64,000 bases of DNA, taken from an uncultured Kordiimonas sp. Lineage in GTDB: Bacteria; Pseudomonadota; Alphaproteobacteria; Sphingomonadales; Kordiimonadaceae. The notes below the pieces were generated by a model. That model searched no databases. It had not been told where the DNA came from and worked only from the letters and a program-made list of their open reading frames with translations. Location: assembly GCA_947492375.1 (NCBI GenBank), contig CANLMI010000001.1, forward strand, positions 682,001-746,000, read 5' to 3'. This document shows positions 1 to 64,000 of the stretch, in pieces. Position 1 is the stretch's first letter, and each line of letters opens with the position of its first letter. Both the position numbers and the translations under genes were made by a program.

Positions 1-52
1 GAAGTTCAGCAAGCTCTCTGATAAGTTCTTTATAATCGTTTAGTTTTGACAT
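1..52 (-). CDS. accB: Biotin carboxyl carrier protein of acetyl-CoA carboxylase (N-terminal fragment)
   Basis: Only the first 17 codons lie in the window. They read M-S-K-L-N-D-Y-K-E-L-I-R-E-L-A-E-L, and the I-R-E-L-A-x-L stretch is typical of the start of alphaproteobacterial AccB. The gene follows aroQ on the same strand by 15 bases, the usual aroQ-accB-accC order. AccB carries the biotin that shuttles carboxyl groups in the first step of fatty acid synthesis. The identification rests on the short N-terminus plus gene order. Confidence 0.7.
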   Translation of the reverse strand, partial: MSKLNDYKELIRELAEL

Positions 53-67
53 TCGGTATTCCCTTGA

Positions 68-526
68 TCATGAACCTTGTTGCAGAAGATCGACAAGCGC
101 CGTTACTGCTAAAGCGTAGCCATTTGCACCAAAGCCGCAAATGACACCCGCGCTAACATCCGAGACATAAGAATGATGTCGGTAGTCTTCACGGGCAAAA
201 ATATTTGAAAGGTGTAATTCAATAACAGGTACATTGATCGCTGCAACAGCGTCGTGAACTGCAATTGACGTGTGAGTGTAGGCCGCAGCGTTTAATATAA
301 TGCCGGCTGCCTGGCGACCGCCTTCCTGAATCCAATCAACAAGCTCTCCCTCGGTATTTGTTTGACGAAAGTCACACTGATACCCAAGTTTAGATGCTTT
401 TTGTGTCGAGAGGTTTTTAATATCTTCAAGGGTTGTAGCGCCGTAAATCGACACTTCCCTTGTGCCAAGAAGGTTAAGATTTGGGCCATTCAGGATATAA
501 ATAAGATTATTATTGCTATCGCTCAT
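68..526 (-). CDS. aroQ: 3-dehydroquinate dehydratase, type II
   Basis: Converts 3-dehydroquinate to 3-dehydroshikimate in the shikimate pathway (cytosolic, dodecameric in the family). The 152-residue protein has the type II landmarks: N-G-P-N-L-N-L-L-G near residue 13, the catalytic-loop Tyr at 28 in S-I-Y-G, E-G-E-L-V-D-W at 59-65, and the catalytic His at 105 in E-L-H-L-S-N. The family motif S-N-H-E-G reads T-N-T-E-G here. The ATG at 526 is chosen because the reading frame upstream (to 607) has no family similarity. It is followed by accB on the same strand, so the two are probably co-transcribed. Confidence 0.96.
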   Translation of the reverse strand: MSDSNNNLIYILNGPNLNLLGTREVSIYGATTLEDIKNLSTQKASKLGYQCDFRQTNTEGELVDWIQEGGRQAAGIILNAAAYTHTSIAVHDAVAAINVPVIELHLSNIFAREDYRHHSYVSDVSAGVICGFGANGYALAVTALVDLLQQGS

Positions 527-565
527 TTTCCAAATCCAAAAGTTTATAGATCGCTTGATGCATTC

Positions 566-593
566 TATATAATGCCATATGCATAGTATGCAA
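566..593 (-). promoter_or_regulatory. Possible sigma-70 promoter for aroQ-accB
   Basis: On the minus strand TTGCAT (588-593) is followed after 16 bases by TATATA (566-571), about 40 bases upstream of the aroQ ATG. The match is moderate, and the AT-rich spacer between aroQ and thiS would give chance hits. Confidence 0.35.
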
Positions 594-643
594 AGCCGTA
601 ACGGCAAATAAGTTTAAATATTTGATGTCATAAGAAATTTTAA

Positions 644-862
644 ATGATCACATTAACTATCAATGGCGATGAAAAGCGTGTGCAAACTAATATCAGTTTG
701 ACTGAATTACTGGAAAATATGCAAATTTCTCCTCAGAAAGTGGCTGTAGAGCGCAACCGAGAGATTGTTCCCCGATCAACCTATAACAATGTTATGATTG
801 AAGACGGTGACCAACTTGAGATTGTCCATTTCATAGGCGGCGGTTTGCACGTTTGTTTATAA
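644..862 (+). CDS. thiS: Sulfur carrier protein ThiS
   Basis: A ubiquitin-like protein of 72 residues that carries thiocarboxylate sulfur on its C-terminal glycine to thiazole synthase during thiamine synthesis. The fold signature is visible (I-T-L-T-I-N-G at the start, V-A-V-E-R-N in the middle, E-I-V-H-F-I-G-G-G near the end). Oddly the protein continues five residues (L-H-V-C-L) beyond the three glycines at 65-67, whereas the functional terminus is normally Gly-Gly. thiG begins 23 bases downstream, so the two form an operon. No thiF, thiE or thiO is nearby. Confidence 0.9.
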
Positions 863-885
863 GAAAGAGTAAGAAGAATAATATT

Positions 886-1656
886 ATGAGTGATACCTGG
901 AATATAGCTGGAAACGAGTTTTCATCTCGGTTGATCGTTGGCACTGGTAAATATAAAGATTTTAAACAAACGGCTGCCGCAGTAGAGGCATCCGGGGCTG
1001 AAATAGTCACTGTTGCTGTTCGGCGGGTTAATGTCAGTAACCCCAATGAACCTATGTTGGTTGACTATGTTGACCCTAAAAAAATCACATACTTACCAAA
1101 TACAGCCGGGTGTTTCACAGCCGATGATGCTGTGCGTACATTGCGCTTGGCCCGCGAAGCTGGTGGTTGGGATTTGGTTAAACTAGAGGTTTTGGGAAAT
1201 CAAAAGACGTTATACCCTGACATGCCTGCAACGTTTGAAGCCGCAGAAGCCCTTATTAAAGAGGGTTTTAAAGTTATGGTTTATACAAGTGATGATCCGA
1301 TTGCAGCGAAACGATTAGAAGACATGGGATGCGTTGCGATTATGCCACTGGGTGCACCAATTGGCTCTGGTCTTGGTATACAAAACCCAGTGCAAATTCG
1401 GCTGATTATTGAAGAGGCAAATGTGCCTGTTTTGGTAGATGCAGGGGTTGGAACAGCATCTGATGCTGCTGTTGCAATGGAACTGGGCTGTGATGGTGTG
1501 CTTATGAATACTGCTATTGCAGAAGCAAAAGATCCAATTGCTATGGCAAAAGCGATGAAACTTGCCGTTGAAAGTGGGCGTTTAGCGTATCAGGCAGGGC
1601 GTATGCCTAAGCGCTTATATGCAGACCCAAGCTCACCGCTTGCTGGTCTTATCTAA
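886..1656 (+). CDS. thiG: Thiazole synthase
   Basis: TIM-barrel enzyme that condenses 1-deoxy-D-xylulose 5-phosphate, dehydroglycine and ThiS-thiocarboxylate into the thiazole phosphate of thiamine. The 256-residue length is normal. The Schiff-base lysine is K99 in V-K-L-E-V-L-G, and G-V-G-T-A-S-D-A-A and G-V-L-M-N-T-A-I-A form the phosphate-binding loops. The ATG at 886 is preferred over an in-frame TTG at 853 because M-S-D-T-W matches the family start and an AG-rich ribosome site lies just upstream. A terminator follows. Confidence 0.97.
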
Positions 1657-1680
1657 AATACAGAGCATGTTATTTTATCA

Positions 1681-1706
1681 AAGAGAGCCTTAAGGCTCTC
1701 TTTTTT
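1681..1706. terminator. Rho-independent terminator after thiG
   Basis: A perfect 22-base inverted repeat (1681-1702, core GAGAGCC/GGCTCTC) runs into six T residues on the plus strand. It sits between convergent thiG and the DsbA-like gene. The T tract favours termination of thiG; the opposite strand has only a short, mixed U run. Confidence 0.85.
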
Positions 1707-1721
1707 CTTGGTTTGAGAATA

Positions 1722-2495
1722 TTACCGGCCAGAAGCTTGCTGCGCTTTTGATCTGGCGCGTGCAATGGCTGCTTTCATATTGCCAATTCCTTCCGCTCCC
1801 AATAAAACGCTGTCGCCGATGATATATCCAGGTGTGCCTTCAAAGCCAATGTCACGCCCAATGGCAAGGACGTTTTCAATCCGTTTATCGATCAATTTAT
1901 CTTGCATATCCGATTTCAGGCGCAATACATCGAGGCCAGTTGATTGGGCAATTTGATAAATTCCATCTTCTGTGAGCGAACCAGGTGACGTCATTAATGC
2001 TTCATGAAATGCTGCAAACTTGCCTTGCTTTTGTGAGGCAAGGGCCGCACGAGCTGCAATCCTTGAAACAGGGTCGCTATCTGGTCGGTCAAGTACAGGG
2101 AACTGTTGAGGAATAAAACGAATGTTTTTATCTTCATTGAGGAGCGGCAGAATTGCAGAGGCAAAATGGCGGCGGCAGAAGCCGCAACGATAATCAAAAA
2201 ACTCAACAATTGTTACATCACCGTCAGGGTTACCGAGCACGGTGGCTTCCGGGTCATTTTCAAGATACCCACGGTATAGATTAACCTGTGATAACATATT
2301 GGCAGTTTGACGTTGCCGTTGAAATTGTTGAATAGCTTGAATAACGATTTCTGGGTTTTGAGCAATATACTCTTGGACAACAGATTCAATTTTTTGACGT
2401 TCCGTATCTGAAACATCTTGCGCATTCACGGCAGTGAAAAACGTAGTGACATATAATAATGCCGCTGTTAATCCCATAAATATAGGCTTTTTCAT
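1722..2495 (-). CDS. DsbA-family periplasmic thiol:disulfide oxidoreductase (ScsC-like)
   Basis: The 257-residue protein has a signal peptide likely cleaved after V-N-A (about residue 25), a helical N-terminal segment with the Y-I-A-Q-N-P-E motif of ScsC-like proteins (42-65), and a thioredoxin-like domain with the redox pair C104-G-F-C107. The cis-proline loop is G-T-P-G-Y-I-I-G. It probably makes or reshuffles disulfides in exported proteins, such as LptD encoded in this window. It lies 44 bases downstream of the M48 peptidase gene on the same strand and is probably co-transcribed. Whether it acts as oxidase or isomerase cannot be read from the sequence. Confidence 0.9.
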   Translation of the reverse strand: MKKPIFMGLTAALLYVTTFFTAVNAQDVSDTERQKIESVVQEYIAQNPEIVIQAIQQFQRQRQTANMLSQVNLYRGYLENDPEATVLGNPDGDVTIVEFFDYRCGFCRRHFASAILPLLNEDKNIRFIPQQFPVLDRPDSDPVSRIAARAALASQKQGKFAAFHEALMTSPGSLTEDGIYQIAQSTGLDVLRLKSDMQDKLIDKRIENVLAIGRDIGFEGTPGYIIGDSVLLGAEGIGNMKAAIARARSKAQQASGR

Positions 2496-2539
2496 AATTT
2501 GTGCTCTTTACGTAATAAGAAAAATTTTAATGAGTAAGG

Positions 2540-3898
2540 CTATCTTCTACGACGACGACCTCTTTGCGTTTCGATTGCTTGTTCAGCAAAGACAAGAATA
2601 TCTTGTGCGCGTAACCAGTCTGTTGTTCCAGGCTTTAAACCTTTAATTGCTTGTGTGGCGTGATAGGCGGCTTGACCAGCACCACCAACAGCATAAAACC
2701 GTTCGGCTGTTGCTAGGTTTGCTTCTGGTGTCTTCTCAATCCAGCTATATGCCTTTGCAAGATTAAACCATGCAAAGGCGTTACCTCTATCTTGGCGGGT
2801 TGCGTTTTCAAGAATTGGAATGGCGCGTTTCATTAATTCATTATCTTCTAGAGAAACAAGAGCCTGACCAAGTGCTGTCATAATAAGAGGTTGGTTATTT
2901 GAATAATGAGCAGCTCTTTCAAAGACAGGAACAGCTTCTTTAACTTTGCCTTGTTCGAATAAAATCTGCCCTTTGATTTCATAATAATATGGATTTTCCG
3001 GCTCTAACTCAATGAGCGAGTCTACCTCGGTCATCGCAAGGTCCCACTCCAGTGCTTTATGATAAGCATAGACACGGGCATATTTAGCAGACTGCGATTG
3101 ATCAGAAACCGGATATATCCTTAGCGTTCTTTGAGGGCCATATAGATATCCGGCAAGTTTCGCTTTAATCCGATTAAAGCGTTCATTATTTATTTTGTTA
3201 GGGGGCGTGTGAAAATAAGGGCTTTTTGAAACACCTTCTTGCAAAGACAAAATTCGCTGCCGGTTTAATGGGTGGCTTCGCACATATGGGTCTTGACGAA
3301 CTTGTGCCAATATTTCCTGATCGCGTAGTTTATCAAAAAACTGGATCAGTCCCTGACCAGAAACACCAGCAGCCTCTAAATATTGAATGCCCGCAATATC
3401 CGCAGAACTTTCCTGTACACGGTTATATGCAAGATATTGACGCTGAGCGACGGATTGACCCGCTGAGATGATTCCAATACCAGCATCCGCACTACCTGCA
3501 AGAATAGCGGCAGCGCCCAGAACAAGCGAGGTTAGAGCTGTCGCTGTTGACACAGATGCATAGTCACTGTTTCTAACTAAATGACCACCTGCTATGTGGC
3601 CTGTTTCATGGGCAATAACCCCAACTAATTGGTTCACATCGTCAGAGGCTAAAATTAAGCCTGAATGTATGAATATGTTTTGGCCGCCGGTAACAAATGC
3701 ATTAAGGGACTGGTCCCCAAGAAGGTACATATCGACAGAGGTCGGTGTTAATCCAGCCGCTTCGAAGATGGGATCGGATATTTCACGAAAAAATGCTTCT
3801 GTTTCTGCGTCACGGAGCAGGCTTTGGGCTTTTACCGGATAGATAAAAGCGAACATCGCCAAGATGCTTAATAACAATCTATAAGGTGTAAATCTCAA
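2540..3898 (-). CDS. Periplasmic M48-family metallopeptidase with TPR repeats (BepA-like)
   Basis: A 452-residue exported protein with a signal peptide ending near P-V-K-A-Q (25). The peptidase domain carries the zinc motif H97-E-T-G-H101 and a downstream E-x-x-x-D (E163-D167). The C-terminal half has TPR-like helical repeats and ends in a run of five arginines. Homologues (BepA/YfgC) degrade or chaperone misassembled outer-membrane proteins, including LptD. The start is TTG at 3898: GGAG lies seven bases upstream, and the next ATG would cut the signal peptide. The DsbA-like gene follows. Confidence 0.92.
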   Translation of the reverse strand: MRFTPYRLLLSILAMFAFIYPVKAQSLLRDAETEAFFREISDPIFEAAGLTPTSVDMYLLGDQSLNAFVTGGQNIFIHSGLILASDDVNQLVGVIAHETGHIAGGHLVRNSDYASVSTATALTSLVLGAAAILAGSADAGIGIISAGQSVAQRQYLAYNRVQESSADIAGIQYLEAAGVSGQGLIQFFDKLRDQEILAQVRQDPYVRSHPLNRQRILSLQEGVSKSPYFHTPPNKINNERFNRIKAKLAGYLYGPQRTLRIYPVSDQSQSAKYARVYAYHKALEWDLAMTEVDSLIELEPENPYYYEIKGQILFEQGKVKEAVPVFERAAHYSNNQPLIMTALGQALVSLEDNELMKRAIPILENATRQDRGNAFAWFNLAKAYSWIEKTPEANLATAERFYAVGGAGQAAYHATQAIKGLKPGTTDWLRAQDILVFAEQAIETQRGRRRRR

Positions 3899-4022
3899 AG
3901 AAAATCTCCGTACTTTTATCGCTAAACTATTCTGTTAGAGCAGCAAGGTCAACGCGCATTCTCTGACAAGCCTGTGATCGAAAATAGTGGTAAAAGATGG
4001 CACCTTCATGATTTAGATAAAG

Positions 4023-4054
4023 AAACAGGCACCACCTACCGGTAATGCCTGTTT
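4023..4054 (-). terminator. Weak terminator hairpin downstream of rne
   Basis: Nine-base perfect arms (AAACAGGCA / TGCCTGTTT) flank a 14-base loop 23 bases after the rne stop codon. On the minus strand the stem is followed only by CTTTATC, so the U tract is poor. It may instead act as a 3' end-protecting hairpin. Confidence 0.5.
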
Positions 4055-4076
4055 AAACAAAGAGTGTTTATTGCTC

Positions 4077-6953
4077 TTAGCCAAATGTTCGTTGCCACCA
4101 ACCTTTACGTTTAGGGCCAGAATTTTCTGTATCTTTAACCGGCGAGGCCGCTTTTTCTTCAGTGACTTCTGTAGTCGAGCTTTTAGCAGGTGCAGGTTTC
4201 TCTTTTGCCTCGTCGACCGTTTTAACCTTTTCGGCTTTCTTTACTGGTTCTTCTTGGCTTTTAGTGGAAACAGCCTTGCTTGACTGAGCTGGTTTGCGTC
4301 TTCGCGGCTTAGGTTTGTCAGCAGCTTTTTCATCAGAATCGTTACTTTTATTTTCTTTAGCCGGTTCAGTGCTCACCTTATCTTCGCTATCAGATTGCTT
4401 TTTACGAGTCCGAGGTTTTCTTTTTGGCTTTTCTTTTTCTTCAGTATCCGCAACAGTTTCAGCGCTGTTTGGTGAAGAGTTTGAAGCTGAAGCAGTATCA
4501 GTATCGTCACTGCGTTTCACACGGCGACGGCGGCGCTTCGGCTTTTCGTTTGTATCATCGGCATCAGGGGTATCTTTTGATTCCGCTGTATCATTTGATG
4601 CTTCTACGGAAGCAGGTTCTTTTTCGGTTTTACGCGGTTTACGGCGGCGTGTTTTTGGTTTTTCGTCATTTTTATTATTTTGATCAACATCCGCATTATC
4701 AGGGGCAGGGGCCTCAACATCACTTGATGTTTCGTTGTTTTGTTTTGCCACTGTTTCTTCAGGTGCCGCTTTTGGATCATCCTCGTTACGTGGTTGATTA
4801 GTTTGCTCTTGGCGATTGCGGTTTCTGCCACCACGACGGCCTCTGCGACGGCGTGTCCGATCCTTTTGAGCTTCATCGTCTCCTTCGTCAGAAGTGGACG
4901 TGTCTGTATTATCGACGTCATTATTTTTATCGTCTGTAGTTGATGCATTATCTGTATCATCAACACGAGTATCTTCGCCCCGTCTTTTCCGACGTCTGCG
5001 ACGGCGCTTTTTCTGAGGTTTTTCATCATCGACTTCAGGTTTTTTGCCTGATGATTCGTTATTGTTTTCAGTTGTTTCAGTTGTCTCTATACTGCCGATT
5101 GAAACGACTGTTTCTTTCGCAGCGTTTGCTGCTGCTTGCTGGTCCACAGTTGCGGCTTCACGCGTTATTTCAAGATTAGATGGGCCAAAATCTGATTTAG
5201 CCAACACCTCAACATAGAAATGATACCTATTTTCAAGGTCAGCAATGATCTTACGCTTTTTATTCAACAAATAAACAGCAACATCAGGGCACACTGTTAC
5301 ACGCACCAACGAACTGCGCGCGCGAATGCCTTCTTCCTCAAGGTTACGAAGAACAGTTAAGGCGGCAGACTCTATGGAGCGCACAACGCCCGTGCCTTCA
5401 CATGATGGGCACGTTTCCATACTTGCCTCAAGCAGGTTCGGGCGTAAGCGTTGGCGCGACATCTCCATCAAGCCAAAACTTGAAATACGGCCAACCTGGA
5501 TACGCGCACGATCAGATTTCAACACTTCCTTCATGCGGCGCTCTACGGACCGGTTGTTGCCACGTTCTTCCATGTCGATGAAATCAATGACAACTAATCC
5601 TGCCATATCACGTAACTTAAGTTGGCGCGCAACTTCTTCTGCGGCTTCCAGGTTCGTTTTAATTGCGGTCTCTTCGATGTTGTGTTCTTTGGTTGAACGA
5701 CCAGAGTTTACATCAATCGAAATCAGAGCTTCAGTTGGATTTATAACAATATATCCACCAGACTTAAGCTGTACGATCGGTTGATACATTGCCTCTAAAT
5801 GGCTCTCGACCTGATAACGGTGGAAGAGGGGGATATGATCCTTGTAATGCTGAACTTTTTTGGAATGGCTCGGCATTAATAGTTTCATGAAGTCTTTTGC
5901 AGCACGGTATCCACGCTCACCTTCAACCAATACTTCGTCAATATCACGTGTGTATTGATCGCGTATTGTTCGTTTAATCAGATTAGCTTCTTCATATACC
6001 AATGTCGGTGCAATTGACTGTAGTGTAAGGTCTCTGATCTCATTCCATAGGCGTAAAAGATATTCATAATCACGCTTTATTTCGCTTTTCGTGCGCTTAA
6101 GGCCTGCCGTCCTGATGATCAATCCCATATCATTATCGACATTTAAGCTGGATATAATGTTTTTCAGCTTTCTGCGATCTGATGAATTCGAGATCTTGCG
6201 GCTAATTCCTCCTGAATGGGTGGAATTTGGCATTAATACACAATAGCGACCAGCGAGTGACAGATACGTAGTAAGTGCTGCACCTTTGTTGCCGCGTTCT
6301 TCTTTTGCTACCTGTATGAGAAGTACCTGACGTTTCTTTATAACCTCTTGGATGCTGTATTTACGCTTCATTGCCTTTAGGGCATAGCGGCGGGCACGTG
6401 CTTCGGCTAGTTCCTGATCTCGTTCTTCGTCATTTATATCTTGTGTTTCAACGTCTTCAATATCGTCATCTTCAGAGCCGTCGATATTTTCAACTTCGTC
6501 GATCTCGTCTGAAACGTCATCATCGCCTGACACTTGATCATCGCTCGGGTCTTCATTAAGCGTTTCAGCGTCGTCGTCTTCTTGATCAACAACATCATTG
6601 TTATCTGCCGTATCCCGAGTGTTGCTTTCAAATCTGGCTTCTTCTTCAACCTGTTGTTGTTGGATAACAGCCAGTTCAGCCGCGATTAATTCATCCCGGT
6701 CTTTTGCAGGAATTTGGTAATAATCCGGGTGAATTTCACTAAAGGCAAGAAAGCCATGACGATTACCACCATATTCGACAAACGCAGCTTGCAAGGAAGG
6801 CTCCACACGGGTGACCCGTGCCAGATAGATATTTCCTTTTAATTGCCGTCTAGTCGATGATTCGTAATCAAAATCTTCTACGCGGTTACCTTTAACAATA
6901 GTAACCCGGGTCTCCTCAGAGTGCCGGGCATCAATAAGCATACGTGTTGACAT
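4077..6953 (-). CDS. rne: Ribonuclease E
   Basis: Endoribonuclease and degradosome scaffold for mRNA decay and rRNA/tRNA processing. About 958 residues. The N-terminal S1 domain is split by an Asp/Glu-rich insertion (roughly residues 110-190), as in alphaproteobacterial RNase E. The catalytic core has S-I-D-V-N-S-G and V-I-D-F-I-D-M-E-E, whose aspartates bind Mg2+, and the zinc-link C-P-S-C-E-G-T-G. The C-terminal ~330 residues are low-complexity, alternating acidic stretches with at least seven Arg/Lys clusters, ending K-G-W-W-Q-R-T-F-G. The ATG at 6953 is chosen because M-S-T-R-M-L-I-D-A is the family start and GGAG lies 10 bases upstream. Confidence 0.97.
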   Translation of the reverse strand: MSTRMLIDARHSEETRVTIVKGNRVEDFDYESSTRRQLKGNIYLARVTRVEPSLQAAFVEYGGNRHGFLAFSEIHPDYYQIPAKDRDELIAAELAVIQQQQVEEEARFESNTRDTADNNDVVDQEDDDAETLNEDPSDDQVSGDDDVSDEIDEVENIDGSEDDDIEDVETQDINDEERDQELAEARARRYALKAMKRKYSIQEVIKKRQVLLIQVAKEERGNKGAALTTYLSLAGRYCVLMPNSTHSGGISRKISNSSDRRKLKNIISSLNVDNDMGLIIRTAGLKRTKSEIKRDYEYLLRLWNEIRDLTLQSIAPTLVYEEANLIKRTIRDQYTRDIDEVLVEGERGYRAAKDFMKLLMPSHSKKVQHYKDHIPLFHRYQVESHLEAMYQPIVQLKSGGYIVINPTEALISIDVNSGRSTKEHNIEETAIKTNLEAAEEVARQLKLRDMAGLVVIDFIDMEERGNNRSVERRMKEVLKSDRARIQVGRISSFGLMEMSRQRLRPNLLEASMETCPSCEGTGVVRSIESAALTVLRNLEEEGIRARSSLVRVTVCPDVAVYLLNKKRKIIADLENRYHFYVEVLAKSDFGPSNLEITREAATVDQQAAANAAKETVVSIGSIETTETTENNNESSGKKPEVDDEKPQKKRRRRRRKRRGEDTRVDDTDNASTTDDKNNDVDNTDTSTSDEGDDEAQKDRTRRRRGRRGGRNRNRQEQTNQPRNEDDPKAAPEETVAKQNNETSSDVEAPAPDNADVDQNNKNDEKPKTRRRKPRKTEKEPASVEASNDTAESKDTPDADDTNEKPKRRRRRVKRSDDTDTASASNSSPNSAETVADTEEKEKPKRKPRTRKKQSDSEDKVSTEPAKENKSNDSDEKAADKPKPRRRKPAQSSKAVSTKSQEEPVKKAEKVKTVDEAKEKPAPAKSSTTEVTEEKAASPVKDTENSGPKRKGWWQRTFG

Positions 6954-6969
6954 AAAGTCTTTCTCCAAA

Positions 6970-7022
6970 CGGAAGTACGCGCCTGCAAGCTCAATAAAAT
7001 ATGAGGGGCGCTGGCACTTCCG
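6970..7022 (-). promoter_or_regulatory. Candidate rne leader hairpin
   Basis: On the minus strand CGGAAGT (7016-7022) pairs with ACTTCCG (6970-6976). Inside it GCGCC (7007-7011) pairs with GGCGC (6979-6983), and CTCA with TGAG nearer the tip. The structure ends 16 bases before the rne ATG and just abuts the GGAG ribosome site. Its position suits an RNase E autoregulatory element, but that role is inference. Confidence 0.5.
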
Positions 7023-7175
7023 GGGGTGTAAAATAGTCTGTAATGGAATACAGTTTGATTTAAGCGTTCAATCTGGTGAACGTTTTGGACAATTTCTCGA
7101 TGCGAGCGGGCCGCAGAAAAGGTTTGATGCAACATTTTGGTAAGAAGCATCATTATAAAATGATAAACGGTAGCA

Positions 7176-7228
7176 CAAAGCCTTAGGGCCATTGCCGATT
7201 GTTGTCCTTTGTTAGGCTTTGGGATTTT
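7176..7228 (+). terminator. Possible attenuator or terminator upstream of amiC
   Basis: CAAAGCCT (7176-7183) and AGGCTTTG (7214-7221) are perfect inverted arms around a 30-base loop, followed by GGA and seven T residues. The loop is long for an intrinsic terminator. No plus-strand gene lies upstream for it to terminate, so it could be an attenuator in the amiC leader or a chance repeat. Confidence 0.3.
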
Positions 7229-7514
7229 TTTCGCCAATATGATGCAGGTAACCTATTCTGGTTTGATTGCAGCAATTTGCACTGGCAAAATATAATCGCT
7301 TCAAAGCCAGGTCCGACAAAACTGCCAGACCAGTAAACTCGCATAATCAAGATAAGCATATCTTCATGCTATTACAATGGAAATAAACGGTAATTACTCT
7401 TTTTATTTTAACTTTAGAAGGATAATCGATATATTATGCTTAATTAATGCTAACTCAAACTATATATTGTTCCTATTTTACGGTAAGTGTAGAAAAGTAT
7501 AAGCATGAAAAAGA

Positions 7515-8729
7515 ATGGGATACGTAAAAGTGCTTAAATGTATCGGGCAAGCTATTGCCTTCTTTTGCCTAATCAGCGGCATTAGTCATTTGACGAATGC
7601 CGACGTTACTGGAATACGGTTCGGCCAAAATGGGGATACGACCAGGGTTGTACTTGATATGACCGTTAAGGTTGACCCCGGTATCTTTTTGCTTGCAACA
7701 CCTAACCGGGTGGTTATTGATTTACCCGCTAATGATTGGCGTGCCTCAGATAATGTAAAGACGCCGGGGTTAATTGATGGCTACCGTCATGGTTTATTCA
7801 ATACGGGTACTTATCGTATTGTATTAGACCTGAACGGTCCTGCTACTGTTAAAAATTCTTTTTATATCCCTCCTAAAAGCGGGTACAGCCACCGACTTGT
7901 TTTAGATTTGCAAATTAGTTCGCAGGCTAAATTTTTAGCAGCAGTGGAAGAAAGTAAAGAAAAACGCCGCAAATTGATCGCGCGTTCAAATAATGTTGTT
8001 TCCAGTGTTCCTGCCGTTGTAAAGCCGAGATCAAATAATAAACGGCTTATCGTTATTGATCCGGGGCACGGTGGTGTAGACCCCGGAACGCTGGGCGTTT
8101 TAGGTGTAAATGAAAATGTCATCGTTCTCAAAATCGCCAAGGTTATTAAACAAACACTGGAGGCTAGTGGTCGTTATGATGTGCGCCTTACGCGGTCCAC
8201 AAATGTCTATATCCCGCATCGCCAACGTTATGGAATTGCCAAGCGGCTTAATGCTGATTTCTTTGTGAGCATTCATGCAGACGCTATTGCGAACTCTAAA
8301 GTGCGCGGGGGCACTATATATACATTGAGCGAGAAAGCTTCTGATAGGGAAGCGGCGCGCCTTGCAGCAAAAGAGAACAGATCAGATATTATTGCTGGGC
8401 TTGACCTTGCATCGGCAAATGATGATGTCTCTAATATTCTCATCGACCTTGCTCAGCGTGAGACAATGAACCTGTCTGCACAGTTTGCAGAGACACTCCT
8501 TCCTGAAATGAGAAATCAGGTAAAGATGCTTAAGCGCGGTCATCGCTATGCTAATTTGTTAGTGTTAAAATCACCTGATATTCCTTCGATCCTTCTTGAG
8601 ACAGGGTATTTAACGAATAAAGAAGATGCACGGCTCTTGAATAGCCGTGATGGTCAAAGAAGAATCGCATTAGCCTTGAGAAATGGATTGGATAAATATT
8701 TTCAAGAGCAATCAACGTTAGGGCGTTAG
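7515..8729 (+). CDS. amiC: N-acetylmuramoyl-L-alanine amidase with AMIN domain
   Basis: Periplasmic amidase (Amidase_3) that cuts the stem peptide from MurNAc, mainly at septation. 404 residues: a signal peptide to about residue 29 (A-D-V after the hydrophobic stretch), an AMIN domain that localises to the septal wall (about 30-130), a short linker, then the zinc amidase domain with D-P-G-H-G-G, S-I-H-A-D-A and the catalytic E-T-G-Y-L-T-N near the end. mrcA follows 175 bases downstream, forming a wall-remodelling pair. The ribosome site (GAAAAAGA) is weak. Confidence 0.93.
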   Translation: MGYVKVLKCIGQAIAFFCLISGISHLTNADVTGIRFGQNGDTTRVVLDMTVKVDPGIFLLATPNRVVIDLPANDWRASDNVKTPGLIDGYRHGLFNTGTYRIVLDLNGPATVKNSFYIPPKSGYSHRLVLDLQISSQAKFLAAVEESKEKRRKLIARSNNVVSSVPAVVKPRSNNKRLIVIDPGHGGVDPGTLGVLGVNENVIVLKIAKVIKQTLEASGRYDVRLTRSTNVYIPHRQRYGIAKRLNADFFVSIHADAIANSKVRGGTIYTLSEKASDREAARLAAKENRSDIIAGLDLASANDDVSNILIDLAQRETMNLSAQFAETLLPEMRNQVKMLKRGHRYANLLVLKSPDIPSILLETGYLTNKEDARLLNSRDGQRRIALALRNGLDKYFQEQSTLGR

Positions 8730-8904
8730 TCTCGGGATTTTGTGTATTTAATGGTGGATAATATGGTTCAAATATTCATTTAGGACATCTGATCGCCGCA
8801 ATTGTTTCTTATTCAACACGCTTTGATTTCAAATTTGTAATCGCTGTAGATTACTGCTTGGGAAAGCTTGCCCTATTGATTAATGCAGCCTAAAAATTAC
8901 CATT

Positions 8905-11436
8905 ATGACTGATGAAAACAAACAGGTTCAAATTAAGATTAAAAAAAGCTTGTGGCGCAGATTGCTTAAGCTAACGCTCGTTCTTGGGCTGTTTGGCATA
9001 GTTTCGTCTGGCGCTCTCGTTTTATGGGCGGTTATATACTATGGCCGCGACCTTCCAGATTACCGGCAATTAGAAAGCTATGAACCTGCCGTTGTCACGC
9101 GGGTGCATGCAGGTGATGGGTCATTGTTAAAAGAATATTCGACAAAACCTCGAATATTTATCCCGATTAATGCAGTCCCTGATGAGCTGATTGCAGCGTT
9201 TTTATCAGCCGAGGATAAAAACTTTTATACCCATCATGGTTTAGATTACCTTGGGATGATCCGGGGGAATTTGCGTAACCTCTATAACCTTGCATCGGGT
9301 AAGCCGCTGCAAGGGGGCTCGACGATTACCCAACAAGTCGCGAAGAACTTCCTGTTAACTTCAGATCAGAAACTTGACCGTAAAATCAAGGAAATGATTT
9401 TGACGCTCAGGATAGAGCGTGCGTTTAGTAAAGATCATATTTTAGAATTATATTTGAATGAAATTAATTTTGGTAATCGCTCTTACGGCGTTGCGGCGGC
9501 GGCTCTAAATTATTTCAATAAGTCCCTTAATGAACTTACTACATCTGAAATGGCATTTTTGGCAGCCTTGCCAAAGGCACCAAACCGCTATCACCCTGTG
9601 CGAAGAAAAGCTCGTGCGAAAGGTCGGCGTGATTGGGTGCTTGGCCGTATGTATGCTAATGGTTATATCGATGAACTCGAGTATGAAAAATCACTAGCCG
9701 AAGACCTTCTTGTTCAGCCAAGGTCTGGACGTTCGGAATTTAAAGCAGAATATTTTACAGAAGCTGTTCGCCGGAAAGTAAACAGTTTCTATGGCAATAA
9801 GGTTCTATACGAAGGTGGTTTGTCTGTACGGACATCTCTAGAGCCGCGATTACAAGCTATTGCTGAAAATACACTACGGGGCGGGTTAGTGAGTTATGAC
9901 CGCCGGCATGGCTGGCGTGGTCGTTTGTCAAAAATTACCGTCGATAATGATTGGGCCAATACATTACAGGAAAAACAGCGCTCATTAGGTATTCCAAATT
10001 GGCAACTTGCCGCAGTTCATGAAGTTCGTGCTGAGGGTGCCGTAATCGGTTTGGCTGATGGTTCTTATGCGTTTATACCATTTGAAGAGATAAAATGGGC
10101 ACGAGAATGGCGCAGAGGCGAGCGGCTTGGGCCTAAGGTTAAAGACACCGCAGAAGTTTTAGCGCTTGGTGATGTGATTGTTGTTGCCAAGCTTGAAAAA
10201 ACGGATCCGGTTTCTATTGAAGACTTTTGGGATAAGGGCGGTAATCCGATTGGAAGTCTCTCTTTATATTCCTTGCAGCAAATCCCCGAAATTGAGGGGG
10301 CGCTAGTGGCTATGGACCCGCATACAGGGCGAGTGCTAGCAATGGTTGGCGGTTTTGATTATAATGCAAGCCAATATAATCGGGCTATACAGGCGAAACG
10401 GCAACCGGGTTCTGCATTTAAGCCTTTTGTTTATGCGGCTGCTTTGGATCGTGGCTTTACGCCTGCAAGTCTTGTGCTTGACGCACCTTTTGTAATCAAT
10501 CAGGGTCAAGGCCTTGGGCGCTGGAAGCCAAAGAATAGCTCCAATAAATTTTATGGCCCCAGCACGCTTCGTCTTGGTATTGAGAAGTCACGCAATCTTA
10601 TGACTGTGCGCCTCGCACAGAATATCGGCATGAAACAAGTCTTTGACTATGCTGATCGGTTTGGACTTGCTGATAATATGGAACCAAATTTGGCTGCTTC
10701 ATTGGGGGCTGCTGAAGTTACGGTAATGGATATAACAGCCGCATATGGTATGCTCGTGAACGGCGGCAAAAAAATTACGCCCTCCTTGATTGACCGTATT
10801 CAGGACCGAAGAGGTCAAACAATATATAAGCATGATGAACGGGAATGTATTGACTGCGTTGCATCCCTATCTGAAAGTGAAGCGCTTGGTTATGACCTTA
10901 GCAACAGCTATGAGGAACCTCGACTGCCTGAAAACAGAGATCAGATTATCGACCCTAAAACTGCATTTCAATTGGTAACGATGATGCAAGGTGTGGTCGA
11001 AAATGGAACGGGACGTAAAATCAAAGTGCTCAGAAAACCATTAGCTGGAAAAACGGGTACAACAGACGAATCGTTTGATGCGTGGTTTGTTGGCTTTTCA
11101 GCAGATATGGTCGTGGGTATTTTCACGGGCTTTGACAGGCCTCGCTCATTAGGCCGTTATGAAGAAGGTTCTAGCGTTGCTGTTCCTATTTTTAGAGATT
11201 TTATGAAAGAGGCCCTTAAGGATATTCCGGGGATACCATTCAGAATGCCGTCGGGGATACGCTTGGTTAGAATAAACTCAGAAACTGGCGCACCGGCAAA
11301 ACCCGGCGATAAGAATGTTATTCTGGAGGCTTTCAAGCCAGGTACTGAGCCACGTCCCGGCCAGCTTGCCATACTCGACGGTTCATTGCCCGTTGGAAAA
11401 ACAACGATACGGAAAGGTTCTGGTGGCGTTTATTAA
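8905..11436 (+). CDS. mrcA: Penicillin-binding protein 1A (class A, bifunctional)
   Basis: Inner-membrane glycosyltransferase/transpeptidase that polymerises and crosslinks peptidoglycan. 843 residues: cytosolic N-terminus, one transmembrane helix (about 20-46), a GT51 domain with A-E-D-K-N-F (catalytic Glu at 103) and G-G-S-T-I-T-Q-Q, an OB-like insert, then the transpeptidase domain with S503-A-F-K506, S-R-N and K716-T-G. All catalytic motifs are intact. It lies downstream of amiC and 55 bases upstream of prfB. Confidence 0.97.
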   Translation: MTDENKQVQIKIKKSLWRRLLKLTLVLGLFGIVSSGALVLWAVIYYGRDLPDYRQLESYEPAVVTRVHAGDGSLLKEYSTKPRIFIPINAVPDELIAAFLSAEDKNFYTHHGLDYLGMIRGNLRNLYNLASGKPLQGGSTITQQVAKNFLLTSDQKLDRKIKEMILTLRIERAFSKDHILELYLNEINFGNRSYGVAAAALNYFNKSLNELTTSEMAFLAALPKAPNRYHPVRRKARAKGRRDWVLGRMYANGYIDELEYEKSLAEDLLVQPRSGRSEFKAEYFTEAVRRKVNSFYGNKVLYEGGLSVRTSLEPRLQAIAENTLRGGLVSYDRRHGWRGRLSKITVDNDWANTLQEKQRSLGIPNWQLAAVHEVRAEGAVIGLADGSYAFIPFEEIKWAREWRRGERLGPKVKDTAEVLALGDVIVVAKLEKTDPVSIEDFWDKGGNPIGSLSLYSLQQIPEIEGALVAMDPHTGRVLAMVGGFDYNASQYNRAIQAKRQPGSAFKPFVYAAALDRGFTPASLVLDAPFVINQGQGLGRWKPKNSSNKFYGPSTLRLGIEKSRNLMTVRLAQNIGMKQVFDYADRFGLADNMEPNLAASLGAAEVTVMDITAAYGMLVNGGKKITPSLIDRIQDRRGQTIYKHDERECIDCVASLSESEALGYDLSNSYEEPRLPENRDQIIDPKTAFQLVTMMQGVVENGTGRKIKVLRKPLAGKTGTTDESFDAWFVGFSADMVVGIFTGFDRPRSLGRYEEGSSVAVPIFRDFMKEALKDIPGIPFRMPSGIRLVRINSETGAPAKPGDKNVILEAFKPGTEPRPGQLAILDGSLPVGKTTIRKGSGGVY

Positions 11437-11491
11437 CGTTGTCTGATATTTCATCAAAATCATTTAAGCTATTTAGATAGAGAGTAAATTT

Positions 11492-12620
11492 ATGCGCGCG
11501 GAAGCACAGGCTATCGTCGATAACCTCAAGCAGTCTCTGGCACTGCTGAGGAGGCATCTTTGACTGGGATCAGGCGTTATTAAGACTAGAAGAGCTGAAC
11601 GCACTTGCCGAAGATCCAGACCTTTGGAACGACCCTCAAAATGCCCAAAAGTTAATGCGTGAACGCACCCGGCTTGATGACGCTATTAGCGCAGTTCAGG
11701 AAATCGAGCAGGACTTAACTGATAATCAGGAAATTATCGAACTTGCGGATATGGAAGGCGATAGTGATATGGCGCTGGAGGCTGAGGAAGCTCTTTCTGG
11801 GCTACTTGACCGCGCCAAAACTTCAGAACTAGCCGCACTATTGTCTGGTGAGGCAGACGGAAACGACACATACATCGAGATCAATTCAGGCGCAGGCGGC
11901 ACAGAATCGCAGGATTGGGCCAGTATGCTCTTTCGCATGTATTTTCGCTGGGCAGAGAAAAAAGGCCATAAGGTTGAAACCGTTGAATATTCTAACGGTG
12001 AAGAAGCAGGTATTAAATCCGCAACACTTCTCGTTAAGGGTGAGAATGCTTTTGGATGGCTAAAAACTGAATCAGGTGTTCATCGATTGGTGCGGATTTC
12101 CCCGTTTGATTCAAACGCCCGCCGGCATACCAGTTTTGCCTCTGTTTGGGTGTACCCTGTTATCGACGATTCAATTGATATTGAAATCAATGATTCTGAT
12201 TTGAAGATTGATACATACCGCGCGAGTGGTGCAGGGGGACAGCATGTTAACACAACTGATTCTGCTGTTCGCATTACCCATATGCCCTCAAAAATAGTGG
12301 TTCAGTGTCAGAATGAGCGTTCACAGCATAAAAATAAAGCAACGGCGATGAGTATGTTAAAGGCCCGGCTTTATGAGGAAGAGCTTCGTAAACGTGAAGA
12401 AGAGGCAAACGCTGTTCATTCGCAAAAAACGGAAATTGGCTGGGGGCATCAAATCCGTTCTTATGTCTTGCAACCTTATCAAATGGTGAAAGATTTACGA
12501 ACAGGTGAAGAATCAACACAGCCGCAAAATGTTTTAGACGGCGACCTTGATAAATTTATGGCAGCGGCACTAGCTGCAAGAGTGCACGGCGAAAATAGTG
12601 ACGTATCCGATATAGACTAG
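11492..12620 (+). CDS. prfB: Peptide chain release factor 2, with programmed +1 frameshift
   Basis: Recognises UGA and UAA and triggers peptidyl-tRNA hydrolysis. Translation starts at ATG 11492, reads 23 codons to C-T-T and meets an in-frame TGA at 11561-11563. Skipping the T at 11561 continues as D-W-D-Q-A-L-L in the long downstream frame, giving a 375-residue RF2. An internal Shine-Dalgarno-like AGGAGG (11549-11554) precedes CTT-TGA-C, the arrangement known from E. coli prfB. The protein has the RF2 stop-recognition S-P-F and the catalytic G-G-Q. A start at the internal ATG 11655 would lose the N-terminus. The ClpP-like gene begins 21 bases after the stop. Confidence 0.96.
11549..11564 (+). 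promoter_or_regulatory. Programmed +1 frameshift site of prfB
   Basis: AGGAGG, a three-base spacer (CAT) and the slippery CTT-TGA-C. The UGA stop is itself read by RF2, so low RF2 favours slippage to the +1 frame and restores synthesis. This autoregulation is established for prfB; here every element is present in the sequence. Confidence 0.95.
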
Positions 12621-12641
12621 GATAGAGAAAAGGGGAAAGTT

Positions 12642-13220
12642 ATGACTGATAAGAACAATGATAAACAAGATCAGCAATCAGAGCAATTGAGCAGAGCGCT
12701 CTTTGATGCCCGCAAAGTTTTTATTGTTGGTGAAATTGATAAAGAGATTGCTTTAAAGACTTGTGCCACACTTCATGCGATGGCCCATGTTTCAGATGAC
12801 CCGATTACAATTATTCTTTCATCACCGGGTGGTCATGTTGAATCAGGTGATATGATCCATGATACGATCAAATTTATTAAACCAAATGTACGTATTCTCG
12901 CTTCAGGGTGGGCGGCGAGTGCAGGGGCATTAATTTACGTTGCAGCAGAGAAGAAGAATAGATTTTCAACACCGAACACGCGCTTTCTTTTGCATCAACC
13001 AAGTGGTGGTGTAGTCGGTGATGCGACAAATATTGATATTCAGGCCAAGCAAATCGTTATCATGCGTTCACGTCTCAATCAGATTTTTGCTGATGCGACT
13101 GGTCAGAAAATTGAGAAAATTGAAGCAGATATGGACCGTGACTATTGGATGAGCGCTAAGGAGGCGAAAGACTATGGCCTTGTTAACAAGATTATCGATA
13201 GTGAAGCGGATATGAAATAA
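12642..13220 (+). CDS. ClpP-family serine protease (paralogue)
   Basis: 192 residues with the ClpP/crotonase fold. Catalytic residues are in place: Ser93 in A-A-S-A-G, His118 in L-H-Q-P, and an Asp in the D-M-D-R-D segment at 163-167. The segment before Ser reads S-G-W-A-A-S-A-G rather than the canonical G-Q-A-A-S-M-G, and the N-terminus is Gln/Asp-rich. No Clp ATPase is encoded here, whereas housekeeping clpP is normally next to clpX. This is therefore probably a second ClpP-like subunit of unknown substrate range. It follows prfB by 21 bases and is probably co-transcribed; a strong terminator follows. Confidence 0.85.
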   Translation: MTDKNNDKQDQQSEQLSRALFDARKVFIVGEIDKEIALKTCATLHAMAHVSDDPITIILSSPGGHVESGDMIHDTIKFIKPNVRILASGWAASAGALIYVAAEKKNRFSTPNTRFLLHQPSGGVVGDATNIDIQAKQIVIMRSRLNQIFADATGQKIEKIEADMDRDYWMSAKEAKDYGLVNKIIDSEADMK

Positions 13221-13237
13221 AGCCTTAAGGCATAAAT

Positions 13238-13269
13238 AAAAAAGCCAGCAAGGTGATGCTGGCTTTTTT
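13238..13269. terminator. Bidirectional terminator between clpP-like gene and bactofilin
   Basis: Thirteen-base perfect arms (AAAAAAGCCAGCA / TGCTGGCTTTTTT) around a six-base loop, with A and T runs at both ends, between convergent genes. Confidence 0.93.
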
Positions 13270-13297
13270 ACAAGATATTACAAAATATAAATCTATT

Positions 13298-13780
13298 TTA
13301 TTCTGCTGCTTTCTTCGCAATGAAAGAAGGTGATTCTTCAACTTTTTTTACCGCAGCACTTTTGTCCATTGGATTATCTGAGTGTGAGAAACGACCAGAC
13401 AGTTTTGCACCGGCTTCAACAGATAAGTTTTCATGGTAAACATCACCGTTTACAACTGCACTTTTTTCTAGGCGCACAGTTTTAGAACGAATCTCACCCT
13501 CTACATTACCGCGGACAGTGACATTATCAGCCTTTACCAAGCCCTTAACCGAACCGGTTTCGCCCATTACGAGGCTACCGCAATTAATATCGCCCATTAC
13601 TTTACCATCAAGTTGAAGTTCACCTGAGGTTTTTACATTGCCTTCAATTTGTACATCTGAACCAATAATGGACGGCGCGGTCATATTGCCTCCTCCTAGA
13701 TTTGTTACATTTCTTGTGCGGGGTGCCTGATTATCAGGTTTCGCTTGTTTCTTTGTGTCTTCGTTGGATTTCGAGAACAT
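13298..13780 (-). CDS. Bactofilin
   Basis: 160-residue polymer-forming cytoskeletal protein. The central bactofilin domain (about residues 38-130) is a right-handed beta-helix, seen as short Gly/Val repeats such as V-Q-I-E-G-N-V, G-K-V-M-G-D-I and V-R-G-N-V-E-G-E-I. Flanks are short, charged and disordered. Bactofilins form membrane-associated scaffolds that position wall enzymes. Its first 47 bases overlap the end of the M23 peptidase gene on the same strand, a conserved pairing that suggests joint cell-shape control. AGGAAAAG precedes the ATG. Confidence 0.93.
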   Translation of the reverse strand: MFSKSNEDTKKQAKPDNQAPRTRNVTNLGGGNMTAPSIIGSDVQIEGNVKTSGELQLDGKVMGDINCGSLVMGETGSVKGLVKADNVTVRGNVEGEIRSKTVRLEKSAVVNGDVYHENLSVEAGAKLSGRFSHSDNPMDKSAAVKKVEESPSFIAKKAAE

Positions 13781-15002
13781 CTTTTCCTGCCTTTATAAAG
13801 GGTAGAGGGTCGATTACTTTACCGTTGAACCACACTTCATAATGAAGGTGGGTATCAGTAACTCGACCTGTTTTACCCATATCACCAATTTTCTGGCCAA
13901 GTTCGACGATATCGCCTTTCTTGACGCGTAATTTTTTCATATGGCCGTACCGGGTACGAAAACCATTACCATGATCAATTTCGATCATTCTGCCATATGG
14001 CCCTAGCCAACCAGCTTTAACAACTTTGCCAGATGCTGTTGCTTGGATTGCCGTTCCTGGCCAACCTGCAAGATCAACAGCATAATGGTTAGACCATGTC
14101 TTTTTGATCGGATCAATTCTTCGTCCAAAACGACTGGATAAATAATATTTTGCTGCTGGTTCCCCGGCGGGAAAGCTTTCCAACATATTTGTGACAATCT
14201 TAAGGCGTTCTTGATTATTTATTATTTGATCAAAAATTTCTCCGTCACCGGTTGCAAAAACCCCTTCAAAACCAGCGCTCGGTACAAAGGGCCCACCCAC
14301 AGCATTAATCTGGGATTTGCTGGCGACAGTTAGAAATTTTTCTGTATTCAATGATGTTGGCGCGATAATATTTTCTATATGTTTTTGTTCGGCAGAAAGC
14401 GACGCCAGATAGTTTGCTGCGATCTGATGTTGGTGATCTGACATTTCTTTTAGTCGAGATAAAAGAATTTCACGGCGTTCCCGCGTTGTAAGTATTTCAG
14501 CAACTTCGATTTTATCTGTGCCCAGCCAGCCATCAAAGAAAGAGGCGTCAGAGGTTTCTTCGCTGATTATCGTTTCAGTAGGCAGAATGGGCTCAACATC
14601 AACATCGGCGTTCGAAATACCCGTATCTACATCTTCGCCGAGGATACTGCTTTCAAGAAATTTTTGACGTTCTTCCAACTTAATGGCACGCCGCTCAATT
14701 TCCTTTTCTAAGGCAGAAAAGTCATTTTCCAATGAATTATAATCAGCAGAGATATTAGCGATCTCTATATTCTTTTCCTGGATCGTTAAATCGCGTGTCA
14801 GATATGCATAGGATGTAACACCACCCCAACCTAAACTGATTATTATCGCCAAAGACATTGTCATTTGAAAATAGCTGTTGATTGTCAGAAATCTGACTCG
14901 GCCTTCGCTTCGTAAGAATAACTGACGTTCAGGAAAATATTTCCCTTTAAAAGCCGTAAACCGCTTTTTGAAATTTTGTATTGTATTCGTATCTTTAGTC
15001 AA
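13734..15002 (-). CDS. M23-family metallopeptidase, membrane-anchored with coiled coil
   Basis: 422 residues: cytosolic N-terminus of about 48 residues, one transmembrane helix (about 50-70), a periplasmic coiled coil (about 75-120), an acidic linker, then a C-terminal LytM/M23 domain. Zinc ligands are visible as H-Y-A-V-D (H-x-x-x-D) and H-L-H near the end, so the enzyme looks active as a peptidoglycan endopeptidase. The gene overlaps bactofilin by 47 bases, implying translational coupling and a shared morphogenetic role. Confidence 0.93.
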   Translation of the reverse strand: MTKDTNTIQNFKKRFTAFKGKYFPERQLFLRSEGRVRFLTINSYFQMTMSLAIIISLGWGGVTSYAYLTRDLTIQEKNIEIANISADYNSLENDFSALEKEIERRAIKLEERQKFLESSILGEDVDTGISNADVDVEPILPTETIISEETSDASFFDGWLGTDKIEVAEILTTRERREILLSRLKEMSDHQHQIAANYLASLSAEQKHIENIIAPTSLNTEKFLTVASKSQINAVGGPFVPSAGFEGVFATGDGEIFDQIINNQERLKIVTNMLESFPAGEPAAKYYLSSRFGRRIDPIKKTWSNHYAVDLAGWPGTAIQATASGKVVKAGWLGPYGRMIEIDHGNGFRTRYGHMKKLRVKKGDIVELGQKIGDMGKTGRVTDTHLHYEVWFNGKVIDPLPFIKAGKDVLEIQRRHKETSET

Positions 15003-15130
15003 AAACTTATACGCTATTAAGCGTTCCCCGTATATATAACACTGTTCTGCATCTAACCTTGCTTAATGGCAAAAGTTTGATGTTTTAAACCCTCCCCAAG
15101 GTTTAGATCACAAAAATGTTAATATGTTCC

Positions 15131-15961
15131 TTATAGTGCCTTGAGCATATCTGCAAGAGGTTCGTAAAAAGAAGGGATCATTCCTGCTTCAGATCGCGCA
15201 GGATGATTAAATGGGCGTTTCAATTGACCCTTAAAGTATTGTTTAACAAGGCTTTGGAACCATGTTTCAATATTCTTACCTGATTGCTCAGCTAAATGTC
15301 TAAACCAACGTGTACCTGCTGCAACGTGCGAAACTTCTTCTTCATAAATTATTTTTAAAACATTTGCCGATTCGCTGTCGCCGAAACGGTGAAAGCGATC
15401 AATCATTGCAGGGGTTACATCGAGCCCGCGGGCTTCCAAAACCATCGGAACGATCGCAAGGCGGGCGGCGATGTCGTCTTTGGTTGCTTCAGCGGATTGC
15501 CATAATCCGTCGTGGGCAGGCAAATCACCATATGTACAGTCAAGCGATGCCAGTCGTTCACCGAGCATAGTAAAATGACGGGCTTCATCATCACCAACTT
15601 GTATCCAGTCGTCAGTGAATTCGCGCGGCATATCTGAACCGAACCGGGCAACAATATCAAAAGCGAGATCAATCGCGTTCAATTCAATATGTGCAACTGC
15701 ATGCAATAGCGCTTTTCGGTTTTCTGTATTCCCAGCCTTGCGCCTGCGGGGCATTTTGTTGGGTTCAAGGAGTTCAGGCTTTAATGGTCTTTTGGGGCGC
15801 AAAGCTGGCTTGGCAGAAAAAGCGAAATTAAGGCCACCGTTTTGCCAACGGCTGGCAACACTGCGTGCTGTTTCTGCTTTTTTCTGGGCATTTCCCGTAT
15901 TTAGCACTGCAATCGATGCAGTGCTGATGTCTGTCCAGTCGATATGGTCACTTGATGGCAT
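15131..15961 (-). CDS. Ferritin-like diiron protein, DUF455 family
   Basis: 276 residues. A four-helix ferritin-like domain carries a complete diiron ligand set: E93 (H-I-E-L-N), E126-x-x-H129 (D-E-A-R-H), E176 (L-E-A-R-G-L-D) and E209-x-x-H212 (E-E-V-S-H). The N-terminal ~75 residues are basic and variable. The family is related to MiaE-like and ferritin-like oxygenases, but its substrate is not established. It starts two bases after the bcp stop, so glnE-bcp-DUF455 reads as one operon, which hints at an oxidative or iron link. Confidence 0.85.
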   Translation of the reverse strand: MPSSDHIDWTDISTASIAVLNTGNAQKKAETARSVASRWQNGGLNFAFSAKPALRPKRPLKPELLEPNKMPRRRKAGNTENRKALLHAVAHIELNAIDLAFDIVARFGSDMPREFTDDWIQVGDDEARHFTMLGERLASLDCTYGDLPAHDGLWQSAEATKDDIAARLAIVPMVLEARGLDVTPAMIDRFHRFGDSESANVLKIIYEEEVSHVAAGTRWFRHLAEQSGKNIETWFQSLVKQYFKGQLKRPFNHPARSEAGMIPSFYEPLADMLKAL

Positions 15962-15963
15962 GA

Positions 15964-16428
15964 CTAAAGTGCTTTTGCTGCCTCAAGAACAGCTTCCGCA
16001 TGGCCTTTAACTTTAACTTTGCGCCATATTGTGCGTATTTCACCATTAGTATCAATTAAGAACGTAGCGCGTTCAATCCCCATGAATTTTTTGCCGTACA
16101 TGCTCTTTTCAACCCACACGCCGTATTCTTCGATTGATTTTCCTTCCTCATCAGAAACCAGATCGATTGCTAGCTCTTGCTTGGCAATAAAATTATCGTG
16201 CCGCTTTACAGTATCCTTTGACATGCCAAGAACAACGGTATTTGCAGTATCAAATTCAGCCTTGAGGCTTGTGAAGTCTTTTGCTTCTGTCGTGCAACCC
16301 GGTGTACTGTCTTTAGGGTAAAAATAAAGAACGATATTTTTTCCGGTATAATCAGCGAGTGAAATTGTTTTTCCAGCATTTGCAGGCAGGGAAAAGTTAG
16401 GGGCTTTGTCACCAATACTGAGTGTCAT
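15964..16428 (-). CDS. bcp: Thioredoxin-dependent peroxiredoxin, Bcp/PrxQ type
   Basis: 154-residue thiol peroxidase that reduces H2O2 and alkyl hydroperoxides. The peroxidatic Cys is C45 in T-P-G-C-T-T-E. The resolving Cys that many Bcp proteins have five residues later is Lys here (A-K-D-F), so this is a 1-Cys-type variant that must be resolved by a partner thiol. The start is ATG with GGAG nine bases upstream. It lies between glnE and the diiron protein with short gaps. Confidence 0.95.
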   Translation of the reverse strand: MTLSIGDKAPNFSLPANAGKTISLADYTGKNIVLYFYPKDSTPGCTTEAKDFTSLKAEFDTANTVVLGMSKDTVKRHDNFIAKQELAIDLVSDEEGKSIEEYGVWVEKSMYGKKFMGIERATFLIDTNGEIRTIWRKVKVKGHAEAVLEAAKAL

Positions 16429-16440
16429 GATTAGTCTCCG

Positions 16441-19380
16441 TTAATCTGCATTATTGTCTTTTACGTGCTTTGCCGGAATATCGATTAAAGCTTCGAAATG
16501 TTTGTATATCTTGGCTTGAATATTTAACAAGTTTTCTTTTAACCCTTCGAAATGTTCATATTTTGTCGACCGACATAATATTTCTTTTAATCCCGGCGAA
16601 AAAGATGCTTCATCTGTAGGTTTGTCGCCCATACATAGCCGCAGAATAGACTGAACATTTTGCATCATATGGCGGGCATCTATGAGGTCCTTAGCGATCA
16701 CTGGCGCCAGAAGGTTTCGGGCCGCAAGGTTTTCAAATGCAGTATCCATATTACTTGCAAATATATCAGGATGTTTTTCACCTTCTTTGAGAAGTAAATA
16801 TTGGCAAATAAATTCAATATCAATCAGACCGCCGCGGATATGCTTGAGCGCCCATAGGTTTTCAGTTTTATTAGCATTATTTAATTTTTGCCGCATATCT
16901 GAAACGGCTGTAACGAGCGATTTTTGATCTTGTTCATTCGTAAGTATTTTACGTATCTCGCTGATTAATTCGCCAGAAAAATATTCAGGTTCCTTGATAA
17001 CGCGCGAGCGGGTGAGGGCCATATGCTCCCATGTCCAGGCATCTTTCGAATAATAGTCACGAAATGTATTGAGGGTTACAACCAGAGGCCCTTGATTACC
17101 TGATGGGCGCAGGCGTGTATCAACTTCAAATAAACGGCCTTCCGCCGTAAGAGCCGTAATGGATGTGATAATATTTTGACCAAGACGCGAATAATACTGG
17201 CTTGGACCAAGCGATCGCCCACCGTTTGAAGATGACTTCATATCCTCAACATAATAGAGGAATACAATATCGAGATCTGATGTGTGAGTAAGTTCACAGC
17301 CGCCATATTTACCCATTGCAAGAATGGCAATGCCAGCATTATTAAAGTAGCCGTAGCGTGCTTCAAATTCACGCTCTACTTCAGGTACAAGCTGTTCGAG
17401 GGTTACATCGGCAATCAGAGCAAGGGATTTCAAACACTCGTCTGCGGTTGCTACACTTTCCAGCAATTGTACACCAATTCGAAATTTATACTCTTCTGCG
17501 AACTGGCGAACTGTATCCAGAATATCCTGATAATCACGCGCACGCGCGATCATATTTTTAAGATGATCCGTTAGAAGTGTTTTGTTTTCAATCGGCTCAA
17601 AAAAGTTTGGCTCCAGTAAAAGCTCCCAGAGCAATGGTTTTTTAGCCAAGGTCTCTGCAAGAGCAGGCGCAAGGCCCATTACCCGGGCCATCAACGCAAA
17701 TAATGAGGGGTTCGCCTGAAAAAGTGCAAATAACTGAACACCGGCCGGTAGCTTGGAGAGGAATATATCAAAACGAGAGAGGGCAGAATCAGGATTGCTC
17801 ATGGCGGCAAAAGCCTCGATTAAAGTCGGAATGCATTCTTCTAAGAGCTTTTGACTACGATCAGTTCTGAGGGCGCGGTATTTTGCTGATCGCCAAGATG
17901 CGGTAATGTTCGTCATGTCTTTGGCTGAGGCGTAGCCTAGTTCATTGAATTTTTTTTCTATTTGGCCTTGAGAAAAGTCTCTCTGATTTTCATTCGCTTC
18001 ATTTGGTAACAGGTTTTGGTAAGCCTCATGCACATAATCTGTATGGCTTTTAAGAGCTATTTTAAGAGTTTCCGAAGTCTCAAATCCCATGAAACCAGCA
18101 ATATTACGAACAGCCTCCATATCAGTCGGAATTGTGTGGGTTTGCTCGTCATTTACCATTTGTAATCGATGTTCTAAAGTGCGCAAAAATTCGTATGAGA
18201 TTGAGAGCTGTTGGCAAATATCAGCACCTAATAGGCCCTCATCAACTAAAGTGTGTAATGTTTCAAGGGTCCCGCGTACCCTAAGTGCAGGGTGCCTTCC
18301 GCCATAGAGCAATTGGTTGATTTGAACAAAAAATTCAATTTCCCGTATACCGCCGCGGCCCAATTTTACGTCAAAGCCTGTAAAATCCTTGTCTGTTTGC
18401 TTATAATGTTGATTAAGGTGATTTTTAATAGCGGCTATATCCTGGATAGCAGCGAAGTCCATACTGCGGCGCCATATCCAACTTGAAAGGCTTGCCATAT
18501 ACGCTTTGCCTTCTTTTATATCGCCAGCGATAGGCATTGCCTTAATCATTGCAGAGCGTTCCCAGTTCGCAGCAACCGTGTGATAATATGTTTCAGCAGC
18601 CAATATGGATATTGCGACTGGCGTTGAGCCAGGATCAGGGCGTAATCGTAAGTCTGTCCTGAATACATAACCATGCATGGTGCGGCGCTCTATGATTTGC
18701 ATAAGCTCTTGAGTGACGCTAACGAAGAAATGCCCGACAGTTTTTTTACCGAGATAATCAATTTTTTCAGGATTATAGAGGGCGATCAGATCAATATCAG
18801 ATGAGTAGTTTAGTTCGTTTGCACCGAGCTTGCCCATGCCTAAAAGAAAAAAGCCGCACTCATTGCATATGGCTGTATCAAGCCGGCTTGTGTCTGGTAA
18901 ACGAAGGGCGATATTCCCTTTTTTTACCTCGCGGTAGAGTAGAAAAGTAAGCGATATGTGTAATGTTTTAGCTGCAAAATTACTGAGTGTTTCAGTTATC
19001 TGGTGAAGGGGCCATGTAGAGGTTAGGTCAGCTAAAGCGCAGGTTAAGGCAATTTGGCCTTTTAGCTCCCTTAGTTTCTCCATTAATTCTGTCATTTTAA
19101 TAACTGCAGAAAATGATCTGTTTATCCTAGCAAATATTGTAGATAGGGCATTATCAACACCGTTAAAAATCAAGGCTGCTGTAAACTCGATATCACGAAG
19201 CGCAATTGATGATAAATAAGGGCTATAGCTAAACAGCACTTCTATTATTTCTTGGTGTTGTTTAGCAAAGTGACGGTCTGGAGTTTTGGCTGAAAGATAT
19301 TCTTTTATTTTTGCCGTAATTTCGTCTGTTTTTTCATTATTATGTGGTAAGGGTTTATATAGCTTTTGGAATTGCGACAT
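16441..19380 (-). CDS. glnE: Bifunctional glutamine synthetase adenylyltransferase/deadenylase
   Basis: Adds and removes AMP on glutamine synthetase to match nitrogen status. About 979 residues, with two nucleotidyltransferase domains in tandem: the N-terminal deadenylase has G-M-G-K-L-G-A-N-E-L and S-D-I-D-L, and the C-terminal adenylylase has A-M-G-K-Y-G-G-C-E-L and S-D-L-D-I-V. Helical PII-sensing segments follow each. The start is uncertain: ATG 19380 has GGGG seven bases upstream, but ATG 19392 and GTG 19431 are also in frame. bcp begins 12 bases downstream, so they are likely co-transcribed. Confidence 0.94.
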   Translation of the reverse strand: MSQFQKLYKPLPHNNEKTDEITAKIKEYLSAKTPDRHFAKQHQEIIEVLFSYSPYLSSIALRDIEFTAALIFNGVDNALSTIFARINRSFSAVIKMTELMEKLRELKGQIALTCALADLTSTWPLHQITETLSNFAAKTLHISLTFLLYREVKKGNIALRLPDTSRLDTAICNECGFFLLGMGKLGANELNYSSDIDLIALYNPEKIDYLGKKTVGHFFVSVTQELMQIIERRTMHGYVFRTDLRLRPDPGSTPVAISILAAETYYHTVAANWERSAMIKAMPIAGDIKEGKAYMASLSSWIWRRSMDFAAIQDIAAIKNHLNQHYKQTDKDFTGFDVKLGRGGIREIEFFVQINQLLYGGRHPALRVRGTLETLHTLVDEGLLGADICQQLSISYEFLRTLEHRLQMVNDEQTHTIPTDMEAVRNIAGFMGFETSETLKIALKSHTDYVHEAYQNLLPNEANENQRDFSQGQIEKKFNELGYASAKDMTNITASWRSAKYRALRTDRSQKLLEECIPTLIEAFAAMSNPDSALSRFDIFLSKLPAGVQLFALFQANPSLFALMARVMGLAPALAETLAKKPLLWELLLEPNFFEPIENKTLLTDHLKNMIARARDYQDILDTVRQFAEEYKFRIGVQLLESVATADECLKSLALIADVTLEQLVPEVEREFEARYGYFNNAGIAILAMGKYGGCELTHTSDLDIVFLYYVEDMKSSSNGGRSLGPSQYYSRLGQNIITSITALTAEGRLFEVDTRLRPSGNQGPLVVTLNTFRDYYSKDAWTWEHMALTRSRVIKEPEYFSGELISEIRKILTNEQDQKSLVTAVSDMRQKLNNANKTENLWALKHIRGGLIDIEFICQYLLLKEGEKHPDIFASNMDTAFENLAARNLLAPVIAKDLIDARHMMQNVQSILRLCMGDKPTDEASFSPGLKEILCRSTKYEHFEGLKENLLNIQAKIYKHFEALIDIPAKHVKDNNAD

Positions 19381-19524
19381 ATTTAACCCCATAGCATTTG
19401 TTGAGATAACAATTTTTGTTGAACCAGTCACAAAATACTAGACGAATATTCGCTTTTGTACCAAGAAAATTCAGATGTTCGGATAAATATGCAAATGCGC
19501 ATATGCTAACAGCAGGTACGTATC

Positions 19525-22500
19525 TTGAAAAAAACAGGTAAATTTTGTGCTCGGTTCTTGGTGGCTGTGGCTACAGTAATGATATTACTTGGTTGTTTAC
19601 TGGTCGCGCGGTTAATTATTGCCCCTATTGACCTTGAATTTGCAAAAGAAGAAATTGATAATCAAGTCAGCGACCTTTTACCTGGTTGGAAGGTTTCTTA
19701 TTCGAAGGCAACGCTTGGCTGGGATTGGCAAGCCGTTAAGCCGTGGATAATAATTACCGATTTACGATTGATTGATCGACGCAACCGTCTCATGGGTAAT
19801 GTACCAAGAGTGCAGGTTGGGACGAGCTTTTCAACACTTTACGGTGACATACAAGTGTCTTCTGTAAATGTTCAGGGGGCCAAAGTAGAAATATTGGATA
19901 TCGGGGGATATAGTGACGACGAAAATACCGGGTCATTTTCTGACCTTTTTGGTGAAACGGGCGTTCCTCATATCAATATCTTGAAACCACTTACCGAAGC
20001 ATTTAGCCGATTTAGTAACAGATTAATCACCGAAGCACCTAAATTCAAAAAATTAGAAATTCTAAATACTGCCGTTACTGTAAATAGGGGGCCAGATATT
20101 GATGTTGCCCGCTTGTCAGTGCCATCATTATCATTAGAACGCGATCAGGATATTTTGATAGCAAGCAGCACTGTAGATGTGTCATTGGGTGATGTCCCTG
20201 CTAAAGTTAATGTGAACGCCCAGATGGAGCCAGCAGAGAGTGAGCTAAACCTTAAGCTCGGGTTTTCCGAGCTTGTGCCAAAAGACCTTGTAAATTATTT
20301 GCAATTGCCCGCTTTTTTTACTTCGCTTGACTTTCCTGTCTCGCTTGATGTCGATTTTTCCTTGAATGCAGATCAAGGCTTGAGGCAAGCGGTTTTTCTA
20401 GCGCAAGTCGATAAAGGTGTCTTATATCACCCATCACTATTTCCTGAGAAAGCTGATATCGAATTTGGTAATATTTCAGCGTATTTCGACCCGGGTGAAC
20501 AAATATTTGTGTTTGATCAAATCGAGCTATCGCTTGGTGGCCCTGTCGTTGAAGGTAATGGCATTATATATTGGCTTGACGGAGAAGCTACACCGGGCTT
20601 GAGGCTGGCAGCATCGGCTGAAAGTGCAACGATAGAAGATGTCCTGCGGTTTTGGCCAATTTCAAGAAGGCCTGACGGCTCAGAAAAAGGGGCGCGGGCG
20701 TGGGTGTCAAAGAACATGATCGGCGGTGCCGCGAAGAAAGCTCGATTTGATATCGATATTCCCCCCGATGGAGAGAGCACCTTTGAAAGCGAGAGCCCAT
20801 ACGAATTATCATTTAGTTTTGATGATATAGATACACATTTTATTCGCTCTATGCCGCCTGTCAGAGGGGCTAAGGGTAATGCTTTTCTTACTGAAACTGA
20901 TCTTACCATCAAAATAGATAGCGGTACGCTGGTGGGATTGCCTGTTAGTAGTGCCATAGCAAATTTGAGTGATATTAATTCAAAAGAGAAATCATTTGGT
21001 AATTTTTCTTTTGACCTAAGCGGCGATATTCAGGAAATTTTGACCTTGATTAATAATCCGCCACTTAGTGTACCTGACAAAATAAATCTGGATATCAATC
21101 GGTTTACAGGTCAGGCCAGTGTGAATGGAATGATAGGTACACCGCTAAATGTAAAACCGGGTAATCCGGGCCTTGTATATGATGTTACGGCCAATTTATC
21201 CGGGCTTGGTATTGCTGATATTTTAGACGGTGAAGGCGTTAAGGAAGCTAAGGCAATTTTAAATGTAACGCCTAAGGCAATCGAAGCGGAAGGGCGGGCA
21301 CGTCTGAACGGTGTGTGGGCTGATTTTACATGGAATGAAAATCTGCTTGGTGGCCGCAAAAATGCGGATTTACAAACCACGACGATCGTGGCAACAGGCA
21401 CAACAGATCAAAAGGGCCTTGCAGCTTTAAAAATTGATGCAGACCACTATTTAGATGGAGATATTACCTTCGAAACAACTTTGAAGGGCCGTAATTTTGT
21501 TTTCGAAGATATTGAATTCAGTGCAAACGCTGATCAGGCTAAATTATCCATCAGTGAACTTAGTTGGTCAAAACCTTCAGGGCATCAAGCCGTGATTTCC
21601 GGGAAAGTAAAGTTAAGTGATAATGCGTTTCATTTATCGCCGTTAATTTTACAAGGTAAAGAAATAAACGCTGTTGGTGATTTTAAGTGGACGAATGGTG
21701 ATTTAATAGGGTTGTTTGATGCAAAGCAGCTTGGACAAAACTCTCTGATAGCAAAAGTTGATATTCCGGTTAATGATGCTGCTAATATAAATTTGAACGC
21801 TAAGAAATTAGACTTGCGCCCGTTTTTGAACGGTGTTGATAGTGTTGATGGTGAAATTTTAACTGACCTTCAACCTATCGAAGATTTGTTTGATGACAGT
21901 GAAACTATAGAGCCAGCAAATAGTAAAGAAATTTTGAATCTAACTGTGAAAGCGGATCAATTACTTTTGCTGAACGGTGAAACTATTGAAAACCTCAAAT
22001 TCGACGGAAAAATTATCACAGGTGCGCCTTATTCCATAACCGCAACTGGAACAATGAAGAACTCCGCATCAGATTTAAAATTCACTCTTATTCCGACCAC
22101 AGATGTGCGTAATACCCCAACAAAGCAAAAGCTCACCCTTAGCAGCAGTGATGGGGGCGGGATTATGCGCGGTTTGGGTATCTTCCCTCACTTGAATAAG
22201 GGGGAGTTATTACTGGACGTAATGTCCTTTGGCTGGGGCGGAACTTGGCATATGGAAGGGTCAGCGAAAGTTGACGATACCTTGCTTGTCAATAAGGATA
22301 CTCTAGGGCCGCAAGTAACAGAAGGTGTTTTAGATGGCCTGAAAGAGTATGTGGATGATGAAGGGGTTAAATTGGATGTTGTGGATATTCCCTTTATTTA
22401 CGATCGCGGTCTTCTTGATTTGAATGGCTTGAAGGCAAACGGTAGCTCTATTGGCATGACGATGGAAGGCCAACTTCATACACAAAGCGGCAAAATCAAT

Positions 22501-22827
22501 ATGAATGGTGTGATAGTGCCTGCGTATCGAATAAATTCGCTATTAGGCAAAATTCCGCTCATTGGTTCGATATTTTCTGGTGGTGAAGGTAAGGGGTTAT
22601 TTGGCTTTACATACCGCATTAAAGGCGCGACGAATAATCCAAATATTGAAGTCAGCAGACTTTCCGGGATTGCTCCGGGCTTTATCAGAAGCTTGTTTGA
22701 AGGTCGCAAAGGTAAAGTGGAAGATGTCATTTTACCTGAAGAAGAGGAAAAGGCTAAAGATAAAGAGCCGCCGCAGGCTGTAAATGATAGCTCATCAGAT
22801 GATAAGGCAAATAATGACGGGAGTTAA
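19525..22827 (+). CDS. Large AsmA-like/DUF3971 (YhdP-TamB type) envelope protein
   Basis: 1100 residues with one N-terminal transmembrane helix (about 9-32) and the rest predicted periplasmic. The body is rich in alternating beta-strand patterns (S-V-N-V-Q-G-A-K-V-E-I and similar), as in AsmA-like bridges thought to move phospholipids between membranes. The C-terminal part (about 940-1060) matches the AsmA C-terminal region with L-L-G-K-I-P-L-I-G. The tail is acidic and disordered. The start appears to be TTG 19525 with GCAGG eight bases upstream; the first ATG lies inside the membrane helix. It is divergent from glnE. Confidence 0.85.
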   Translation: MKKTGKFCARFLVAVATVMILLGCLLVARLIIAPIDLEFAKEEIDNQVSDLLPGWKVSYSKATLGWDWQAVKPWIIITDLRLIDRRNRLMGNVPRVQVGTSFSTLYGDIQVSSVNVQGAKVEILDIGGYSDDENTGSFSDLFGETGVPHINILKPLTEAFSRFSNRLITEAPKFKKLEILNTAVTVNRGPDIDVARLSVPSLSLERDQDILIASSTVDVSLGDVPAKVNVNAQMEPAESELNLKLGFSELVPKDLVNYLQLPAFFTSLDFPVSLDVDFSLNADQGLRQAVFLAQVDKGVLYHPSLFPEKADIEFGNISAYFDPGEQIFVFDQIELSLGGPVVEGNGIIYWLDGEATPGLRLAASAESATIEDVLRFWPISRRPDGSEKGARAWVSKNMIGGAAKKARFDIDIPPDGESTFESESPYELSFSFDDIDTHFIRSMPPVRGAKGNAFLTETDLTIKIDSGTLVGLPVSSAIANLSDINSKEKSFGNFSFDLSGDIQEILTLINNPPLSVPDKINLDINRFTGQASVNGMIGTPLNVKPGNPGLVYDVTANLSGLGIADILDGEGVKEAKAILNVTPKAIEAEGRARLNGVWADFTWNENLLGGRKNADLQTTTIVATGTTDQKGLAALKIDADHYLDGDITFETTLKGRNFVFEDIEFSANADQAKLSISELSWSKPSGHQAVISGKVKLSDNAFHLSPLILQGKEINAVGDFKWTNGDLIGLFDAKQLGQNSLIAKVDIPVNDAANINLNAKKLDLRPFLNGVDSVDGEILTDLQPIEDLFDDSETIEPANSKEILNLTVKADQLLLLNGETIENLKFDGKIITGAPYSITATGTMKNSASDLKFTLIPTTDVRNTPTKQKLTLSSSDGGGIMRGLGIFPHLNKGELLLDVMSFGWGGTWHMEGSAKVDDTLLVNKDTLGPQVTEGVLDGLKEYVDDEGVKLDVVDIPFIYDRGLLDLNGLKANGSSIGMTMEGQLHTQSGKINMNGVIVPAYRINSLLGKIPLIGSIFSGGEGKGLFGFTYRIKGATNNPNIEVSRLSGIAPGFIRSLFEGRKGKVEDVILPEEEEKAKDKEPPQAVNDSSSDDKANNDGS

Positions 22828-22857
22828 AAGTAAGCCCCCGTCACAATATGAATAAAA

Positions 22858-24111
22858 TTATGCGCTCACAATTAAGGCGTGGCGTTTTTTACCGGCTGAC
22901 AGTTTAATCTTACCATCATCGAGCATATCGCTTGTCAGAATAAGATCTTCACTTTCAACTTTTTTGTCGTTGAGTTTCATGCCGCCTTGTTTCATCAAGC
23001 GGCGAACTTCACCCTTTGATTTACCAAGACCAGCTTCAACGAAAGCGTCGATAATATTGATTGAAGTGGTCAAATCCATTTCAAACGTCGGGAGGTCATC
23101 ACCAGCGCCACCTTTGACGAAAGTTTCACGTGCGGTTGCTTCTGCTGCTTTGGCTGCATCCGCGCCGCGGCACATCGATGTTGCTGCATTCGCAAGCGCG
23201 ATTTTAGCGTCATTGATTTCTGCCCCTTCAAGTGCCTCAAGCCGTTTGATCTCATCCATTGGCAAATCTGTGTAAAGCTTCAGGAAGCGCCCAACATCAC
23301 CGTCATGGGTATTGCGCCAAAACTGCCAGTAATCATAGCTGGATAGCATTGCTTCATTTAACCAAATGGCTCCGTTAACGCTTTTACCCATTTTCTTGCC
23401 GTCGGCTGTGGTAATTAACGGCGTTGTAAGGCCGTAAAGCTGACTGCCACTAATGCGGCGACCCAATTCGATACCATTGACGATATTGCCCCATTGGTCA
23501 GATCCACCCATTTGCAAGCTGCAATTATGTGTGCGGGAAAGCTCCATGAAATCATACGCTTGCATGATCATATAGTTAAATTCAAGAAACGTTAGTGGCT
23601 GTTCGCGGTCGAGGCGCAATTTTACGCTATCAAATGTTAGCATGCGGTTGATCGTGAAGTGCGTGCCTATTTCACGGAGGAAATCGATATATTTAAAGCC
23701 GCTGAGCCAATCATCATTATTGACGATTTTGGCTTCTGCCGGCTTATCCCCAAATGTAAGAAACTGTTCGAAAATATTACGGATACTTTGCATGTTTTCC
23801 GCAATTTTCTCGTCGGTCAATAATTGGCGTGTTTCATCACGGCCTGATGGATCGCCAATACGTGTTGTAGCGCCACCCAAAAGAACAATCGGGTTATGCC
23901 CGCACTTTTGCAGCCAATGCAGCATCATGACTGAAACAAGATTGCCAACATGGATCGACGGTGCCGTCATGTCATAGCCAACATACGCCGTAATTGGCCC
24001 TTCAGACATTTTCTGATCAAGCGCATCCATATCAGTTGCCTGATGAATAAATCCGCGCTCAGAAAGAATGTTGAGGAATTCCGACTTAAATGGTTGGTTT
24101 TCGTTTGACAT
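22858..24111 (-). CDS. tyrS: Tyrosyl-tRNA synthetase
   Basis: Charges tRNA-Tyr. 417 residues: class I Rossmann core with Y-V-G-Y-D-x-T-A and the HIGH-type H-V-G-N, the Q-x-G-G-S-D-Q-W-G-N tyrosine pocket motif, the KMSKS-type K-M-G-K-S, and a C-terminal S4 RNA-binding domain with V-R-R-L-M-K-Q-G-G. Complete and of normal length. It is divergent from anmK with a 128-base spacer and convergent with the AsmA-like gene. Confidence 0.98.
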
Positions 24112-24239
24112 TATTTGGTCCGTTTAATCCTATAAGCATATATTTAGTATTTGATAGCGGGCAGTGATGTACCATAGGGTGGGTCTAACGCAAAGCCCCA
24201 AGCTTTAAAAAGATTAATTTGTATAAGGATGCGAGAACA

Positions 24240-25388
24240 ATGGGGGAGAACAGGATTTTATGTTCAGTTGGTTTAATGAGCGGCACATCTATGGACGGTG
24301 TCGATGCAGCGATCCTTTATACAAATGGTGAAGATATCGAGCGGCACGGGCCGTCTCTTACGCTGCCATACCCTGAGAGTTTACGATCTGATATCAAAGG
24401 CGCGATTGATGTTGCCTCAGGCCTATCGGCGATTACTGACGCGAATGAGGTAATAAACGCTGTTGAGGCAGATATTACGGATTTCCATAGCGAAGTGGTA
24501 TTCGAGATTGAACAAATGCTCGGCGGCGGTAAAGGGGTGATTGACCTTATTGGCTTTCATGGCCACACGGTCACACACCGGCCTGAAAAAGGCTGGACAT
24601 GGCAAATCGGTAACGGTGGTCGGTTGGCTGGCAATACCGGCATTGACGTTATCTCGGATTTTCGAACGAATGATATGGTCAACGGCGGGGAAGGGGCCCC
24701 ATTGGTGCCCTTATATCATGCCGCGCTTCTCAGAAAATCACGGAAATATAATACTATCGCAATCCTTAATATTGGGGGCGTTGCAAATGTAACCTGGGTT
24801 AAATTATCAAATGACGGTGCCTTAGAGGATATTGTTGCTTTTGATACGGGGCCGGGGAATGCAATGCTCGATGATTGGATGGAGGCGCATACAGGAACCG
24901 CAATGGATGTTGGCGGTGATACGGCTGCAACGGGCCTTAATCATGAAGAGATAATCATGGGTTTGATGGCATCGCCGTATTTTGATGAAAAGCCACCGAA
25001 AACCCTTGACCGCAATGATTTTCATATGCAGTCGGCTCGTGGCCTTTCGCTCGAAGACGGGGCTGCAACGCTCACAAGTTTTATCGTCGAATCCGTTGTG
25101 GCAGCGCAAAGCCATTTCCCAAGCCCGCCTGAGGTTTGGTATGTTTGTGGAGGTGGTCGCCATAATAAAACATTGATGCGCCGTCTGAGGCGACATTTGC
25201 CGACACTGGTTGATCCTGTTGAGGTTTTAGGCTGGAGAGGTGATGCCCTTGAGGCAGAAGCTTTTGCCTTTTTAGCCGTTCGGTCAGCTTACAATTTACC
25301 GCTTAGTTTGCCAAAAACAACTGGGTGCGGTGAAGCAGTTTCTGGCGGGGTATTTCATAAATCCAAAAGACGTTATGCCTCAAAATAA
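24240..25388 (+). CDS. anmK: Anhydro-N-acetylmuramic acid kinase
   Basis: Opens and phosphorylates 1,6-anhydro-MurNAc to MurNAc 6-phosphate in peptidoglycan recycling. 382 residues with G-L-M-S-G-T-S-M-D-G at the N-terminus, I-L-N-I-G-G-V-A-N, F-D-T-G-P-G-N and C-G-G-G-R-H-N, the ATP and sugar motifs of the ASKHA kinase family. ATG 24240 (AAGGA ten bases upstream) is preferred over an in-frame TTG at 24219. A terminator follows the stop. Confidence 0.96.
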   Translation: MGENRILCSVGLMSGTSMDGVDAAILYTNGEDIERHGPSLTLPYPESLRSDIKGAIDVASGLSAITDANEVINAVEADITDFHSEVVFEIEQMLGGGKGVIDLIGFHGHTVTHRPEKGWTWQIGNGGRLAGNTGIDVISDFRTNDMVNGGEGAPLVPLYHAALLRKSRKYNTIAILNIGGVANVTWVKLSNDGALEDIVAFDTGPGNAMLDDWMEAHTGTAMDVGGDTAATGLNHEEIIMGLMASPYFDEKPPKTLDRNDFHMQSARGLSLEDGAATLTSFIVESVVAAQSHFPSPPEVWYVCGGGRHNKTLMRRLRRHLPTLVDPVEVLGWRGDALEAEAFAFLAVRSAYNLPLSLPKTTGCGEAVSGGVFHKSKRRYASK

Positions 25389-25401
25389 TAACTTCATGTT
25401 A

Positions 25402-25428
25402 AAAAAGCAGGAAAAAATCCTGCTTTTT
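25402..25428. terminator. Bidirectional terminator after anmK
   Basis: Perfect 11-base arms (AAAAAGCAGGA / TCCTGCTTTTT) around a five-A loop, between convergent anmK and a hydrolase gene. Confidence 0.92.
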
Positions 25429-25463
25429 CAGTTTTGAAATTTATTGTAGAGCCAAATTTACAA

Positions 25464-26117
25464 TCAGCCTTCCTGTAAGCGCTTATTTAGGTAGGTGTTG
25501 ATTTTAGCCATAAAAGCATTCAATTCGGTTTCAAAGAAATGATTTGCGCGCGGCACTTCTTCATGATCAATAACAATCCCTTTTTGAGATTGTAACTTTT
25601 CAACCAATTTTGTTATCGAAATCGGCGTTACCAATTCATCATCGCCGGCTTGTACGATCAAGCCAGAAGACGGGCAGGGTGCCAAAAATGAGAAATCATA
25701 CTGATTTGCTGGTGGTGCAACCGATATAAATCCTTTGATTTCAGGGCGGCGCATCAAGAGTTGCATAGCAATCCATGCCCCAAAGGAAAAACCGGCAACC
25801 CATGTGCCTGTTGAATTCGGGTTCATTGACTGTAACCAGTCAAGCGCAGAGGCTGCGTCTGAAAGCTCGCCAACACCTTGGTCAAATTCACCTTCACTGC
25901 GGCCAACCCCGCGAAAGTTGATACGGAGTGTGGCAAAGCCACGATGAACAAAGGCGTGATAAAGATAATACGCAACTTTATTATCCATTGTTCCAATTGG
26001 AACACCGTATTGTGGGTGTGGGTGTAAGATAAGTGCGACAGGCGCTGTATCAGATTTTGCTGGCTGATAGCGACCTTCTAAGCGACCAGCAGGTCCATTA
26101 AAAATAATTTCTGGCAT
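25464..26117 (-). CDS. Alpha/beta hydrolase (COG2945-like)
   Basis: 217-residue cytosolic hydrolase. The H-P-H-P-Q-Y-G motif at 32-38 and F-R-G-V-G-R-S-E-G are typical of this small family. The nucleophile elbow is G-F-S111-F-G, the acid is probably the Asp in Q-A-G-D-D-E, and the histidine is in R-A-N-H-F-F. The substrate is unknown; members are often annotated as esterases or dienelactone-hydrolase-like. It is divergent from the cysteine desulfurase gene pair, an arrangement I recall from other alphaproteobacteria. Confidence 0.85.
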   Translation of the reverse strand: MPEIIFNGPAGRLEGRYQPAKSDTAPVALILHPHPQYGVPIGTMDNKVAYYLYHAFVHRGFATLRINFRGVGRSEGEFDQGVGELSDAASALDWLQSMNPNSTGTWVAGFSFGAWIAMQLLMRRPEIKGFISVAPPANQYDFSFLAPCPSSGLIVQAGDDELVTPISITKLVEKLQSQKGIVIDHEEVPRANHFFETELNAFMAKINTYLNKRLQEG

Positions 26118-26318
26118 GATTGATCTTTGATGTGCTTTTCTATTAACGTATGAACGAGCAAAACTATGCCCAATTAAATATATATGTATGCATATATCTA
26201 ATTTTACTATCGAATCGCAAGCATCCTGTTAAATTTGTGCAAAAATAATCGTAAGCTTTGATATAAAGCACACAGAATCAGACCATTATTCAAGAACGCA
26301 GCATTGTAGAAGACATCC

Positions 26319-27434
26319 ATGGCTACACCGATATATCTAGATTTTAACGCCACATCGCCGATATTGCCAGAAGTGATCAATAAGGTTGCTGAGGTTATGG
26401 GTGTAATAGGGAACCCATCCTCTGTGCACCAGACGGGTAGAAAAGCAAGGTCAGTTGTTGAGGAAGCGCGTTCGCAAGTGGCAGCACTTGTTGGGGTGCG
26501 TGCCCGTGATATTGTATTCACTAGTGGTGGAACAGAAGCGAATAATGCTGTTTTGCGCTCAACTGGGGCAAAAAGCCTGATAATTTCTGCGATAGAGCAT
26601 GATTGTGTTCTAGCGGCTGCGAAGGCGAGTGGTTTAGATGTTCATATCCTGCTCGTTGACGGCAATGGCCAGGTTGAGCTGAATACATTAAGTGTATTAT
26701 TAGAAAAAGCTGAAAAACCTGTGCTTGTTTCAGTCATGCTTGGCAATAATGAAATGGGTGCCATCCAGGATATTGCGAACATCACTGAAATCTCAAAAAA
26801 ATACAATGCACGCGTACACTGCGATGCAGTGCAAGCAGCTGGTAAGATTAATATTGATTTCAATGGTTTAGGTGTTGATTATCTAACCTTATCTGCCCAC
26901 AAACTAGGTGGGCCACAGGGGGTAGGGGCCATTGTGCTCACACCGACCGCTCCTTTAAACGCTTTAATCGTTGGTGGCGGTCAGGAACTTGGTCGTCGTT
27001 CAGGGACAGAAAATGTTGCGGGGGTTGCCGGCTTCGGTGTTGCCGCGATTGATGCTCTTACAAATATTCCTGCATATGAGGGCGTAAGAGCGCTCAGAGA
27101 CCGGATGGAAACGGAAATATCCGCGTATGCTGACGACGTTATTATAACGGGGAAAGGAATAGAACGCCTGCCGAACACTAGCTGTATTGTAATGCCATTA
27201 ATGAAAGGAGAAACGCAGGTCATGCATTTTGACCTGAATGGTATTTGCGTTTCTTCTGGATCTGCTTGCTCGTCTGGTAAGGTTAAGGTGTCGCATGTGA
27301 TGACGGCTATGGGCATGAACGAAGAACTTGCCAATTGTTCGCTTCGTATCTCACTTGGGTTATCGACAACGGATAAAGAAATCGATGCCTTTATCAAGGC
27401 ATGGAAAACGCTTTATGATCGGTCAAAACGGTAA
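26319..27434 (+). CDS. Cysteine desulfurase, NifS/IscS-like (first of a tandem pair)
   Basis: PLP enzyme (371 residues) that takes sulfur from cysteine as a persulfide for Fe-S clusters or other acceptors. The PLP lysine is in S-A-H-K-L-G-G, the cofactor-binding T-S-G-G-T-E-A-N-N is near residue 68, and the active Cys is in S-S-G-S-A-C-S-S-G. It is followed six bases later by a second desulfurase and then a ferredoxin. The two enzymes share motifs but differ throughout, so this is an old duplication. The symbol is left open because iscS better fits the second copy. Confidence 0.93.
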   Translation: MATPIYLDFNATSPILPEVINKVAEVMGVIGNPSSVHQTGRKARSVVEEARSQVAALVGVRARDIVFTSGGTEANNAVLRSTGAKSLIISAIEHDCVLAAAKASGLDVHILLVDGNGQVELNTLSVLLEKAEKPVLVSVMLGNNEMGAIQDIANITEISKKYNARVHCDAVQAAGKINIDFNGLGVDYLTLSAHKLGGPQGVGAIVLTPTAPLNALIVGGGQELGRRSGTENVAGVAGFGVAAIDALTNIPAYEGVRALRDRMETEISAYADDVIITGKGIERLPNTSCIVMPLMKGETQVMHFDLNGICVSSGSACSSGKVKVSHVMTAMGMNEELANCSLRISLGLSTTDKEIDAFIKAWKTLYDRSKR

Positions 27435-27440
27435 AGCGGA

Positions 27441-28589
27441 ATGAAAAAACCAGTATATCTTGATAATCAGGCAACCACGCCGCTGGACCCACGGGTTCTG
27501 GACGTAATGATGTCGTATTTTACTGAAAAATTTGGCAATCCTCATTCCGCCACCCATCAATATGGTTGGGAAGGTGAAGCCGCACTTGATATATCGCGTG
27601 GGCAAGTCGCGAATGTTATAGACGCAAAGGCAGAAGAGATTATTTTTACAAGCGGTGCGACCGAAGCCAATAATATGGCGATCAAGGGGGCAATGCAGGT
27701 GTGGGCAAAAAAACGCCCTGAAATTATTACGCTGAATACAGAGCATAAATGCGTGTTAGAATCAGCAAAAGCCTGTGAACACTTTGGCGCTAAGCTTACG
27801 GTTTTACCTGTTGAAAAAAACGGGTTGCTTGATTTGATTAAGTTGGAAAAAGCCATCAGTGATCAAACAGCACTTGTTTCAATTATGGCCGTGAATAATG
27901 AAATTGGCGTTATTCAGCCCCTTAAAGAAATTGGTGAAGTCATCAAAAAGGCAGGTGCTTTGTTTCACACTGATGCGGCGCAAGCATTTGGTAAAATACC
28001 ACTTGATGTTACTGAGATGCAAATCGACCTCCTTAGTATTTCGGGCCATAAAATATATGGGCCCAAAGGCGTTGGCGCACTTTTTAAGCGAAAGCATCAT
28101 TCTGTTACTCTTTGCCGTTTCATGGATGGGGGCGCGCAAGAGGGCGGAGAGCGCTCTGGTACGCAGGCACCGGCGTTAGTTGCAGGCCTTGGTAAGGCCG
28201 CAGAGATAGCGAGCAATGAGATGCTAGAAGAAGATGCTCGCATGCGTGCAATGATGACACGGTTCAATGCGGCGATTAGGAACAGTATTGATAATATTAT
28301 AGTAAACGGTGACGAAGGTGCGCGTATCCCCGGCAATTTAAATATTGGTTTTTTGGGGGTAGATAATGAAATGCTGCTGGCAAGCCTGCGCGGCCTTGCA
28401 CTTTCAAGCGGATCAGCATGTGCATCTGGTACAACTGGTCCATCGCATGTTTTAGAGGCAATCACTCCACAAGAAAGCCTTGAAAATATGGCGTCTATTC
28501 GTGTGGGAATAGGGCGTTTCACTACGGATGAAGAGCTGGATTATGCCGCAGACGCTATAATTCAGGCTGTTAACAAGTTAAGGGTATGA
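27441..28589 (+). CDS. iscS: Cysteine desulfurase, IscS-like (second of a tandem pair)
   Basis: 382-residue group I desulfurase. It has Y-L-D-N-Q-A-T-T-P at the N-terminus, PLP lysine in S-G-H-K-I-Y-G-P-K-G, and catalytic Cys in S-S-G-S-A-C-A-S-G followed by G-P-S-H-V-L, close to the IscS pattern. It starts six bases after the first desulfurase and ends four bases before the ferredoxin, so the three genes are surely one transcript. No iscU, hscA, hscB or suf genes are in view. Confidence 0.94.
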   Translation: MKKPVYLDNQATTPLDPRVLDVMMSYFTEKFGNPHSATHQYGWEGEAALDISRGQVANVIDAKAEEIIFTSGATEANNMAIKGAMQVWAKKRPEIITLNTEHKCVLESAKACEHFGAKLTVLPVEKNGLLDLIKLEKAISDQTALVSIMAVNNEIGVIQPLKEIGEVIKKAGALFHTDAAQAFGKIPLDVTEMQIDLLSISGHKIYGPKGVGALFKRKHHSVTLCRFMDGGAQEGGERSGTQAPALVAGLGKAAEIASNEMLEEDARMRAMMTRFNAAIRNSIDNIIVNGDEGARIPGNLNIGFLGVDNEMLLASLRGLALSSGSACASGTTGPSHVLEAITPQESLENMASIRVGIGRFTTDEELDYAADAIIQAVNKLRV

Positions 28590-28593
28590 TCTG

Positions 28594-28932
28594 ATGGCTG
28601 AAATTGATGTTATATTTGTTGAGGCCAATGGCACAGAAAAAACTGTGAAGGCCAAAGTTGGAATGAGCGTTCTTCAACTCGCGCACTATAATGATATTGA
28701 CATGGAAGGAACATGCGAGGGCAATATGGCGTGCTCTACATGCCATATTATCGTACAGCAAAAGTTTTATGACGCCTTGCCCGAAGCAAGTGAAGAAGAA
28801 GAAGAAATGCTCGATTTTACTGTAGGATTAACCGGGACTTCACGCCTTGGCTGCCAGATCGAACTTACAAAAGCGATGGATGGTATGCGGCTTTATCTGC
28901 CCAAATCCAGTCAGAATATGATGGGATTTTAA
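28594..28932 (+). CDS. fdx: 2Fe-2S ferredoxin, Isc/adrenodoxin type
   Basis: 112-residue electron carrier. The cluster cysteines are C41, C47, C50 and C87 (C-x5-C-x2-C-x36-C), the vertebrate-adrenodoxin/Isc pattern. An acidic stretch after the third Cys (E-E-E-E-E at about 67-71) would face redox partners. It probably supplies electrons for Fe-S assembly with the neighbouring IscS. The gene is the last of the three-gene desulfurase operon. Confidence 0.95.
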   Translation: MAEIDVIFVEANGTEKTVKAKVGMSVLQLAHYNDIDMEGTCEGNMACSTCHIIVQQKFYDALPEASEEEEEMLDFTVGLTGTSRLGCQIELTKAMDGMRLYLPKSSQNMMGF

Positions 28933-28956
28933 TAAAACGATTTTCAAAGGAACCAT

Positions 28957-29940
28957 ATGCATAAACTAGTATTTATAGCTGTATTGTTTTTATTGTTTGG
29001 CATCAATCCTGTCTTGTATGCCTGCTATCTGCCTCCAAAGCATATGTATGTAGGACATGATGAAACGATTGATAATGCTAAATGGATAGCTCGTGTTAGA
29101 GCAATTAGGCGTAAAGGTGATAGTGTAGAGGTTAGAGCAATAGAATATTTAAAGGGCGATGGACCTGAACTATTTATCTTACCAAATGTAAGTACAACGC
29201 ATGAAAATAATGATTCTACAAAGCCATCTGATAGTAATTACTTTGGACATTCTGTTTCACGGTTTTGGGTTAATGGTGGCCGTTCATTTAACTCAGGTGA
29301 TTGTTCCATACATCCAAGTATTATGTTTGGGGACAACGAATACCTTATTTTTGGACCATTAGACTATAATTTAGGGTTTGAGAATATTACGGCTCAGAAC
29401 GATCTGTGGTTAAAATATGTACGGGATTATCTGAAGGGGCTAAAACCATCTAAACCCTTTCCTAAATTACTTGAAACATATATCGACGAGGTTGCTGCTG
29501 TTATTCGTGTTCAGGCAAGATGGGAAGGTGGTCGGGTCATATGGGAAGAAGAAGTTCTCAAAGGCGACAAAAATTCGTACATAAATACTATAATTCCCGT
29601 TCCTGATGCTTATTTTAATTATGTGGCAAATCCAAATTGTCATGGCATTTTAGGTGTTTATAGAAATAAAAAGAAATTTGATAGACTTTATATACTGGAA
29701 CATATGCCAGTTGGTCAGGTTACAATAAATGATACTCTGTTGAATTGTTTTAGTGCCGATGGAAAGGCACATGCCCAGATTAGTGCTACTGGGCGATTTG
29801 TTAAAAATGGTGTGGCTGAATTTGACCTGCTAAATTCTGACTCAGAATTAAAGCCCCTGTATCGCCGAGCGTTTGGAACACAAATTTGGCGAGAGCGCAT
29901 TTCGACGATAAATGATTTTTTAGAAGTAATTTCCAAATAG
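28957..29940 (+). CDS. Secreted hypothetical protein with an internally duplicated domain
   Basis: 327 residues, family not recognised. The N-terminus is a signal peptide (hydrophobic 4-20) ending at L-Y-A-C23, which could be a type I site or an imperfect lipobox. Two similar halves can be aligned: I-D then L-K-G-D at 65-68, a Cys at 116 and Y-L-I-F at 129-132; and again I-D, L-K-G-D at 201-204, a Cys at 228 and L-Y-I-L at 244-247. The C-Y-L-P-P start and strand pattern vaguely recall bacterial TIMP/NTR-like proteins, but that is weak. It is AT-rich relative to flanking core genes, 24 bases after the ferredoxin, and convergent with dnaB. Confidence 0.75.
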   Translation: MHKLVFIAVLFLLFGINPVLYACYLPPKHMYVGHDETIDNAKWIARVRAIRRKGDSVEVRAIEYLKGDGPELFILPNVSTTHENNDSTKPSDSNYFGHSVSRFWVNGGRSFNSGDCSIHPSIMFGDNEYLIFGPLDYNLGFENITAQNDLWLKYVRDYLKGLKPSKPFPKLLETYIDEVAAVIRVQARWEGGRVIWEEEVLKGDKNSYINTIIPVPDAYFNYVANPNCHGILGVYRNKKKFDRLYILEHMPVGQVTINDTLLNCFSADGKAHAQISATGRFVKNGVAEFDLLNSDSELKPLYRRAFGTQIWRERISTINDFLEVISK

Positions 29941-29980
29941 CTTTCCTTGTTATTTACTACATAGAAAAGCTAATTGACTG

Positions 29981-31525
29981 TTAAAACCGTTCAGGCAGAT
30001 GGTCGTCTTCCACCAGATCAGTAAAGCGCGTAACTTCTTTAATAAAGCCAAGGCGCACGGTTCCAACGGGGCCGTGCCGTTGTTTGCCAATCACAACTTC
30101 CGCTTTACCGTATAGATTTTCCATCTCTGCCTGCCATTGTTGATGTTTTTCATGGTCGGCGAGTGATGGTTCTTCTTTTTCTTTATAGTATTCCTCGCGG
30201 AACACGAACATCACCATATCAGCATCTTGCTCAATCGACCCTGACTCCCGAAGGTCAGATAACATAGGGCGTTTGTTTTCACGCTGTTCGACCTGACGGC
30301 TAAGCTGTGATAGCGCAAGCACTGGAACATGAAGCTCCTTCGCTAAGCCCTTTAAACCACGGGTGATTTCTGAAATTTCCTGCACCCGGTTTTCATTGCC
30401 GCCTTTACCGCCGCCCCTAAGCAACTGGAGGTAATCAACAACAACCAGGCCAAGGTTATGTTGCCGTTTCAAACGCCGCGCGCGGGTGCGGAGGCCTGCA
30501 ATAGTAAGTGCTGGCGTATCATCGATGAAAAGGGGTAGATCTTCCATCTCTATTGCTGCGCGGGCGATGGCTTCGAATTGATCCTGTGTCAACTTCCCTT
30601 GCCGCATGGCATGAGACTGGATTGGGTCCGCTCCTTGATAATGCAAGTTCGCGCGGTCTGAGAGAATACGCGCTGCCAACTGGTCGGCTGACATCTCTAG
30701 GCTAAAGAAACAAACGACAGCGCCTTTGCTCATGTCCATATCAACACCTTGCACACGGTCTTCATGGTATCTAAGGGCCGCATTAAAGGCGATATTCGTC
30801 GCGAGCGCCGTTTTACCCATCGCGGGGCGCCCTGCAAGGATCATGAGGTCAGAATTATGCAAGCCACCGATTTGATCATTTAGTTTTGTGAGGCCAGTTG
30901 TAACACCGGATAAACTATCCGGGTCTTTGAATGCGTTTTCAATATTTTCAACGGCAACCTTGAGGGCGCGGCTGAAGGTTTGCGCGCCTGATTCTGATTG
31001 TCCGAGTTCCGCAAGGTCGAAAAGCTGTTTCTCTGCCGCAGAGATTTGCTCCATCGCTTCTTCGTCAATCGGAGCGTCATAGGCATCGTTCACCATCTCT
31101 TCGCCGATTTGAATGAGTGAACGCCGCATTGCAAGGTCATAGATTGTGCGGCCATAATCTTCGGTGTTGATAATGGTTGCAGCACTGGCGGCCAAGCGCA
31201 CCAAATACTGCGCCCCACCCACATCAGCGAGCGCTTCATCATTGTCAAAGTAGGGTTTGAGTTTAACCGGATCGGCAATCTGGTTTTTATCCATTAACTT
31301 AAGAACAGATTCGTAAATACGGCCGTGAACAGGCTCAAAAAAATGCTCCGGCATCAAAAAGCCCTGAACCTTCTGCGCAGCTTCGTTATTTACGAGGATA
31401 GCACCGAGAATTGCTTGTTCTGCTTCAAGGTTGTGAGGTGCCTGTCTGTAGCCCAAGCCTTCGCTCGATGCCTTATCTGAGGTATCATTAGCTGCATTTT
31501 CTTCGCCTGATTGAACCAGTTCCAT
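29981..31525 (-). CDS. dnaB: Replicative DNA helicase DnaB
   Basis: Hexameric 5'-3' helicase that unwinds the replication fork and recruits primase. 514 residues: N-terminal helical DnaB-N domain (about 25-135, with E-Q-A-I-L-G-A-I-L), linker, then the RecA-like domain with Walker A G-R-P-A-M-G-K-T, the glutamate/Walker B region V-V-D-Y-L-Q-L and the DNA-binding loops. The acidic, Ser/Asn-rich first 20 residues are variable. It is complete and lies between AT-rich genes for exported proteins. Confidence 0.98.
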   Translation of the reverse strand: MELVQSGEENAANDTSDKASSEGLGYRQAPHNLEAEQAILGAILVNNEAAQKVQGFLMPEHFFEPVHGRIYESVLKLMDKNQIADPVKLKPYFDNDEALADVGGAQYLVRLAASAATIINTEDYGRTIYDLAMRRSLIQIGEEMVNDAYDAPIDEEAMEQISAAEKQLFDLAELGQSESGAQTFSRALKVAVENIENAFKDPDSLSGVTTGLTKLNDQIGGLHNSDLMILAGRPAMGKTALATNIAFNAALRYHEDRVQGVDMDMSKGAVVCFFSLEMSADQLAARILSDRANLHYQGADPIQSHAMRQGKLTQDQFEAIARAAIEMEDLPLFIDDTPALTIAGLRTRARRLKRQHNLGLVVVDYLQLLRGGGKGGNENRVQEISEITRGLKGLAKELHVPVLALSQLSRQVEQRENKRPMLSDLRESGSIEQDADMVMFVFREEYYKEKEEPSLADHEKHQQWQAEMENLYGKAEVVIGKQRHGPVGTVRLGFIKEVTRFTDLVEDDHLPERF

Positions 31526-31617
31526 TTAATACCCATTCCCTCCATAAAACTTGATGAATAGCTTTTACATGGTTTTTTACCAAGGGATAGAAAAGATTTT
31601 AGCTTTTACCCGTTATC

Positions 31618-31647
31618 TTTTCCACAGGGGGATAATTGTGTGGAAAA
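31618..31647. promoter_or_regulatory. Inverted pair of DnaA-box-like sites upstream of dnaB
   Basis: TTTTCCACA (31618-31626) and its exact inverse TGTGGAAAA (31639-31647) are separated by 12 bases. Each differs from the DnaA box TTATCCACA at one position. The site lies 93-122 bases upstream of the dnaB ATG. DnaA binding is inference. Confidence 0.4.
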
Positions 31648-31734
31648 CTTTTGTTGGGGACCTTTGTCAGGTTTGCTTATTTGAGCCGACTATAAGTATA
31701 GAGCTTCGCTTAAGTGCAAATTATAGGGTGAAAT

Positions 31735-32424
31735 ATGCGGAAGATAATAATACTAGTTTTTATCATTGTTGTTTTGTCATCAGCGTTGTTTGCCATGCGG
31801 CAACCAATGAAATGTTATTTATTGAAAGATATGTATTTTGATCATGCTGTGGGTAATGTTTATATTGAGAAAAATGATGTTGAAGCTCAGCAAACTATCA
31901 TAAAATTTATTTCTTCGGCCCGAACACGTATTCAGCAAAAGTTTGGTGACATGCGAGCTGCTCCGCCCATTTTGATCGCAAAATCACCGAATACAGTAAA
32001 TGTATTTTACGGAAATCCATATGGTGTAACACACCGAAGTCCATTTGGTTCCTGCATTGTAATTGGTGACAAAGGACAAAATATTGACGTTATTGCCCAT
32101 GAACTTATGCATGCCGAATTAGCTGAAAGACTTGGTCATCTAAGCGTGATCACTGAATTGCCGGTATGGTTCGATGAGGGCTTTGCAACACTTGCTGATT
32201 ACCGCGCCCCCTATTTGCCTGAGAATATGGATATAAATGATGAAGATATTAAACGGGTTAAACAATTGTTTTGGGGACATGAGTTTTATAATGATCAGAG
32301 AAAAATTGTTCAACGTTATCAGGCTGCAAAACTTGCGGTCATGCAAAATCTTAAACCGGAAGATTATATGGGCATATTTAATAAGCTGGAGGAGCGTCAG
32401 AGTTTCGATAAATTAATTAGATAA
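31735..32424 (+). CDS. Membrane-anchored or secreted gluzincin-type peptidase (HExxH)
   Basis: 229 residues. An N-terminal hydrophobic segment (4-20) exports or anchors it. The zinc site is H122-E-L-M-H126 with a downstream W-F-D-E148-G-F-A, where E148 fits the third ligand of gluzincins (peptidase MA-like family). A compact domain with no obvious regulatory part. The protein family is not otherwise recognised and the substrate is unknown. The gene is AT-rich, divergent from dnaB and convergent with a broken serine hydrolase gene. Confidence 0.75.
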   Translation: MRKIIILVFIIVVLSSALFAMRQPMKCYLLKDMYFDHAVGNVYIEKNDVEAQQTIIKFISSARTRIQQKFGDMRAAPPILIAKSPNTVNVFYGNPYGVTHRSPFGSCIVIGDKGQNIDVIAHELMHAELAERLGHLSVITELPVWFDEGFATLADYRAPYLPENMDINDEDIKRVKQLFWGHEFYNDQRKIVQRYQAAKLAVMQNLKPEDYMGIFNKLEERQSFDKLIR

Positions 32425-32445
32425 GGGATTAATTGTTCAAACATT

Positions 32446-33548
32446 CTAATTGGCTGGACTTTGAGCTTTCAAAAGAATGTCAGCTAATCCAATGGAAACA
32501 TTGCCGGGCCAAAAGTTATTGTCATAGTATCCATTTGTAAAATATATAACCGTAACATTGCTATTATCCGATGTGTCAACAAAATGGCGAACATCAACGC
32601 GGTTGCCGCCACCATGACCAAATACATTCATGGTGTTATGCTTGAAAAATTCCCAGCCATTTACGAATCTGGATACTTCCCCATTACTCAAACTTTTGAT
32701 CTTCCACATCACAGCCAATGATTTTTCGCTTATTAATTTCCCACGTAATAGAGCCTGAAATAATTTGGCGATATCTTTAGGTGATATATTTAAGCCTGAA
32801 CTTGCAAACATATAATCTGGCTGGTCGATTGGGCCGTTTCGAAATAACCCATTTTCAGTTGCACGGTAGGTTGAGGCACGATTAGGAATTATCGCAAACT
32901 CTCCGCCGTGGTATGTTTGTTGCAAGTTTAGCGGCTTGATAACATGTAACGCTATCGCTTCAAGAAAACTAATATTAGTTGTGTTTTCTATGATCATCTT
33001 AAGTAATAGATAGTTGGTTTGATTATATTGGTTCCTATCACCAGTGTTAAAATTAAAAGGCTTGTTTTTAATAGAATTTAACGCTGCTTCCGGCGTTTCA
33101 GGTGTTTTGTTTGGCCACTGGTAATAGTCCGGTAATCCAGATGTATGAGACAACAACTCATCAATCGTTAGAGACTTCCATTTTTCCGGTATATTGGCGA
33201 GATGCAGGCCAATTTCATCTGTAAGATTTAGCTTACCATTCTCCACTAGCTGCATGATGGTAATATTAACGAACAGCTTAGCGAGTGAAAAAGACTGAAA
33301 AACAGTATCTTCTTTGATTTTGACGTTAAGCTCTATGCTTGCAAGTCCGGCAAAAGATGAATAAATTTCTTTGCCATTCTTTAGAATAATCGTTGAATGA
33401 CCAATAATCCCATATTGTTTTTTACTCTCTGAGAGATATTGGTCAAGTTTAGCAACAAGGGAAGGGCCTCACTGGCTTTTGCTATGTTTACTGACAAAAT
33501 TGGAATGATGAGAAGACTTGTTAAAAAACTTAAAATCGTTTTTTTCAT
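32446..33548 (-). pseudogene. Serine hydrolase of the beta-lactamase/PBP4* family, frameshifted
   Basis: The signal peptide (M-K-K-T-I-L-S-F-L... to A-K-A-S-E) starts at ATG 33548 with AGGAG nine bases upstream. The mature domain is in a different frame from about 33456 onward, beginning V-A-K-L-D-Q-Y-L. It contains the catalytic S-L-A-K (in F-Q-S-F-S-L-A-K-L-F), Y-N-Q and H-G-G, about 335 residues in all. One missing base in the purine run at 33457-33470 joins the two frames. Translation from an internal ATG at 33255 would lack the nucleophile, so the gene is inactive as read unless the shift is a sequencing error. Confidence 0.8.
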
Positions 33549-33610
33549 CGAGTACTCCTGAATCATTGATAACCTGACCTGATATAGATAGCAGAATTAT
33601 ATTGTACAAT

Positions 33611-33637
33611 AAAAAAGGGAAGCAAAATGCTTCCCTT
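33611..33637 (-). terminator. Terminator of the rpsF-rpsR-rplI operon
   Basis: On the minus strand AAGGGAAGCA and TGCTTCCCTT form a 10-base stem with a three-base loop, followed by a run of U residues. It lies 25 bases after the rplI stop codon. Confidence 0.93.
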
Positions 33638-33661
33638 AATTATAATCAGAAATAAACAGGC

Positions 33662-34264
33662 TTATTCAGCGTCAGTTTTTTCTTCTTCGCTTTCTTCAGT
33701 AGCTTCATCGTCAGATGCTTCAGTTTCTTCTTCTGCTTCTTCAACAAACTCTTCTTCAGCTTGATCTTCGTTAGTGTTAACGAGTGCACCACCAATTTCA
33801 AACTGTGTTTCTGCTTCTGCTTCAGAGCGAGCAATATTAACAATAACAGTTTCTGAAACTTCCGGGTGCAATGTGATCACAACATCATGAAGGCCAAGAG
33901 TTTTGATCGCACGATCAAGAACAACCTGGCTGCGGCCAATTTTAACACCAGCTTCTGTAACAGCTTCAGCAATATCGCGGCTTGTTACTGAACCATACAG
34001 TTGGCCTGATTCACCAGCAGAGCGAACCATAACGCACTTAAGACCAGCCATTTGGCCTGCAACTGCTTCAGCTTCTTCGCGGCGCTTAAGGTTATCAGCC
34101 TCAAGGCGTGCGCGCTCGTTTTCAAAGAACTGCTTGTTAGAGTCTGTCGCACGCATTGCTTTCTTCTGTGGAAGAAGGAAGTTACGGGCAAACCCATCCT
34201 TTACAGTTACTTCATCGCCCATTTGGCCGAGCTTAGCTACTCGTTCTAATAGGATGACTTGCAT
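33662..34264 (-). CDS. rplI: 50S ribosomal protein L9
   Basis: Elongated two-domain 23S rRNA-binding protein. The N-terminal domain has [11 protein letters not shown] and [17 protein letters not shown]. Residues up to about 150 cover the normal L9 length. The remaining ~50 residues are a strongly acidic Glu/Asp-rich tail ([12 protein letters not shown] and similar), an extension common in alphaproteobacterial L9. Last gene of the S6-S18-L9 operon, 21 bases after rpsR. Confidence 0.97.
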
Positions 34265-34285
34265 ATTATGTCTCCTTAAATGGGG

Positions 34286-34516
34286 TTACTGAACGATGAA
34301 AGGCAAGAGCGCAACATTACGAGCGCGTTTGATTGCCTTGGCAAGTTCGCGTTGTTTCTTGGCAGAAACAGCAGTGATACGGCTTGGAACAATCTTGCCG
34401 CGCTCTGAAACATAGCGCGAGAGCAATTTTACATCTTTGTAATCGATTGTTTGTGCATTATCGCCTGAAAACGGGCATGTTTTACGACGACGGAAAAATG
34501 GACGGCGTGCAGACAT
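34286..34516 (-). CDS. rpsR: 30S ribosomal protein S18
   Basis: 76-residue S18 with the basic N-terminus [14 protein letters not shown], and the conserved [16 protein letters not shown]. It pairs with S6 on the 16S platform. Its ATG overlaps the rpsF stop codon by one base (TAATG), so translation is coupled to S6. Confidence 0.98.
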
Positions 34517-34905
34517 TAGCGTTGCTCCCTTCTGTCACCACGATCACCACGGTCGCCTCTTGGGCCGCGGCGCTCTTTGTCAGCTTTAGAGCGAAGTACG
34601 ATTGATTGACCTTCTTCATGCTCTTCAACACGGACAGTCATGTAACGGAGAACATCTTCGTTTAGACGAATTTGGCGTTCCATTTCAGCAACTGCTGCAT
34701 GTGGCGCATCGATGTTCAAAAGAACATAGTGGCCTTTGCGGTTTTTCTTGATACGGTATGCAAGGGTTTTAAGACCCCAGTATTCTGATTTAGCAACTTT
34801 GCCTTCGTTCTCTTCGATGATTTTCGAAAAGTCAGCAGTGATGCTTTCTACTTGCGAGGCGTTAATATCCTGCCGCGCAATGAAAACATGCTCATATAAA
34901 GCCAT
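34516..34905 (-). CDS. rpsF: 30S ribosomal protein S6
   Basis: 129 residues. N-terminal [12 protein letters not shown], the [12 protein letters not shown] central motif and N-E-D-V-L-R-Y are characteristic. The C-terminal ~20 residues are a basic/acidic R-G-D-R-G-D repeat tail. First gene of the operon, so it lies directly downstream of the candidate S6:S18 leader. AAGGAG precedes the ATG. Confidence 0.98.
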
Positions 34906-34931
34906 GCTTTTTCTCCTTTATGCTGATCGCT

Positions 34932-34952
34932 CGTTAGCACCCATTGCTAACG
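34932..34952 (-). promoter_or_regulatory. Hairpin just upstream of rpsF
   Basis: CGTTAGCA and TGCTAACG form a perfect 8-base stem with a five-base loop, 26 bases before the rpsF ATG. There is no U run, so it is not a terminator. It could be part of the S6:S18 regulatory leader by sitting next to the ribosome site. Confidence 0.5.
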
Positions 34953-34969
34953 CCTCCAGCCTTCTTTTT

Positions 34970-35000
34970 CCTGAATGTATATATGGATACATCGGTCAGG
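34970..35000 (-). promoter_or_regulatory. Candidate S6:S18-binding ribosomal leader
   Basis: Reading the minus strand: CCTGA, a bulged CCG, ATGTAT, a six-base loop, ATACAT, TCAGG. The outer arms CCTGA/TCAGG and inner arms ATGTAT/ATACAT pair perfectly and leave CCG bulged on one side. A CCG bulge flanked by a stem and a hairpin is the described S6:S18 leader motif, which mimics the 16S rRNA site and represses rpsF. It lies 65 bases upstream of rpsF. Confidence 0.72.
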
Positions 35001-35171
35001 AGGCGCTTCTTTATCGCTTTGTTTAAGGAAACACAAGGAAAAACGGGCGATTTACAAGAAAAAGTACAAAAGCTGTTATATTGTCTTGCAATTGGATATC
35101 GCTATGTGACATTCCGTAAGGTAAATAACGGATGCAATAGCTGTCCGGCTGTAATGATCAAGGGATAAGAT

Positions 35172-36113
35172 ATGACACGTGCTTTTGTATTTCCAGGGCA
35201 GGGCAGTCAGTTTATCGGCATGGGAAAAGCACTTGCCGAAGCGTCTGAAGCTGCAAGTTTGGTTTTTGAAGAAGTTGACGATGCACTAAGCCAAAACCTT
35301 TCCAAATTAATGTGGGAAGGTGAAGAGGATGACTTGCGCCTTACTGAAAATGCACAACCTGCATTGATGGCAACTTCTATGGCTGTTGTTCGTACAATAG
35401 AGAAAAACAGCGGTAAGAAGATATCGGATTTAGCAAGCCATGTCGCTGGGCATTCACTCGGTGAATATTCTGCGCTTGCAGCGGTTGGAGCTTTTTCGCT
35501 GGCGGATACCGCAAGGCTTTTGAAGCTTCGCGGGCAAGCAATGCAGCGCGCTGTACCAGTGGGTGAGGGTGCGATGGCTGCTATCCTTGGGCCTTCGTTT
35601 GACACTATTCTGGAAATTGTTAAAGAGGCATCACAGGGCGAGGTTTGCGTTGCGGCAAACGATAACGCTGACGGCCAGGTTGTTGTGTCAGGCCATAAGG
35701 GCGCGGTAGAGCGTGCTATTGAGATCGCCAAGTCAAAAGGGGCAAAGCGTGGTATGTTATTGCCCGTTTCCGCACCTTTTCATTGCCCATTGATGCAACC
35801 AGCAGCAGATGAGATGCGGGACGCGCTAGCGGATACAAAAATCACTGAACCTGCGCTTCCTGTAATTGCGAATGTTTTAGCGGCGCCAGTTGGTAATCCT
35901 GATGGTATTAAAAACTTGCTTGTGGAGCAGGTAACAGCATCTGTTCGTTGGCGTGAGAGCGTTGGCTCGATGACTTCACTTGGTATCACAGATATTGTTG
36001 AGGCTGGTGCAGGTAAAGTTCTGTGCGGATTAGCACGGCGTATTGATAAAAGCCTGAATGCTACCAATATTCAAGAAGCTGAAGATGTTGAGCGGTTTCT
36101 GGAAAGCCTATAA
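35172..36113 (+). CDS. fabD: Malonyl-CoA:ACP transacylase
   Basis: Loads malonyl units from CoA onto ACP for fatty acid synthesis. 313 residues with P-G-Q-G-S-Q at the N-terminus, the nucleophile elbow G-H-S95-L-G-E and the catalytic His in the A-P-F-H-C-P region. AAGG lies about ten bases before the ATG. It is divergent from rpsF and starts the run fabD-fabG-acpP-fabF. Confidence 0.98.
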   Translation: MTRAFVFPGQGSQFIGMGKALAEASEAASLVFEEVDDALSQNLSKLMWEGEEDDLRLTENAQPALMATSMAVVRTIEKNSGKKISDLASHVAGHSLGEYSALAAVGAFSLADTARLLKLRGQAMQRAVPVGEGAMAAILGPSFDTILEIVKEASQGEVCVAANDNADGQVVVSGHKGAVERAIEIAKSKGAKRGMLLPVSAPFHCPLMQPAADEMRDALADTKITEPALPVIANVLAAPVGNPDGIKNLLVEQVTASVRWRESVGSMTSLGITDIVEAGAGKVLCGLARRIDKSLNATNIQEAEDVERFLESL

Positions 36114-36152
36114 CGCTTTTAAAATAAATGCAGAAAAAATACAGGGAACTCT

Positions 36153-36893
36153 ATGTTTAATTTAAACGGAAAAAAAGCACTTGTTACAGGCGCAACGGGC
36201 GGAATTGGAGCTGCAATAGCGACAGCTTTGCATCATGCAGGTGCTGAAGTTGTTATTTCAGGTACGCGCGCAGAAAAGTTGGAAGTACTCGCTGGTGAAC
36301 TTGGTGATCGTGTTCATGTAGTGCCTGCGAATCTCTCAGAGCGTGAAAGCGTTGATACATTAATCAAAGCTGCTTCTGAGGCGCTTGGCGGCGGCGTTGA
36401 TATCCTTGTTAATAATGCGGGTATCACGCGCGATAATCTTGCGATGCGGATGAAAGAGGACGAATGGGATAGCGTAATGCAGGTTAATCTCGAGTCTGTT
36501 TTTCGGCTTTCCAAAGGCTATTTGCGGACAATGATGAAAGCACGCTTTGGCCGTATTATTAATATAACATCGGTTGTTGGTGTAACAGGCAATCCAGGGC
36601 AGGCGAATTATGCTGCCTCTAAAGCAGGCTTGATTGGTATGTCCAAATCGCTTGCACAGGAAGTTGCAAGCCGGGGGATCACTGTTAATTGTGTAGCACC
36701 CGGATTTATTACAACACCGATGACTGACGCGCTCACAGACGATCAAAAAAGCGCGATCACAAAGAATATCCCATCAGGAAACCTTGGGAAACCTGAGGAT
36801 ATTGCAGCGTCTGTCTTGTATCTAGCCAGTAACGAGGCCGGATATATTACAGGGCAGACCTTGCATATTAATGGCGGAATGGCCATGATTTAA
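36153..36893 (+). CDS. fabG: 3-oxoacyl-ACP reductase
   Basis: NADPH-dependent short-chain dehydrogenase that reduces 3-ketoacyl-ACP. 246 residues with the Rossmann T-G-A-T-G-G-I-G-A, N-N-A-G, catalytic S140, Y153-A-A-S-K157 and a C-terminal G-Q-T-L-H-I-N-G-G-M-A. It follows fabD by 39 bases, so they are probably co-transcribed. Confidence 0.98.
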   Translation: MFNLNGKKALVTGATGGIGAAIATALHHAGAEVVISGTRAEKLEVLAGELGDRVHVVPANLSERESVDTLIKAASEALGGGVDILVNNAGITRDNLAMRMKEDEWDSVMQVNLESVFRLSKGYLRTMMKARFGRIINITSVVGVTGNPGQANYAASKAGLIGMSKSLAQEVASRGITVNCVAPGFITTPMTDALTDDQKSAITKNIPSGNLGKPEDIAASVLYLASNEAGYITGQTLHINGGMAMI

Positions 36894-37062
36894 CTGAGTA
36901 GTTGTTTAACAAATTACTTAAACTTGACTTCTCAAAGCTAAAAAACTGTGTTACCAGCACGGCGATGCGGAACAAAACTAAGGTTTCTTAGCTTTATAGT
37001 CGCACAATAGAGACATATTAGAATGCTGATATGTCGTCATTGTTAAGAACGAGGGAAAAGCA

Positions 37063-37296
37063 ATGAGCGATATTGCCGATAAGGTGCAAAAAATTGTAAT
37101 CGAACACCTAGGTGTTGAAGAAGATAAAGTCACCGAAACTGCTAGTTTCATCGATGATCTAGGAGCAGATAGCCTTGACACAGTTGAGTTGGTTATGGCT
37201 TTCGAAGAAGAGTTTGGTATTGAGATTCCAGACGACGCAGCTGAAAAAATTCAGACTGTTAAGGACGCGATCGATTTTATCGGCGCTAATTCCTAA
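37063..37296 (+). CDS. acpP: Acyl carrier protein
   Basis: 77-residue acidic four-helix carrier. The phosphopantetheine attachment site is S37 in [10 protein letters not shown], followed by [16 protein letters not shown] lies seven bases upstream of the ATG. A 169-base spacer from fabG and a terminator directly after suggest it also has its own promoter, which suits the high level of ACP needed. Confidence 0.99.
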
Positions 37297-37313
37297 AGAC
37301 TGATCGAGTTTTG

Positions 37314-37358
37314 AATGGGGTAGCAGCCGGTTTTTGCCTGTTTGTTGCCCCATTTTTT
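37314..37358 (+). terminator. Terminator between acpP and fabF
   Basis: AATGGGGTAGCA pairs with TGTTGCCCCATT (12 bases, two G-U pairs) around a 17-base loop and runs into six T residues. Its place inside the fab cluster implies partial read-through to fabF. Confidence 0.85.
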
Positions 37359-37406
37359 ATTTAAGCAGGGTTATTGGGCTTTCTTACCCTGAATAAGGAA
37401 ATTTTG

Positions 37407-38678
37407 ATGAGACGTGTTGTTGTAACCGGAATGGGAATGGTGTCGCCGCTTGCGGCTGGAGTTGATGAAACGTGGTCGCGGTTGATTAATGGACAATCTG
37501 GTGCTGGCTCAGTAACGCAGTTTGATACCACTGATTTCCCCTGCAAAATTGGCTGCGAAGTTAAAGTTGGGGATGGAACAAATGGTACTTTCAACCCGGA
37601 TGACTGGATGCTCCCGAAAGACCAGCGACGCGTTGATACATTCATTCTCTTTGGAATGGCTGCGGCTATTCAAGCGGTGAACGAAGCTGGCATCGCTGAC
37701 TTAAGCGAAGAAGAACAACTCCGCACTGGTGTTATGATCGGTGCTGGCATTGGTGGCTTGAAATGGATTTCCGAGACGTCAATTACACTCAAAGAACGTG
37801 GAATTAGACGTGTAAGCCCGCATTTTATTGCTGGCTCTATTATTAACCTGGTATCAGGTAACGTATCCATTAAATATGGATTTAAAGGCCCGAATCATGC
37901 AGCAGTAACTGCGTGTTCAACCGGGGCGCATTCAATTGGTGATGCGGCGCGGATAATTGCACTCGACGATGCGGATGTAATGGTTGCTGGCGGTGCTGAA
38001 GCATCGATATGTGATATTGGCTACGCTGGTTTCTGCCAATCGAGAGCGCTTTCGACAAAATATAATGATACGCCGCTTGAAGCGTCACGCCCGTGGGATA
38101 AAGGTCACGATGGTTTTGTGATGGGTGAAGGTGCTGGTGTTGTTGTTCTTGAAGAATTAGAACACGCCAAGAAGCGCGGGGCTAAAATTTACGGCGAAGT
38201 AACCGGATACGGTATGTCAGGTGATGGTCACCACGTAACAGCGCCTGCACCTGATGGAAATGGCGGTTTCCGTTCTATGAGTGCAGCAATCAAACGTGCT
38301 GGTGTCAATATTGATCAGGTTGACTATATTAACGCACACGGTACATCAACGCCAGTTGGCGACCCAATCGAATTTGGTGCAGTGAAGCGCCTTCTTGGTG
38401 ACCATGCTGGTAAAGCTGCAATGTCCTCGACGAAATCATCAATTGGGCACCTTCTTGGTGCGGCAGGTGCGGTTGAGGCGATCTTTTGTCTAAAAGCGAT
38501 TGAAAATAATATTGTACCACCAACCCTTAACTTGCATGAACGTGCAGAAGGGTGTGAAGGTATTGATCTCGTTGCGCTTGAGGCTCAGGAACGTGATGTT
38601 AAAGTTGCGCTTTCAAACTCATTCGGGTTTGGCGGCACAAACGCATCACTTGTTGTACAGCAATATAACGGTAACTAA
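37407..38678 (+). CDS. fabF: 3-oxoacyl-ACP synthase II
   Basis: Elongating condensing enzyme of fatty acid synthesis. 423 residues with R-R-V-V-V-T-G-M-G at the start, catalytic C170 in T-A-C-S-T-G-A, histidines in N-A-H-G-T-S-T and I-G-H-L-L-G, and N-S-F-G-F-G-G-T-N near the end. ATG 37407 (AAGGAAA seven bases upstream) fits better than an in-frame start 33 bases earlier, which would sit closer to the acpP terminator and has no family match. Confidence 0.98.
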   Translation: MRRVVVTGMGMVSPLAAGVDETWSRLINGQSGAGSVTQFDTTDFPCKIGCEVKVGDGTNGTFNPDDWMLPKDQRRVDTFILFGMAAAIQAVNEAGIADLSEEEQLRTGVMIGAGIGGLKWISETSITLKERGIRRVSPHFIAGSIINLVSGNVSIKYGFKGPNHAAVTACSTGAHSIGDAARIIALDDADVMVAGGAEASICDIGYAGFCQSRALSTKYNDTPLEASRPWDKGHDGFVMGEGAGVVVLEELEHAKKRGAKIYGEVTGYGMSGDGHHVTAPAPDGNGGFRSMSAAIKRAGVNIDQVDYINAHGTSTPVGDPIEFGAVKRLLGDHAGKAAMSSTKSSIGHLLGAAGAVEAIFCLKAIENNIVPPTLNLHERAEGCEGIDLVALEAQERDVKVALSNSFGFGGTNASLVVQQYNGN

Positions 38679-38751
38679 TAAAACCTGTGCGTTATAAAAT
38701 AATTATGAAGCCGGTTTTTTCCTGAATGCAAACCTGATATGCTTAGATCAT

Positions 38752-39759
38752 ATGGGTGAAACTTTAAGAAAAAATCGGCTTTTTATATGCCTTGTAGCCT
38801 TCTTTTCTATTGCTTTGGCTATCGGTGGTAGCAGCTATATTGCTATCCATCATATTCTTAATTCCACCTCTCACAACCATAACCCTGTTTACTATTATCT
38901 CCCAAAAGGTAGTGGTTTAATCAGGGCGTCGTATCTAGCTGAAAATATGGGGTTGGTTAGTGATGAAATAATATTTCGGTATGCGGTTATTTATCTTGGC
39001 CTTGAAACGAAATTACGCTCTGGCGAGTTTGAAATATTACCGGGTACACCGCTCAAACATGTTATAAAAAAAATTGCAGACGGCGATATATTTTACCGGA
39101 AAGTATCGATCCCTGAAGGGTATTCAAATAAACAAGCATTGCATGTGCTCGAGAATAGCTTTGGTATAAAATCAACCAAGCCTTTGAATGGGGAGCTTGT
39201 TGAAGGAACATTATTGCCTGAAACATATCTTTATGAGCGAGGTGATAGTATTGCCTCCTTGGTTGCCAGAATGCAAAAAGGGATGACCAAGACAATTGAG
39301 CAATATTGGTCAATGCGAGCTGAAGGATTGCCATTTAATTCCCCAGACGAAGCCCTTGTTTTGGCGTCAATCGTTGAAAAAGAGACTGCTCTGCCAAGCG
39401 AGAGGCCACTTGTTGCCGCAGTGTTTTTGAATAGGCTGAAAAAAAATATGCGGCTGCAATCGGACCCTACAATAATATACGGAATTACCTATGGGCTGCC
39501 TTTAGGTAGGGCCATTACCCGCAAAGACATTCAAACAAAAACGCTCTATAATACATATCAAATCAATGGGTTACCCCCAACAGCGATTGCTAATCCTGGT
39601 GTTGACGCTATCAAGGCAGTGTTAAATCCCCCCACTGATAACAAATATCTATATTTTGTAGCCGATGGGAGCGGCGGGCATGCCTTTGCAAAAACCTTAG
39701 CTGAACATAATCAAAATGTTGCAAAATGGAGAGCAATTGAGCGAGAACGAAAACGCTGA
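38752..39759 (+). CDS. mltG: Endolytic murein transglycosylase
   Basis: Inner-membrane lytic transglycosylase (YceG) that cuts nascent glycan strands and ends their elongation. 335 residues: one transmembrane helix (about 10-32), a LysM-like fold, then the catalytic part with I-V-E-K-E-T (207-212, containing the catalytic Glu), F-L-N-R-L, L-Q-S-D-P-T and N-T-Y-x-x-x-G-L-P-P. Placement after fabF is usual in alphaproteobacteria and in E. coli (near yceG/tmk). Confidence 0.95.
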   Translation: MGETLRKNRLFICLVAFFSIALAIGGSSYIAIHHILNSTSHNHNPVYYYLPKGSGLIRASYLAENMGLVSDEIIFRYAVIYLGLETKLRSGEFEILPGTPLKHVIKKIADGDIFYRKVSIPEGYSNKQALHVLENSFGIKSTKPLNGELVEGTLLPETYLYERGDSIASLVARMQKGMTKTIEQYWSMRAEGLPFNSPDEALVLASIVEKETALPSERPLVAAVFLNRLKKNMRLQSDPTIIYGITYGLPLGRAITRKDIQTKTLYNTYQINGLPPTAIANPGVDAIKAVLNPPTDNKYLYFVADGSGGHAFAKTLAEHNQNVAKWRAIERERKR

Positions 39760-39837
39760 CTTTTTAAAATAAGAAATTTCAATATGAGCATGAAAATAGC
39801 TCGGTTATAAAAGCTAAAAAGCAACAAGGATTTTTAT

Positions 39838-40725
39838 ATGTCATTGAAAAGTATGACAGGTTTTGGGCGCACAAACGGTACAGGTCATGACTTTGACTGG
39901 GTTTGGGAAGTTAAGAGTGTAAATAATAAAAGCCTGGATATTCGTGTGCGATTACCAGCATTGCTTGATGGGTTTGATATAACTCTTAAGAAATGGCTGA
40001 GCACACAAATTTCACGCGGAACCATTTTTGTTAATTTAACAATCAATAGAAATGCAACTGATGCTGGCTTCATTGTGAATGAGGCCAAGTTACAAGCTCT
40101 TATCGATATAGCACAGCAATATGACGGGACAGCTTCGATATTGCCAGCAACCTTAGACGGCCTTCTACGTATAAAGGGTGTTATTGATGAAGGTGAAAAG
40201 GGGCTGAATGATAAACATCGTAGCGAATTGGAAACATCATTAAAGGATAGCCTTGCTGATGCAGTGTCTGCATTGGTGAGTAATCGCGCGCAAGAAGGGG
40301 CGCGAATGCATGAGGTACTTTGTAAACAAATAATAGAGATTGAAGAACTGGTAAATGCTGCCAGAATACAGTCTAAGGACCGTGTAATCGTTATGCAAAA
40401 ACGTTTTACGCAGCAACTTGAGAAACTTCAATCAGTTAGCAAACCTATTGATGACGAGAAACTCGCTCAGGAAATAGCCCTTTTGGCCGTAAAGGCAGAC
40501 GTTATGGAAGAACTTGATCGATTAGATAGCCATATCGTTGAAGCAAAAACATTACTTGATAGTTCAGAGCCGATTGGGCGAAGGCTTGATTTTCTATGTC
40601 AGGAATTCAATAGAGAGGCGAATACATTGTGCGCTAAATCAGGCGATACGAAACTAACGAAAATAGGGCTTGATATTAAGACGCTCATCGACCAGTTTCG
40701 CGAGCAGATTCAAAATATAGAATAA
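39838..40725 (+). CDS. YicC-family endoribonuclease
   Basis: 295 residues. It begins M-S-L-K-S-M-T-G-F-G-R, the family signature, and has the C-terminal DUF1732 segment with E-E-L-D-R-L-x-S-H and G-R-R-L-D-F-L-x-Q-E. YicC-type proteins are described as ribonucleases involved in small-RNA turnover. The yicC-gmk order is common, and gmk starts 24 bases downstream. Confidence 0.95.
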   Translation: MSLKSMTGFGRTNGTGHDFDWVWEVKSVNNKSLDIRVRLPALLDGFDITLKKWLSTQISRGTIFVNLTINRNATDAGFIVNEAKLQALIDIAQQYDGTASILPATLDGLLRIKGVIDEGEKGLNDKHRSELETSLKDSLADAVSALVSNRAQEGARMHEVLCKQIIEIEELVNAARIQSKDRVIVMQKRFTQQLEKLQSVSKPIDDEKLAQEIALLAVKADVMEELDRLDSHIVEAKTLLDSSEPIGRRLDFLCQEFNREANTLCAKSGDTKLTKIGLDIKTLIDQFREQIQNIE

Positions 40726-40749
40726 CAGTTTAAAATAAGAGTTACAGGC

Positions 40750-41400
40750 ATGTCGGACAGTGTAATCACAGAAAATATCGCAAATAAACGTAGAGGCCTA
40801 ATGCTTGTTATGTCATCGCCGTCTGGCGCAGGGAAGACAACATTAAGCCGTATGCTTTTAGCTGATGAACCAGAAATGGTGATGTCTGTTTCCGCAACAA
40901 CCCGCGAACCGCGCCCCGGTGAAGAAAACGGTAAAGATTATTTCTTTGTTGCTCATGACCGTTTTCGGGAAATGATCGATAATAATGAGTTACTAGAGCA
41001 CGCGGTTGTCTTTGAGAATAGATATGGCACACCACGCGGGCCTGTGATGCAAGCATTGTCAGACGGCAAGGATGTTTTGTTTGATATCGATTGGCAAGGT
41101 ACTCAGCAGCTTGCTGAGAGCGCAGGAGATGACTTGGTACGGGTATTTGTGCTGCCTCCTTCGATCAATGAACTTGAAAGTCGTTTGAGAAAACGCGCAC
41201 AAGATAGTGAGGAAGTCGTTCAAAAACGCATGGCCGAAGCTGAAAGCGAAATAAGCCACTGGGCGGAATATGATTATGTTTTAATCAATAATAACCTTGA
41301 AGAAACATACGCTGACCTGCGCGATATTCTAAACGCAGAACGATTACGACGCCGTAGAAGGCCAGGGTTATCTGAGTTCGTCAGAACATTAAAAAGGTAG
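40750..41400 (+). CDS. gmk: Guanylate kinase
   Basis: Phosphorylates GMP to GDP with ATP. 216 residues with the P-loop S-S-P-S-G-A-G-K-T at 22-30, S-A-T-T-R-E-P-R-P-G-E and D-Y-F-F for GMP binding, D-I-D-W-Q-G-T-Q and the R-K-R lid. The C-terminus is rich in Arg. Probably co-transcribed with yicC. Confidence 0.98.
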   Translation: MSDSVITENIANKRRGLMLVMSSPSGAGKTTLSRMLLADEPEMVMSVSATTREPRPGEENGKDYFFVAHDRFREMIDNNELLEHAVVFENRYGTPRGPVMQALSDGKDVLFDIDWQGTQQLAESAGDDLVRVFVLPPSINELESRLRKRAQDSEEVVQKRMAEAESEISHWAEYDYVLINNNLEETYADLRDILNAERLRRRRRPGLSEFVRTLKR

Positions 41401-41427
41401 GCAAACATATTTGCATGGGGGGCTAAG

Positions 41428-42159
41428 GTGGATAATAATTCTGATATTTATGATGCTCAATTCGTAAAGAGCGTATTCGATAAATGCTCCGAGAAATATA
41501 TACTATTCAGTTACTTCTGTTCACTGGGCTTCACAGAACGATGGCGAAAACAATGCATTTCTAATATGCCAGTGTTACCTACTAAGAATGCTACCGGATA
41601 TGATTTGATGGCTGGCACAGGTGAGCTATGGCCCCATTTATTAAAATATTATCCTGCGCTTGCAAAGATTATGGCTGTAGATATTTCGACAGGTATGCAT
41701 AAGATTGCTATGCGGCGATTGCATAAAATGCGAGCAGATAAAATAGATTTTATAGAAGACAATATTCTTGAAAGTAAATTACAGGAAAATAGTGCTGATT
41801 TCATTGTTTCTACTTTTGGATTGAAAACATTTAATCGATCGCAACATGCAATACTTGCCAAATTGGTTGCGAAGACCTTAAAGCCGGGAGGCGTTTTTTC
41901 CTTTATCGAGGCCTCTGACCCAAAGGGGTGGATATTAAGGCCTCTGTATTTGTTTTATCTTAAACTTTTTTTACCTTTGATTGAGAAAGTATTCCTTAAA
42001 GGAGCCCAAGACTTTTCCATGATTGGGAAATACAGCATGAATTTTGGCAATGCTAATGAATTTGCAATGATGTTACATGATGAAGGGTTGGAAGTTGTCT
42101 ACAAAAAATATTTTTTCGGCTGCGCTACAGGCGTTGTCGGAAAAAAACTCATAACTTAA
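41428..42159 (+). CDS. SAM-dependent methyltransferase, UbiE/Coq5-like
   Basis: 243 residues. The N-terminal V-F-D-K-C-S-E-K-Y resembles the UbiE entry motif. SAM motif I is Y-D-L-M-A-G-T-G-E-L, then V-D-I-S-T-G-M, I-V-S-T-F-G-L and L-K-P-G-G-V. It could be a quinone- or lipid-modifying enzyme, but the substrate cannot be told. Its GTG start at 41428 sits just after a G6 stretch. Quite AT-rich, 27 bases after gmk. Confidence 0.8.
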   Translation: MDNNSDIYDAQFVKSVFDKCSEKYILFSYFCSLGFTERWRKQCISNMPVLPTKNATGYDLMAGTGELWPHLLKYYPALAKIMAVDISTGMHKIAMRRLHKMRADKIDFIEDNILESKLQENSADFIVSTFGLKTFNRSQHAILAKLVAKTLKPGGVFSFIEASDPKGWILRPLYLFYLKLFLPLIEKVFLKGAQDFSMIGKYSMNFGNANEFAMMLHDEGLEVVYKKYFFGCATGVVGKKLIT

Positions 42160-42405
42160 ACGATTGAATATAAATGATTCGGCTTTTTGAATAATCCGGC
42201 GGCAACACTTTTTTCTTCAATTTGTGATTTGTTCTGAAACAAAAGTATCTTTTTTGTATCGATTTGAAACAGTTTTATCTAATGCAATACGTTCAGGTAT
42301 GCCTAAAAGCCCTTGAAATTTTACTTTCGAGCATATTTCCCTAAAATTTTATTCAACAAGTTCGGGCCTCGCTCAAGAACATGATGCAAAATTTAAGGAT
42401 CGATT

Positions 42406-43071
42406 ATGAAAACGACAATGAAATCTCTTTTTGGTAAATTAGCCTTGACTGTAATACTTGTATCATCGGCTAACCTATTTTCGTTGAGCGTTAATGCGTC
42501 CACAAGTTTTACCTTTGTTGGGGGCGAGACTACCCGAGGAATTCCAAGAAATAATGATGTTGGAGGCATTCTAACATCCCTTGGATTAACAGATTTTACT
42601 AGGGCTCGTGATGTTCAATTTAATACATTCGGCACATTAGATGTTTTTTATCTAGGGTCTGAATCTGGTTTTATTAATACTGTCGAAATAAACGGCGAAA
42701 CAGTATTCACAGAAAACCCGGATCGCTTGACGCAAACACCGTTTGTATCTGATTTCATTCACACATTTAATATCGAACGCGGTGATTTATTATCAGACTT
42801 AGGTTTATCGTTCGGTAGCAATCGCGGCACACCTGCAGCATTAGGCGATGCAGGTTTTGGCGAATTCTTTAGCCCTCAAGGTGGCAATCGTTTTGCTCTG
42901 GGGTTTGGTGATAATACAGGTGATGGTGATTTTGATGATCTGGTTGTTGGCTTGCAGTTCTCAACATCAGCTATCCCTGAACCAGCAACATGGTTGATGA
43001 TGATACTTGGTTTTGGTGTTGTTGGGTTACAAATTCGCCGTAGAGAGCGCAAGGCCATCAGCCTGATATAA
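42406..43071 (+). CDS. PEPxxWA-CTERM surface/secreted protein
   Basis: 221 residues: signal peptide cleaved near V-N-A (30), a Gly/Phe/Thr-rich, strand-prone body, and a C-terminal sorting signal I-P-E-P-A-T-W, a hydrophobic stretch (L-M-M-I-L-G-F-G-V-V-G) and an R-R-R-E-R-K basic end. This tripartite tail is recognised by exosortase-type enzymes in alphaproteobacteria. It fits the PEPxxWA variant, although Leu follows Trp here. No exosortase gene lies in the window. AAGGAT precedes the ATG; a terminator follows. Confidence 0.87.
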   Translation: MKTTMKSLFGKLALTVILVSSANLFSLSVNASTSFTFVGGETTRGIPRNNDVGGILTSLGLTDFTRARDVQFNTFGTLDVFYLGSESGFINTVEINGETVFTENPDRLTQTPFVSDFIHTFNIERGDLLSDLGLSFGSNRGTPAALGDAGFGEFFSPQGGNRFALGFGDNTGDGDFDDLVVGLQFSTSAIPEPATWLMMILGFGVVGLQIRRRERKAISLI

Positions 43072-43100
43072 TATTGGTTTTTATTACAGAGTAATTAGAT

Positions 43101-43136
43101 ATCAGGTACTTGTATTAAGCAGGTGCCTGATTTTTA
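43101..43136 (+). terminator. Terminator after the PEPxxWA-CTERM gene
   Basis: ATCAGGTACTTG pairs with CAGGTGCCTGAT (12 bases, two G-U pairs) around a seven-base loop, followed by TTTTTATT. Confidence 0.85.
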
Positions 43137-43156
43137 TTGCATATAAGGTGAAGCTT

Positions 43157-44038
43157 CTATGCTGTGCGCAATAATTGATAATGTTTAGCTAAGCGAACAA
43201 AATCAGCAACACTAAGGGTTTCGGCTCTGGCCGTCTCTTGAATATTTGACATATTCAATAATTCTATTGTGTCCACGGGCAATGATTTTAGGCTTGCGCG
43301 GAGCATTTTTCGCCGTTGCCCAAACGCCTTTTCAACAACAAGTTCAAGGTCCTTGAGGTTAACACTCTTGTCAATCGGCTCTGAAGGCTCAAAATGGATG
43401 ATCGCACTATCTACTTTTGGTGGAGGGGTGAAGGCCGCTGCTGGCACATTCATTGCGATCCTTACATTACCGCGCCACTGCGCTAAAACGGAAAGTCTGC
43501 CATAGGCTTTTGTATTAGGCTTGGCAACAATGCGTTCAGCCACTTCTTTTTGAAACATTAGTGTTAGTGAACTATACCAAGGCAACCATTCATCGAGCGT
43601 TAGCCATTTTATAAACAACAATGTACCAACGTTATACGGAAGGTTTGATGCTATCCTTGCTTTAAACCCGGGCTCAAGCTGCATAGCCGCCGGCTCATCT
43701 ATTTTTAGAGCATCGCCGTGAATAACAGTCAGTTTACTCTGATAGGCGTTTGATATGTCTGTTAGGGCAGGGAGGCATCTTTGATCCATTTCAACGGCAA
43801 CAACCCTATGAGCGCCATTTGAAAGAAGGCCACGTGTTAATCCACCTGGGCCCGGGCCAACCTCATAGACAATACTATTAGTCAAATCACCAGCAACACG
43901 GGCAATTTTTGATGTTAAATTAAGGTCTAATAAGAAGTTTTGCCCAAAAGACTTTTTCGCCCGCAAATCATATTCACGGATCACCTCCCGGAGAGGGGGT
44001 AAAGTTTCAGAGGATAAATTATTTTGCATCTTTGGCAT
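43157..44038 (-). CDS. rsmA: 16S rRNA dimethyladenosine transferase
   Basis: Dimethylates two adjacent adenosines in helix 45 of 16S rRNA. 293 residues with K-S-F-G-Q-N-F-L-L-D, SAM motif E-V-G-P-G-P-G-G-L-T-R, and the catalytic N-L-P-Y-N-V-G-T. Its start overlaps the end of pdxA by 20 bases, so it is translationally coupled as the last gene of lptD-surA-pdxA-rsmA. Confidence 0.98.
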   Translation of the reverse strand: MPKMQNNLSSETLPPLREVIREYDLRAKKSFGQNFLLDLNLTSKIARVAGDLTNSIVYEVGPGPGGLTRGLLSNGAHRVVAVEMDQRCLPALTDISNAYQSKLTVIHGDALKIDEPAAMQLEPGFKARIASNLPYNVGTLLFIKWLTLDEWLPWYSSLTLMFQKEVAERIVAKPNTKAYGRLSVLAQWRGNVRIAMNVPAAAFTPPPKVDSAIIHFEPSEPIDKSVNLKDLELVVEKAFGQRRKMLRASLKSLPVDTIELLNMSNIQETARAETLSVADFVRLAKHYQLLRTA

Positions 44039-45047
44039 TCAATTCATTCATTGCCATAGCCTCTGCGCTTTTGATCGCGGCGTAAAAGCTATCTGGCCGG
44101 GCGATTCCCTGACCCGCAATATTAAGCCCTGTACCATGATCAGGTGACGTTCTGATAAAGGGTAAGCCGAGTGTTATATTAACACCACCCCAAAAATCGA
44201 GCGTTTTCAAGGGAATCAATGCTTGGTCGTGATACATACAAAGCGCCGCATCATACTGACTTCTGGCTTCTTCATGAAAGAGCGTATCCGATGGTTGAGG
44301 GTCAGTGACCTCAATTCCCATGTCGCGTAAAATGTGAATGGCGGGCATAATGTGCGTTACTTCTTCTATACCCATTGCGCCGTTTTCACCAGCATGCGGG
44401 TTTAGGCCGGCAACGGCGAGTTTGGGGTTATGTACCCCGAAGCGACTTTGCAAATCCTGACAAGCAACCGAGCCTGCATGGACGATCATATCAGTGGTTA
44501 ATTTTCTACTCACATCCTTAAGAGCAATATGCGTTGTTACGGGAATAACGCGGAGGCTATTAGTTGCCAGCATCATAACCGATGCATTTGCTTTAAATCC
44601 AGAGCGTTCCGCGAGGTATTCGGTATGCCCGGGGGACGCGAAGCCAATATCATATAGAGCTGCTTTATGAATAGGAGAGGTAACCAATGCTGAAATTTCA
44701 CCGGACAGTGCTAATGATACCGCCATGTCGATAGCAGAGATAACGGCATGCCCATTCGCAGGGGTTAAGGTGCCGGGCTTAATGGTTTCCTGTGTTTCTA
44801 TTTCAATAATGGGTAGTTGGTGATCAGGAACGGCTTTTACGTCATCTGGCGATTTGATAATGACATAATCTAACGTTTTGTCATGGATGACCAGGCTATC
44901 CAAAGAACCAATATAGATTAACTTTGGCAATTGCTGATGTGATCGTTGTTTCCATATATTGCAAAATATCTCAGGCCCAACGCCGGCAGGTTCCCCCATC
45001 GTAATGGCAATAGGGGCTAATTCTTTATTTACATTATGTGTGTTCAT
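44019..45047 (-). CDS. pdxA: 4-hydroxythreonine-4-phosphate dehydrogenase
   Basis: NAD-dependent, metal-using enzyme of pyridoxal phosphate synthesis. 342 residues with I-T-M-G-E-P-A-G-V-G-P-E at the N-terminus, T-S-P-I-H-K-A, the metal-binding H-I-A-L-K, H-D-Q-A-L-I-P-L-K, and F-I-R-T-S-P-D-H-G-T-G. It starts 11 bases after surA stops and overlaps rsmA. Confidence 0.98.
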   Translation of the reverse strand: MNTHNVNKELAPIAITMGEPAGVGPEIFCNIWKQRSHQQLPKLIYIGSLDSLVIHDKTLDYVIIKSPDDVKAVPDHQLPIIEIETQETIKPGTLTPANGHAVISAIDMAVSLALSGEISALVTSPIHKAALYDIGFASPGHTEYLAERSGFKANASVMMLATNSLRVIPVTTHIALKDVSRKLTTDMIVHAGSVACQDLQSRFGVHNPKLAVAGLNPHAGENGAMGIEEVTHIMPAIHILRDMGIEVTDPQPSDTLFHEEARSQYDAALCMYHDQALIPLKTLDFWGGVNITLGLPFIRTSPDHGTGLNIAGQGIARPDSFYAAIKSAEAMAMNELNAKDAK

Positions 45048-45058
45048 ATAACCGAAAA

Positions 45059-46369
45059 TTAACGATAATCAACAATCGCATCGCGCCTGATATCGCGTAA
45101 GTATCGACGTGCCATCATTGACATACGTTGCTGTTCAAGCTGATTGTAAACTTGATCAAAATCTGGCTCTTGAATGGTTGCATCCTGACGATCACAAACG
45201 AAAAGCACTCGCCATCCATCTTCCATTTTTAAAAGATTGGTTGCGCCAAACCCTTCAATCGCTTGAACTTCAGTTCTTGCATCACCTTGTAAGTCCCGAA
45301 TGCGAATAGCTCCGATATCTTGTGGGCCGTCAGCACCTGCGGCAGTTGCTAGATCAGGAACTTGTTCGCACGTTGCATCGCTGCTGGATATTTGTGATAC
45401 TGCTTGCTCAAATTGAGCGGCAAGTTCAACGTCTGCAACTTTTTCCAGTGATAAATGAATTTGACGCAGTTGCACCTGACCATCAAGTGGGTCAGCCGTT
45501 AAAATACGTCGGCGATCGTTTACAGAGAAAATTACATATCCACCGGCTGTCCGGATCGGATCAGATATATTTCCAACACCAATATTGTCTAATTCTTCTT
45601 GTGTCAGGCCATCAATATCATCAAGAGTAGTCCACCCTAAATCACCGCCTGTCGCAGCAGATGACGACGCAGATAGTTGATTTGCTAATTCAGGAAATGC
45701 AGCGCCGTCTTTAATGCGTTGAACGATTTCATCCGCCGTTGTCTTTACAGACGCTTCATCCGCAGCGCTATTGACCAAAAGAACAATCTCACCCAACCTG
45801 TATTCGAATTTGCCTTTATTATCGTATAATCGCTGGATATAAGCATCTACTTCTTCGTCAGAAATGCTAACGAAAGGCCCCAAACGACGCTGTGCCAACT
45901 GTGCCCATGCTACTTCCGCTTCAATTTGTGACATCATTGTTTCTTTACTGGCGCCGATCTGGTCGAGAGCTTCTGACAATTGTTCAGGGCTTTGTCCCAA
46001 ACCCTGGGCGCGGCGTGAAAAGAAATCTTCTAACTGTTCACCTTGAACGGAAACTTCATTTTCCGCGGCTTCTTGAATTTGCAATCGTTCATCAACCATC
46101 GAGCGGATGACTTGTTCGCGAATTTTAAGGAATTCTTCTTCTGACTTTACCCCGCCTGATATGGCAACCACAAGGCGCAGACGCTGGTTAATATCAAAGC
46201 TTGAAATTGGCTGGTCATTAACAAGCACTTCAATGCTATTAATTGCCTGTGGTTGTGCTTGTTGTTGTGCCGCAGAAGGGCTGGTCAACAATAGGGCACC
46301 AACTATACATGATAAAATTGGCATGGATAGCTTTTGAAGTGTTTTTTTGAAGTTCACAATATTACTCAT
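45059..46369 (-). CDS. surA: SurA-like periplasmic peptidyl-prolyl isomerase/chaperone
   Basis: Escorts outer-membrane proteins through the periplasm. 436 residues: signal peptide to about P-S-A-A-Q (34), an N-terminal SurA chaperone domain with V-D-E-R-L-Q-I-Q-E-A, and one clear parvulin domain (about 185-290) with G-G-D-L-G-W. A second parvulin region is degenerate. It lies directly after lptD, a principal SurA client, in the usual alphaproteobacterial order. Confidence 0.93.
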   Translation of the reverse strand: MSNIVNFKKTLQKLSMPILSCIVGALLLTSPSAAQQQAQPQAINSIEVLVNDQPISSFDINQRLRLVVAISGGVKSEEEFLKIREQVIRSMVDERLQIQEAAENEVSVQGEQLEDFFSRRAQGLGQSPEQLSEALDQIGASKETMMSQIEAEVAWAQLAQRRLGPFVSISDEEVDAYIQRLYDNKGKFEYRLGEIVLLVNSAADEASVKTTADEIVQRIKDGAAFPELANQLSASSSAATGGDLGWTTLDDIDGLTQEELDNIGVGNISDPIRTAGGYVIFSVNDRRRILTADPLDGQVQLRQIHLSLEKVADVELAAQFEQAVSQISSSDATCEQVPDLATAAGADGPQDIGAIRIRDLQGDARTEVQAIEGFGATNLLKMEDGWRVLFVCDRQDATIQEPDFDQVYNQLEQQRMSMMARRYLRDIRRDAIVDYR

Positions 46370-46443
46370 TAGCGATTTTTTACCCTGAAAAATCAGGTGT
46401 TCCCGTGTTCCAAGGTAATATAAACGAACTTGGGGGTGATATG

Positions 46444-48678
46444 CTAGCCTAAATTCAATAGTTTGAAGCGAAATAAAATTGAGGTTCCCGGTTCGATATC
46501 CCGGTCTTCAGTAAAGGTTTCCCTAATTTGAAGGCCTATTTCAATACATTCATCGATATATGAGATGCCAGCCTCATATTCAACGCCGTTAGAACCCGTG
46601 GTAAGATCTTCTATTGCTGTGCCAGTAAAACGCCAGTTTTCATCGATTTGATAATATAGCCCCAAGCGCAATTCTTCGCGGTCTTGCCGGTTTTCTACAG
46701 CGCCTGTAAGGTTTGGATTGGTAAAGTTCAGATCACGGTCCAGACGCAGATATCCGGCCTCAAAACCCGTTTTACGTGATCCAATCAATACATTAATATC
46801 GTTTCTTCGCACTGCGAGCGACTTATCGTTCAATCGGTATCGATGATCAACCTCCAGCCAATCTTTATATTTAATATTGGTTCTACCAACGATATCAGAA
46901 AATTCACCTTCAAGGCCTGCACCTTCGTTGAAGAATGTATCTTCACCGTCTGCTCGGAAAGACTGCCCAACCAAAATATCGCTTTGAATATCTTTACCGT
47001 CATATTGCCATCTAAGGCCTACGGTAACTCTGGAGCTTTCATCAAATAAATCAAATCCTGCAGCTCGCTCGGATGAGAAAAGGTTAAGGTCGTTTAATTC
47101 AAAGGCCCGACTGTCTTCGTTAACAATATTATTTGGTGTGCTGTCAGAGGGCGACAAAGTTACCTGAATAATAGGCTCAAGAGTATGAAAACCATTCGAG
47201 CTTTGTTTAACGAGAGGGTAGCTCAGTGTGCCGGTTAATCGCGCGACATTACGAAAGTCTGTTCCGCCTTCACCACTACCGAAAGTGCCCGCAAAAAATG
47301 GATTATCAGGAGCAACCTCATTATCAATATTGTAAGCGTCAGAGCGAACAAGGCCATCAAGGTCAAAGACAAAACCTTGATTTGAAATCCAGCGGCGCTG
47401 CCAATTGCCGGATAGTGAAATCCGCTGGGTATCAAGCCCGGCTGTGCGTGTGATTGAGAGCGCATTCCACCTGATTTTTACTGCCCCTCCAAACGGTTTA
47501 TACTTTGGGATAAACTCGGCTTCTATAAGAGGCAAGGCTAAGGGAGTAAGGCCTGGCGACACTTCATTTCTAAGTTCCTGAAAAACCAGTGTCCGGCCAG
47601 AAATATACGAGCGATCAAAAAAACCTTCAATATTATATTCACTGGTTAATGTGTCTGCTCGTGAAAATCCATACCGCCTTAAGTAAGTATCATCAGAGGC
47701 AAAATTTAGTTGATATGTTGAGCGCCAAGGGCCTGCATGATTAAATTGACCGGCTGAACTTATATGCCCGCGAAATTCATTATCGCCAGTCAGGTTATTA
47801 TTTACATCTCGTTCATCGGTGTAGGTGATGCTGCCATCAACAGTATATTCACCATAACTTAACTTATGGCGATATTCCCCTGACAGGACCAAACCTTCCC
47901 TTGTTGTAATAATGGGGGTAATCGTGAAGTCCTGACTTTTATCAATGGTGTGATAATAAGGCAGTCCAGCAACAACCCCGAGGTTGTTACTGGTTCGAAT
48001 TTCTAGCGGTAAAAATCCACTGGCACGATCAACGGTTGGGTCAGGATGTGAGAAATAGGGCGTCCATAAAACGGGAACACCGAGAATTTCAAGCGTAGCA
48101 TTTTTATAATAAAGCCGTTTTTTCCCGCGGTTGTGAACTACTTTAACGGCCTTTATTTGCCAGAATGGGTCTTGTGGTTTTCCTTCACTGTCATTGCAGA
48201 TTTTACACGGGCTATAAACAGCTCGGTCAAGAGTCGTTATACCATTCTCGCCGTCACGCTGCCCGCTATTAGCATAAACTCTTGCCCCGTCTTCCAGCAA
48301 AAGTTTTATATCCTCTATAACAGCATCCTTAAGTTCATTTTCCAATAGAACTTTTGGGGCAAATATTGTGTCGCCGTCGGGGGAGGTAAGCTCCACAGCG
48401 CCGATAGCTTCCGCACGCCCGGTATTTTCATTATAACGAACTTCGCCAGCCTTCAGGATGTACCCATTCCGCATTAAAATAACACTGCCTAATGCACGAA
48501 TTTCTCCGGTTTCAGAATCGTATGTCAGCTGATCAGCTTCAAATTCAACATTTTCCTTTGCCACAGCCTGAGCAACAACAGAAGGTGTTATAGTAATGCA
48601 AGGCAATGTCAGAATAGTTGATGCAACAAGGGCTTTCAGAAAGCGGATGGTTCTTAATGAAGTAACTTTCGTGCGCAT
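46444..48678 (-). CDS. lptD: LPS-assembly protein LptD
   Basis: Outer-membrane barrel that inserts lipopolysaccharide into the outer leaflet. 744 residues: signal peptide to about residue 40, a beta-jellyroll LptA-like domain (about 42-135), then the large barrel with repeated Tyr/Gly/Arg strands, ending F-R-F-K-L-L-N-L-G. Three cysteines are visible: C158 and C161 (C-K-I-C) and C711, which could form the N- to C-terminal disulfide. The DsbA- and BepA-like proteins in this window are plausible folding partners. First gene of its operon. Confidence 0.96.
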   Translation of the reverse strand: MRTKVTSLRTIRFLKALVASTILTLPCITITPSVVAQAVAKENVEFEADQLTYDSETGEIRALGSVILMRNGYILKAGEVRYNENTGRAEAIGAVELTSPDGDTIFAPKVLLENELKDAVIEDIKLLLEDGARVYANSGQRDGENGITTLDRAVYSPCKICNDSEGKPQDPFWQIKAVKVVHNRGKKRLYYKNATLEILGVPVLWTPYFSHPDPTVDRASGFLPLEIRTSNNLGVVAGLPYYHTIDKSQDFTITPIITTREGLVLSGEYRHKLSYGEYTVDGSITYTDERDVNNNLTGDNEFRGHISSAGQFNHAGPWRSTYQLNFASDDTYLRRYGFSRADTLTSEYNIEGFFDRSYISGRTLVFQELRNEVSPGLTPLALPLIEAEFIPKYKPFGGAVKIRWNALSITRTAGLDTQRISLSGNWQRRWISNQGFVFDLDGLVRSDAYNIDNEVAPDNPFFAGTFGSGEGGTDFRNVARLTGTLSYPLVKQSSNGFHTLEPIIQVTLSPSDSTPNNIVNEDSRAFELNDLNLFSSERAAGFDLFDESSRVTVGLRWQYDGKDIQSDILVGQSFRADGEDTFFNEGAGLEGEFSDIVGRTNIKYKDWLEVDHRYRLNDKSLAVRRNDINVLIGSRKTGFEAGYLRLDRDLNFTNPNLTGAVENRQDREELRLGLYYQIDENWRFTGTAIEDLTTGSNGVEYEAGISYIDECIEIGLQIRETFTEDRDIEPGTSILFRFKLLNLG

Positions 48679-48903
48679 ATGTATGAAAGGCTCTCTGATC
48701 TTGGTTAATTGCGGCTTTAGAGCTGCATAAAGTCAAATGTGTTTATCTTGGTTAACCACGCATCACGCTGAATGACAACAAGATTATGGCATTTTAGAGG
48801 GCATTTTCTTGCAAATTTTTTTTATTAGATGCATTAGGGTGGTAATCGCCTGTTATCAGGAATGTTTGAAGTAAACTGATAATATATATTGAGAGAGGGT
48901 TTC

Positions 48904-50370
48904 ATGCAGATCAATTTTAGTGAACTTGCAATGCCGAACACTGGGTGTTGTGTCATTTTCGTTAATAAAGACCTCGAATTTAATGGCCTTGCGGCCTCTG
49001 TTAATCAGCAGATGAATAGTGATTTAAAAACTATTTTCGAAACAGCAAAGTTTTCTGGAGGCAAAGGGGCAACACTTGAAATCCTTGCGCCTAATGGGCT
49101 TAACTTTGATCGCCTGCTTGTCGTTGGTTTAGGTGACAAAGATTTAAATGATCAAGATAATGTAGAACTGGGTGCTTCTGTTGTTGCAAAAATGTTGCAT
49201 TCAGGCAGTTCAGAGGTATTTGTTGCCGCAGACTTTATTGAGGCCAATGCAACTTTAATTGCTGAAGGCGCACTATTAAGGTCATACCGCTTTGATAAAT
49301 ACAGGACCAAAGAACCGGATAGTAAAAAGCCTTCGCTTAAAAATATCACTATTTTAACGAATGATGCTGAAACTGTTAGCGATAAATTCGCCGAGCGCTC
49401 CAAAGTTGTTGACGGCGTATTTTTCACACGTGATTTAGTGTCAGAGCCGGGCAATGTTTTATATCCTGAAAGTTTTGCTGATCGTATTCGTGAACTTAGC
49501 GACCTTGGTGTTGAGGTTGATGTTCTGGGCGAAGCAGAGATGGAAAAGCTGGGCATGGGGTCATTACTATGTGTTGGCATTGGTTCTGACCGCGAGTCTC
49601 AACTCGCCGTCATGCGCTGGAACGGCGGCAACGAAGGCGATGCACCGATTGCCTTTATTGGTAAAGGCGTAACATTTGATACAGGTGGTATTTCCTTAAA
49701 ACCTGGTCCTGGTATGGAACAGATGAAATGGGATATGGGCGGCGCTGGTACAGTTGTTGGCCTGATGAAGGCACTTGCTGGCCGCAAAGCCAAAGCAAAT
49801 ATTGTTGCTGTTGTCGGGCTTGTTGAGAACATGCCGTCTGGTGGTGCAACCCGCCCTGGTGATGTTGTTACCAGTATGTCCGGGCAAACAATCGAGGTAT
49901 TGAATACTGACGCTGAGGGCCGCTTGGTTCTTGCTGATGCGTTATGGTATTGTCAGGAAACATACAAGCCAAAATTCATGATTGATCTCGCCACATTAAC
50001 GGGGGCGATGATTATATCGCTTGGCCATGAATACGCGGGCATTTTCTCTGATAGTGATGAGCTTTCAAGCCAGCTTTATGATGCCGGCATTGAAACAGGT
50101 GATAAGGTTTGGCGCCTGCCAATCCACGAAAATTACGACAAGCTGATTAACTGCGATGTGGCTGATATGAAAAATATTGGCGGGCGCGGCGCAGGATCGA
50201 TCACTGCGGCGCAGTTCCTGAAACGATTCACGAATGATGTGCCGTGGGTTCATATCGATATCGCGGGCACCGTATGGTCAGAAAAAGACCTGCCAATGAG
50301 CGAGAAGGGCGGTACAGGCCACGGTGTTCGTTTGCTTGATCGTTTTGTCGCTGATAATTACGAAGGCTAG
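48904..50370 (+). CDS. pepA: Leucyl (cytosol) aminopeptidase
   Basis: M17 dizinc aminopeptidase. 488 residues with F-I-G-K-G-V-T-F-D-T-G-G-I-S-L-K, K-W-D-M-G-G-A-G and the signature N-T-D-A-E-G-R-L-V-L-A-D-A-L, all of which contribute metal and catalytic residues. ATG 48904 has GAGAGAGGG five bases upstream; the longer in-frame TTG start at 48889 lies in that ribosome site. Divergent from lptD over 225 bases that should hold both promoters. Confidence 0.97.
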   Translation: MQINFSELAMPNTGCCVIFVNKDLEFNGLAASVNQQMNSDLKTIFETAKFSGGKGATLEILAPNGLNFDRLLVVGLGDKDLNDQDNVELGASVVAKMLHSGSSEVFVAADFIEANATLIAEGALLRSYRFDKYRTKEPDSKKPSLKNITILTNDAETVSDKFAERSKVVDGVFFTRDLVSEPGNVLYPESFADRIRELSDLGVEVDVLGEAEMEKLGMGSLLCVGIGSDRESQLAVMRWNGGNEGDAPIAFIGKGVTFDTGGISLKPGPGMEQMKWDMGGAGTVVGLMKALAGRKAKANIVAVVGLVENMPSGGATRPGDVVTSMSGQTIEVLNTDAEGRLVLADALWYCQETYKPKFMIDLATLTGAMIISLGHEYAGIFSDSDELSSQLYDAGIETGDKVWRLPIHENYDKLINCDVADMKNIGGRGAGSITAAQFLKRFTNDVPWVHIDIAGTVWSEKDLPMSEKGGTGHGVRLLDRFVADNYEG

Positions 50371-50379
50371 GGATAAGCA

Positions 50380-50829
50380 TTGCAGGATATTCGCTTCTAT
50401 CACCTAACTCAGCAAGCGCTGGAGCAAGCTTTGCCCAAATTGATGGTGAAGGTGGTAGAGGCTGGCATGCGCGCGGTAGTAAAAGTGCCAGACAAAACCT
50501 ACATGAATAATCTTGATAAAGTGTTGTGGGATTTTGATCCAGCAAGCTTTATTCCGCACGATAAGGATGGCTCGAAGCATCCGGGGGGCCAGACTGTTTT
50601 CCTGACAATTGAAGATGAAAACAAGAACGATGCCGATATTATCGTTCTTGTGGATAATATGATGTGCGATGATGTTGCCGCCTATAAACGCTGCCTTTAT
50701 ATGTTTGATGGCCGGAATGAAAATATAGTCACCAAGGCGCGGGAACATTGGAGGGCATTCAAGGATGCCGGAACTGAAATGTCTTACTGGCAACAGACTG
50801 AATTTGGTGGTTGGGAGCAGAAAGCATAA
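50380..50829 (+). CDS. holC: DNA polymerase III chi subunit
   Basis: 149-residue clamp-loader accessory protein that contacts SSB. Recognised from I-R-F-Y-H-L at the start, A-V-V-K-V at about 33, D-K-V-L-W-D-F-D-P-A-S-F-I-P-H, and C-L-Y-M-F-D-G. It follows pepA by nine bases, a conserved pair. The start is TTG 50380; no ATG in frame retains the N-terminal strand. Confidence 0.93.
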   Translation: MQDIRFYHLTQQALEQALPKLMVKVVEAGMRAVVKVPDKTYMNNLDKVLWDFDPASFIPHDKDGSKHPGGQTVFLTIEDENKNDADIIVLVDNMMCDDVAAYKRCLYMFDGRNENIVTKAREHWRAFKDAGTEMSYWQQTEFGGWEQKA

Positions 50830-51278
50830 TGGCTTGGCCTGCTGTGCATTTTGAGCATCCATATTCAATTCACATCGATATAATCGATTTTGATTTTACG
50901 CGTGTTCATCATTGGTTATCAAAAGATGCCTATTGGTCAAAAGGTATCCCGTTTAATGTATGCGTTAAATCATTCGAAAATTCTTTATCTTATGGGTTGT
51001 TTCATGAGGCAGATGGTCAAGTCGGATGCGCCAGAATAATTACTGATCAGGCCACGTTTGCCTATCTCGCTGATGTTTATCTTCATGAAGATCATAGGGG
51101 GTACGGCCTTGGATATTGGCTTGTTGAAGTCATCATGGCTGATGAACGGCTTAATGGCTTACGTAGATTAATGTTAGCTACCAGTAATATGCATTCGCTT
51201 TATAAAAAATTTGGCTTTCATGCATTAGAAAAACCAGAAATCATCATGGAACTCACCAGGCCGGAAATTTATCAGTAA
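50829..51278 (+). CDS. GNAT-family N-acetyltransferase
   Basis: 149-residue acyl-CoA-dependent acetyltransferase. The acetyl-CoA loop D-H-R-G-Y-G-L-G and V-Y-L-H-E, plus Y-K-K-F-G-F near the C-terminus, match small GNAT enzymes that act on unknown amines. Its ATG overlaps the holC stop by one base (TAATG), so translation is coupled. Confidence 0.9.
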   Translation: MAWPAVHFEHPYSIHIDIIDFDFTRVHHWLSKDAYWSKGIPFNVCVKSFENSLSYGLFHEADGQVGCARIITDQATFAYLADVYLHEDHRGYGLGYWLVEVIMADERLNGLRRLMLATSNMHSLYKKFGFHALEKPEIIMELTRPEIYQ

Positions 51279-51302
51279 ACGGCATTATCCTTTGGATTAT
51301 TT

Positions 51303-52097
51303 ATGATTAAAAAAATTACCTTATCTGCATTTCTTATTATCATCGGGCTTATTCTTGGCGGTGCTGGTTGGTTATATACGACACAGGAAAATCAGGTTTT
51401 CAATTTCGCGCCGGTTTCGGATGGCCACGATTATAACTTCCCTGATCCGCATGAAGAAATATGGCTTGAGAATGAGAATGCGAAACTCCACGGAATTTTC
51501 TATCCTACCCAAGCTAATAGGCGCGGGGTGATTCTGCATTTCAAAGGAAACGCTGGCAATATTGGATATTCGCCAAAGATGGCAGCAACTTTTCTTGCGC
51601 GGGGTTTTGATTTTATCGCAATGGATTACCGTGGATTTGGTAAGAGCAAAGGCGAATTAAGTGAAGCAGCATTACTTAGTGATGCAGAAATTTGGTATGA
51701 CTATGCACGCAACCGCTTTCCCGATGATGATTTGCGCGTTGTCGGCTACTCACTTGGCACAACGTTCGCGAGCCATTTATCATCCGCGCGTCAGGTAGAG
51801 AAAGTTTTATTGTTTGCACCCATGAAATCAATTCTTGATATGGCGCAACGCCGTTTTGTTTATGTCCCGGATTTTATGACTAAGTACCCGTTTCGAAATG
51901 ATTTGAAACTTGCAGATGCCGACGGTGAAATTCTTATCTTTCATGGCCTTGATGACAAAATTGTTCCTCATGCTTCAGGGGTGGAATTGAAAAACTCTAT
52001 TAATGATAATGATCACTTCTATTCAATCGAGGGCGCTAATCATTTTGATTTGCCGTGGCGCAGTGATGTGCTCGCTATTCTCGATCAACATTGGTAG
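51303..52097 (+). CDS. Membrane-anchored alpha/beta hydrolase (ABHD13/BEM46-like)
   Basis: 264 residues: an N-terminal membrane segment (about 6-26), then the hydrolase domain with H-F-K-G-N-A-G-N at the oxyanion loop, D-Y-R-G-F-G-K-S, the nucleophile elbow G-Y-S-L-G, the acid in H-G-L-D-D-K-I-V and His in A-N-H-F. The domain is likely periplasmic; the substrate is unknown. Its last 23 bases overlap the convergent TM2-protein gene. Confidence 0.9.
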   Translation: MIKKITLSAFLIIIGLILGGAGWLYTTQENQVFNFAPVSDGHDYNFPDPHEEIWLENENAKLHGIFYPTQANRRGVILHFKGNAGNIGYSPKMAATFLARGFDFIAMDYRGFGKSKGELSEAALLSDAEIWYDYARNRFPDDDLRVVGYSLGTTFASHLSSARQVEKVLLFAPMKSILDMAQRRFVYVPDFMTKYPFRNDLKLADADGEILIFHGLDDKIVPHASGVELKNSINDNDHFYSIEGANHFDLPWRSDVLAILDQHW

Positions 52098-52923
52098 GAA
52101 GTGCTTCAAGGTTGTGTTCCATACGTTGACGTTTTTTCTTACCACTTATGGGACGACCTTTGCCGTCTGCAAGAAGGCCAGTTGAGGTAAGGATAATATC
52201 CATAAACCAGCCAACAGCGAAAAAACCGCCAGTGAATGTATAAAGAATCCCAGTTAGTGGCCGCCCGACATAATAACGATGAACACCTAGAACACCAAAA
52301 AAGATGACAAGAAAAGTTGTCAAGGCACGGCTTTTCGGTGAGATAACCTGAATTTTCTGCTCTTGTTTTTCGCCCTTTTTCGCAAGGATATGTTTGGTGA
52401 CATCCTTTGATATTATTGTTGCTATCTCGGTTTGCGACGCAATAATGTCATTGATTTTGGCTGTATAGCGCTCGGAAAAAATCGATGTTTTATTCATGTC
52501 ATGCACATGCGCGGTTGCACGAATAATTTCTTCGTTAACGCGTAAGGTAACATTAAGCGTATGTCGTGCATTCAACGTGGGCGTTACAACAAGGCCCATT
52601 TGCTGAATTTCAACCTGAATTTCTTCAGCTAATCCACTAATGAAATCATCGGCTACATTGCCGATTTTTTCAATTGGTGCAATCGCTATAGTTTTGATAT
52701 TTGGTTTTACAATTTTTGATAGGATATTTTTTTGATCAGGCGAAGTTGCTGAAGAGCCAAAGCTATTACTCTCTGGTTCGTCAGGCGAGGCACCTCTGAT
52801 GCGATTAAGGATAACTTTGCTGTTTGTTAGCAGAAGCGTTGTAACCGCGAATATTGAACCAATACCACCGAGTACATCGCCGTATTCCTTAAGCCAATCA
52901 ATGATAGAAGTTATCGTTTCCAT
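52075..52923 (-). CDS. TolB-like N-domain/TM2-domain fusion membrane protein
   Basis: 282 residues. An N-terminal membrane helix (about 16-34) is followed by a domain (about 77-175) with I-A-I-A-P-I, D-D-F-I-S-G-L-A-E-E-I and E-R-Y. This matches the TolB-N-like module found beside adenylate cyclase and TPR proteins (L-P-F, G-L-T-E-E-L, W-A-E-R-Y there). The C-terminus is a TM2 domain (about 198-250) with F-F-G-V-L-G-V-H-R-Y-Y-V-G and D-I-I-L, then a basic tail. ATG 52923 has GAGGG six bases upstream. Function is unknown. Confidence 0.8.
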   Translation of the reverse strand: METITSIIDWLKEYGDVLGGIGSIFAVTTLLLTNSKVILNRIRGASPDEPESNSFGSSATSPDQKNILSKIVKPNIKTIAIAPIEKIGNVADDFISGLAEEIQVEIQQMGLVVTPTLNARHTLNVTLRVNEEIIRATAHVHDMNKTSIFSERYTAKINDIIASQTEIATIISKDVTKHILAKKGEKQEQKIQVISPKSRALTTFLVIFFGVLGVHRYYVGRPLTGILYTFTGGFFAVGWFMDIILTSTGLLADGKGRPISGKKKRQRMEHNLEALPTNVDRE

Positions 52924-52952
52924 AGCGCCCTCTAGATTTAACAATCAAGAGG

Positions 52953-53834
52953 TTAGCGTCGCTGTTTGTCTTCTGCAAGTAAGATGAAGCTTCCCATGAG
53001 GAGCACTAGGTCTTTTATTAGAAAATGCCCGGCATTGGCTAAGTATGGAAAAGAGCCCATCCATGCGCTCTCAAAAGTGATCAAAAAACTAAGGGTACTG
53101 ATAAATGTTATGAAACATATCATTAAGCCAAGGTGAAATAGGGTTCTATTAACTGCCCAACATAACAAACCAAGAGCCGCAAAGATTTCAACAATACCTA
53201 TAATATAAGAAGCTACTTGAATATCGAATAAACCAAGCATCCAACTAAATAAATAACTGGACTTTAAAAGGGGCTCAATGCCTTTGGCTTCGATCTCTGT
53301 GAACTTCATCGCCCCGATCCAGAGCATAACAGTCACGATACCCATTACGATTAAAAAGAAGCCAAAACTATCACTGGAACCACGCTGCCAAGGTGTCGCT
53401 GTATATTGGAGTATCCATACCGCAACACCGAGAATAGTTATATATTTCAGTAATCCTTGCCCTGAGCCGATAGCAGGGAAGCCGCCCAGATCGGAAACCC
53501 AAACCGGATTTGTAAATAGTAAGGAAAGGGCCGAAACTGAATAAAGGATGACAAGTACATACCCGAATTTACGGACAGTAACTGAAATTTTAGGCAATGC
53601 GATGATTAGGCCAGCAATCAACTCTATTGAACCAACAACATAGTGGATACTGTCTTTAAACCCGGAAAATAAATCTGAAAACAAGCTATGGCTGGATATC
53701 CATTGATCGATATTCGGGCTGCTGACACCCGTGATAGACATAGCCCCAAACCAAATAAAGAGAATTGCCAGCGAATAGCGAGCCGCAAGATATGCAGTGC
53801 GTTGACGCGGCATAAGCGGTATCGGAATGATCAT
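52953..53834 (-). CDS. Membrane protein with two tandem DUF417 (YkgB-like) domains
   Basis: About 293 residues and eight predicted transmembrane helices. The protein is an internal duplication: I-W-F-G-A-M-S-I-T ... V-G-S-I-E-L-I-A-G-L ... G-G-F-P-A-I-G-S-G-Q-G-L-L-K at 25-145 repeats as L-W-I-G-A-M-K-F-T ... I-G-I-V-E-I-F-A-A-L ... G-S-F-P-Y-L-A-N-A-G-H-F-L-I-K-D at 165-280. DUF417/DoxX-like proteins are usually single-domain (about 200 residues). Role unknown. ATG 53834 is preferred over TTG 53843. It lies between the TM2 gene and ABC-F, same strand. Confidence 0.82.
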   Translation of the reverse strand: MIIPIPLMPRQRTAYLAARYSLAILFIWFGAMSITGVSSPNIDQWISSHSLFSDLFSGFKDSIHYVVGSIELIAGLIIALPKISVTVRKFGYVLVILYSVSALSLLFTNPVWVSDLGGFPAIGSGQGLLKYITILGVAVWILQYTATPWQRGSSDSFGFFLIVMGIVTVMLWIGAMKFTEIEAKGIEPLLKSSYLFSWMLGLFDIQVASYIIGIVEIFAALGLLCWAVNRTLFHLGLMICFITFISTLSFLITFESAWMGSFPYLANAGHFLIKDLVLLMGSFILLAEDKQRR

Positions 53835-53906
53835 TTTACCCAACTTCGAATTTTTACCCTATGTCTCTATAACGTCATTTCCGAAAAGAATCGACAGAAT
53901 AATAGT

Positions 53907-55796
53907 TTAGGTGAATTCGCTCTGGATTTCAGTATATTTGCTTTCGGCTTCCAGCCATTCTTCTTCAGCGGTTTCAATCTGACTAGATAGATCGCGAGAT
54001 TGCTCTGTTAACTGTGCTAGTTTTTTTGCTTCTGATGCTTCGTAGAGGGCAGGGTTAGCCAATTTGTTATCAATATCTGTTTTTTTATTACTTAATTTCT
54101 CTAATTTTGCTTCAGCCTTTTCACTTGCCCTTCGATAAGGTGCAAGCTTTAGACGAATATCTGCCGCATTTTGGCGGGCTGCCTTCTTCTGATCAGCGGC
54201 CTTTGGGCCTTTTTTTGCTGCGCGTTCACCAGCGCGTTCTTTCAATAAATGAAGCTTATAGTCCTCCAGGTCACCGTCAAAACGCTTTACATCACCTTTT
54301 TCAACGATCCAAAGCCGATCAACGCAGGCTTCTACCAAGTGCCGGTCATGACTGATTAATAAAACCGCGCCGTCAAAGCCATTAATCGCGTGAATGAGCG
54401 CTTCGCGGCTATCAACGTCCAAGTGGTTTGTCGGTTCATCAAGGATCAGAAGCTGTGGTTGTTCGAACGTTGCAATGGCAAACATCAGGCGTGCTTTTTC
54501 GCCACCCGAAAGCGAACTCACCGCACGATCAGCTTTATCAACGCCAAAACCAAATCCACCAAGGCGAGCACGAACCTTGGCTTCTATTGCGTCCGGCATC
54601 AGTTTTTTCATGTGGTCGAGCGGGGTATGTTCCTCGCGCAATTCATCCAACTGGTGCTGTGCAAAATATCCGACCTTCAAGGTTCGCGGTTTCCGCATCT
54701 TGCCTTCCATTGGGGCAAGTTTGCTCGCAACAAGCTTGGCGAAGGTTGATTTGCCGTTTCCGTTTGCCCCCAATAGCGCGATACGATCATCCATATCGAT
54801 CCGAAGATCGAGTTTTTTCAAAACTGGATTTCCAACCTCATAACCAACTTGAACGCTTTCCATGGCAATCAACGGCGATGAAAGCGGTTCCGGCTTGGGA
54901 AAATTAAAAGCAATTGTTTGTGCGTCCACCATTGATGCAATGGGTTTCATTTTTTCAAGCAGTTTTACCCGGCTTTGGGCTTGCTTTGCCTTACTTGCTT
55001 TCGCTTTAAAACGATCAACAAATGCCTGAATATGCCTGCGTTCTGCTTCTTGTTTGGATTTAAGCGCCATTTGGCGCTCCATATGCTCACGCCGTAACTC
55101 TTCAAAGCGGTCATAACCGCCCTTATAGCTATTTAGCTTGCCATTTTCCAAATGGACAATGTGGCCAACAGCCTTATTTAACAAATCACGGTCGTGGCTT
55201 ACGATAAGGACGGTGTAGGGGTAATTTTTAAGAAAACTCTCAAGCCAGATCACCCCTTCCAAATCCAGATAGTTCGTCGGCTCATCCAATAACAATAAAT
55301 CCGGCTCGTTAAAGAGGACGCAGGCGAGGGCAACCCGCATGCGCCAACCTCCAGAATAACTGGCACATGACCTTGCTTGTGCCTCTGAATCAAACCCAAG
55401 CCCCGCGAGAATAGAGGCCGCGCGGGCTTCGGCAGTGTGCGCACCAATATCTGCAAGGCGTGTATGGATTTCTGCAATCCGGTTAGGGTCCGTTGCAGTG
55501 TCTGCCTCTTTTGATAGAGCACTTAATTCTTTATTAGAATCCATAACAGTTTCAAGAAGACTTTGTGGGCCACCTGGCGCTTCTTGGCCAACATGGCCTA
55601 TGTGCGCAGTTGGGCGTACTTTAACAGCGCCTGTCTCGGGGCTTAGTTCACCAAGAATCATTTTCAAAAGCGTAGATTTACCTGTGCCGTTTCGTCCAAC
55701 AAAACCAACTTTATGGCCAGGTGGTATAGCAACCGTTGCCTGATCAAAGAGAACGCGGTCACCGATCCTATATGTTATGTCTGTTATATGAAGCAT
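53907..55796 (-). CDS. ABC-F family ATPase (YheS/Uup-like)
   Basis: 629-residue cytosolic twin ABC ATPase without membrane domains. The first cassette has G-R-N-G-T-G-K-S and S-G-G-W-R-M-R, the second G-A-N-G-N-G-K-S and L-S-G-G-E-K-A-R, each with L-L-L-D-E-P-T-N or L-I-L-D-E-P-T-N. The linker holds Arg/Lys-rich helices, and the C-terminal ~100 residues form a coiled coil, as in ribosome-acting ABC-F proteins. It probably rescues stalled ribosomes; the sub-type cannot be fixed by eye. Confidence 0.94.
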   Translation of the reverse strand: MLHITDITYRIGDRVLFDQATVAIPPGHKVGFVGRNGTGKSTLLKMILGELSPETGAVKVRPTAHIGHVGQEAPGGPQSLLETVMDSNKELSALSKEADTATDPNRIAEIHTRLADIGAHTAEARAASILAGLGFDSEAQARSCASYSGGWRMRVALACVLFNEPDLLLLDEPTNYLDLEGVIWLESFLKNYPYTVLIVSHDRDLLNKAVGHIVHLENGKLNSYKGGYDRFEELRREHMERQMALKSKQEAERRHIQAFVDRFKAKASKAKQAQSRVKLLEKMKPIASMVDAQTIAFNFPKPEPLSSPLIAMESVQVGYEVGNPVLKKLDLRIDMDDRIALLGANGNGKSTFAKLVASKLAPMEGKMRKPRTLKVGYFAQHQLDELREEHTPLDHMKKLMPDAIEAKVRARLGGFGFGVDKADRAVSSLSGGEKARLMFAIATFEQPQLLILDEPTNHLDVDSREALIHAINGFDGAVLLISHDRHLVEACVDRLWIVEKGDVKRFDGDLEDYKLHLLKERAGERAAKKGPKAADQKKAARQNAADIRLKLAPYRRASEKAEAKLEKLSNKKTDIDNKLANPALYEASEAKKLAQLTEQSRDLSSQIETAEEEWLEAESKYTEIQSEFT

Positions 55797-55961
55797 GGTG
55801 GGGCGATAGCATAGCTTTTGCCATATCGCAACGCATGGTATTGCTATCTATGCATTCTGTTACGATTGCGTGACACACACGAGACTTGTAACATTGATGA
55901 AGAGCCGCTATAAGGCGCGCGAATCAAATATGGCTCGCCCATTTAATCAAGGAATTCTAAA

Positions 55962-56384
55962 ATGGCTGTTCAACAAACTTTCTCTATCATCAAGCCTGAT
56001 GCAACAAACCGTAACCTTACTGGTGCTATCAATGCAAAATTCGAAGCTGCTGGCCTTCGTGTTGTTGCACAAAAGCGTATCCAAATGACTGAAGCACAAG
56101 CACAGACTTTCTATGCTGTTCACTCAGAGCGCCCATTCTTCGGCGAGCTTGTTGAGTTCATGACATCTGCTCCTGTTGTTGTTCAGGTTCTAGAAGGTGA
56201 GAACGCTGTTCTTGCACACCGTGAAGTAATGGGCGCAACAAACCCAGAGGAAGCTGCTGAAGGCACAGTTCGTAAAGAATTTGCTCTTTCAATCGGCGAG
56301 AACTCTGTTCATGGTTCCGATAGTGAAGAAAATGCAGCAATCGAAATCGCACAGTTCTTCTCTGGCAACGAAATCGTTGGATAA
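55962..56384 (+). CDS. ndk: Nucleoside diphosphate kinase
   Basis: Balances NTP pools by phosphate transfer through a histidine. 140 residues with [24 protein letters not shown], and the active N-S-V-H117-G-S-D. An AAGGAAT ribosome site lies eight bases before the ATG. A terminator follows. Confidence 0.99.
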
Positions 56385-56413
56385 TATACAGTTTTATATT
56401 TGAGACTGTTTTT

Positions 56414-56439
56414 AAGCCCGCTTAGTTAGCGGGCTTTTT
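56414..56439 (+). terminator. Terminator after ndk
   Basis: AAGCCCGCT and AGCGGGCTT form a nine-base stem with a five-base loop, followed by further T residues. Confidence 0.93.
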
Positions 56440-56533
56440 GATTCGTGAAGTTTAATGTAGAAATTAACTAGACATTTTATCGAACTAACCATATAGGAGT
56501 TTTTCTTAGTAATTTTTTCTTATGGGGGCATTT

Positions 56534-57022
56534 ATGAAATTTCTCAAAATAAACTTTATTGTCATTTTAACGCTTTTGACCGCTGCTTGCGCAGGGGGAA
56601 GTAACGCTGTTCTTGAACCTAATACGGGAAACTATAGATCAACTAATGTTAGTTTAGTCTATGAAGGTTCAACAGTTGGTGTTCCTGATGAAAGTATCGC
56701 TGATTTAAAGAAATATATGGAAGAACGCTTTTTCGGCGATAAAGCCATTTTTACAAAAGGTGACGATTTAACCATTAAATATGGTTTCATTACATTTGAT
56801 GAAGGCAGTCGAGCTGCACGGTATTTTCTTGGACCAATCGGTGGCGGAGAAGCCAAGATGGTAATTCGAGCAATTTTTATCGATAAAGAAGGTAATCAAG
56901 TTGCAAAAATTCAGTCCGAAGGACGCTTAAGCGGCGGATTTTTTGGCGGGGGTGCAGGTTCAGCCGTAAAGAAAGCTGTTAAAGAAATCGCAGAATATGC
57001 AGAAGGTCAGTTTGCGCAATAA
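56534..57022 (+). CDS. DUF4410 lipoprotein
   Basis: 162 residues with a lipoprotein signal: hydrophobic run then L-T-A-A-C as the lipobox, so the mature protein would be lipidated at about residue 19. The body shows the DUF4410 pattern, with D-L-T-I-K-Y-G-F-I-T-F-D-E-G-S-R near 81-96 and G-R-L-S-G-G-F-F-G-G-G. Function unknown; probably in the periplasmic face of a membrane. The second ATG (56534) is chosen as GGGGG lies five bases upstream. It is convergent with purN. Confidence 0.85.
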   Translation: MKFLKINFIVILTLLTAACAGGSNAVLEPNTGNYRSTNVSLVYEGSTVGVPDESIADLKKYMEERFFGDKAIFTKGDDLTIKYGFITFDEGSRAARYFLGPIGGGEAKMVIRAIFIDKEGNQVAKIQSEGRLSGGFFGGGAGSAVKKAVKEIAEYAEGQFAQ

Positions 57023-57052
57023 GTAACTTATCTTTATTGTTCTTAAAAATGT

Positions 57053-57089
57053 TAGTAGGCTATAATAATTAATAGCCTACTATATTTTT
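57053..57089. terminator. Terminator overlapping the purN stop codon
   Basis: TAGTAGGCTAT and ATAGCCTACTA are perfect 11-base arms around an eight-base loop, followed by TATTTTT on the plus strand. The right arm contains the stop codon of convergent purN (57080-57082). It mainly ends the DUF4410 transcript. Confidence 0.85.
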
Positions 57090-57730
57090 GGCGATATGAG
57101 TATCTCACTTTGCTCAATTACTTCGTCAAATTTAACTTTTTGATTTATCAACTTAATTTTTTCTTTTGCAATCATAGAGAGCGCGGCCGGATACATTTTA
57201 TGTTCTTGTTGCTGAATTTTTGTCGCTAATGTATCTTTTGTATCGTTCTGTTGAATTGGAACAACGGCTTGCATGATAATAGGGCCTGCATCCATTTCTG
57301 GTACAACGTAATGGACAGTACATCCAGCAAAGCGAACGCCGTCATCAATTGCACGTTGAAAGGTATTTAATCCCTTATATGCTGGCAAGAGTGAGGGATG
57401 AATATTGATCATTTTATCACGCCATAGCTCAACGAATTCAGCGTTCAAAACCCGCATGAAACCAGCAAGGCAGACAAGATCAATCGCTTGTTTCGTCAAC
57501 TGGCTTTGAAGTTCAACTTCAAAATCAGCACGCGTCTCATAGTTTTTATGGTCAATAACTACTGTTTTGATGCCAGCTTTTTCCGCGCGTTTAACACCAT
57601 AAGCATCGGGCCGATTGGAAATTACAATCGCTACTTCTGCGGGATACGATGGATCATTTGCCGCATCAATGATTGCCTGCAAATTACTGCCATTTCCCGA
57701 AATTAAAACTGCAATCTGAAATTTGGGCAT
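57080..57730 (-). CDS. purN: Phosphoribosylglycinamide formyltransferase
   Basis: Transfers a formyl group from 10-formyl-THF to GAR in purine synthesis. 216 residues with I-S-G-N-G-S-N-L-Q, N-I-H-P-S-L-L-P, H-Y-V-V-P-E-M-D-A-G-P-I-I, which hold the catalytic Asn, His and Asp. It follows purM by 11 bases. Its stop codon is inside a terminator stem. Confidence 0.98.
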   Translation of the reverse strand: MPKFQIAVLISGNGSNLQAIIDAANDPSYPAEVAIVISNRPDAYGVKRAEKAGIKTVVIDHKNYETRADFEVELQSQLTKQAIDLVCLAGFMRVLNAEFVELWRDKMINIHPSLLPAYKGLNTFQRAIDDGVRFAGCTVHYVVPEMDAGPIIMQAVVPIQQNDTKDTLATKIQQQEHKMYPAALSMIAKEKIKLINQKVKFDEVIEQSEILISPKI

Positions 57731-57741
57731 AGGCCTGTTCT

Positions 57742-58839
57742 TTATTCTGTAATTGCTGTCCAGTTTGTGCTGGCGCCCCAGGTACCAGCTTTTCCTGTCA
57801 CTTTACATTTTGGTTTGCCATCGCCTCGTGTAACATCCCCGATAATTACTGCCTCTTCGCCGTGTGCTTTTAAGGTTGCAAGGGCGGCGTCCACATTGTC
57901 TTTCGAAACAACAACAACCATACCAATACCGCAATTGAAAGTTCGGGCCATTTCACGGGTTTCAATATTGCCTTCATTTTGGAGCCAACTATAAATAGGC
58001 ATTAAATCCCACGCGCTGCTATCGATTTGCGCGACGGTATCCTTTGGTAAAACACGCGGTACATTTTCTAGAAAGCCGCCCCCTGTGATATGAGAGAAGG
58101 CCTTAACAAACCCGCCTTTTACAAGTGCCATGCAACTTTTAACGTAAATACGTGTTGGGGTTAAAAGTGCTTCACCAAGTGTCTGGTTATTATCAAATGG
58201 GGCAGGGGCGCTGTAGTCATAGCCCTTATCTTCAATAATTCTGCGAACTAATGAATAGCCGTTTGAATGAATGCCCGATGATTTAAGCCCGATAAGAACA
58301 TCACCAGTCTCAACAGTGCTACCATCTATCATTGTACCACGTTCTGCCGCCCCCACTGAAAATCCAGCAAGGTCGTAATCTTTCCCTTTATACATGCCTG
58401 GCATTTCAGCGGTTTCACCGCCGATTAAAGCGGAACCTGACTGACGGCAGCCTTCGGCAATGCCTGCAACAACAGATGTCATTTGATCCACATCCAGTTC
58501 ACCTGTGGCCATATAATCGAGGAAGAAAAGCGGCTCTGCGCCTTGAACGACAAGGTCATTCACACACATGGCGACCAGATCAATGCCTACGGTTGAATGC
58601 TGGCCAGCATCTAGGGCTACTTTAAGTTTGGTGCCCACACCGTCTGTCGCTGCAACAAGAATAGGATCATTAAAGCCTGCGGCTTTCAGGTCAAACAGAC
58701 CACCAAACCCGCCAAGATCAGCATCTGCGCCGGGACGTTTGGTGCTGGCAGCCAATGGTTTGATGTTATCAACAAGCGCTTCGCCGGCATCGATATCTAC
58801 GCCTGCCGATTGATACGTGTAAGATGTTCCCTTATCCAC
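57742..58839 (-). CDS. purM: Phosphoribosylformylglycinamidine cyclo-ligase
   Basis: ATP-dependent closure of FGAM to AIR, the step after PurL. 365 residues with A-G-V-D-I-D-A-G at the start, [27 protein letters not shown], and H-I-T-G-G-G-F. The start is GTG 58839 with AAGAAGGG upstream. The purM-purN order is conserved, and it is divergent from the DUF2066 gene. Confidence 0.98.
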
Positions 58840-58953
58840 GAGTTAACCCTTCTTATAGCGCGCCGCAATATCAGCAAAATCTAGTCGTAAAACTCAACTG
58901 ATCATCAGGCTGGTTTTTACAGATGGTGGCGTTATAGTAGCCAGAGCAAAGAT

Positions 58954-60219
58954 ATGAAAGACTTTATGTTAGCTTATTTAAAACAAACTAGCTTTTTTAT
59001 ACTGACGGCGCTGTTTTTTCTCAATTCAGCAGCTACTGATACATTGGCGCAGGCCAATACGGCTGGGAATGACGATAGTTTGCTTGACCTTTTATTCACG
59101 ATAAAAGGAATAAAAGTGGATGAAACCGCCCGCACGGCTAGTTTGGCACGGTCAGCGGCGATTAAAAAAGCAGAAGACGAAGCTTTTGAAACGTTACTTG
59201 TCAAATTAACACAGCCCTCTGACAGGGATAAGATACCTGAATTACCGCATAGCGAGAAGCAGGCATTAATGCGAGGGATTGAAATAGTTTCTGAACAATC
59301 ATCCCCGCGCCGCTACATTGCAACATATAATATTGCCTTTGAAGCTAGTTATGTCAGCGACTTTTTTGCCCAATATGAGGTTCCTCATGTTTTAAGCCCG
59401 GGCAAAGGGCTTTTGGTTTTGCACGGCCATGAACGCGGCCTTGCTTCGTACCTGTGGGAATATGATGAAAAAATAGAAAATGCCCAAAAAAGTGTGGACT
59501 GGATTAATCGGATAAGAAGTTACCAATTCCCATTTGGCAGTGTTTCCGACAGGTTGGATGTTACAATTGATACTGTTCGTGAATTTGACATTGAACGTGG
59601 ATTGATGCTGGCAAAAAAATATGATCAAGCGTCAGTGTTGATGATTTATTCAAGATTTGAACCGTTGGGTAATAAACACCCAGAACTAGTGTATAAATAT
59701 TATCTAACGGATGGTGCCCAGGAAGTACAAGGTATCATTTTCAATGACAACCATCCTGAAAAACCAAACAATCAGGCCGATGATCCTGAAGTCTCTTTGC
59801 TTGCCCGAATGTATAAGGAAATTCTGGAAACTATTGATAGCGGCTGGCGAGAACAGTTGCTTGTTGATACGTCGACAGGGGGAACGATCAAAGCTTTAGT
59901 ACCTACATTGGGTATCGAACAATTCAGTGACGTTGAAAAACGGCTATCAGAATTGTCGATAATAAAAAACCGTTTCATTCGCTCTGTTGAGTTGCCGCTC
60001 TCGAAAATAGAGTTTGAGTATGCTGGCAGGGAAGAGCAACTGGTTCTTGCCTTAAGTTATCAAGGGTTAATACTTGAAACATATGGTGACACATGGTTAT
60101 TAAGGCGAACAGAAGATCAACTAGAATATGAAGTGAACGATACAAGTCATGAAAATTCAGATGATACAGTAAGCAACCCTGATAATTCTGATTTTATTAT
60201 CAATGAGAACGATCCGTAA
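58954..60219 (+). CDS. DUF2066 periplasmic protein
   Basis: 421 residues with an N-terminal signal segment (about 10-35, ending near L-A-Q). The body has the family pattern A-I-K-K-A-E-D-E-A-F-E-T-L-L-V-K-L-T, then R-Y-I-A-T-Y-N-I-A-F. The C-terminal tail is acidic and Asn/Asp-rich. No biochemical function is known. It is the first gene of DUF2066-perM-hdaA-ppk. Start could be ATG 58954 or ATG 58966. Confidence 0.9.
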   Translation: MKDFMLAYLKQTSFFILTALFFLNSAATDTLAQANTAGNDDSLLDLLFTIKGIKVDETARTASLARSAAIKKAEDEAFETLLVKLTQPSDRDKIPELPHSEKQALMRGIEIVSEQSSPRRYIATYNIAFEASYVSDFFAQYEVPHVLSPGKGLLVLHGHERGLASYLWEYDEKIENAQKSVDWINRIRSYQFPFGSVSDRLDVTIDTVREFDIERGLMLAKKYDQASVLMIYSRFEPLGNKHPELVYKYYLTDGAQEVQGIIFNDNHPEKPNNQADDPEVSLLARMYKEILETIDSGWREQLLVDTSTGGTIKALVPTLGIEQFSDVEKRLSELSIIKNRFIRSVELPLSKIEFEYAGREEQLVLALSYQGLILETYGDTWLLRRTEDQLEYEVNDTSHENSDDTVSNPDNSDFIINENDP

Positions 60220-60239
60220 TTACGTTGTAAGGGGGCAAT

Positions 60240-61358
60240 ATGGATAAAAGAGTTTGGTGGATTGCAACGGCAATCATAATAGTTTTTGTTTATTTAACAA
60301 AAGCTATCTTATTCCCCTTTCTTGCCGGGTTGGCTGTTGCATATTTTCTGGACCCGCTTGCTGACAAACTTGAAGAACGTAAAATTCCGCGCGGCGCCGC
60401 TGCCAGCTCGGTTATAGCTTTCTTTTTCTTGATAATACTTGCCATGATATTAGCGCTTGTCCCTGTTCTTAGGTCCCAGTTTGAAGCCTTTGCAACAGTT
60501 CTACCGAAAACGCTTGCAAGCTTAAGGCCTTGGTTAAATGACACTATTGCCCTTCTTTCAGATAAATTTGGTTTGAATATTGGCGGCGATATTGAGGGCG
60601 TTCTACATACTTTTTCCGATCAAATTTTGGCGCGCGGCCAGCAAATTGCAGGCAGTATCCTGCAAAATAGTTTAGCCGTATTTAACCTGCTAACACTCTT
60701 ATTAATTTCACCGGTTGTCGGATTTTATTTCCTGCGCGATTGGGACATAATGGTGGAAAAGGTTAATGGCTGGTTGCCCCCTCAAAGTGCTGATTTAATC
60801 AGAGAACAAGTAAGTAAAATTGACGAAGTGCTCGCTGGGTTTGTTCGCGGCCAAATGCTGGTGTGTTTGGTTATGGGGGTGATGTACTCAATCGGCTGGA
60901 GTTTGGTTGGGTTAAATTTCGGCCTTGTTCTCGGTGTATTAGCCGGAATAATGGCGTTTATCCCTTTTGTTGGGGTAGTATTTGCTCTTGCGATTGCTCT
61001 GGTTATCGGCATTGGTCAATGGGGGCTTGACCTTCAAAATCTGGGATTAGTTACTCTAGTCTTTTTCATTGTTCAGGTTGTCGAAGGAGCTTATTTGACG
61101 CCGAGACTAGTAGGGGAACGCGTTGGCTTGCATCCTGTGTGGGTATTGTTTGCTGTTTTTGCAGGCGGTGAAGTTATGGGGTTTGTTGGCGTTCTAATTG
61201 CTGTACCTGCTGCTGCGGCGATTGCTGTTGTTGTGCGCTATATGATCAATCAATATCTGGAACATTTTGATATTAAACCGCAAGACACAGAAATAGTTGA
61301 CGACAGTAATGAATCTGATACTTCACTTGTTGATAAAACAACATCAGACGAAATATAG
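60240..61358 (+). CDS. AI-2E/PerM-family membrane transporter
   Basis: 372 residues and about eight membrane helices. N-terminal L-A-V-A-Y-F-L-D-P-L, central S-P-V-V-G-F-Y-F-L-R-D, and C-terminal E-G-A-Y-L-T-P-R-L-V-G and V-L-I-A-V-P-A-A-A match the AI-2E transporter family. The family is annotated for autoinducer-2 or Na+/H+ transport in some bacteria; here the substrate is unknown. It lies 20 bases after the DUF2066 gene. Confidence 0.92.
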   Translation: MDKRVWWIATAIIIVFVYLTKAILFPFLAGLAVAYFLDPLADKLEERKIPRGAAASSVIAFFFLIILAMILALVPVLRSQFEAFATVLPKTLASLRPWLNDTIALLSDKFGLNIGGDIEGVLHTFSDQILARGQQIAGSILQNSLAVFNLLTLLLISPVVGFYFLRDWDIMVEKVNGWLPPQSADLIREQVSKIDEVLAGFVRGQMLVCLVMGVMYSIGWSLVGLNFGLVLGVLAGIMAFIPFVGVVFALAIALVIGIGQWGLDLQNLGLVTLVFFIVQVVEGAYLTPRLVGERVGLHPVWVLFAVFAGGEVMGFVGVLIAVPAAAAIAVVVRYMINQYLEHFDIKPQDTEIVDDSNESDTSLVDKTTSDEI

Positions 61359-61370
61359 ATACTTATCTCT

Positions 61371-62030
61371 ATGCAAATACCATTAGAACTTGATCATGAG
61401 CCAAGCTTTGCCCTTGAGGACTTTATTGTTTCAGAAACAAACAATATTGCATTTGAAACTGTAAAGTCATGGCCAGATTGGGAGTATCATGTGGCCGCTT
61501 TGATTGGGCCAGAAGCGTCGGGAAAAAGCCATCTTGCTATAAGCTGGGCAAAAAAATCCAACGCCACAGTGTTCACAAAATCAAAAATTCCGAGTGTCGA
61601 GGAAATTGAGCATTTAGGAAACATCGTACTGGAAGATGTTTATCTAGCGCCAAGTGATGAGCAATCGTTATTTCACTTAATAAACTGGAGTAAGGAAAAT
61701 AGCCGATACCTTTTGCTGACAAGCCGTGATGAGCCTACTAGATGGGAAATTAGCTTACCAGACTTAAAATCACGTTTGTCGCTGGTGCAGGTTGCAAACA
61801 TCCAGTCGCCAGACGACCAATTGTTAATGATTTTGTTAGCCAAGATGTTCACAGATCGACAGCTTAATATTGATCTATCAATTATCAATTTTATGATACC
61901 GAGAATGGAGCGTTCATTTTCTGCCGCACGTGAATTAGTAGCCGCAATCGATGCAAAGGCTTTATCACAAAAAAAAGCCATTACACAAAAAATCGCAAAA
62001 GAATGCCTGATAGAGATGAAAATGCTATAG
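61371..62030 (+). CDS. hdaA: DnaA-inactivating AAA+ protein HdaA
   Basis: 219-residue DnaA paralogue without the DNA-binding domain. Residues 2-7 (Q-I-P-L-E-L) form the clamp-binding motif that ties it to the sliding clamp. The P-loop is G-P-E-A-S-G-K-S (46-53). HdaA stimulates ATP hydrolysis by DnaA after initiation, so it limits replication firing. It follows perM by 12 bases and precedes ppk by 65, the usual alphaproteobacterial order. Confidence 0.94.
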   Translation: MQIPLELDHEPSFALEDFIVSETNNIAFETVKSWPDWEYHVAALIGPEASGKSHLAISWAKKSNATVFTKSKIPSVEEIEHLGNIVLEDVYLAPSDEQSLFHLINWSKENSRYLLLTSRDEPTRWEISLPDLKSRLSLVQVANIQSPDDQLLMILLAKMFTDRQLNIDLSIINFMIPRMERSFSAARELVAAIDAKALSQKKAITQKIAKECLIEMKML

Positions 62031-62095
62031 TCTGTTAACAGGTGAGATATACACTATAAATATAGTCAATATAGCTGATAGCTGGATGAGTAACG

Positions 62096-64000
62096 ATGGC
62101 AGAACACGATTCTAAAAATGACCCACTATCTAATGTTGGCGAAAACGCTGCTGCTAAGACAGCAAAAGAAATACTTGCCGAAATTCCAAATCATAAAAAA
62201 TACCTAAACCGAGAACTAAGTTGGCTAGGGTTTAATATTCGTGTTCTTGAAGAGGCTGAAAATAAACGGCATCCTTTATTAGAGCGCCTAAGGTTTCTTT
62301 CAATTTCAGGCAACAACCTTGATGAATTCTATATGGTCCGCGTTGCCGGGCTGCGCGGACAGCAGGAACTACAAGTTGATGTTATCTCAGAGGATGGACT
62401 AACACCAGATCAACAACTTGAAAAAGTAAATAGTTTTGCTGATCAGTTGATGCAAAAGCAGCAAAAAACTTGGGCATCCCTGAGTAAGGAGATGCGTGAA
62501 GCTGGCATTGCTGTGCTTAAGATCAACGAAGTCACAGCGGACGAAAAAAAATGGCTGGAAACATATTTTCTGGAAAATATATTTCCGGTGTTAACACCAA
62601 TCGCTGTTGATCCTGCACACCCGTTCCCATTCATTCCTAATCTTGGGTTCAATATGGCACTCGCGTTGGAACGCATATCTGATGGGCGTGAAATGATGGC
62701 GCTATTGCCTGTGCCACATCATGTAAAACGCTTTGTCCGGCTGCCATCGGTAAAAACAGAGAAAAAAGATGTCCGCTTCATCTCGGTTGAAAAGATACTA
62801 GAGCTCTTTCTTGATCAATTGTTTCCGGGATATACCGTTCAGGGAAGCGGTGTGTTTCGGGTTATTCGTGATAGTGACATTGAAATAGAAGAAGAAGCAG
62901 AAGACCTGGTACGTGTATTTGAAAGCGCGCTAAAGCGCCGCCGCCGTGGCCGGGTTATCAGACTGAAACTTGATAAGGCCATGCCTAAGTCACTTCGCCA
63001 ACTCGTTATCAAACAGTTAGATGCTGATCCGGATAGTGTCATTCAGGTGAAGGGAATTCTGGGTGTTAATGAAACGTCACAGCTTATAATTGATGATTTC
63101 CCTGAACTTTTATTCCCAGCCTACAATCCACGTCTACCGGAACGGGTGAAAGATTTTGGCGGTGATATATTCAAGGCTATTGCCGCTAAGGATTTTGTCG
63201 TTCATCATCCATACGAATCCTTTGAGGTTGTACATAATTTCCTTCTTCAAGCCGCAGGTGATCCGAATGTTGTTGCGATTAAACAAACATTATACCGTGC
63301 TGGTTCACAATCAAAAATAATCAATGCCCTTATCGAAGCTGCCGAAGCAGGCAAATCGGTTACAGCAGTAGTAGAATTGAAGGCACGATTTGACGAGGCC
63401 CAAAACATTAAATGGGCCCGCGATCTTGAGCGTGCAGGGGTGCATGTTGTCTTTGGTTTTTTAGATATGAAAACACATGCCAAAGTATCAATGGTAATTC
63501 GCCGGGAGAAGGGTCAGTTAAAATCCTATATGCATTTCGGTACTGGAAATTATCATCCTATCACGGCAAAAATATATACAGATTTATCATTCTTTACCGC
63601 TGACCCAGTTTTAGCGCGCGACGCCAATAAAATGTTTAACTACCTAACCGGATATGTAAAACCAGAGGCGCTTGAAAAACTATATTTGTCGCCTAATACG
63701 CTCAGGTCAAACCTGCTGAAGTTGATCGAAAAAGAAATCAAATTTGCGGAGGAAGGTAAGCCTGCTGCAATTTGGGTCAAATTGAATTCACTTCTGGATT
63801 CGAGGATTATTGACAAATTATATGAGGCCTCAATCGCTGGCGTTCAAATTGATTTGGTTATTCGAGGGATTTGCACACTTAGACCCGGCATTAAAGGATT
63901 AAGTGAAAATATCAGGGTTAAGTCAATCATTGGGCGTTTTCTGGAACATGCTCGTATTTGTTGCTTTGGTAACGGGTATGGCCTTCCTTCAAGGCAATCA
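62096..64000 (+). CDS. ppk: Polyphosphate kinase 1 (3' end beyond window)
   Basis: Polymerises ATP gamma-phosphate into polyphosphate. 635 codons are visible, open to the right edge. The N-domain starts [12 protein letters not shown] and contains [11 protein letters not shown]. The autophosphorylated His is H461 in T-H-A-K, and the second conserved His is H618 in F-L-E-H, 157 residues apart as in E. coli. About 80-100 C-terminal residues are missing. The ATG at 62096 is in frame with all motifs. Confidence 0.98.

Follow-up and report, generated by a model that had tools for sequence, protein, structure and literature searches.

The S6:S18 complex is a proven translational repressor of rpsF in Escherichia coli (PMC4647458), and it also binds the rpsF leader of Bacillus subtilis (PMC10931766). 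Mutation of the two conserved cytosines abolishes regulation, and helix H1 of the described structure may contain the Shine-Dalgarno sequence, a prediction that is backed by the authors' own data (PMC4647458). In this type (Matelska 2013, Fu 2014), represented by Rfam model RF02893 (RpsF_leader) and by E. coli, the 3′ side contains a stretch of 12 nt that ends in the CCG, one base before the AAGGAG strand that holds the Shine-Dalgarno sequence. A working rule of the r-leader field is that a known ligand tends to be reused by dissimilar leaders of the same operon, and the same source holds that the gene directly downstream predicts the ligand of an r-leader poorly (PMC7247131). That 2020 paper speaks, in the legend to its Fig. 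1, of a "conspicuous absence" of the S6:S18 r-leader in the Alphaproteobacteria and mentions promising motifs that were then unpublished; these candidates possibly concern the same gap as the element described here, and no structure is given for them there. The Chlorobi S6:S18 r-leader of the same source comes from a different phylum and is likened to our element by description only, both being restricted to a lineage and lacking visible rRNA mimicry (PMC7247131). A further likeness by description only is to sra29 of Sinorhizobium meliloti, an RNA of ~110 nt that is a probable rpsF leader and thus an alphaproteobacterial rpsF leader detected as RNA (PMC2245857).

We analyzed a stretch of 64,000 nucleotides from an uncultured Kordiimonas sp. 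(hereafter, the window), in which the relevant operon lies on the minus strand. Downstream of the leader, Pfam domains give the gene order S6, S18, L9, corresponding to rpsF (34516–34905; PF01250, E 6.4e-33), rpsR (34286–34516; PF01084, and alignment) and rplI (33662–34264; PF03948 and PF01281). A gene with an acyltransferase domain (fabD-like) is divergent from rpsF-rpsR-rplI. The S18 encoded in the window retains, by alignment, residues K60, R61 and R63 of E. coli S18, which have a role in RNA binding (PMC4647458). A consensus promoter scan found nothing; the −10 boxes mentioned below were read by eye, and the transcript start is a predicted one, near 35000–35005.

A hairpin with a bulged CCG (34970–35000, minus strand) lies upstream of rpsF, and the original prediction regarded it as a likely S6:S18 leader of the described type. 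Its geometry is exactly as predicted, both by reading of the sequence and in the RNAfold structure, where the CCG is bulged. The 5′ strand consists of CCTGA (35000–34996), CCG (34995–34993) and ATGTAT (34992–34987), followed by the loop CCATAT (34986–34981) and a 3′ strand formed by ATACAT (34980–34975) and TCAGG (34974–34970); the outer stem is lengthened by one further pair, T35001–A34969, and 64 bases intervene between the hairpin and the ATG of rpsF (34905). When folded alone (39 nt), the hairpin has an energy of −11.0 kcal/mol with a z-score of −3.7, equalled by 2 of 200 shuffles. A perfect hairpin of 5 bp, a 3-nt 5′ bulge and 6 bp occurs a single time on both strands of the 64-kb window; in shuffled windows (n = 30) the same geometry arises 0.2 times per window with any bulge, and never with CCG. 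The hairpin is genuine and cannot be put down to chance.

Its identity with the published CCG-bulge leader is another matter. The window places a leader directly 5′ of rpsF-rpsR, as in the RF02893 type, the two-stem shape with its bulged CCG is perfect and beyond chance, and the outer stem is preserved in a sister genome, all of which favor the assignment. The Rfam model itself, for which the E. coli K-12 leader served as a positive control (110 bits), gave no match at the gathering threshold in the whole window and none up to E 10 over 34700–35300. It matched none of 114 genomes of the class and, among 14 control genomes, only E. coli; 35 candidates per genome were scored in these searches, so the negatives outside the window are weak. 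The CCG of the window stands on the 5′ strand, the side opposite to that in RF02893, and the hairpin makes no contact with the Shine-Dalgarno sequence. Nor is the CCG conserved. In L003, the one other genome of the genus that was compared, the outer stem is kept (UCCUG/CAGGA) and the CCG is absent; the 64 bases 5′ of the conserved core element (34920–34964, described below) show no folding advantage over shuffles there (z −0.53; the window has −2.91). Among 20 other family leaders that were folded, 10 lack a CCG in these 64 bases and none has it as a stem bulge, with L014 carrying it in a hairpin loop. The original prediction had named a lack of support for the CCG in close relatives as a ground for refutation, and as regards the CCG this is what the relatives show. 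In L035, L038 and L039 the core is kept and a TATAGA lies 17–19 bases 5′ of it; should this be a −10 box, a 5′ hairpin would not fit into these leaders. The published type is thus a very improbable identity for the hairpin, and this reading is largely refuted: a structured RNA leader 5′ of rpsF is well supported, as had been predicted, while the CCG hairpin as its binding site, and the assignment to the described CCG type, did not hold up.

Many leaders of the window's family and of family f5, the latter probably Sphingomonadaceae judging from leader likeness, have a hairpin between the promoter read by eye and the core, with quite different sequences; some of the hairpins chosen in this survey extend into the promoter. 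The 46 bases 5′ of the core have a slight folding advantage over shuffles, with a mean z of −1.08 in family f1 (10 of 20 below −1) and of −1.62 in f5 (22 of 38 below −1). The CCG hairpin of the window is therefore best placed within a class of upstream hairpins of variable sequence. It is probably a real accessory hairpin and not a binding site, it probably sits near the 5′ end of the transcript, and it may act in mRNA stability or spacing.

Comparison of relatives locates the conserved, covarying part of the leader in the second hairpin, together with the surrounding helix and internal loop. The perfect hairpin at 34932–34952, which had been predicted between the CCG hairpin and the ribosome site, is exact by sequence and by fold. 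Its stem, P2 (34945–34952 paired with 34932–34939), covaries and closes the loop AUGGG (34940–34944); an internal loop AGG/AGCGA (34953–34955 and 34927–34931) joins it to P1 (34956–34960 paired with 34922–34926), of consensus GCYGG/UCRGC. We refer to this core element (34920–34964, minus strand) as the type-1 rpsF leader and to its covariance model as R1. It is followed by the Shine-Dalgarno sequence AGGAG (34913–34917), 4 bases after P1 and 7 before the ATG. The R1 match in the window scores 57.1 bits and is the sole match up to E 10; R1 was built from 42 rows that include the window. The core folds with a z-score of −3.6 in the window, and none of 200 shuffles is as good. In the minimum-energy fold starting from 35004, both hairpins are present and AGGAG is unpaired; in a fold starting 5′ of the likely transcript start, AGGAG pairs with UUCCUU.

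The core and the RF02893 leader are alike in occupying the 5′ untranslated region of rpsF-rpsR, adjoining the ribosome site, with S6:S18 as the presumed ligand. They differ in their conserved bases, which are GGAG and AGCGAUC in the window core, and in helix arrangement. On its 3′ side the RF02893 type has CCG/CC, next to the Shine-Dalgarno helix, and it holds the Shine-Dalgarno sequence inside a helix, whereas no CCG is present in the core as read from 34920 to 34964 and AGGAG is predicted to be unpaired. No Rfam threshold was reached at the core or anywhere in 20 related loci. A freshwater-2 match that overlaps the core (34903–34950) scored 17.3 bits against the 49.9 needed, with E 4.2, and was taken as chance.

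The 7 perfect pairs that can form in the window between CGCCTCC (34999–35005) and GGAGGCG (34951–34957) raise the prospect of a switch, in which this pairing, or one between the 5′ region and the Shine-Dalgarno sequence, would open or hide the ribosome site. An identical CGCCTCC occurs in L003 and L016; most other family leaders have GCGTCC or a different sequence there, as read by eye. The pairing of each 5′ region with its own Shine-Dalgarno region is no better than with a swapped one (p 0.85 in f1, n = 20; p 0.40 in f5, n = 38), a test that is blind where both strands are conserved, and the predicted fold retains both hairpins. A switch of this kind is very improbable.

The type-1 pattern was recognized in 56 of 69 leaders from the window's order, as AGCYGGAGG-stem-usually (C)AUNN-stem-AGCGAUCRGC or close variants, shortly 5′ of the Shine-Dalgarno sequence. 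These 69 leaders, the window included, come from 69 of the 140 genomes of the order with rpsF; L024 was skipped, being a gene fragment without its upstream part. One type-1 leader, L022 (genome G055), has a long insertion in P2, with a match of 84 bases against the usual ~45, which suggests that the length of P2 is free.

Covariation was assessed first in a sequence-only MAFFT alignment (A1) of 42 of the 56 type-1 leaders. It omits near duplicates identified by eye (L005, L007, L009, L011, L013, L016, L017, L021, L037, L059, L068 and L069), as well as L022 for its long insert and L034 as irregular. Standard pairs fill 90.8% of the pair cells, compared with 67.5% for shuffled partners and 20–50% (maximum 49.6%) when the strands are slid. 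Both sides are changed in 129 cells, against 48.9 in shuffles, where cells tally sequences and not evolutionary events. All 8 pairs of P2 show two-sided change, and P1 does so in one pair only (U-A in 24 of 42 rows, C-G in 18 of 42), a change that may represent as few as two events, one in family f5 and one in L027 of f6. Counted by pair, two-sided change is not in excess (9 pairs against 8.4 in shuffles; 262 of 500 as high), and the distal pairs of P2 are broken in 8–13 of the 42 rows. A second alignment (A4), which was fitted to R1, contains 72 leaders (69 distinct), namely 54 of the 56 order leaders (without L009 and L021) and 18 of 21 matches at named loci (without L110, L111 and L189, duplicates or near duplicates). 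In this model-fitted alignment 90.6% of the pair cells are standard, 219 are changed on both sides and P1 is 100% paired; by pair there is again no excess of two-sided change (shuffles 8.5; 292 of 500 as high). In f1 the core clearly surpasses its shuffles in fold energy (mean z −2.07, 14 of 20 below −1); in f5 the advantage is weak (mean z −0.97, 19 of 38 below −1). Despite these weak spots, the comparative evidence identifies the core as a conserved structured RNA with covariation support.

Covariation of the stem as RNA also weighs against a translated upstream open reading frame, for which the GGAGG, followed at ribosome-site distance by an ATG in the P2 loop, might be taken (MGANERSA-stop in the window). 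An ATG lies within the element in 33 of the 56 leaders and is missing there in the other 23. Relative to rpsF, the frames are spread over all three classes; in 23 of the 33 no stop precedes the rpsF start. We regard such a reading frame as extremely improbable.

The placement of the element is highly regular. R1 has exactly one match in 25 of 29 genomes of the window's family, and no rpsF was found in any of the remaining four (G087, G093, G096 and G099). By coordinates, 24 of the 25 matches lie directly 5′ of rpsF, and the 25th, in G079, is followed by an rpsF start that is interrupted by the end of a contig. The 13 of 69 order leaders in which type-1 is missing comprise all 7 leaders read from family f8, all 3 from f4, the single one from f3 and 2 of 6 from f6, and R1 likewise found no element in these 13 leaders. 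Among the best 80 of 573 named rpsF loci, R1 matched 21, all at E 4e-6 or better and within 80 bases of the start. These are labelled Sphingobium, Citromicrobium, Sphingorhabdus, Erythrobacter, Altererythrobacter, Porphyrobacter, Novosphingobium, Sphingomonadaceae, Erythrobacteraceae, Sphingomonadales and Rhodothalassium, together with one Alphaproteobacteria MAG (M2405) and one Proteobacteria MAG; Rhodothalassium salexigens is listed in the window's order, and M2405 in the window's family. The 59 other loci of these best 80, with labels mostly of Rhizobiales or Rhodospirillales, have no R1 match at E 0.01; unlike the window, the Rhizobiales-labelled loci read among them have no type-1 match in the leader. 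No leader match was found in 28 rpsF loci from the wider class. In a search across the class, 6 of 337 genomes matched, five of them from the window's order and the sixth being L078 (29.2 bits, E 9.9e-4); 18 candidates per genome were scored, so the negatives of this search are weak. Two weak matches, in L156 (E 0.3) and on the opposite strand of L119 (E 0.67), are located outside rpsF leaders, as are five more from the search of the wider-class loci and the 13 order loci (best E 0.067); all of these were taken as chance. As far as these comparisons reach, type-1 is the leader of one alphaproteobacterial group and not of the other groups read.

Other sequence patterns were seen 5′ of rpsF in the loci read. 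A different leader, CTCCTTGCC-hairpin-GGCTAGGYCCGG...CCGGRCC...ACAGCCATAAGGAG, is present in 28 of 177 leaders (L045, L080, L082–L084, L087, L088, L090–L092, L094–L099, L103, L104, L106, L107, L126, L134, L139, L144, L146, L151, L177 and L182), with the labels Azospirillum, Inquilinus, Nitrospirillum, Kiloniellaceae and Rhodospirillales. Its CTCCTT is able to pair, by eye, with the Shine-Dalgarno sequence AAGGAG, in an E. coli-like layout with an extra helix. Many Rhizobiales-labelled loci among L112–L187 share a further leader, CCGTGTCTCCGCTCTCGACC...GGCTTAGCCGCCGAA...GAAAGGC, or CCGTGTCTCCGCCTTCGA...GGGCCTT..., 5′ of rpsF, as read by eye, and GCCTTTC could pair there with the Shine-Dalgarno-like GAAAGGC. 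Within the window's own order, the f8 leaders without type-1 (L028, L029 and L049–L052) have another conserved leader, roughly CGGTTAATNNTGTAATGYG...TGATATTCG...CRCCCCG, again by eye.

For the function of type-1, the reading that we favor, with a probability of roughly 0.65, is that of a ribosomal leader with the core at 34920–34964 as its working part, to which S6:S18 binds and thereby lowers translation of rpsF-rpsR-rplI. S6:S18 as ligand and translation as the controlled step follow from the shared-ligand rule together with the repression of rpsF by S6:S18 in E. coli; the direction of the effect and the points of contact are likewise putative. An excess of S6 and S18 over 16S rRNA would lead the complex to bind the core, putatively through P1, the internal loop with its conserved GGAG and AGCGAUC strands, and perhaps the P2 loop. 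The bound complex would keep the core closed, with P1 just 4 bases 5′ of AGGAG, where a bound protein would be expected to clash with the 30S subunit. The subunit would thus be kept from the rpsF start, and less rpsF-rpsR-rplI would be translated. The retention of K60, R61 and R63 in S18 speaks for this reading, and the unpaired state of AGGAG in the predicted fold speaks against it.

No clear rRNA mimicry is visible in the core sequence, which has no unpaired CC of the kind that S18 reads in 16S rRNA and in the E. coli leader. A 16S rRNA gene was found in the window's assembly neither by RF00177 nor by a conserved pattern, the completeness being given as 100. The same pattern matched 2 of 60 genomes of the order and failed in 58; it required CC at the position that we take to be the S18 site, so a match shows merely that CC is present in those two genomes. 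A GGARG-like likeness between 16S rRNA and the leader was judged by eye to be unspecific.

The lack of a visible copy of the S18 site would also suit an autoregulatory leader for another ligand, such as L9, S18 without S6 or a non-ribosomal factor. The operon includes rplI, and we know of no leader that responds to L9. The downstream gene is moreover a poor guide to the ligand (PMC7247131), whereas the action of S6:S18 is proven on the rpsF leader of E. coli (PMC4647458) and its binding is established for that of B. subtilis (PMC10931766). A different ligand is, on balance, unlikely. Type-1 is most likely a lineage-specific ribosomal leader for translational repression by S6:S18 that is distinct from the published switch, an interpretation drawn from comparative analysis and precedent. 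No published description of the element was found in a literature search that missed most subscription papers.

More tentatively, the Sphingomonadales and their relatives may control S6:S18 by a leader that is unrelated in structure to the classical one and carries no copy of the 16S CC, and the alphaproteobacterial rpsF leader may have been reinvented three to four times, as type-1 and as the Rhodospirillales-like, Rhizobiales-like and family-f8 leaders. If this is true, S6 and S18 recognize several RNAs that have no relation to one another. For the alphaproteobacterial gap that was flagged in 2020, type-1 provides a concrete element of 45 nt, for which a covariance model and the taxonomic range are given here. 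Binding of S6:S18 to type-1, if it occurs, would add to the examples of a single pair of ribosomal proteins that recognizes RNAs of unrelated structure.
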